Source: a virus. Taken from it: a stretch of 28,065 bases of DNA. Positions 1 through 28,065 of this stretch are shown one piece after another; the first letter of the stretch is position 1; the number at the start of each line of letters is the position of its first letter. The position numbers and the translations under genes were made by a program. The notes under the pieces are model-generated. The model did not search any database and was not told where the DNA came from. It was given only the letters and a program-made list of their open reading frames with translations. The stretch is from IMG/VR virus record IMGVR_UViG_3300023174_000529, positions 1 to 28,065 of that record; one strand, 5' to 3'.

Positions 1-127
1 CACCCACTGCTATGAGTGCAGATAGTGCTAGCTTAGTAGTTAATGTAACAATCAGAGATGGCAGTAATACAGCTACTGTAGTATCTAAAACAATCACTTA
101 TTCTCTTAGCAGAACTGGTACTCAAGG
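1..127 (+). repeat. 127-bp perfect direct repeat, copy 1 (cut by window edge)
   Basis: Bases 1-127 are identical to 685-811, an offset of 684 bases or 228 codons, so the reading frame is kept. The match breaks at base 128 (t here, g at 812). The left limit is unknown because the repeat reaches the window edge. It encodes the last strand region of an Ig-like module. Confidence 0.97.
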
Positions 128-2960
128 TGACACAGGCTTAAATGCAGCTTTATTCAGTATTGATAATTCAAGTCCTGTATTCAGAAAAGATTTAGCAGCA
201 AATATTCTTCCTGCAGCAGGTATTACACTAACAACTAGTGTTGCCAACATTACTAGTATTACTAGCTATTTATGGCAAAAGAATGGTGTAACTATTTCAG
301 GAGCTACAACTAGTAGTTATACTGTACCTATTAGTGATTACAGTTCTGTTAGTACTAATACTTATACTTGTACTGTAACAGGAACTATTAATGGTACAGC
401 CGGTAGTACTAGAAATGACTCAGTAGTAATTCCTAGACTAGATGACGGTAGTAGTACTCCAACAGCGGTATTGTCTAACAGCAACATTACTTTTGCTGGA
501 CCTAATACTACATACACGGGCATTACTTTTACATCTGGTAGTTGTGGTATTACAGCTTTCATTGGTTCTACACAATTAACTTATGCAGCTAGTGGTGCTA
601 GTACTTTTAGTGTAGCGTATGGTACAGCAACAGGAGTTACTGTAGCCGCTGGATCTGGTACTGGAAGTACTTATACAGTACCTGCACCCACTGCTATGAG
701 TGCAGATAGTGCTAGCTTAGTAGTTAATGTAACAATCAGAGATGGCAGTAATACAGCTACTGTAGTATCTAAAACAATCACTTATTCTCTTAGCAGAACT
801 GGTACTCAAGGGGCTGCTAGTACAGTACCAGGCCCAACAGGCGCACAAAATCATCGCATTTATATAGCAGGAACCAGTACCACTCCAACCACTCCAGGAA
901 CTACCACAAGCGGAGCTGCTCCTGCGGGTTGGTCACTGACCCCGGTAACCCTAGACACCACAAATAACACACAGTGGCAATCAGACGGTACAACTCCTGC
1001 AGGCAGTACTACCACTACTTGGGGTGCTCCTTATTTGAGTTATTTTCAAGTAGCCAAACTAAGTGCTATCACAGCCAACATTGGTAATTTAACCATAGAT
1101 AGTACTGGTAGTATAATTACTACAGGAGCAACTTATGGTGGTAGCGGAGTCTTTTTAGGTTACAATACTACTACTACTAGTGCTTATAAATTTTCAGTTG
1201 GTAGTGGCACTGCCACTAACACACTTACTTGGGATGGCACAACCTTAAAAGTACCTGCAGCTACTGTAACAGGTACATTAACAGCCTCGCAAATTGCTGC
1301 AAACGCCATTACTGCAAGTAAAATATCCGTAGGTGATTTTACAAATTTGGTAAAAAATCCTGCCTTTGATGGCGGATCTTCAGATGGTTGGACTTTAACG
1401 GCTACCAGCAGCATTTTAGCCAAAAGTGCCACAGAAGTTCCAGCCAACGCCCCCTCAGAATATGTAGTAAAAAATCCAGTAGTAGCCGGCACTAACAATG
1501 ACTGTGCAGTTACTCAAAGCTTTGACGTACGCCCAGGTGAAGTATATTACGTAGAGTGGTACGCTGCCTCCGGGACCACAACCACAGGATCTACTAGAAT
1601 ATTTTTACTAATAGCCGATCAAACGAATACTCAGTTTACATACCCCAGTGCTGCAAGCATTGCTGCAAGCAGTAGCTCTCCTTGGACTAAATATTCAGGA
1701 CAAATTACCATACCTGCTACAATTACAGGTTCCTATATACCTGCAAAAGCAACTATTGCTTTTGGTACTTTAGGTGGAACTACTAATACAGGTACTTGGT
1801 ACGTTACCAAAATAGTTGTACGTAGAGCTGCTACAAGTGAGCTGATAGTTGACGGAGCAATTACTGCTGCTAAACTTTCAGTAACTAATTTGAGTAGTAT
1901 TAATTCAGACTTAGGTACTGTAACTGCAGGCAGTATATCTGGTTCAAGTTTAACTATCAAATCCCGTAACTTATTAGGTTGCGGAGGTTTAGAAAAGCAG
2001 TCGGGTTGGAGCGCTATTGTAGGAAGTGTTAGTTATACTACTACTTTAAGTGGTGGAGGTGCTATAACAACTTCGGTATTAAGCTATAGTTGGTCTACAG
2101 CTGTAACACCTAAATTTGGTACTTGGAGTACTTTACCGTATGCAAGTATGCCCGTTTATACAGTAGGAACCACGTATACAGTTAGTTTTTATGCAAAATT
2201 AGGTGGCAATTACTCTGGCGGATTTATTATATCTGATACTGGAAATCCTTCCCACACAGTAACCACAGTAACTAATCCTACAATATCTTCTACTAGTTGG
2301 CAACGGTATGTTTATACTATTGTTTATAATTCTGCACTCGTCACTTACCCTTATTTGGTAATCACTGGAACTACTACTACCGGCAGCGTCGGAACTATTT
2401 ATTTTAGTAATTTTCAAGTTGAACAAGGTAGCGCAGTTACAGATTGGGTAGCAGGAGGAACCCCTGTTATTTATAGTACTGGAGTAATGAACGGGTCAGG
2501 AGCTGTATTAAATACTGATGGCACTTTTGCAATTGGAAATGCCGCAAGTAGTATTGTAAATACAGCCACTTCCGGTATAGTTGTAAATGGGCCTGTAGTT
2601 TTTACAGAAAATATTACTAATAATGGAACTAGTGTTGCTGCTGTTAATACCAGCACAGGAGCTAGTGTTTCAGTAACCGTAAGCGTACCGTCAGGTGCCA
2701 GCGCTGTACTACTAGACTGGTACTTAGGGCCCCCTACTCAAACCGCCGGTACAACATATGGCGGGGGTAAAGACGCTGTTTATACTAGTGGTTATATTAA
2801 CGGACCTATTCTAGTAAGTTTAACAGATAATACTGTTGCTTGTAGTGCTATTGTTATTTCTCCAAATAATACCACCGCCGCAGTTTCACATACTTATACA
2901 GTAACCAGAAGTTACTACACAGGAACAATGAGACTCTCAGTCTTAATACTAAAAAGATGA
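1..2960 (+). CDS. Large modular tail-tip or tail-fibre protein, 3' part (5' end outside window)
   Basis: This is the C-terminal 985 or so residues of a large virion protein, and the frame is open to the left edge. The ATG at 12 is internal, because the same sequence recurs in frame at 696. Ig-like modules fill the first 260 residues, one with a typical WQKNG...SYTV pattern. A short collagen-like linker (GPTGA) follows at about 277. Next is a region with LSAITANIGNLT, like the central-fibre part of lambda J-type host-specificity proteins. Two segments (NLVKNPAFDGG and RNLLGCGGLEKQ) resemble carbohydrate-binding jelly-roll modules, and the gene closes with a beta-rich C-terminus. Its place ahead of the fibre genes fits a tail-tip or receptor-contact role. 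Base use is AT-rich with many tact/agt codons. Family assignment is by pattern only. Confidence 0.75.
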   Translation, partial: PTAMSADSASLVVNVTIRDGSNTATVVSKTITYSLSRTGTQGDTGLNAALFSIDNSSPVFRKDLAANILPAAGITLTTSVANITSITSYLWQKNGVTISGATTSSYTVPISDYSSVSTNTYTCTVTGTINGTAGSTRNDSVVIPRLDDGSSTPTAVLSNSNITFAGPNTTYTGITFTSGSCGITAFIGSTQLTYAASGASTFSVAYGTATGVTVAAGSGTGSTYTVPAPTAMSADSASLVVNVTIRDGSNTATVVSKTITYSLSRTGTQGAASTVPGPTGAQNHRIYIAGTSTTPTTPGTTTSGAAPAGWSLTPVTLDTTNNTQWQSDGTTPAGSTTTTWGAPYLSYFQVAKLSAITANIGNLTIDSTGSIITTGATYGGSGVFLGYNTTTTSAYKFSVGSGTATNTLTWDGTTLKVPAATVTGTLTASQIAANAITASKISVGDFTNLVKNPAFDGGSSDGWTLTATSSILAKSATEVPANAPSEYVVKNPVVAGTNNDCAVTQSFDVRPGEVYYVEWYAASGTTTTGSTRIFLLIADQTNTQFTYPSAASIAASSSSPWTKYSGQITIPATITGSYIPAKATIAFGTLGGTTNTGTWYVTKIVVRRAATSELIVDGAITAAKLSVTNLSSINSDLGTVTAGSISGSSLTIKSRNLLGCGGLEKQSGWSAIVGSVSYTTTLSGGGAITTSVLSYSWSTAVTPKFGTWSTLPYASMPVYTVGTTYTVSFYAKLGGNYSGGFIISDTGNPSHTVTTVTNPTISSTSWQRYVYTIVYNSALVTYPYLVITGTTTTGSVGTIYFSNFQVEQGSAVTDWVAGGTPVIYSTGVMNGSGAVLNTDGTFAIGNAASSIVNTATSGIVVNGPVVFTENITNNGTSVAAVNTSTGASVSVTVSVPSGASAVLLDWYLGPPTQTAGTTYGGGKDAVYTSGYINGPILVSLTDNTVACSAIVISPNNTTAAVSHTYTVTRSYYTGTMRLSVLILKR
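685..811 (+). repeat. 127-bp perfect direct repeat, copy 2
   Basis: This is the second copy of the repeat at 1-127. After base 811 the two copies diverge: copy 1 runs into another Ig-like module and copy 2 runs into a GAASTV-PGPTG collagen-like linker. The repeat therefore ends exactly at a domain junction. Confidence 0.97.
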
Positions 2961-3343
2961 AACATTTTACCATTTATAATTCTCTTGGAGAAATTACCAG
3001 CAGTGGCCAAGTACAAGATGAAGATTTTGAATTACAAGTGCTTGTTCCCGGAGAGTACATCATTGAGGGGTACGCTGATCCTGAAAAGGACAGCATAGAC
3101 CCTAAAACCCAAACAGTAATACACGGAGGAAGGGTTGTAAAACCCTTTCCTCGTACTTACGCAGACAAGCGGCGTAGTTTATACCCCAATGCCATTGACC
3201 AACTGGACATGATTTGGCGGGCAATGGACTCAGGCAAGCTGCCCAAAGACAATGAGTTTTATACAACCATCAAACTCATAAAAGATCAGTATCCAAAAGA
3301 TCCTGCACCCCCTCTTAATCCATTAACTCCAAAAGGCCTTTGA
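2957..3343 (+). CDS. Small tail-associated protein with YADKRR...YP...DQLD motif
   Basis: This 128-aa protein is joined to the preceding tail gene by an ATGA overlap, suggesting coupled translation. Its N-terminal half is beta-rich (IYNSLGEITSSGQV). The C-terminal half has YADKRRSLYPNAIDQLDMIW, a pattern I know from small proteins encoded after phage tail-fibre genes, some called tail assembly or XkdW-like. It is probably a tail fibre accessory or chaperone, but no biochemical role can be read from the sequence. It ends in a proline-rich tail. Confidence 0.7.
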   Translation: MKHFTIYNSLGEITSSGQVQDEDFELQVLVPGEYIIEGYADPEKDSIDPKTQTVIHGGRVVKPFPRTYADKRRSLYPNAIDQLDMIWRAMDSGKLPKDNEFYTTIKLIKDQYPKDPAPPLNPLTPKGL

Positions 3344-3861
3344 TGATTAGACGTCAACATATGGGACAGGGTATTACAGAACCTGCCGAAGTATTCAATA
3401 TTGAGGGACTACGTATTGTTCGTACTAACTTTAAAGCCGGAGAATGGGTAACCACAAAAGTACCAGAAAAGTGCAGCTACCAAGACTGGGAAAGTGTACA
3501 CGTACATTTAAATGGTACATCCAGTGAAGTAAACAACGCACTGCCCAGTATCGGACACGGGTGGGTAAGTCGTCATGACGATTATGTAATGGAACCGGGT
3601 ATTTACAAACGCATATTTGATTCTCCAACAGAGTATTGGTGTTGTTTGTGGACAGATGAGCGAGGTTGTGAGGATGTGGAAGTAATTAAGCTACAAATCA
3701 ATGAAACTTATGAGTTACCACAAAATCAGACTGTGTTTGTGTTGAGTGGCACTGGTGTGATTAACTCCACAATTTTACAAGCTCATGAACCTGTAAAGTT
3801 AATTAGCGGTAGTGCTATTTTAACTGCAACTACTGAGCTTTATGCCCTTACGTGGCAGTAA
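3343..3861 (+). CDS. Hypothetical protein, beta-rich, tail region
   Basis: This 172-aa protein is unrecognised. The ATG at 3343 shares one base with the preceding TGA (TGATG) and has AAAGG six bases upstream, so I prefer it to the TTG at 3340. The protein is rich in charged and aromatic residues (EYWCCLWTDERGCEDVE). Its C-terminal part alternates short beta strands and may fold like a cupin, judging from a run such as VFVLSGTGVINS, but this is weak. Its position inside the tail array suggests a virion or assembly role. Confidence 0.7.
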   Translation: MIRRQHMGQGITEPAEVFNIEGLRIVRTNFKAGEWVTTKVPEKCSYQDWESVHVHLNGTSSEVNNALPSIGHGWVSRHDDYVMEPGIYKRIFDSPTEYWCCLWTDERGCEDVEVIKLQINETYELPQNQTVFVLSGTGVINSTILQAHEPVKLISGSAILTATTELYALTWQ

Positions 3862-3870
3862 AAGGATCCC

Positions 3871-4854
3871 ATGGCATTAAATAATTTACGCGTTGTTTAC
3901 AACAACCTAGCAGACTTATCTACTACTTCAGTAACTGCATCTAGTACTCAGTCTGGTAGTTCTTTAACAAATTTAAAATTAGACACAAAAGGTTTGGTGT
4001 GGAGAAGTGGCATCAACACAGCCTCTGCTACTTCTGTTACCGCTGTGTTATCCATAGACTTAGGTACAGCAACCTCGGTTAACAGCATAATTCTACCTTA
4101 TACAAATTTAACTTCCAGCACTGCTACTGTTGCAGTAACAGGTTATTCAGCTGCCCCAACTCTTGGAGGTACTATAGCAGCACCTACTATTACACCCAGC
4201 GGTACTGGTGCTATAGCGTATGCAGCAACTGATACTATACCCATTAATGCTGTTGGCGGCACAGTAACTTATGCTACTGTAACTACCAATTGCTGTCCTT
4301 GGAATAGCTTGAGTCTTAGTGCTTGGGGTACAAACCCTGCAGCTGCTAATACATACGCGTATGGTGGAGGCACTGCAGCAGTAGTGTGGCTAACTCCATC
4401 GATCAATAGCAGATACTTAACCATACACATAACAGATAACTTTGCCTCCAAAACTAACAGTTACATAGAGGTAAGCAGATTGATTTTGGGGTCATACTGG
4501 AGTCCTACGTACAATACAGGATACGGCATGACTGCAACACAGCATGACTTAAGTGCACATGACCGCACTGAAAGTGGTGATTTGATCACACAGCGTGGGC
4601 CCAGATTTAACTCTCTGAGTTTTCAATGCGACTTTTTAACTCCAGCAGACAGAAAAGAATTGACTAAAATAATGTTGGGCAACGGCCTTCCACGCCCGCT
4701 TTTCATTAGCCTATTCCCAAACAACGGCACTACTAGTACCTTGGCAGAAATGGAACGTGCACATCAAATTTACGGTAAATTAACTACCCTACCAGGCATC
4801 AGTTACCGCACTCTGGATATGTACAACACACAGTTTGACGTAGAAGAAGTCTAA
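3871..4854 (+). CDS. Tail protein with discoidin-like fold, probable distal tail or fibre component
   Basis: This 327-aa protein starts at an ATG preceded by AAAGGA. The N-terminal two thirds is beta-rich. A pattern of SIDLGTATSVNSIILPYTN, then RYLTIHITDN and YIEVSRLILG, is typical of F5/8 type C (discoidin-like) jelly rolls in phage tail proteins. The C-terminal third (RGPRFNSLSFQCDFLTPADRKEL) has the look of tail proteins whose last domain packs on the tail tube or hub. A structural tail role is likely; sugar binding is possible but unproven. Confidence 0.7.
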   Translation: MALNNLRVVYNNLADLSTTSVTASSTQSGSSLTNLKLDTKGLVWRSGINTASATSVTAVLSIDLGTATSVNSIILPYTNLTSSTATVAVTGYSAAPTLGGTIAAPTITPSGTGAIAYAATDTIPINAVGGTVTYATVTTNCCPWNSLSLSAWGTNPAAANTYAYGGGTAAVVWLTPSINSRYLTIHITDNFASKTNSYIEVSRLILGSYWSPTYNTGYGMTATQHDLSAHDRTESGDLITQRGPRFNSLSFQCDFLTPADRKELTKIMLGNGLPRPLFISLFPNNGTTSTLAEMERAHQIYGKLTTLPGISYRTLDMYNTQFDVEEV

Positions 4855-4873
4855 CGATCAAAAAATTTTACAC

Positions 4874-4902
4874 TTGCATGGGTTATACCTTTGTGGTATA
4901 AT
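4874..4902 (+). promoter_or_regulatory. Sigma70-like promoter ahead of the second tail-gene block
   Basis: TTGCAT at 4874-4879 and TATAAT at 4897-4902 are separated by exactly 17 bases in a 91-bp non-coding gap. Transcription would begin near 4909 and reach the gene at 4946. A perfect -10 with ideal spacing makes this a good candidate. Two dyads overlap it and may control it. Confidence 0.7.
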
Positions 4903-4908
4903 TCATGC
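4876..4908 (+). promoter_or_regulatory. Imperfect inverted repeat over the -35/-10 region
   Basis: A 14-base arm at 4876-4889 (GCATGGGTTATACC) faces 4895-4908 (GGTATAATTCATGC) across the 5-base spacer TTTGT. Twelve of 14 positions are complementary, and the two exceptions would be G.U pairs in RNA. It covers the spacer and -10 of the promoter. It could be an operator in DNA or a hairpin in a transcript coming from upstream. No T-run follows, so it is not a standard terminator. Confidence 0.6.
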
Positions 4909-4922
4909 TATCACCCTGATAG
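4908..4922 (+). promoter_or_regulatory. Perfect 15-bp palindrome at the predicted transcription start
   Basis: CTATCA-CCC-TGATAG is a perfect 6+6 inverted repeat with a 3-base centre, lying just downstream of the -10 box. Size, symmetry and place suit a dimeric repressor site. No regulator gene is visible in the window. Confidence 0.5.
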
Positions 4923-4945
4923 TAAAAATTTTCAAAGGAGCCCAA

Positions 4946-5275
4946 ATGGCTATTAATTTTGTAAGAAACGATACAGCTCCCCAGTTAAAATTAACACTAA
5001 AAGACTCGCTGTTGCCGGATCAAGCATTGGACTTAACTGGTGCTGTAGTGCGATTACATATTCGTGCAGTGGGAGCCAGTACTTTGAGTTTAACCAAAAC
5101 AGCTACAATTTTGGCACCTACTACAGGAGTTGCTTACATTGACTGGGTAGACGGTGATCTTGCTATGGCTGCAGGAAGTTACGAAGCTGAAGTAGAAGTT
5201 TACTATTCGGCCACAGGACTAAGACAAACAGTATATGACTTTATCTCTATTCTGGTCAGAGGCGATATAGCATGA
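4946..5275 (+). CDS. BppU N-terminal-domain-like baseplate or fibre protein
   Basis: This is a 109-aa protein. The ATG at 4946 has AAAGGAG at 4934-4940 and lies after the promoter. The open frame runs back to 4874, but that would put the start inside the promoter, so it is rejected. The protein has the plan of the Ig-like N-terminal domain of phage baseplate upper proteins: an opening RNDTAPQLKLTL, then LDLTGAVVRLHIR, then a strand pair ending near GVAYIDW and AGSYEAEVEVYY. The gene at 7042 encodes a related protein. It probably attaches fibres to the tail. Confidence 0.7.
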   Translation: MAINFVRNDTAPQLKLTLKDSLLPDQALDLTGAVVRLHIRAVGASTLSLTKTATILAPTTGVAYIDWVDGDLAMAAGSYEAEVEVYYSATGLRQTVYDFISILVRGDIA

Positions 5276-5487
5276 GTTTATCAGAAGGCTTATTAACTGT
5301 TACAGCTGATATAACTACAAAATATATTGGAACGGCCGTAGCATCTACTAACTATTTACTTACAAGCAGTAGTAGTACCAATTATGTAATTGATAATATT
5401 TTGCTTGGATTATTTCTAGGCAAACAAAATGTTGTAGAATCAGGGTACGTGGTTGACGGCTATTTTGCAGGTGCAGAAATTATTTAA
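5272..5487 (+). CDS. Hypothetical small tail-region protein
   Basis: This 71-aa protein is joined to the preceding gene by an ATGA overlap. It is rich in Ser, Thr and Val, with no predicted signal peptide, membrane segment or known motif. The hydrophobic run IDNILLGLFLG is too short to claim a membrane span. Its place between two structural genes suggests a minor virion or connector protein. Function is unknown. Confidence 0.6.
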   Translation: MSLSEGLLTVTADITTKYIGTAVASTNYLLTSSSSTNYVIDNILLGLFLGKQNVVESGYVVDGYFAGAEII

Positions 5488-5496
5488 GGATTATTT

Positions 5497-7029
5497 ATGG
5501 CAACAATCGTAACTCGCACAGGCAAAGGTTCTGCACTGACTACTTTGGAAATGGATGCCAACTTTACCAATCTGGCTTTACCAGTAAAGTATCAAGATGC
5601 GTTAACAGACTCGGTAGCAGCGTGGACACCTGATGCATCAGTATCAGTAGCTTCAGATCCCACAGACGTATTTTTTAAACCAGATGGTACAAAACTATTT
5701 GTAGTCAGAGGTGCCTCGGTATATCAGTACAGTTTAAGTACTGCATGGTTGCTTAGTTCTGTTGGCACAGGTACTTTTTTGTCTACAACTTCTGTAGACA
5801 CAGGGTGTACAGGATTGTTCTTTTCGCCTGATGGTACCAAGATGTACATTTGTGGCAGCAATGCTGTGGCAAATGCCACTGTGGGAAGTACTGCAGGTGA
5901 AGACAGGGTATACCAGTATAATTTATCTACTGCTTGGGACGTAACCACAGCCGTTTTGCAAAGCGGTTCTAGACGTTTTGCCGCTGGAGATGCAGGACTA
6001 CCTGCAGCAGAAACTACGCCTGCTGCTATTCGTTTTAACTCAGATGGTACTCAGTTTTACATGCTTGGTAGCAGTAATGATGCAGTACACCAGTACTCTG
6101 TGTCAACTGCATACGATGTATCAACTACCACTTATGTAAAACAATTCTCTGTTGCCACACAAGAAACCACAGGTACCGGTTTGGGGTTTAATAGCGCAGG
6201 AACCCGCATGTACATAGTAGGCAGTGCCGGCGACGACATAAACGAATATCGTTTGACTACTGCTTGGGATGTAACAACTGCTGTGTACTATGACCGTTTA
6301 TACATTGCTGGGCCGGGTGAAAGTTTGGTTTCTGGTATTTACGTAAGCGGTACAGACTCTTCTGCATATATTTGCGGCACTACCTTGGATACTGTGCAAA
6401 AGTTTTTAACCAACGGTACAGCTACTCAGTTAAATAATGCTGTTAATTTTAATGGCAATGTACGTAGTAAAACCGGGCTTATTGCGGATAATTTCATTGT
6501 TTGTGATGGCCCGCTTATTTCAAATGGTGGTACTTCTAGTTTTGGCACTACATCAATTTCTGGTGGTTTAACTGCTACTAATGCTATAAGTTTGACAGGT
6601 TCCGCAACTAGTACTACCACTATAGGAACTACAGCAACTACGGGAACCATTACCATAGGCGGCAATAGTCAAAGCGGATTGATTATTCTTGGTCAATCTA
6701 CAGGTGGACATACCTTGAACATTGACAGTGGTGCTACTACCTCAGGTAATACAAAAACCATTACCCTGGGCACTGGTGGTGTGTCTGGTTCTACAACCAC
6801 AATCTCCATGGGCACCAACACCACAGGTGCCTCAAGTACCACCACAATCTTAGGCAACATAGGTTTCAACGGCAGTTCATTTGGCACAGGCTCGGGTGTC
6901 GTATTCATTGCAAATGCCGCCACAACTCCCAGCACTACGCCCGCCAACGGTGGTGTGTTGTATGTGGAAGCCGGTGCTTTAAAATACCGTGGAAGTTCAG
7001 GCACTGTTACCCAACTTGCAGCTGCTTAA
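5497..7029 (+). CDS. Tail fibre with N-terminal beta-propeller
   Basis: This 510-aa protein has AAGGA ahead of the ATG. Residues 1-27 (TGKGSALTTLEMDANFTNL) match the short leader seen at the start of many phage fibre proteins. Residues 55-320 hold about five repeats of one unit: an F..DGTK.Y..G strand, then VYQY.LSTAWD.T, which is a WD40/YVTN-type propeller blade pattern. The C-terminal part is low-complexity Thr/Gly/Ser beta repeat (TTIGTTATTGTITIGG and similar), as in trimeric beta-helical fibre shafts, ending with a short YRGSSGTVTQL motif. It is probably a fibre with a propeller head that binds the host or shapes the fibre. The blade number needs modelling. Confidence 0.75.
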   Translation: MATIVTRTGKGSALTTLEMDANFTNLALPVKYQDALTDSVAAWTPDASVSVASDPTDVFFKPDGTKLFVVRGASVYQYSLSTAWLLSSVGTGTFLSTTSVDTGCTGLFFSPDGTKMYICGSNAVANATVGSTAGEDRVYQYNLSTAWDVTTAVLQSGSRRFAAGDAGLPAAETTPAAIRFNSDGTQFYMLGSSNDAVHQYSVSTAYDVSTTTYVKQFSVATQETTGTGLGFNSAGTRMYIVGSAGDDINEYRLTTAWDVTTAVYYDRLYIAGPGESLVSGIYVSGTDSSAYICGTTLDTVQKFLTNGTATQLNNAVNFNGNVRSKTGLIADNFIVCDGPLISNGGTSSFGTTSISGGLTATNAISLTGSATSTTTIGTTATTGTITIGGNSQSGLIILGQSTGGHTLNIDSGATTSGNTKTITLGTGGVSGSTTTISMGTNTTGASSTTTILGNIGFNGSSFGTGSGVVFIANAATTPSTTPANGGVLYVEAGALKYRGSSGTVTQLAAA

Positions 7030-7041
7030 TAAAGGAATGCT

Positions 7042-7629
7042 ATGACAGCACCTGTTAAATTAAATTTAAAAGTATATCAAGGCAGCACCTATCGTGAAAC
7101 TCTGCGTTGGGAAACCTCTGAAAAGGTGTACACACCCATTGTGAATATTACACGCGCAGCACCCATGGTGGTAACTGCTACAGCTCACGGTGCTCCGGTA
7201 GGTTGGCGTGTGAAAATTACAAACTGCTTGGGCATGACTCAAGCAAATATCTCAGACTACGTAGCAGCCAGCGCTGTGACCACAGACTCGCTTACATTCA
7301 ACTCCATCAACTCACTTGGCTACACTGCTTACACAACCAGCGGTGTATTAGAGTACAACAAGCCTGTAGATTTAACTGGGTATACTGCGCGCATGCAGCT
7401 GCGTGAAAAGATTACCAGCAGCACCACACTGTTAGAGCTGACCTCAGCTAATGGAGGCATTGTGCTGGATAATGCAAACAAAACCATTACCATCATCATA
7501 ACAGCTGCACAAACAGCTGCTTTAGATTTTAATACAGCTGTGTATAACTTGGAGCTGGTAAGCAACAGCGGTGAAGTTACCTCCATGCTGTACGGTTCAG
7601 TTTCACTGGTAAAAGAGGTAACTAGATGA
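7042..7629 (+). CDS. Second BppU-like attachment protein with inserted segment
   Basis: This 195-aa protein has AAAGGA before the ATG. The opening [13 protein letters not shown] and the later [15 protein letters not shown]...VYNLELVS are the same domain plan as the gene at 4946. Here the first strand and the DLTGY strand are separated by about 70 extra residues (36-107), which include [14 protein letters not shown], a small inserted beta module. ATGA overlap with the next, very large collagen-like fibre gene suggests the two products work together, this one likely as the tail anchor of that fibre. Confidence 0.7.
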
Positions 7630-10604
7630 GCATTGAAACACTTGTAGTTCAAACAGATCAATCTTCTCTGGTACTGCAAGAAGTTTCAAACACACTTGTA
7701 GTAGAAGAAGCCGTAACCGGCATAGTAGTAACCGCTCTGGGTGCTCAAGGTGTACAAGGTGCTTTGGGACCTACCGGCCCCACAGGTGCTCAAGGTGCGG
7801 CCTCAACAGTTAAAGGTCCAACAGGACCCACAGGCCCACTAGGGTTATCAGGCCCTACAGGAGCAGCCTCAACAGTTGTTGGTCCCACAGGTGCTCAAGG
7901 CATTCAGGGACCAACAGGTCCCACAGGTGCTACCGGAGCAGCTTCAACAGTAGCAGGTCCCACAGGCTCACAGGGTGTGCAAGGTGTTACAGGACCCACA
8001 GGCCCACAAGGTGTCCAAGGCCCAACAGGTGCCACAGGCTCACAAGGTGTCCAAGGTGTTACAGGGCCCACAGGCTCACAAGGTGTACAAGGCACAGCAG
8101 GACCCACAGGTGCGCAGGGTGCTCAAGGCATTCAAGGCCCACAAGGTCCCACAGGCAACACCGGAGCAGCCAGCTCTGTGGCAGGCCCTCAAGGCCCCAC
8201 CGGCCCCACAGGTTCTGCAGGGTTAACTGGAGCAGCCTCCACAGTGGCAGGTCCCACGGGTCCCACAGGTGCTCAAGGCGTTCAAGGTCCTACAGGCTCA
8301 ACCGGAGCAGCCTCCACAGTAGCCGGACCCACCGGTGCTCAAGGTATTCAAGGCGTTCAAGGACCCACAGGCTCAACCGGAGCAGCTTCAACAGTGGCAG
8401 GCCCAACAGGTGCGCAAGGTGTTCAAGGACCCGCAGGTCCTACAGGGGCCACTGGAGCGGTTTCCACAGTAGCCGGACCCACAGGCACACAAGGCATTCA
8501 AGGACCCACAGGTCCTACAGGTGCCCAAGGTTCGGCTAGCTCAGTAGCAGGACCCACAGGTCCTACAGGTGCCACTGGTTTGGCCAGCACAGTTGCAGGA
8601 CCCACAGGTGCTCAAGGTGTGGCTGGGCCCACTGGTCCGCAAGGCACAGCAGGTGTTCCTGGCTCAGACAGCACAGTAGCAGGACCCACAGGTGCAACAG
8701 GACCAACAGGCTCAACTGGAGCAGCCAGCTCAGTAGCAGGACCTACCGGGCCTACAGGACCTGCGGGGTCAGCAGGGGGTACAGTTGCACCAACGTTTAC
8801 TGGCTTAACTACTCTGGAAACTTTAAATGTAACTGGTTCCAGCAGTGTGAGTGGTTTAACTGTACGTAATGGGGGCACAGTTACTGCTGTTACTGTTACC
8901 ACTGCCAGTTCTGGTTACACTGCAATACCCACTGTAACCATTGCTGTACCAACTACTGTGGGAGGAGTTCAAGCTACTGCTAGTGCTACAATGCAGAGAA
9001 CTGCTCATACCATTGTAAGTGGTGGTAGTGGTTATGTGATTGGAGACACCATAACTTTAGTTGGCGGAACATTTACAACTGCCATAACTTTTACAGTTGC
9101 CACAGTTTCTGGTACTGCAGTTTTAACTTTAACTGCTGCCAGTAGTGGTACGTATTCTGTGTTACCAACGGGTACTCTAGCCACAACTACTAATGGTTCT
9201 GGCACAGGGCTTACTTTAACCATTGATGGATGGGGCGTACGTGCTGTTACAGTTACCAATGCAGGTTCAGGTTACATAGACCAACCAACAGTTACTTTTT
9301 CAAGTGGTTCAGCTGTGGCGTATGCTGTTGTTGGCAGCACTACCAGCGTTAAATCACTTGGAGGATTAGCTACAGTTAGCACACCCACCGGCGATACATT
9401 GCGTATATATGACTATGCAGGACAAGCGGGCATTGGTATACGAGGACATAGTGTTTCTGGTAGTTTTCCTGTAATCTTTTCAACGCCTAGTAACAGCACA
9501 CAAACCAACGTTGGGCTTCAAGTCGCCAGTTTTGGTACAGGCAGTGTTTCTTTTGCTACTAATGCAAGTATAACTTCTCAAGGGGCGTTTAACCAAGTAA
9601 CTCAACTTAACGTAGCACATACTGCATCAGCTGTAAACTACGTGCAAATAACTGGTGCTATTACTGGCAGCGATCCTATATATTCAGCACAGGGTAGTGA
9701 TACAAACGTGTCTTTACGGTATCTCACCAAAGGTGCTGGAGAACATAGGTTTTCAACAAACAGTTCTGGAAATATTCAGTTTCGTGTTTTGCATGGTAGC
9801 AGTTCCGCAGTTAATTGGTTACAAGTTTCTGGTGCAGCCACAGCTGTAGCACCTATCTTAAGTGCTCAAGGTTCAGACACAAATGTGTCTTTATCTTATG
9901 TTACCAAAGGTACTGGCGCTCATACATTCACAACAGGTACCTCCACCCAATTTAGAGTAGCAGATACTACTTCAGCGGTAAATTACATACAAATTACCGG
10001 AGGAGTCACTGGTGGTAATCCTTGGATTTCTGCAAACGGCAGTGACACAGATATAAATTTACGATTTTCTACCCGAGGTGCTGGAAGCATAATATTTCAA
10101 ACTGGTGGCGGTTCAGAAGTAACACAATTTTATGTAACTCACACTGCTGCTGTTACAAACTACTTGCAAGTTACAGGCAGCGTTACAGGCAGTGCACCGG
10201 CTTTAGCAGCAGGAAGCGGCGTTAACACAAATGTAGACTTAGGGTTAAAATCCAAAGGTTCCGGTGTAGTGCTGATAAACGGTAATTTAGGCATAACCAG
10301 CTTAACTGCCACCACTTCAGCTACCACAGCAGATCAAGTATTAGCAACTTTTGATGCCACCCTATACCGCAGCATGAAACTGTCTGTGCAAGCTGTTTCC
10401 GGCACCAACTATCACTTAACAAAATTGATGGCCCTTCACAACGGTGCTACAGCACAACACACTGAGTTTGGTACAGTTGTACTGGGTTCGGCTTGTGCAA
10501 GTTACTCAGTGGACTACAGTGGTTCCACAGTCAGATTGCTGGCAACTCCCACCAGCGCAACTGCAACAACTTATAAGATTGCAGCTTACTTAACAAGGAT
10601 TTAA
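7626..10604 (+). CDS. Long collagen-like tail fibre with four C-terminal repeats
   Basis: This 992-aa protein overlaps the preceding gene by ATGA. Residues 1-38 form a short beta leader. Residues 39-385 are Gly-X-Y repeats dominated by GPT, GAQ and GVQ. They are broken 12 times by a linker of the type AASTVA that shifts the glycine register. Residues 400-580 are beta-rich with [25 protein letters not shown] and [12 protein letters not shown] units. Residues 670-900 carry four repeats of the pattern YVQITG...GSDTNVSL...TKGAG. The last 90 residues form a C-terminal domain. It probably forms a trimeric rod with receptor-binding ends. The glycine-repeat region is richer in G and C than gene 1. 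Confidence 0.8.
7740..8780 (+). repeat. Collagen-like coding repeat array
   Basis: About 1 kb of degenerate 9-base units (mainly ggt-ccc-aca type codons) lies inside the 992-aa fibre gene. Longer cassettes containing the gca-gc(c/t)-tc(c/a)-aca-gt linker recur 12 times. Similar stretches lie at 11101-11250, 11840-11935 and 17000-17120. Such DNA favours recombination and length change. Confidence 0.85.
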
Positions 10605-10605
10605 A

Positions 10606-10875
10606 ATGGCATTATTAATTTCTGTAGACACTGATTTTGGAGTTCCTGCTGTATACTGGAACATCGGGTGTGTACAAGAAGATTTCAAAGGCAAGTCAAC
10701 TGAGATCACCATCTACGGTTATGCTTCACAAGAAGCCAGGCAAACAGGGCGTCAACCACTGAGTGCTGCAAAAGTACAAGTAGCCGGTGAGGATTATACG
10801 CCAGAAGCTACACGTGCTCAGCTGTACGCAATTCTAAGTGCAAAACCTGAGTTCAAAGCCGCACAGGCCGTATAA
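10606..10875 (+). CDS. Hypothetical small tail-region protein
   Basis: This 89-aa protein has its ATG one base after the preceding stop and AAGGA just upstream, inside the preceding gene. The protein opens MALLISVDTDFGVPAVYWNIG, continues with a beta strand pair (STEITIYGYAS), and ends with a helix-like tail (TRAQLYAILSAKPEFKAA). Proteins of this kind are frequent beside phage fibre genes, but I know of no assigned role. It is likely a minor virion or assembly protein. Confidence 0.65.
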   Translation: MALLISVDTDFGVPAVYWNIGCVQEDFKGKSTEITIYGYASQEARQTGRQPLSAAKVQVAGEDYTPEATRAQLYAILSAKPEFKAAQAV

Positions 10876-10902
10876 CTTTAAAATTTAGAGGACAGTGAAC
10901 CT

Positions 10903-11352
10903 ATGGCACAAACTAAATTTAATGTTGGTCTAGGCTTGTCGGTGGGTGCAAATGCCACTGACGTCTTGGACAGCTCTGGAAACCTTTTAATCACAGTGCC
11001 TGCCACTGCTGGCGGCACAGGTTTAACCGGTCCAGGCACATTGGGCAATGTGCTAACCAGTACGGGTACTTCGTGGGTTTCACAAGCGCCTCAAAGTATA
11101 ACAGGCCCACAAGGTCCACAAGGCACACCAGGAGCAGACAGCTTTGTGGCTGGACCCACAGGTCCTACTGGTCCAACAGGTCCACAAGGTGCCACAGGAG
11201 CGGCTAGTACTGTGGCAGGTCCCACAGGTGCAACAGGCCCAGCAGGCAGTTCTGGTTACACCAAAGCAGAGTCTGATGCCCTTTATGCCACAATCACAAC
11301 AGTCAACGCCATACCAAATCCAGTGGCAATGGCACTAGTTTTCGGGAGTTAA
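10903..11352 (+). CDS. Collagen-like minor fibre protein
   Basis: This 149-aa protein has AGAGGA ahead of the ATG. Residues 1-65 include TAGGTGLTGPGTLGNVLTS, a beta pattern frequent in fibre proteins. Residues 68-118 are Gly-X-Y repeats and contain the same [11 protein letters not shown] break found in the 992-aa fibre. The C-terminus has SGYTKAESDALYAT, a small trimerisation-like helix known from fibre proteins, and then a short hydrophobic end. It is probably a thin fibre or a connector between fibres. Confidence 0.7.
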   Translation: MAQTKFNVGLGLSVGANATDVLDSSGNLLITVPATAGGTGLTGPGTLGNVLTSTGTSWVSQAPQSITGPQGPQGTPGADSFVAGPTGPTGPTGPQGATGAASTVAGPTGATGPAGSSGYTKAESDALYATITTVNAIPNPVAMALVFGS

Positions 11353-11355
11353 CTC

Positions 11356-12330
11356 ATGGCATTAAAAGGTCAAGCAGTTCAAATTTTAGCCACAGACACC
11401 ACTTTATACACTTGCCCAGCTACTGTGGAGTCTTCTGTACATGGTTTAGTGGTTTCCAATACTACAGCAGGTGTGCTCTCAGTTACATTGAAACTGTATA
11501 AGCAGGCTTTAGGCACCACACTCACAGTATCGCCAACCAAGTCCGTAGCTGCCCAAGATACTTATACTTGGTCAAAGCCCATAAACTTGAATGCAGGTGA
11601 CTACTTGGTAGCTGTGGGTTCCAGCACAGGCTTGGTGGCCCTATACTCTGCTTATGAAGGTTCAGCTACTCCTGTGAGTGTTGGTTTTACCGGACGTGGA
11701 ACCTGGAGTTCGGCAGCCAGTTATGTTGCCAATGACGTGGTAGTTTACAACAGTGTGTCGTATCTAGCCCTAGCCAGCAGCACTAACCAAACTCCCAGCA
11801 CAGCTACAGCTTACTGGATGGTGTTGGCTCAGCAAGGAGCAACAGGTGCCACAGGCCCCACAGGCCCCACAGGCACCACAGGCACCACAGGAACCGCCGG
11901 TGCCACAGGCCCCACAGGCCCACAAGGTGCAGCAGGCGAAGTTACACTGGTGGGTACTCAGTCGTTGTCAAACAAAACCATTGTTGCAGGCGTATTTTCA
12001 GACGGTTACACAGAAGAAACTGCAGTAGCAAATACTAGTACAGCTTATACTGTTGACTTGGCAAATGGCTCACTGTTTGTGCTTACCCTAACCGGCAACT
12101 GTACATTTACATTTCCCACAGTGGTGGCAGGCAAAAGTTTTATGATGCTGCTCAAACAAGACGCCACCGGAGCTCGCACTGTTACTTGGCCCAGTGTAAC
12201 TAATCCTGTAAAATGGCCCAGCAGCACAGCTCCTACAATCACAGCCACTGCCAGTAAGCTAGACAAGTTTGTGTTTACCAGTGATGGCACAAACTGGTAC
12301 GGTTCTGTGGCAGGACAACTCTACTTATAA
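11356..12330 (+). CDS. Collagen-like fibre with CBM5/12-like chitin-binding module
   Basis: This 324-aa protein starts three bases after the preceding stop. Residues 1-105 form a beta domain. Residues 112-158 fit a CBM5/12 chitin-binding-like module: GRGTW, then ASYVANDVVVYNSVSYLAL, then a closing YWMVLA with the expected aromatic residues. Residues 161-195 are collagen-like. From 200 comes a fibre C-terminal domain (NGSLFVLTLTGNCTFTFP, then TVTWPSV and FTSDGTNWYGS) seen in many phage fibres. It is likely a sugar-binding fibre; the real ligand is unknown. The start lacks a strong ribosome site of its own. Confidence 0.75.
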   Translation: MALKGQAVQILATDTTLYTCPATVESSVHGLVVSNTTAGVLSVTLKLYKQALGTTLTVSPTKSVAAQDTYTWSKPINLNAGDYLVAVGSSTGLVALYSAYEGSATPVSVGFTGRGTWSSAASYVANDVVVYNSVSYLALASSTNQTPSTATAYWMVLAQQGATGATGPTGPTGTTGTTGTAGATGPTGPQGAAGEVTLVGTQSLSNKTIVAGVFSDGYTEETAVANTSTAYTVDLANGSLFVLTLTGNCTFTFPTVVAGKSFMMLLKQDATGARTVTWPSVTNPVKWPSSTAPTITATASKLDKFVFTSDGTNWYGSVAGQLYL

Positions 12331-12331
12331 T

Positions 12332-13078
12332 ATGTTTAGTGCTAATACAACTCAAATCAGTACTACTAGTGAAACTGTGGTTGCAGATCCCTACTTTGCT
12401 ACTAATACAGTAACCTTACTAAATTTTGATAATTTAGCCAATGGTACTACTACTTTGGCAACTAAAGATTTAAGTAATAACGTTTGGCCAGTTACTAAAG
12501 GTACGGCTCAAGTTAGTACTTCAATAAAAAAGTACGGTACTGGCAGTATTTATTTACCTAATAATACTTCAAGTATTACTCTGAGCGGTTCTACAACTGA
12601 ACAATCTACTAGCTCTGCTTTTAATTTTGGAACTGGAAATTTTACAGTAGAGTTGTGGGCGTACTCTACAGCTAATAGTACAAATAGATGTATGTTTGCT
12701 TTGCATACAACCGGTGGAACTCAGTATCTAAGTATGCAAGTAACTTCTAGTAATTTTCCAAAGTTTTCCTTAGGAACTTCTACTAATTTTGGCACAGTAA
12801 ATAATACTTTTACTATATCTCCTAATACGTGGTATCATTATGCCTTAGTTCGCAGTGGCAGTGCTGTTACTTTGTACGTTAATGGGACTTCTCAAAGTAC
12901 TATGACATCTTCAACTGATATACCGGTTACACCTGCTTGTGTTGGAAGAGCATATGTTGATCAACCTACTCTTTATGAGCAGTTTCCTGGCTACATAGAT
13001 GAAGTACGTGTAACCAAAGGCGTTGCCCGTTATACTACAACTTTCACTCCGCCTACCGGACCCTTTGCAACCTCTTAA
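12332..13078 (+). CDS. LamG / concanavalin A-like lectin domain protein
   Basis: This 248-aa protein is mainly one LamG-type jelly roll. It runs from LLNFDNLANG through FTVELWAYS and NTWYHYALVRSGSAVTLYVNG to the end FPGYIDEVRVTKGVARY. That ending is typical of LamG domains in phage structural proteins, so binding of a surface sugar is plausible. The open frame reaches back to 12269, but ATG at 12332, one base after the upstream TAA, is the natural start; the nearest AGGA is about 16 bases away, so initiation probably depends on the upstream gene. Base use is AT-rich (actaataat type codons), like gene 1 and unlike the fibres just before it, which suggests separate acquisition. Confidence 0.7.
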   Translation: MFSANTTQISTTSETVVADPYFATNTVTLLNFDNLANGTTTLATKDLSNNVWPVTKGTAQVSTSIKKYGTGSIYLPNNTSSITLSGSTTEQSTSSAFNFGTGNFTVELWAYSTANSTNRCMFALHTTGGTQYLSMQVTSSNFPKFSLGTSTNFGTVNNTFTISPNTWYHYALVRSGSAVTLYVNGTSQSTMTSSTDIPVTPACVGRAYVDQPTLYEQFPGYIDEVRVTKGVARYTTTFTPPTGPFATS

Positions 13079-13089
13079 TTGGAATTATT

Positions 13090-13503
13090 ATGTTAATTGC
13101 ACGAGTACAAGACTCCACTGTTTTAGAGATTGCAGACCATCAAACTCTATTTCCTGCTACATCGTTTCCACTGCAAGGAATTCCAGAAAGTTTCATGCAG
13201 GAAAACTCTTTGTTGCACTTAAATCTTTTCAGACCGCATGATCCTAAAACTCAAAAACTGGTTGAATCTCAACCTGTGGTTGAAGACAACCAAGTGTTTA
13301 CAGTTCAAGTGGTAGATAAATCCCCAGAAGAACTAGCTGAATATCAGGCCACACAAAACTTGGAAATGAAAGCAGCCCGTGCCGCTGCTTACCGTCAAGA
13401 CGCAGATCCCTTATTCTTCAAAGCTCAACGCGGTGAAGCGACCATAGAAACTTGGCTCGCCAAAGTAGCTGAAATCAAAGCCCAGTACCCAACAACCCCT
13501 TAA
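13090..13503 (+). CDS. Tail fibre assembly-like protein
   Basis: This 137-aa protein has a beta-rich N-terminal half containing QGIPESFMQENSLLHLNL. Its C-terminal half is helical, with AAAYRQDADPLFFKAQRGEATIETWLAKVAEIKAQYP, a pattern often found in small proteins after phage fibre genes and sometimes labelled tail assembly chaperone. It has only GGA before the ATG. It closes the main fibre array, which suits a folding or attachment factor. The role is inferred from family look and position. Confidence 0.65.
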   Translation: MLIARVQDSTVLEIADHQTLFPATSFPLQGIPESFMQENSLLHLNLFRPHDPKTQKLVESQPVVEDNQVFTVQVVDKSPEELAEYQATQNLEMKAARAAAYRQDADPLFFKAQRGEATIETWLAKVAEIKAQYPTTP

Positions 13504-13512
13504 GGAATTACA

Positions 13513-14583
13513 GTGAGTAAACTAAAGATTGCAGTATATGCTATTTCAAAAAACGAAGAGCAGTTTGTGGAACGTTTTATGCGTTCTGTTGAAGGGGCCG
13601 ATTGCGTTGTAATCGCAGACACAGGCAGCACAGACAATACTCAACTTTTAGCTGAAAACTGGGGTGCCCAAGTATATGATATTTGCATTACACCTTGGCG
13701 ATTTGACAAAGCACGAGATGCAGCACTCAGCCTAGTGCCCAGAGACATAGACGTTTGCATTTCCCTAGACTTAGACGAGGTTTTAGAACCTGGTTGGCGA
13801 GAGAAGATAGAACAAGCCTGGACACCTGGCACCACACGTTTACGCTACGGTTTTGACTGGGGTCAAGGCATTCGCTTTCAGTATGAAAAGATTCATGCGC
13901 GGCATGGGTACCACTGGCATCACCCCTGCCACGAATACCCACGTGCAGACGCCAGAATCACTGAAATCTGGGCAGAAACCCCCGAACTCCTGGTATCCCA
14001 CCATCCAGATCCCACAAAGTCACGTGGTCAGTACTTGGACTTGCTGCACTTAGCAGTCACAGAAGATCCCCACTGCCCACGTAATGCATTCTACTACGCA
14101 CGTGAGTTGACTTTTTATTCACGCTGGAGTGAAGCTGTGCAGGCCCTGCAAAAGTACTTGAACATGCCCAGTGCAACCTGGGCAAATGAACGATGCTACG
14201 CACAGAGGCTGCTGGCTCAGTGTTTTGAGAATTTAGGTGAGCCCTCAGCAGCAGAATATTGGATGCAACAAGCTTGTGAAACAGCTCCAAATACACGAGA
14301 ACCTTGGTGTGGGCTGGCAATGCTGGCGTATAAAAAAGGGGCCTGGCAAGCCTGCTACGCAGCAGCTACCCGTGCACTACGTATTGTGGACCGAGAGTTG
14401 GTATATACCTGCGATCCATTAGTCTGGGGATTCCAAGCTCACGACTTAGCAGCCATCGCCGCTTGGAACTTGCAGCTGTTTCCAGAAGCTTTACGATATG
14501 CCAAGCAGGCCTTAGAGCTGGAACCCAACGATCCTCGCCTACAAGCTAACTTCAAGTTTATCACAGAAAGCAAACTATGTTAG
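13513..14583 (+). CDS. Family 2 glycosyltransferase with TPR-like C-terminal half
   Basis: This 356-aa protein starts at GTG with AAGGA seven bases upstream. Residues 5-100 form a GT-A fold: AVYAISKNEEQFVERF, the nucleotide-sugar motif DTGSTDNT at 36-43, W62-R63-F64-D65 followed by KARDAAL, and the metal-binding DLDE at 86-89. The middle holds many His residues (ARHGYHWHHPCHEYP at about 128-142). Residues 185-350 are helix pairs with repeats such as EALRYAKQALELEPND, a TPR pattern. The enzyme transfers a sugar from a nucleotide sugar. Its place between fibre and lysis genes suggests a virion protein, phage DNA or host envelope as target, but which is unknown. Confidence 0.8.
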   Translation: MSKLKIAVYAISKNEEQFVERFMRSVEGADCVVIADTGSTDNTQLLAENWGAQVYDICITPWRFDKARDAALSLVPRDIDVCISLDLDEVLEPGWREKIEQAWTPGTTRLRYGFDWGQGIRFQYEKIHARHGYHWHHPCHEYPRADARITEIWAETPELLVSHHPDPTKSRGQYLDLLHLAVTEDPHCPRNAFYYARELTFYSRWSEAVQALQKYLNMPSATWANERCYAQRLLAQCFENLGEPSAAEYWMQQACETAPNTREPWCGLAMLAYKKGAWQACYAAATRALRIVDRELVYTCDPLVWGFQAHDLAAIAAWNLQLFPEALRYAKQALELEPNDPRLQANFKFITESKLC

Positions 14584-15059
14584 AACTTTTAACACACGGT
14601 ATACTAGGCAGTGCATTGGGCGGATTGTTCCGTTTGGCACCTGAACTAATCAAACAGTTTGACCGAGTAAACGAACGCTCACACGAACTGAAAATGTTCG
14701 GTTTGCAAACTGATCTAGAAAAGCAGCGCGGCACAATTGCTTTGGAACAAAAGTACGTTGACCACAGCACAGCACAACTGGGAGCAATTCAAGAAGCATT
14801 CCGTGAGCAGTCTGAAACTGCCTCAAAAAGCTACCAGTGGGTTTCAGCACTGAGTGCTCTAGTACGCCCTGTGGTTACGTACGTGTTGTTCGGCATGTAT
14901 GTGCTCACCAAGACTGCTATAATCTTGTATGCGTTATCTACTGGAGCTGACTGGGTTTTAGTGTTGAAATCAAACTGGACTTCAGAAGATTTCGGAATGT
15001 TGAACATGATCTTAACATTCTGGTTTGTTGGACGAAGCATAGAAAAGCCCACAAAATGA
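14577..15059 (+). CDS. Holin-like membrane protein
   Basis: This 160-aa protein overlaps the preceding gene by 7 bases. It has a hydrophobic N-terminal stretch (residues 8-21), then a charged helical region (25-85), a membrane span at about 96-120 (VRPVVTYVLFGMYVL onwards) and another at about 139-153, closing with WFVGRSIEKPTK. This plan, with a VRP motif at the first span and GRSIEK at the end, resembles the 3-TM holin family of gene-transfer agents. The product would permeabilise the inner membrane to release or activate the endolysin encoded next. The holin call rests on topology and on the neighbour. Confidence 0.65.
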   Translation: MLELLTHGILGSALGGLFRLAPELIKQFDRVNERSHELKMFGLQTDLEKQRGTIALEQKYVDHSTAQLGAIQEAFREQSETASKSYQWVSALSALVRPVVTYVLFGMYVLTKTAIILYALSTGADWVLVLKSNWTSEDFGMLNMILTFWFVGRSIEKPTK

Positions 15060-15523
15060 AAGCCGTTGAACTAGCCGGTGACTTGCTGGTAAAACCTTTT
15101 GAAGGTTACGCCAGACGATTACCAAACGGCGATTGTGCAGCTTACCCTGATCCTGGCACAGGCCACGAGCCTTGGACCATAGGTTGGGGTTGCACAGGCT
15201 CAGACATTAGTAAAACCACTACTTGGACTGTGGAGCAAGCACAAACAGAGCTAGACAAACATTTGTTTTATTTTTATAAAGAATTGCTGCGGCTGAGCCC
15301 CGGTTTAGCCACAGCACCCGATTTAAAAACAGCCGCCGTAATTAGTTTTGCCTATAATTGCGGTTTAGGTAACTATAGAATTTCAACTTTTAAAAAACGT
15401 ATTGATGCCCAAGACTGGACTGGCGCAAGTCAAGAAATTTTAAAGTGGAATAAAGCAGCGGGCAGAGTGCTACCAGGCTTGACCCGCCGCCGACAAGCAG
15501 AAGCCCTACTTTTACTGGGCTGA
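15056..15523 (+). CDS. Endolysin, GH24 lysozyme
   Basis: This 155-aa protein is joined to the holin-like gene by ATGA. It is a phage-type muramidase cutting the glycan chain of peptidoglycan. The expected triad is present: E16 in FEGYAR, D32 in YPDP, T41 in WTIGWG. Later motifs are AAVISFAYNCGLGNYR and LPGLTRRRQAEALL, both usual for the family. Length is normal. I see no signal peptide or SAR anchor, so release should depend on the holin. A short insert (PNGDCAAYPDPGTGHEP) lies between E and T. Confidence 0.9.
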   Translation: MKAVELAGDLLVKPFEGYARRLPNGDCAAYPDPGTGHEPWTIGWGCTGSDISKTTTWTVEQAQTELDKHLFYFYKELLRLSPGLATAPDLKTAAVISFAYNCGLGNYRISTFKKRIDAQDWTGASQEILKWNKAAGRVLPGLTRRRQAEALLLLG

Positions 15524-15545
15524 GTTAAATAGAAAAAGGATACTT

Positions 15546-16286
15546 ATGGCAAGATCCAGCGGTAAAAGAGCACGTCGTGGTGAAGATTTATTTTCTCCTG
15601 GTGCCAGCAAGCAACGAGCAAATAAGCAACGCGTAGTAGAAGAGACTTCGGTTTCTCAACCTACAACATTTCGCGAAGTTAAACCCTTAAACTACATTCA
15701 GGAAACTTATTTAGAAGCCATACAAAACAATGACATTGTGTTTGGCATCGGCAGTGCAGGTACAGGTAAAACATACGTTGCAGCAAGTTACGCTGCTCAG
15801 GAGCTATTTTACAAACGAGTAGATCGTATTATCTTAACCAGACCCAACGTAGAAACCGGCCGAGGCTTGGGATTTCTGCCTGGTACTCTAGAAGAAAAGT
15901 ACGCACCTTATCTAGAACCTTTTGATTCTGTGTTTCACAAAAGCCTTGGTAGTGGTTTTTACGAGTATGCACTGAAATCAAAAACCATTGAACCACGTCC
16001 GTTAGGCTTCATGCGCGGAGCTACATTTGACAATGCTATTGTTTTAGTTGACGAGTGCCAACAGATGACAAAGCAAGAATTTCAAATGCTGCTAAGCCGC
16101 ATCGGCAAAAACACCAAGATTATTCTTTCAGGCGACCAAGATCAAAGTGATATTCCTGATTCAGGCTTAATGGATGCTGTAAAACGTCTTGAAGGTCTTC
16201 CAGGCATTGAAGTTGTAAGATTCATAGACGAAGACATTGTACGCAGCAAAATGTGTCGTCAAATTATTATTGCTTACCGTAAATAA
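15546..16286 (+). CDS. phoH: PhoH-like ATPase
   Basis: This 246-aa protein has AAAGGA ahead of the ATG. It is a P-loop ATPase of the PhoH family: Walker A GSAGTGKT at 69-76, LTRPNVETGRGLGFLPG at 97-113, Walker B IVLVDECQQ at 165-173, and SGDQDQSD at 195-202. The basic N-terminal 45 residues are a leader outside the core. PhoH-like genes are very common in phages of aquatic bacteria; their role is unsettled, with RNA helicase or nuclease activity and phosphate response proposed. Here it lies in the late operon after the endolysin. Confidence 0.9.
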   Translation: MARSSGKRARRGEDLFSPGASKQRANKQRVVEETSVSQPTTFREVKPLNYIQETYLEAIQNNDIVFGIGSAGTGKTYVAASYAAQELFYKRVDRIILTRPNVETGRGLGFLPGTLEEKYAPYLEPFDSVFHKSLGSGFYEYALKSKTIEPRPLGFMRGATFDNAIVLVDECQQMTKQEFQMLLSRIGKNTKIILSGDQDQSDIPDSGLMDAVKRLEGLPGIEVVRFIDEDIVRSKMCRQIIIAYRK

Positions 16287-16296
16287 AGGAACCAAA

Positions 16297-16677
16297 ATGG
16301 CAGAGACATATACTCCAACCGAAGGCATGGCTACTGCCGCAAAAAGAGCCTTAAAATGGAAAGACGAAGGCAAGCCTGGTGGTACCCTAGTGGGCTTAGC
16401 ACGAGCAAATCAGCTGAAAGATCGTGAACCACTGTCAGCTTCAACAGTGCTACGCATGTTTAGTTTCTTTTCACGTCATGAAGTAGACAAACAAGCCACA
16501 GGTTTTAATTCAGGCGAAGAAGGGTTTCCCTCAAAAGGCCGAGTAGCTTGGGATTTGTGGGGCGGAGACGGCGGATTTTCTTGGAGCCGCCAGCATCGTG
16601 ACCACATCATGAATACACGTGACAGTGCAAAAGAAATGGATCAAGCAGCTCAACTGTTGACTCTATTTGATAACTAA
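16297..16677 (+). CDS. Conserved small phage protein (ARANQL / SFFSRHEVDK motif)
   Basis: This is a 126-aa protein. ATG at 16297 has AAAGGAA upstream; an open frame back to 16237 would overlap phoH by 50 bases and is rejected. The protein has a helical plan: MATAAKRALKWKDEGKPGGT, then VGLARANQL, STVLRMFSFFSRHEVDK, and RVAWDLWGGDGG. I recognise this block from phage proteins, where it occurs alone or fused to head proteins, but I know no proven function. It is the last gene before a strong terminator. Confidence 0.75.
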   Translation: MAETYTPTEGMATAAKRALKWKDEGKPGGTLVGLARANQLKDREPLSASTVLRMFSFFSRHEVDKQATGFNSGEEGFPSKGRVAWDLWGGDGGFSWSRQHRDHIMNTRDSAKEMDQAAQLLTLFDN

Positions 16678-16680
16678 CAA

Positions 16681-16713
16681 AAAAGCCCTTGTGTTTGCGC
16701 ACAAGGGCTTTTT
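16681..16713 (+). terminator. Rho-independent terminator ending the late operon
   Basis: A perfect 13-bp stem pairs 16681-16693 (aaaagcccttgtg) with 16700-16712 across a 6-base loop (tttgcg), followed by a T-run. It starts four bases after the stop of the preceding gene. The A-run on the left side could also make it work on the minus strand, but no minus-strand gene precedes it. Confidence 0.95.
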
Positions 16714-16746
16714 CTCGTCCGAAATTTATAGCATAAAATTTTGGAG

Positions 16747-16775
16747 TTGATTTTATTTTGCACAAAGTATATAAT
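16747..16775 (+). promoter_or_regulatory. Sigma70-like promoter of the 16838-20027 unit
   Basis: TTGATT at 16747-16752 and TATAAT at 16770-16775 are 17 bases apart in an AT-rich 160-bp gap after the terminator. The first gene downstream begins at 16838 with AAAGGTG before it, giving a leader of about 55 bases. Confidence 0.75.
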
Positions 16776-16781
16776 ATACTT
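16765..16781 (+). promoter_or_regulatory. Perfect palindrome across the -10 box
   Basis: AAGTATAT-A-ATATACTT is an 8+8 perfect inverted repeat with a one-base centre, and it covers the TATAAT box. It may be an operator. An AT-rich palindrome of this size can also arise by chance in such a sequence, so confidence is modest. Confidence 0.45.
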
Positions 16782-16837
16782 ATATTGAAATTGGAGTAAA
16801 ATTTTTTACACTAAATTATTAAATTCAAAGGTGCCCT

Positions 16838-17398
16838 ATGTTTCAACCTCAAATGCCTTTTCCAACACCGTTTATAGGGCCCATGCAGTCTCAAATGTTA
16901 GGCCCACTTCAACAATCTCAGAGTCTTGGTGGATTCGGCACATTTGAACCATTTGGATTTTTAGGTCCAGGCAATGACACCATAAATGTTATAAGTTCTG
17001 GACCTGGTCCGCAAGGCCCCACAGGGCCCGCAGGACCGACTGGCCTTACCGGACCAACAGGTTCTGGAATAGTGGGACCTACCGGACCCACAGGACCAAC
17101 AGGCTCGCCGGGCACTCCAGGCATAGTGCCTGTTACTCAAGTAAATGCCACACCTTACACAGCTTTATCAACAGACTATGTGTTGGCAGTTTCGGTAGCC
17201 GCACCAGCAAACATCATATTACCTGTTAGCCCGTTAGGAACTGTGTTTGTTGTAAAAGATTCAGACGGCGATGCACAAACTAATCCTATCACTGTAACAG
17301 CCAGCACAACCATTGATGGAGCTGCAAGTTATGTGATTAATGTCAATTATGCTAGCATCACTCTTGTGTTTACGGGCACAGAGTGGAATGTAATTTAA
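16838..17398 (+). CDS. Collagen-like fibre protein, first gene of separate unit
   Basis: This 186-aa protein has AAAGGTG before the ATG. Residues 1-48 are rich in Pro, Gln, Phe and Met (PQMPFPTPFIGPMQSQML) and unlike any leader of the other fibres. Residues 54-100 are Gly-X-Y repeats. Residues 106-186 form a beta domain (YTALSTDYVLAVS, then NIILP, then VFVVKDSDGD) ending ITLVFTGTEWNVI. The same domain ends the next protein. It is probably a short trimeric fibre with a globular head; where it sits on the virion is unknown. Confidence 0.75.
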   Translation: MFQPQMPFPTPFIGPMQSQMLGPLQQSQSLGGFGTFEPFGFLGPGNDTINVISSGPGPQGPTGPAGPTGLTGPTGSGIVGPTGPTGPTGSPGTPGIVPVTQVNATPYTALSTDYVLAVSVAAPANIILPVSPLGTVFVVKDSDGDAQTNPITVTASTTIDGAASYVINVNYASITLVFTGTEWNVI

Positions 17399-17407
17399 AG
17401 GAAAACC

Positions 17408-17950
17408 ATGGCTTATAATACCCCCTTAGCTTCCAAAACCGGTTTCGGTGTTGTAGAAGTCGGCACAAACATTGATGTTCTGGCTGGTGTAATTGACCTG
17501 CCCCAAAGCGTAGCCACAACAGCTAACCCAACATTTGCAACAGTAACCAGCACAGGTGCTGTTACTGACTCTGGTAATCGTGTAATTACTACCCTAACAG
17601 CTGGTACCAACATCACAATTACAGGTACTGCTCCTTCACTAACTATTAACGCTACTTCAACTCCTGTGGTACCTACTAGATTAGTAGCTGTTTCAGGTCC
17701 CATTCTAACCACAGACTACTACATTGGTGTAATTGCAGTTGCTCCGGTAACTCTTACCCTACCTGCTGGTGTAGCTGGTGATTCTTACGTTGTAAAATCT
17801 GAATTTGGTAACTTAGCCGATGTAACAGTTGTAGGAAACTTATTAAATACAGTAGAAGGTATTGCCAGCCCTGCAGGTTTTGTGCTTGCTTTTGCTTCAA
17901 ATGCATCAGCTACCTTCGTCTTCCGTGGAACTAACTGGAATGTAGTGTAA
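17408..17950 (+). CDS. Fibre-like protein sharing the C-terminal module of its neighbour
   Basis: This 180-aa protein has AAAGGAA before the ATG. Residues 1-85 are a beta shaft with motifs seen in phage fibres (GFGVVEVGTNIDV, then NPTFATVTSTGAV and TAGTNITITG). Residues 92-180 match the last domain of the preceding protein in order and spacing: LTTDYYIGVIAVAPVTLTLP, then DSYVVKSE, then ATFVFRGTNWNVV. The two genes appear to be a partial duplication with different shafts, collagen in one and beta in the other. Confidence 0.72.
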   Translation: MAYNTPLASKTGFGVVEVGTNIDVLAGVIDLPQSVATTANPTFATVTSTGAVTDSGNRVITTLTAGTNITITGTAPSLTINATSTPVVPTRLVAVSGPILTTDYYIGVIAVAPVTLTLPAGVAGDSYVVKSEFGNLADVTVVGNLLNTVEGIASPAGFVLAFASNASATFVFRGTNWNVV

Positions 17951-18558
17951 TGGCTTACACAAAACCAACAGCTACTACCTTGGCAGGCGTAGCTTTAAAA
18001 CAAACTCCTGCTCCAGTTGTAAATGCCATAGTGCCTGTGGTACTAGACGCAGAAATTGCCAGCGCAACACAACTGGGTGTAGTTAAGGTTGGCAGTGGAA
18101 TCTCAGTGGATGGCTCAGGAACAATTTCTGCAAGTGGAGCTGATTGTTGCCCTGAAGTAGGCAACTGGACTCCCAGCATATTGCCCAGTGTTCCAGGCGT
18201 AATCTCATTAAATATTAAAACTGCTCGTTATGTAAAGTCCAGCAATTTAGTAACCTGCACTTTTGATGTAACTATAACTTCCATAACAGGCGGTAGTAAT
18301 TCCGCAACTCTTAAACTTTCAGGATTACCTTTTAGTTCTGAAAGTAGCACAGGGTACGTTGGTGTTGTGTTAATCGGTTATTTTACCGACATGAACACTA
18401 ACACTAATTATATATCTGGTTCAGTAATATCAACCAGTACACAAGGCGATTTATGGTTCCAAAAAGAACCTAATAAATCACTAACAAAGCTAACTCAAGC
18501 AGACGTAAAGATCAATACTCGTTTAGTAGGCACTGTACAGTACTTGAGTGCTGCATAA
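17950..18558 (+). CDS. Fibre-like protein, third of the separate unit
   Basis: This 202-aa protein has its ATG sharing one base with the preceding TAA (TAATG). Residues 35-65 carry IASATQLGVVKVGSGISVDG, a short beta unit frequent in tail fibres. Residues 70-200 form a beta-rich domain (NWTPSILPSVPGV, TARYVKSSNLVTCTFDVTIT, ATLKLSGLPF) that resembles a jelly-roll head common at phage fibre ends. It does not share the WNVI/WNVV end of its two neighbours. Function is probably adhesion, by inference. Confidence 0.7.
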   Translation: MAYTKPTATTLAGVALKQTPAPVVNAIVPVVLDAEIASATQLGVVKVGSGISVDGSGTISASGADCCPEVGNWTPSILPSVPGVISLNIKTARYVKSSNLVTCTFDVTITSITGGSNSATLKLSGLPFSSESSTGYVGVVLIGYFTDMNTNTNYISGSVISTSTQGDLWFQKEPNKSLTKLTQADVKINTRLVGTVQYLSAA

Positions 18559-18577
18559 CTCTCAGCAAGGAACAACG

Positions 18578-19765
18578 ATGTGGTCATTAAAAGAATCAAT
18601 GGGCGGCGTTACTAACCGGGTTACTATACCAACAGATGGTATGATCTTGGTAAGTATGCAACCTGCCACAACAAAAGTCTCCGCGTACATCAACGATCAA
18701 GAGGCTAAACCTTTGGATCGACTATATGGAAGAGCAGGCGATGTTGTTTATTTTGAAATTAAAGGATCACGTGAATCGGATTCTACTGTTAATATACAGT
18801 ATGGCGATAGCACGAGTACCCTACAAGTGGCTCAACGTCCTCCAAAAGAAGACGTTGCGATAAGTGAACCAAGTGCCTATGATGGCACAGGAATCAATCA
18901 AGGAAATATCATGAATCCAAACGATACAGTAAATTTATTTGCTAACCCAGGCATGGGCATGGGTGGAGCACTAGGCGGCGGTCTAGGAGCTGGTTTAGTA
19001 GGCGGCCTTTTAGGCACTGCACTATTTGGCCGCAGAGGCTTAGACGGTCTTGGGGGTGATGTCGGTGCGCCAGCAACACTACAGGGCGTTGAATCAGTTG
19101 TTAACAATGCTGCGATTATGTCGCAACTTGCAGATGTTAAAGCAGCTATTCCCCTAGCAGAGTCACAAGTTCAACTAGCACTAGCCGGTGCTCAAATGGA
19201 CTTAAACAATTCAATTGCACAAAGCACAGCCTCAACTGGTAACATTGTACGTAATGTCAATGACCAAGTAATGGCTAACCTAAACATGCAAACTCAGATG
19301 AATCAAAAAGGATTCTCTGATACTGCAGCTGTTGTAACAGCACAAGGTACAACTAATCTATTAGCAACTAAAGACGCAGCAACTCAAGCTCTACAAAGCT
19401 CATGGCTGCTAAATCAAGCTATTACAAATGACGGCGACAAGACTCGTGCTTTAATCCAGTCAATTGACAAAACCAACGATTCACGCCTAATTACCAACCT
19501 AGCCAACGAAGTAACTGAACTACGCAATGAAGGTCGTCTACGTGGCGTTGAGGGTAACATCACCATCAGCAACACCAACACTGCTCAAGCCGTAGCTCAG
19601 CAACAACAAGCTCAGCAACAAGCTCAGCAATTAGCTATTCTAGGTGCTCAGCTACAAGCTCTGTACCAGCAAAATCAACACATCCAACAAGGTGTTCTAA
19701 ACATTGGCTCTGGCACTGTGTCAGGTAACTCACAAACTGCTGCTAACACTCGCGTAAACCAGTAA
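18578..19765 (+). CDS. Unrecognised protein: beta N-domain, glycine-rich hydrophobic stretch, long helical tail
   Basis: This is a 395-aa protein. ATG at 18578 has AAGGAA nine bases upstream; the open frame back to 18548 overlaps the preceding gene and lacks a site. Residues 1-85 are beta-rich. Residues 125-160 are glycine-rich and hydrophobic (GMGMGGALGGGLGAGLVGG at 125-143, then LLGTALFG), able to enter a membrane. Residues 165-350 look alpha-helical with LADVKAAIPLAESQVQLALA and many Asn/Gln/Ala. Residues 350-390 are Gln-rich. A virion protein that meets the membrane, or an internal ejection protein, is possible; no family is recognised. Confidence 0.7.
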   Translation: MWSLKESMGGVTNRVTIPTDGMILVSMQPATTKVSAYINDQEAKPLDRLYGRAGDVVYFEIKGSRESDSTVNIQYGDSTSTLQVAQRPPKEDVAISEPSAYDGTGINQGNIMNPNDTVNLFANPGMGMGGALGGGLGAGLVGGLLGTALFGRRGLDGLGGDVGAPATLQGVESVVNNAAIMSQLADVKAAIPLAESQVQLALAGAQMDLNNSIAQSTASTGNIVRNVNDQVMANLNMQTQMNQKGFSDTAAVVTAQGTTNLLATKDAATQALQSSWLLNQAITNDGDKTRALIQSIDKTNDSRLITNLANEVTELRNEGRLRGVEGNITISNTNTAQAVAQQQQAQQQAQQLAILGAQLQALYQQNQHIQQGVLNIGSGTVSGNSQTAANTRVNQ

Positions 19766-19766
19766 T

Positions 19767-20027
19767 ATGCTCGCTGATCTATTAAAAGTTATCACTCCCG
19801 AAATGCTGGTACACGCTGTTCGCAGTAACCCAGTTGCCGTGCTAAGTGCTCTTCAGAAGTTTGATACGTATGTTTCTTTTGGGCAAGCCTTAACTGTAGA
19901 TCAGCAAGTTTGCTTGTCTATGAACTTAAACAAAGTAAACGACTTTTTACGTAGCGAACAAGGAAAGACTTCACTGTCTATGTTAGCTGAAGAATTTGTA
20001 GCTTATGTAAAAGAACATACCAAGTAA
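19767..20027 (+). CDS. Hypothetical small helical protein
   Basis: This 86-aa protein has its ATG two bases after the preceding stop, so it is probably co-translated. It is mostly helical (MLADLLKVITPEMLVHAVRS, then LSMLAEEFVAYVKEH) and weakly acidic, with no membrane span. It closes the unit before the bidirectional terminator. It may be a chaperone or partner for the 395-aa protein, but this is only inferred from adjacency. Confidence 0.6.
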   Translation: MLADLLKVITPEMLVHAVRSNPVAVLSALQKFDTYVSFGQALTVDQQVCLSMNLNKVNDFLRSEQGKTSLSMLAEEFVAYVKEHTK

Positions 20028-20033
20028 GCAGTA

Positions 20034-20068
20034 AAAAGCCCCTTAACCAGTACAGTTAAGGGGCTTTT
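20034..20068. terminator. Bidirectional terminator between convergent operons
   Basis: A perfect 14-bp stem pairs 20034-20047 (aaaagccccttaac) with 20055-20068 across a 7-base loop. T-runs follow on the plus strand (to 20073) and A-runs precede it, giving a T-run on the minus strand. It lies between the plus gene ending at 20027 and the minus gene ending at 20072, so it serves both. Confidence 0.95.
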
Positions 20069-20071
20069 CTT

Positions 20072-20278
20072 TTACTTGAAATTGTCGATACGTTCAGCCA
20101 GTATGCTACAATACTGTCCCATAATGGTGTACTGCATGCTTAAACGCCGGTATTCTTCAATACCCATCTGGTCTACTTGTTCTTGTGTGGCATCGCCTAG
20201 AAACTTTCCTAGCTTAAGCCACCGAACATAAAGCTCATCATGTTCTTCGACTACGCGTTGTTGATATGGCAGCATCAT
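20072..20278 (-). CDS. Small helical phage protein (crAss001_48-like pattern)
   Basis: This 68-aa protein shares ATGA with the ribonucleotide reductase stop, so it is translationally coupled. The plan LPYQQRVVEEHDEL, about 25 residues of linker, then RLSMQYTIMGQYCSILAERIDNF is a helix pair found in many phages next to DNA-metabolism genes. I associate it with the crAss001_48-related family, from memory only. Function is unknown. It is the last gene of its operon. Confidence 0.7.
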   Translation of the reverse strand: MMLPYQQRVVEEHDELYVRWLKLGKFLGDATQEQVDQMGIEEYRRLSMQYTIMGQYCSILAERIDNFK

Positions 20279-22131
20279 ACGATCTCACAAGCTCCACCAG
20301 CACAGGCTAATTCAGCAGCCAAGTCAATCTGATTGCCGTCCAGCTCGAACACTTTGGAAATGTCCACGGATTCCAACAGTGGAAGCAGCTCTAAGTACTG
20401 CTGTTCAGTAATGTCTTCAAAAGGTAGTTGAGGATATGCTTCGGCACCAAAGTAAGGCAGCACAGAAATACCGTTGTAGTGATCACGGTTTTGCCACATC
20501 CATGCGCCTAGCTCAGCCCACTCACCGTCCTTTACAGAAATAGTGCACGATACATTGTGTTGATTAACGCCGTCTTGGTGACCTGGAGCAACCCAGTTCT
20601 GACTTACGTTCTTTACACGATCAAGCAAGCTCCGCATTGACTCTGTGCGTATTTTAGCACCTACTGGAGCACGCTGAGGAAAGCTGAGCACAACTTGATG
20701 TGGAACCATTACATCTTGTTCTACAAGTCCAGGAGCTGCTTTCATCATGTACTGAGCTAAGGCTTCATCCTTGCCTGCACGCATACGACGAATGTAAAAG
20801 TCAGCATGCCAAGCGTGAATGCCTGAACTGGTTCCTAGTACTAGACTAGTAGTGCCGGCTGGTTTAACACAAGTGGTACGTGCTGCAGGATTGATGCCGA
20901 TTTGAGCTGCAATGTCTGCATTGGTTTCTTTAACACACTCAGCGGCCCAAGTCATGTCTAGCTTTTCCACAAAACCGCTAGCAATGCCGGTCATTGACAC
21001 GCCTAAGAGCGCGTCTTTTTCACAAGCCAGTTTCCACTTGGGGTTTAGATAGTGAAAGTCTGTGTAACCTGCTTGTAGTGTACCAATAAACGCTGCTGCA
21101 GATGCTGCTTCATTTAGTTCACGTTGAGTGCGTGTTGCATCTGCATTGATTTCTGTTAAGTTACACAACTGGTAAGGACGTAGTGCAATCTCAACACAAG
21201 GATTAGTACCCCAGTCTTTGTTGTTGGTCCAGTACACACCAGGCTCACCGCAGCCAGATTCTTTGATCCTGGTCATTAACTCGGCAAACTCTTGCTCCGA
21301 CACTTCACCACGAGGCAGCACAGCACTATTATTGGCACGAGCACGAGCAGGGTGGGAAACCCACCACTCACCGGCTTTGCAGGTAAGCATGGCTTCATCG
21401 TCACGATCGAAAAGGCAGATCATAGCAGCGCGTCGGATACCGCCGGCCAGCACAGCATCAGCAATAATGCAAGCCATGTCGTGTACTTCCACAGGCTCTA
21501 GGTGACGGCCCACAGCTGCACGCAAGATCACAATTAAACGCTCAATGCAAATACGTAGTGGCTCTGGTCCTGGAGCCTGACCGCCTGTGGTGATTAGTTC
21601 TGCGCCTTTTTCACGAATATCACGGTAGTCAAAAATGGGCAAGGTACCAGCACTAAAGAATGCTTTGCACACAACCTTAACAGCGTCACTCCAACCTACG
21701 ATTGAGTCTTGTACTTGATACTTGTACTCTTGATCTGATTCAGGAGTTTTGATCTTTGGTAGTTTACCTACGTGTCGACGCTGTACTGAGTAGCCCATGC
21801 CTGTGCCGCCTAGTAACAGGAACATCAGCTCGCTGAAAAACTTGGTTGACTCTGCGGGCGCGTAGGCACAGTTGAAGATGCGGTTTTCGGCCATCAAAAT
21901 AGGACGTCCACCGAATTGCAGTGAGCGCATTGAGGGCAGTACCCGTTTAGTATGCACAAACTTGTTGTAGATCCGATCAATCTGCAGAGCCATGTGAGGA
22001 TATTTGGCTTTGTGCATGTCTGAGTTGCGAGTTACAATCTCAGTCCAGTTTTCACGCCGATTGTGGTCATGATTGAATCTGGCGTATTTGTTAAATACGG
22101 TAATATCTGATAGTGCTTGTTTATCGTTCAT
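20275..22131 (-). CDS. nrdJ: Adenosylcobalamin-dependent (class II) ribonucleotide reductase, monomeric type
   Basis: The product is 618 aa; ATG at 22131 overlaps the dUTPase stop (TAATG) and AGGGAA lies just upstream, so a start at 22185 is rejected. It reduces ribonucleotides to deoxyribonucleotides with a B12 radical. Visible residues are C88 (NCAYAP), N310, C312 and E314 (NPCVEI), the second active-site C323 (YQLCN), and the C-terminal redox pair C610 and C615 (CAGGAC) that is reduced by thioredoxin or glutaredoxin. This arrangement is like the monomeric Lactobacillus enzyme, which is longer (about 740). There is no sign of an intein or an NrdB partner. The cell must supply cobalamin. Confidence 0.9.
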   Translation of the reverse strand: MNDKQALSDITVFNKYARFNHDHNRRENWTEIVTRNSDMHKAKYPHMALQIDRIYNKFVHTKRVLPSMRSLQFGGRPILMAENRIFNCAYAPAESTKFFSELMFLLLGGTGMGYSVQRRHVGKLPKIKTPESDQEYKYQVQDSIVGWSDAVKVVCKAFFSAGTLPIFDYRDIREKGAELITTGGQAPGPEPLRICIERLIVILRAAVGRHLEPVEVHDMACIIADAVLAGGIRRAAMICLFDRDDEAMLTCKAGEWWVSHPARARANNSAVLPRGEVSEQEFAELMTRIKESGCGEPGVYWTNNKDWGTNPCVEIALRPYQLCNLTEINADATRTQRELNEAASAAAFIGTLQAGYTDFHYLNPKWKLACEKDALLGVSMTGIASGFVEKLDMTWAAECVKETNADIAAQIGINPAARTTCVKPAGTTSLVLGTSSGIHAWHADFYIRRMRAGKDEALAQYMMKAAPGLVEQDVMVPHQVVLSFPQRAPVGAKIRTESMRSLLDRVKNVSQNWVAPGHQDGVNQHNVSCTISVKDGEWAELGAWMWQNRDHYNGISVLPYFGAEAYPQLPFEDITEQQYLELLPLLESVDISKVFELDGNQIDLAAELACAGGACEIV

Positions 22132-22577
22132 TATAGTTTCCCTGTGCTTCCAAATCCACCAACACCGCGTTGGGTGTCGTTCCATGTTTCGTCATCTTGA
22201 TATCGTACCAGTACGTCTGGTAATGCAACTGGTACAATGACTAGCTGAACAATGCGTTCATTTTGTTCAATTGTGCCTGTAGCTTCTGTGCCCCAGTATA
22301 CTAAGCTAGCCATAATTTCGCCACGGTAGTCTGAGTCAATGATGCCAACACTGTTAGTCATGGCAATGTCGCGTTTGCTCAAAGAACTGCGAGGTACCAG
22401 TAATCCTACGTATCCTGCTGGAATCTTAACTTGTACTCCTGTGCCAACCAGAGTACGTTTTCCCACTTCTAGGTGTACTGTGTTTTTACTACGTAAGTCC
22501 AGTCCCGCGTCTGTGGGATTGGCTCGTGTAGGTTCTAGCTCTGAGCGTTCCAACCGCACTTGTAATTCATTTACCAT
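22131..22577 (-). CDS. dut: dUTPase (deoxyuridine triphosphatase)
   Basis: This 148-aa protein is the trimeric type. All five motifs are present in order: AGLDL (24-28), PRSSLS (62-67), GIIDSDYRGEI (78-88), ERIVQLVI (107-114) and the P-loop-like RGVGGFGSTG (137-146). It converts dUTP to dUMP, lowering uracil in DNA and feeding dTMP synthesis. The start overlaps the exonuclease end by 11 bases and the stop overlaps the reductase start by one. Confidence 0.95.
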   Translation of the reverse strand: MVNELQVRLERSELEPTRANPTDAGLDLRSKNTVHLEVGKRTLVGTGVQVKIPAGYVGLLVPRSSLSKRDIAMTNSVGIIDSDYRGEIMASLVYWGTEATGTIEQNERIVQLVIVPVALPDVLVRYQDDETWNDTQRGVGGFGSTGKL

Positions 22578-23421
22578 TTAAATACTCTTTCATGATTTCA
22601 TCAATCTTTGCGCAATTCTGTGTGCCAACAGCTTCATCACAGAACTCTAGTAAATCCATTAGTTTGTAGTTCAGCATCAATGCGTCTGCACCGAACTGAT
22701 TTAAATTATCAATATACTTATACTTGCCAGCGATAGGCATACTGGCAATAATGTCATAAGTACTACCGTACTTTTTGACCAGCTCTGCGGCTCGTTTGGG
22801 TCCAATTCCTGGTACTCCTGGTACATTGTCGCCTGAGTCACCCTGCAAGCATTTAATGGAAATATATTCCTCTGGATCACAGTCATAGTGCGTGCCCCAG
22901 TTGTCTAGGGTAACTTCTTTGCGTGTTACGTAACTGAATCGCATTACGTGTTCAGAGACTAGCAGGTCCCAGTCGCGATCGCTGGAGATTAACACAATCT
23001 TCTTGATGGGATAGTGCCGGTGAGTTTTTACGATATAACTGGCCACGTCGTCGGCCTCAACGCCTGGAAACCTAAACAAGGGATATGACCCTGTGTTATA
23101 AGTCTCCATGGTTCTGTTAAATTCTTCAAAGAAAAGTTGAAATTCAGCTTCTTCTTCGGGTGTTTGCAGATCTTGCTTGTCTTTGCGATTCTGTTTGTAT
23201 AAGGGATACAATTCTTTGCGGTACTTGCTGGCACCGGAATCACAAGCCATTACTACTTTGCCTGCATTATATGATTTGCGCAGGCTGTCTACTGTGCGGC
23301 GATAGTCGTCTACAAAATCAAGGGCACCTGAGTGCTTGTAGCGAAATGCCAAGTTGAGGCTGTCCACGATCATTAAGACTTGGGGATCAAGCTCGCTCAT
23401 TGTTTGAAATGTTTTAGCCAT
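22567..23421 (-). CDS. 5'-3' exonuclease / flap endonuclease (T5 D15 / T4 RNase H type)
   Basis: This 284-aa protein has the metal-binding acidic residues of the FEN family: D20 (IVDSLN), D61 (ACDSG), E122, D124 and D125 (VEADD), D148 and D150 (SSDRDWD), D195 and D198 (GDSGDN). A helix-hairpin-helix stretch (VPGIGPKRAAELVKKYG) follows the last pair. It would remove RNA primers and flaps during replication. No clear ribosome site precedes ATG 23421; ATG 23400 is the alternative. A promoter lies just upstream. Confidence 0.93.
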   Translation of the reverse strand: MAKTFQTMSELDPQVLMIVDSLNLAFRYKHSGALDFVDDYRRTVDSLRKSYNAGKVVMACDSGASKYRKELYPLYKQNRKDKQDLQTPEEEAEFQLFFEEFNRTMETYNTGSYPLFRFPGVEADDVASYIVKTHRHYPIKKIVLISSDRDWDLLVSEHVMRFSYVTRKEVTLDNWGTHYDCDPEEYISIKCLQGDSGDNVPGVPGIGPKRAAELVKKYGSTYDIIASMPIAGKYKYIDNLNQFGADALMLNYKLMDLLEFCDEAVGTQNCAKIDEIMKEYLNGK

Positions 23422-23444
23422 GTTTATATGATGTTTAATTGATT

Positions 23445-23473
23445 ATTATAGCAGAGTAGGCCCTGCATTTCAA
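23445..23473 (-). promoter_or_regulatory. Sigma70-like promoter for the exonuclease-dUTPase-reductase operon
   Basis: On the minus strand TTGAAA (23473-23468) and TATAAT (23450-23445) are 17 bases apart. The -35 overlaps the stop codon of the upstream nuclease gene. Transcription would begin near 23438, leaving a leader of only about 17 bases before ATG 23421, which agrees with the absence of a ribosome site there. Confidence 0.7.
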
Positions 23474-23922
23474 GCAATAAATTTTGGTTGTTCGTGTTGC
23501 AAGAAATCTTCTAGCAACGCAGTGTATAGTTCAAAGCCTTCTACGTTGATGAACATGTACCGGTAGTTGGCTGTGGGCATAGTCTCGTAGGCTGCAAAAG
23601 CTTTGCTGCGATCATACTTGTAGATCAAGAGCGGTGTTTTTGAAACCTGGACTCCTTGACGAACAGCTTGACGCCACCATTCTATTAGTTGAGGATTTTT
23701 GCCGGTTAATAAAGCACTGGTAAGATGATCATCTTTGTAGTGCTTTACTTCCACACAGTAGTAGTTTTTCTCATTGGGTACGTATAGGTCACCTTTTAAG
23801 CCATGCTTTTCATTTAAAGCACCTGAACCAGGTGTACGCTCCCACTGCAATCCTGTGTGTTTTCGCAGTAAATCACGTACTACAGTTTCAGCACGTGCTC
23901 CTTTGTCTCGTGAATCAACCAC
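23470..23922 (-). CDS. PD-(D/E)XK-type nuclease, possible Holliday-junction resolvase
   Basis: This 150-aa protein starts at GTG (23922), eight bases inside the end of the homing endonuclease gene. Visible features are E12 in KGARAETVVRDLL, D45 in GDLYV, and E58 and K60 in CVEVKHY, with PGSGA between. This is the pattern of small PD-(D/E)XK nucleases, including Hjc/RecU-type resolvases. Beside the SbcCD-like pair a recombination role is likely. An AGGA lies about 13 bases upstream of the GTG, so initiation is probably weak or coupled. Confidence 0.75.
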   Translation of the reverse strand: MVDSRDKGARAETVVRDLLRKHTGLQWERTPGSGALNEKHGLKGDLYVPNEKNYYCVEVKHYKDDHLTSALLTGKNPQLIEWWRQAVRQGVQVSKTPLLIYKYDRSKAFAAYETMPTANYRYMFINVEGFELYTALLEDFLQHEQPKFIA

Positions 23923-24616
23923 AATATATTTTCCATCCTTTATGTTGTTTTTCCTTGCCTTTTAGTACCTGTATTACATGAGCATTATTAAGCCCATGTT
24001 TTTTAGAAAATTGACTACAGTTTTCTACTGTGTACACAATACCTTCTGGAGAAACTAAATTAGGATAGTTATTATTCTTATCTGCAAGGGTTTTATTTTT
24101 TCCAAAACGTAAAACAGTACTTCTAGTTTTAAGTAGTAAGTACTGTTCAGGAAAAAGGTCTTCTAACCATTTTCTAGGTTTAGAAGATAGGCTATCTATT
24201 GTATCTTTACTTACCCCTGTTATTTTAGATATTTCTAGAAATGTTAGCTCAGGCTTATTAACAAGTAGAAGAAAAGCCTCTATTATCTGATCATTAGTAT
24301 ATTTTGCATTTATATCTTGTCCAAACAATTCATGCCCACCCCCAGGTATTTTGCAAGAATTAAACCCGTCTGTAACAGAATTAAACTCAGATATTAGACA
24401 TTCTTCTTCATAGTCTAGTAGACTCTTATCACATACCTTTAAAATATGTATACTAGGTATTCCGTAAGTATTAAAAGCTTTTTGTAACTTTTTTGCGTGT
24501 ATATTTCTACGTGCTTTAGATATATGTATTTGGTACCTATTCTCAATATCTATTGATTGACCTATATATACCTTATCGGTACCTTTAAATTCAAGTAAAT
24601 ATATTCCACATGTCAT
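23915..24616 (-). CDS. Free-standing GIY-YIG homing endonuclease
   Basis: This 233-aa protein has the motif GIY at 4-6, YIG at 17-19, R27 in IENRYQIH, the catalytic Glu at 70-72 (LDYEEECLI) and Asn at 79. Residues 107-145 are a helix-turn-helix-like stretch (LTFLEISKITGVSKDTIDS). Residues 188-232 are a NUMOD-type DNA-binding repeat (LVSPEGIVYTVENCSQFSKKHGL, ending KGWKI). Such genes cut an allele lacking them and spread by repair. It begins two bases after the SbcC-like stop. Its AT content is clearly higher than that of the genes around it. It is not an intron: both flanking genes read through as separate frames. Confidence 0.9.
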   Translation of the reverse strand: MTCGIYLLEFKGTDKVYIGQSIDIENRYQIHISKARRNIHAKKLQKAFNTYGIPSIHILKVCDKSLLDYEEECLISEFNSVTDGFNSCKIPGGGHELFGQDINAKYTNDQIIEAFLLLVNKPELTFLEISKITGVSKDTIDSLSSKPRKWLEDLFPEQYLLLKTRSTVLRFGKNKTLADKNNNYPNLVSPEGIVYTVENCSQFSKKHGLNNAHVIQVLKGKEKQHKGWKIYCG

Positions 24617-24618
24617 AG

Positions 24619-26412
24619 CTATTCAATCCTAGAAATGTTATTAGTTTTTACGACTTCTACTTTCTCTAGTAAAGGATGAGTAAAATCATGAGATACGATA
24701 AAAGTATTTAAATACTCTTCTGTTAATAGTACTTCTATCAGACGCTCTTTACCATTAGTATCTAAATTACTTATTGTTTCGTCTAAGATCAGTAAGTTGA
24801 TTCGGCTATTGCTTAAACTCTGCATTAAACGCCTGATGCCTAGTAACGCAGACACATTTACTCTGGCACGTTCACCGCTGCTCAAAGCCAGAATATCAAT
24901 GTCACGGTCGCCGTCTGTGATCACAACATTTAGCTTGTCGCTTGCTGCAATGCGAAAACTCAACTGAAATCTACCTGACGACAACTCGTTTAAGTATCGG
25001 TTAGTTTGTTCTTCTAGATCTTTGATTAAACACTCGATCTTGTAGGCCACTAAACCTGTGCTGCTGAAAGTTTTTACCAGAACTTGCATAACGCCCAGTT
25101 TTTGAGTGTGTGTTTCTAGTTCTGCTTTATACAGCTCAAGCTCCGCACTCATTTCTAGAAGTTGACTTTTTATTACCTCTACTCGGGCATTGTGCGCTGC
25201 TGCTTGCGTGTTTGCAGCAGTAATAGTTTTAATCTGTTTGTTTACTTGCTCTATGGCCAGATTATTACGTTTGATTAACGCTTCTAGTTCTTGCTTGTCC
25301 AGCACCTGAGTGTTTAAGCTGGGATCATACAAACTGTGATATTCTTCGTACTGCTCTTTTGCCGTTACTTGGTCATCCCACGCTTTCTTTTCTGCTTGAG
25401 CTTGTGTGATAGCCTTGGTGAGTTCTGTGACTTGTTGTGTGGCAGTTTTGTAGATGCTGGTGTGTGTTTCAACAATTTCGTTGACTTTTTCTTTGTCAAT
25501 GTTTTGTTCACAAGTAACACAACGGCTACCCAGCTTACGCATTCGGCTTACAAAAGTTTCTGCATTTTTAGCAGTTTGTGCTAGCTCGATTTTGTGGGTC
25601 TTCAATTCTTCTAGATTTGCATCAGGCTTCTTCACAGAAGTGTCTAACTTCACGCCTAATAAAAGTTCTTTGTACGTGTTATTTTGTACAATCTTTTTGT
25701 TGGCTTGATCAATGTTGGTGATCTGTGCAGTTAAATCGGAAACCTCTTGCACTAAGTGTGTGGGCGTTTCCGGAACAGGTTGAATTTCTACTAAGTCTAG
25801 GTCAGTGCTGCTGTACTTTTTAAGCCAGGCTTCGTTGCTGGAAACTTTAGTAGACACAACTGTAACACGCTCTGCAATGTCTTTTGAGGCAGCTTTGAAG
25901 ATTTCTAAGGCTTCAACATACTTCGACAAATTCAGCAAGTCAATCAAAAACTTCTTGCGATTGGAGTCTGTGGCAGTTAAAAACTCCAGGCTAGCAGCAC
26001 TGCTTTGATACACGATCTGTGCAAAAGTCTTGTGATCGTAACCAATGATTTGTTCAATGGTTTTGTATGTAGCAGTAGCAGTGTGTGAGCTTTGGTCTTC
26101 ACCGTTTTTCAGCAGCTTTACAGTTTGTGTGCTGCCGCGAGTGGTTTTAATCACATAGCTGTCTGAATCTTTGTTGAATTGTAGCTCGATCCAGTAGTTC
26201 TTTGCTGTGGTGTTACGATTTAAAATGTCTGCTTTCTTAATTCCTTTTGAGTTTTTGTTATACAAACACTCTTCTAGGATTAAGGCTATGCTAGACTTAC
26301 CATGTCCATTAGCACCCAAAATTTGAGTAAGCGGGCTGCTGGAAAAGTCTAGCTCATTGTCATCACCATAACTAAACAAATTACCCCATCGCATTTTTCC
26401 TAATACGATCAT
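24619..26412 (-). CDS. SbcC/Rad50-like recombination ATPase (T4 gp46 type)
   Basis: This is a 597-aa protein. ATG at 26412 follows the glutaredoxin stop with one base between. Walker A is GANGHGKSS (33-41), then coiled-coil arms (180-290 and 310-440), the zinc hook C298-V-T-C301 between them, the ABC signature LSSGER (510-515), Walker B NLLILDE (539-545) and His575 of the switch. It pairs with the nuclease at 26661 to process DNA ends for recombination. The 3' end (about 24619-24800) is AT-rich like the homing gene beside it, unlike the rest. Confidence 0.92.
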   Translation of the reverse strand: MIVLGKMRWGNLFSYGDDNELDFSSSPLTQILGANGHGKSSIALILEECLYNKNSKGIKKADILNRNTTAKNYWIELQFNKDSDSYVIKTTRGSTQTVKLLKNGEDQSSHTATATYKTIEQIIGYDHKTFAQIVYQSSAASLEFLTATDSNRKKFLIDLLNLSKYVEALEIFKAASKDIAERVTVVSTKVSSNEAWLKKYSSTDLDLVEIQPVPETPTHLVQEVSDLTAQITNIDQANKKIVQNNTYKELLLGVKLDTSVKKPDANLEELKTHKIELAQTAKNAETFVSRMRKLGSRCVTCEQNIDKEKVNEIVETHTSIYKTATQQVTELTKAITQAQAEKKAWDDQVTAKEQYEEYHSLYDPSLNTQVLDKQELEALIKRNNLAIEQVNKQIKTITAANTQAAAHNARVEVIKSQLLEMSAELELYKAELETHTQKLGVMQVLVKTFSSTGLVAYKIECLIKDLEEQTNRYLNELSSGRFQLSFRIAASDKLNVVITDGDRDIDILALSSGERARVNVSALLGIRRLMQSLSNSRINLLILDETISNLDTNGKERLIEVLLTEEYLNTFIVSHDFTHPLLEKVEVVKTNNISRIE

Positions 26413-26413
26413 G

Positions 26414-26680
26414 TTACCAATCCATTTCCAGCAAGCCACTTTGCAAGGCTTTTTGGAGCTCTGCTAAACCACCAACGTGCTTGTCGCCGATTACGATTTG
26501 TGGAACTGACCGCACACCAGGCAAGTGTTCTTGTAAAGTCTTTTTAGTCCAAGGACCTGTTTGGGCAAGTTTGCGTTCTTCGACGTTGAAATTGTATTGG
26601 CGCAGCAAGGCTTTGGCAGTTTCGCATCCTTGGCAATTGTCTTGGCTGTACACAATAGCATTATTCAAGTTGGCTTGCAT
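26414..26680 (-). CDS. Glutaredoxin
   Basis: This 88-aa protein starts at ATG 26680 with AAAGGAA upstream. The redox motif is C16-Q-G-C19, followed by a cis-Pro site SVP (58-60) and a GG near 70 (HVGGLAEL), normal for glutaredoxins. It could reduce the C-terminal Cys pair of the class II reductase encoded at 20275-22131. It lies inside the gp47-gp46 pair, overlapping the first by 20 bases and leaving one base before the second, so the three should be made together. Confidence 0.9.
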   Translation of the reverse strand: MQANLNNAIVYSQDNCQGCETAKALLRQYNFNVEERKLAQTGPWTKKTLQEHLPGVRSVPQIVIGDKHVGGLAELQKALQSGLLEMDW

Positions 26681-27614
26681 AATTATTTAATTCCTTTAAA
26701 ACTTGTTCCACGGTGTCGTCACCGAGTTGTAACACATACCTGAGGTACTCGTCTACTTCTTGTGTTAAAGTCATGTCAGGTTCTAGGATCAAGGTAGTGT
26801 CAGTTTCTCTGCGCACTACTTTTTTGTCGATTAGGTCGCTGTCTTCTACCGAACTCAGCTCCGACATATCACCTTCAATCTCGTAGATTGTGTGATCGTA
26901 GATTGTGGCAGGAGTAGGCTCACCTGCATGAATGGTTTTTCGGATCAGCTGTGGCAGCTCTAGTTTGATCCACCGATGACTAAGCGTAGTAGTGTCCAGT
27001 AGAATAACACCTGTATCGACCCGCTGGCGATGGAAGCTAGTGGTGACAGGGGACCCTGGATACAAAATATTACGTTGACAATTATCGTAACTGTGCAGGT
27101 CACCCGCCATGACCACCGGCCAACGATCAAAGAGTTCCAAATCGATTTCAGGCTTAACATGCGGAGGGATTTCAGCGCGAAAGTGGCTGACGCAAATCGG
27201 GTTTGTAAATTCAGGGTGTTTGCCATTTGCAAATTCTTTTAATCTGCAATACGGAATAAAGTCAATGCCGTGAATGCTGTGGTAGTCGTCGATGACTGTT
27301 ACCATGGGATTGATTCGCTTAGTAACCTGCTTTAGGTTGCTTAAAAAGGTACTGCCCTTCTTTAAGGCTTCGTGATTGCCGTCAAAGATGTAAGTTGGAA
27401 TCTCTGCTTCGGCAACAAACTCAAAGTACAGCTCTAGTTCTTCCATTGAGGGCAGCTTGTCAAATACATCACCCATGATGATGTGAATATCCGCCTGTGG
27501 AGACAGATTGTGCAGTTGGCTGAACATTTCACGAAATCGTGCTTTAGCCCACGGCACAGGCACATTCTTTTGACCCAGCTTGATGTGCCAGTCGGCTGAG
27601 GCTAGTACTTTCAA
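26661..27614 (-). CDS. SbcD/Mre11-like nuclease (T4 gp47 type), TTG start
   Basis: This is a 317-aa protein. The frame opens at TTG 27620, but TTG 27614 forms a TTGA overlap with the upstream stop and has AAGGAGG seven bases before it, so I choose it; the result is MKVLASADWH, a normal family start. Metal ligands: D8 and H10, D49 (GDVFD), N80 and H81 (GNHE), H144 (SHFRAE), D172 and H174 (GDLHSY). It cuts DNA with the SbcC-like partner. The C-terminal 100 residues are acidic and helical. Confidence 0.92.
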   Translation of the reverse strand: MKVLASADWHIKLGQKNVPVPWAKARFREMFSQLHNLSPQADIHIIMGDVFDKLPSMEELELYFEFVAEAEIPTYIFDGNHEALKKGSTFLSNLKQVTKRINPMVTVIDDYHSIHGIDFIPYCRLKEFANGKHPEFTNPICVSHFRAEIPPHVKPEIDLELFDRWPVVMAGDLHSYDNCQRNILYPGSPVTTSFHRQRVDTGVILLDTTTLSHRWIKLELPQLIRKTIHAGEPTPATIYDHTIYEIEGDMSELSSVEDSDLIDKKVVRRETDTTLILEPDMTLTQEVDEYLRYVLQLGDDTVEQVLKELNNYASQLE

Positions 27615-27847
27615 GTCCAAGCCTCCTTGGGGCCTAGTAGGCAGAATACTCCGTCATCACTGTAGCTGATGCCAATGTTGCCTGTGATGCCTCTGTAACG
27701 CCAAAGTACGGGACTTTCCTCATCTATGGCTCGGTACTGAAACAGGTCCATGTGAATCTCATGTGCACCCATGACTTGTTCTGCGCCTGAGATTCGGTGA
27801 TCCTCAACCAGCTGTTCTAGAATTTTAATAAGTTCGGTTGTTTTCAT
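27611..27847 (-). CDS. Hypothetical small protein
   Basis: This 78-aa protein is unrecognised. Residues 1-20 are a helix (TTELIKILEQLVEDHRI), followed by beta-like VLWRYRGITGNIGISYSDD. There is no ribosome site upstream; a hairpin ends 16 bases before the start. The stop overlaps the SbcD-like start (TTGA). It may be a small partner of the recombination nuclease, on position alone. Confidence 0.6.
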   Translation of the reverse strand: MKTTELIKILEQLVEDHRISGAEQVMGAHEIHMDLFQYRAIDEESPVLWRYRGITGNIGISYSDDGVFCLLGPKEAWT

Positions 27848-27862
27848 AGTTTTGAAAGTTGG

Positions 27863-27897
27863 AAAAGCCCCTAAAACCTCACGCTTTAGGGGCTTTT
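27863..27897 (-). terminator. Terminator hairpin between the window-edge gene and the 78-aa gene
   Basis: A perfect 13-bp stem pairs 27863-27875 with 27885-27897 across a 9-base loop. On the minus strand it follows the stop of the edge gene (27901-27903), and four T bases in the stem lie next to it, with ccaac after. On the plus strand it is followed by five Ts. The minus-strand T-run is short, so read-through is likely, which the next gene may need. Confidence 0.75.
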
Positions 27898-27900
27898 TTA

Positions 27901-28065
27901 TTAGCCTAGGTCCTTAACGGCTTCGCCGTCAGTGCCTGCTTCTTCTTCATCTGAACCACCGCCAGCTAGAATCTTGTCTAGATTGGCCTTAACTTCATCA
28001 GCGGTAGGACGAGGGAACTTTGAATCAATATCCTTGGCTTGTGCAATCATTTCACGCTCTTCAGC
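27901..28065 (-). CDS. Partial gene, acidic C-terminal tail
   Basis: Only the last 54 codons are in the window, read on the minus strand and ending TAATAA. The visible part has a helical stretch (AEEREMIAQAKDIDSKFPRP, then DEVKANLDKILAGGG) and an acidic end (SDEEEAGTDGEAVKDLG). Acidic tails are usual in phage single-stranded DNA-binding proteins and some recombinases, and the recombination genes downstream fit, but this is too little to name it. Confidence 0.7.
   Translation of the reverse strand, partial: AEEREMIAQAKDIDSKFPRPTADEVKANLDKILAGGGSDEEEAGTDGEAVKDLG

Follow-up and report, generated by a model that had tools for sequence, protein, structure and literature searches.

Genes and signals at the locus

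The window, a virus contig of 28,065 bases from IMG/VR, contains a block of five open reading frames (g1 to g5), all of which are real genes that are conserved in relatives. The block is preceded by a promoter and enclosed by two hairpins.

16679-16714, both strands: bidirectional hairpin terminator between the upstream PhoH/g0 genes and the unit
16747-16775, + strand: sigma70-type promoter TTGATT-17-TATAAT, with the lead-in AATTTTGG from 16737; conserved in relatives
16838-17398, + strand: g1, 186 aa, collagen-like fibre protein
17408-17950, + strand: g2, 180 aa, short fibre protein with a shaft motif followed by a C-terminal gp9/XD1-type domain
17950-18558, + strand: g3, 202 aa, short fibre protein with a shaft motif and a C-terminal domain unlike that of g2
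18578-19765, + strand: g4, 395 aa, core protein, ATG start
19767-20027, + strand: g5, 86 aa, small core partner of g4
20034-20068, both strands: bidirectional hairpin terminator between g5 and the opposite-strand 68-aa ORF and RNR genes

As the original prediction had proposed, the unit stands apart from the main tail array, from which it is separated by glycosyltransferase, holin, endolysin and PhoH genes together with two hairpins. The wider arrangement was examined in G001, a 93.8-kb near-complete relative that contains L004 and encodes a g4 protein 93% identical to that of the window. Its late region, where genes were called from sequence appearance and homology with the window, comprises TerL, portal, head, a 2,340-aa tape measure, tail fibres, glycosyltransferase, holin, endolysin, PhoH and then the unit, while RNR, dUTPase, exonuclease and SbcCD genes follow on the 3' side in the opposite orientation. 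The unit is therefore the far end of the late region, past the lysis genes and PhoH. No nucleotide match to the window was found in the phage collection, and a literature search returned neither a paper on phage KLER1-1 nor an account of the g1-g5 unit.

Several features of the surrounding DNA were also observed. The RNR beside the unit (window 20275-22185) is replaced at the same place by a very different RNR (24-37% identity) in L005, L008 and L010, and PhoH is still 65-96% identical in the relatives with the swapped gene. A low-GC GIY-YIG gene at 23915-24616 (Pfam 3.3e-6), probably a homing endonuclease, lies between SbcC and a PDDEXK gene, and another ORF occupies this site in G001. The 982-aa ORF at 12-2960 has an internal repeat in which MSADSASLVVNVTIRDGSNTATVVSKTITYSLSRTGTQG is present twice. 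In L011, an inserted gene for a 619-aa DUF1996 protein (2890-4749, Pfam 1.1e-46) separates PhoH from the unit.

Promoter and terminators

Both flanking hairpins are far stronger than expected from shuffled sequences and can act on either strand, which bears out the strong upstream terminator and the bidirectional downstream terminator of the original prediction. The upstream hairpin has a folding energy of -22.3 (+) and -23.6 (-) kcal/mol with z about -5.2 relative to shuffles, and the downstream one has -21.6 (+) and -24.7 (-) kcal/mol with z of -4.1/-5.4, a strength equalled by none of 200 shuffles. A hairpin upstream of the promoter was found in all six relatives inspected, and the hairpin that closes the operon was found at the same place in seven of seven.

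The predicted promoter is not significant as a match alone, since 14 promoter-like sites occur compared with 9.1 +/- 3.0 in shuffles, though it recurs in relatives. A TTGAnn-17-TATAAT element with a lead-in close to AATTTTGG was found 5' of the first fibre gene in 6/6 relatives inspected (L004, L005, L006, L008, L010, L012), with one or two bases of the lead-in differing in the more distant ones. The lead-in element with TTGA is present at a single site in the window and likewise at a single site in G001. With its promoter and flanking hairpins recurring in this manner, the block is a self-contained transcription unit, as had been claimed. Upstream of distant g4 genes, the average promoter score was not raised (p=0.23); strong promoter matches were commoner there (17% vs 7%, p=0.013). 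The timing of expression was not read from the promoter because the same hexamers with 16-18 nt spacing precede both early genes and the tape-measure gene in G001.

The fibre proteins g1, g2 and g3

Three fibre-like proteins had been predicted and all three were recovered, g1 by its Gly-X-Y repeats, and g2 and g3 by short fibre-shaft motifs. The g1 protein has a Pro/Gln-rich N-terminus followed by about twelve Gly-X-Y triplets with one interruption. It matches the Pfam Collagen model with E=2.7e-4 at 21.1 bits, under the cut-off of 27.2, and many tail-fibre PHROGs with E down to 1e-10; a Gly-X-Y tract in a fibre context, by which collagen-like phage fibres are recognized, is thus present in g1. 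Collagen-like proteins are also encoded in this phage's main tail array.

The C-terminus of g1 and g2 is a common beta domain, a beta-sandwich of the T4 gp9/TSP4-XD1 type. An AlphaFold2 monomer model of g2 is confident for residues about 98-180 only, and the gp9/XD1-type domain spans residues 89-180. Structural comparison with VIA gave Z scores of 11.2 for CBA120 TSP4 (87 residues, 1.9 A), 11.0 for the Klebsiella phage KP1 baseplate, 10.4 for T4 gp9 and 9.2 for the T4 baseplate, with the TSP4 and gp9 alignments extending over 87-88 residues at 1.9-2.6 A. The scores for these structures, and that for the Pa223 capsid spike (8.3), are well above those of unrelated entries. An independent sequence profile search of g2 also matched TSP4 (E=3.6e-4). 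The TSP4 residues matched, 81-175, lie inside XD1. The same fold was assigned to the g1 C-terminus because it is homologous to g2. The original prediction that none of the proteins carries a known tail-anchor domain stands, yet it did not recognize this fold at the ends of g1 and g2. For g3, matches were obtained to phrog_29288 (E=3e-7) and to the tail fibre family phrog_27381 (E=0.01), and a g3 profile found nothing credible among PDB sequences.

The g4 protein

The start of g4 is placed at an ATG preceded by AAGGA, and the initial residues MW are conserved; an upstream GTG would yield 405 aa. The predicted structure begins with an N-terminal beta domain (residues 1-90, pLDDT about 95) that is at best Ig-like, continues through a Gly-rich disordered stretch into a single helix of about 190 residues (176-368), and ends in a disordered tail. 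The original description of the 395-aa protein is borne out for the hydrophobic Gly-rich segment (about 126-150) and the long helix; it had missed the Ig-like N-domain. Fold matches of this domain are weak, with no Foldseek E under 0.001 and VIA Z up to 7.8, and no function was derived from them.

Conservation across the family covers the Gly-rich segment, the helix motifs (DG-TRALI) and the C-terminal tail, and the N-terminus is variable. The hydrophobic segment is Gly-zipper-like throughout, and given its hydrophobicity it may insert into a membrane. The highest hydropathy over 19 residues is 1.55 for the g4 of the window and 1.47 on average for the family, and the usual limit for a membrane helix is 1.6.

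Database searches gave a match between g4 and phrog_9288 (unknown function, E=5e-4), no Pfam or NCBIfam model for the g4-g5 family, and no credible match of the g4 profile to PDB sequences. Pfam and NCBIfam matches of 55 g4 members were scattered single ones and were taken as chance.

Spread of the g4-g5 pair

Relatives of g4 were found at 108 places in IMG/VR and in enterobacterial genomes and prophages, with only five records among 50,697 phages. Searches of E. coli genomes (at the DNA level) and of plasmids found no counterpart of the g4 gene of L102. The pair is carried by the cultured Iodobacter phage phiPLPE (gp38/gp39) and Acinetobacter phage At2, and by a Lelliottia prophage. Both g4 and g5 are present in 11 of 11 near relatives, while the fibre set varies. 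Eight near relatives were used to build a g5 profile, which matched eleven further ORFs when run on 5,681 ORFs (E<1e-5). Five of these follow g4 by no more than 50 nt on its own strand, five are on the opposite strand within 200 nt downstream, and the remaining one is located 1.7 kb downstream, behind fibre genes. The family found beside g4 has in common a C-terminal motif of about 45 residues; g5 has no match in phages, and its PDB matches are at chance level only.

Mostly, g4 begins its own unit, with a median upstream gap of 137 nt vs 10 nt and an opposite-strand upstream neighbour in 22 of 53 cases vs 20%. The places occupied by the core are diverse. The pair directly follows NinG and antiterminator Q in the G164 prophage, lies between Q and endolysin on the opposite strand in the G011 prophage, follows the tailspike genes in the P22-like G006 and follows the last tail gene in the P2-like G007. 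Among virulent or unclassified phages, the order is portal-g4-g5-scaffold-major head protein in L039, g4-TerS-TerL-portal in L034 and TerL-g4 in L123, and phiPLPE carries a g4 homologue between its major capsid and neck genes. An own promoter and terminator, varied insertion places and occurrence in unrelated phages are among the features by which a phage moron is recognized, and these were found. The block is an independent, portable operon.

Two neighbouring genes were seen in enterobacterial prophages or remnants. A Tlde1-type gene (Pfam 3.4e-31) is located near the g4-g5 pair in L113 (7843-8277), and a gene resembling it by eye is near the pair in L101 (10367-10846).

Linkage and exchange of fibre genes

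Collagen-like ORFs are linked to g4. In 56 distant loci, 15 of 209 neighbours within two genes of g4 are collagen-like compared with 0 of 844 elsewhere (p=2e-11, related loci being not fully independent). On the g4 tree, the members linked to collagen are placed in two or more clearly separate groups, with support of 100 for the group of the window and 91 for the L042/L074/L092 group, and at least four changes of linkage state are forced on strongly supported branches. Strong g2 relatives (E<1e-16) lie beside g4 in nine out of nine cases, these being the ones whose contig extends far enough upstream; weak domain-only g2 matches are not linked to g4. The genes are thus not scattered in relatives; scattering would have spoken against the predicted unit.

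A fixed order of five genes, for which a search in other phages had been suggested, was rejected as the fibre genes vary among relatives in number, type and position, being placed either before g4 or between g4 and g5. L119 and L124 have the block in the reverse orientation, flanked by the same RNR and PhoH neighbours. The swapped fibre types include 187-aa proteins that are C1q-like by eye with no Pfam match, 100-aa proteins with weak gp9/10 matches and, in L011, a fibre with Collagen (7.5e-16) and a BclA_C-like knob (1.9e-5, under the cut-off). Fibre genes are also exchanged between cores. The g2 protein is 81-86% identical to that of the window in L026, L047, L119, L121 and L122, where the g4 of L026 belongs to the same lineage as that of the window, the g4 cores of L119 and L121 are about 36-43% alike to it and L047 has no match. 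Like fibre genes are therefore coupled with two separated g4 lineages.

Some fibre operons also contain genes of other kinds. An Fe/Mn superoxide dismutase gene (Pfam E=2e-18) is found within the fibre operon of L010 (2923-3438), and a ferritin-like, Dps-resembling gene ends the operon in L074 (2861-3301, Pfam Ferritin 1.8e-11) and in L124 (5273-5713).

Proposed function and alternative explanations

The g4-g5 pair is a conserved protein pair without an earlier description that travels with exchangeable collagen-like fibres. With about even confidence, we propose that the window carries a portable, moron-like operon for an accessory adhesive fibre, most likely on the virion, in which g4 provides the stalk or anchor. 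The g1, g2 and g3 proteins would form short homotrimeric fibres with collagen or beta shafts, tipped by the gp9/XD1-type domain in g1 and g2 and by another knob in g3. The long helix of g4 could make a helical coiled-coil stalk or anchor of roughly 28 nm in complex with the fibres, and the assembly might dock through its conserved helix start and C-terminal tail while the variable N-domain would point to partners or surroundings. A role for g5 as the dedicated assembly partner of g4 is suggested, and the single host-type promoter with two terminators would allow the block to be expressed and moved as a unit. The original interpretation is supported in part; among its readings of a head fibre, an ejection protein or an adhesive coat, the ejection protein is the least supported.

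The virion location is the main doubt in this proposal, since a core that has spread like a moron among phages with unrelated virions also fits a host-side role. A virion appendage is favoured by the g4 homologues within or beside the head modules of several phages (L039, L034, L123 and phiPLPE). Against it, the phiPLPE record marks gp34, gp35 and gp63 as confirmed by MS and leaves the g4 homologue gp38 unmarked, and the core is shared by lambdoid, P22-like and P2-like prophages whose virions are unrelated. In these prophages it often has no collagen gene next to it, and in some cases the late genes are on the other strand.

A tentative extension, given less confidence, is that the g4-g5 pair serves as a portable, general-purpose display platform, in which an anchor made of coiled-coil and its partner jump between unrelated phages and recruit whichever fibres are exchanged among the local ones. 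The carriers would be both lytic and temperate, long- and short-tailed phages, and the fibres would be of the collagen, gp9/XD1 or C1q-like kind. If so, unrelated virions (or infected cells) would carry the same interchangeable adhesins.

Somewhat unlikely, in our estimate, is that the g4-g5 core is a moron directed at the host, such as an envelope protein that changes the cell surface or excludes other phages. The Gly-rich segment of g4 would then lie in a membrane with the helix in either the periplasm or the cytoplasm, and any fibres present would decorate the infected cell or merely ride along. The moron-like places in temperate phages of three body plans (G164, G011, G006 and G007), the frequent occurrence of g4 as its own unit and the family-wide Gly-zipper-like segment are all consistent with this explanation. 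However, several branches of the g4 family are tightly linked to collagen and fibre genes, the hydropathy of the segment stays under the membrane-helix limit, and the window phage shows no lysogeny gene and looks strictly lytic.

Ordinary accessory tail fibres are a clearly unlikely alternative, in which the g1 and g2 gp9/XD1-type domains would attach to the baseplate or tail tip and g4 and g5 would serve only as coiled-coil assembly chaperones. The fold is indeed best known from baseplates and tailspike complexes (PMC8825819), and the collagen-like proteins of the main tail array would also fit. Nevertheless, the unit is uncoupled from that array, g4 occurs across phages with unrelated tails, and XD1 in TSP4 and gp9 is described as a spacer and not an anchor (PMC8825819), and here the domain is C-terminal. 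Finally, an internal head or ejection protein that enters the host envelope during DNA entry is highly improbable for g4, as the Gly-rich hydrophobic segment, the long helix and a weak Pfam match of one of 55 members to SctB, a type III translocon protein (E=4.9e-4, a single match among the 55 proteins scanned), are set against a P22-like host prophage that already encodes its own DNA-transfer protein, long-tailed phages of this set that would need no short-tail ejection proteins, and co-operonic fibre genes for which this explanation does not account.

Only a minority of the appendages of environmental phages have been identified, and searches for fibres are usually confined to the tail gene array. 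The g4-g5 family offers a sequence handle that marks fibre operons elsewhere in the genome, with fibre genes exchanged between phages independently of the tail. With products on the virion, the family would represent an adhesin module that is mobile; with products acting in the host, it would be a widespread undescribed moron.

Comparison with known systems

None of the described systems matches the unit, as the original prediction had stated, and membership of known head-fibre or decoration families, such as those of phi29 gp8.5, SPP1 gp12 and Hoc, cannot be claimed. The closest relationship is in the fold of the g2 C-domain (and of g1 by homology), which is that of T4 gp9 and the XD1 of CBA120 TSP4. 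XD1 is a gp9-like domain to which a spacer role is ascribed within a branched complex of trimeric tailspikes, and the fold is also found in the glycan-binding modules of two secreted metalloproteases (PMC8825819). In g1 and g2, by contrast, it is found at the end of a short protein of the collagen or shaft kind, and the anchor domain, the XD2/XD3 pair and the catalytic body of TSP4 are absent. The Pa223 capsid spike (PDB 9ny6) is a weaker structural match to the g2 C-domain (Z 8.3, 85 residues) with 7% identity, and a sequence-level relationship was not found.

Collagen-containing appendages provide further comparisons. The side tail fibres EPclA-D of E. coli prophages combine collagen with coiled-coil (PMC3368898), but g1-g4 gave no match to their PfN and PfC domains. 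BclA-type trimers of collagen with a C1q/TNF-like knob are resembled by the fibre of L011, whose genes are phage genes, while such a knob was not seen in g1-g3 of the window. The SPP1 gp12 capsid spike is collagen-like, predicted to be trimeric, accessory and involved in host adhesion (PMC7602432); g1 differs by its extra C-terminal domain and a dedicated partner operon.

The head fibre gp8.5 of phi29 is a trimeric coiled-coil appendage that is thought to help attachment (PMC7602432). A beta-tulip base like that of gp8.5 is not among the matches of the g4 N-domain, which are weak and to Ig-like folds only, and the likeness of phi29 gp8.5 to the proposed unit is an analogy in how the two would work.
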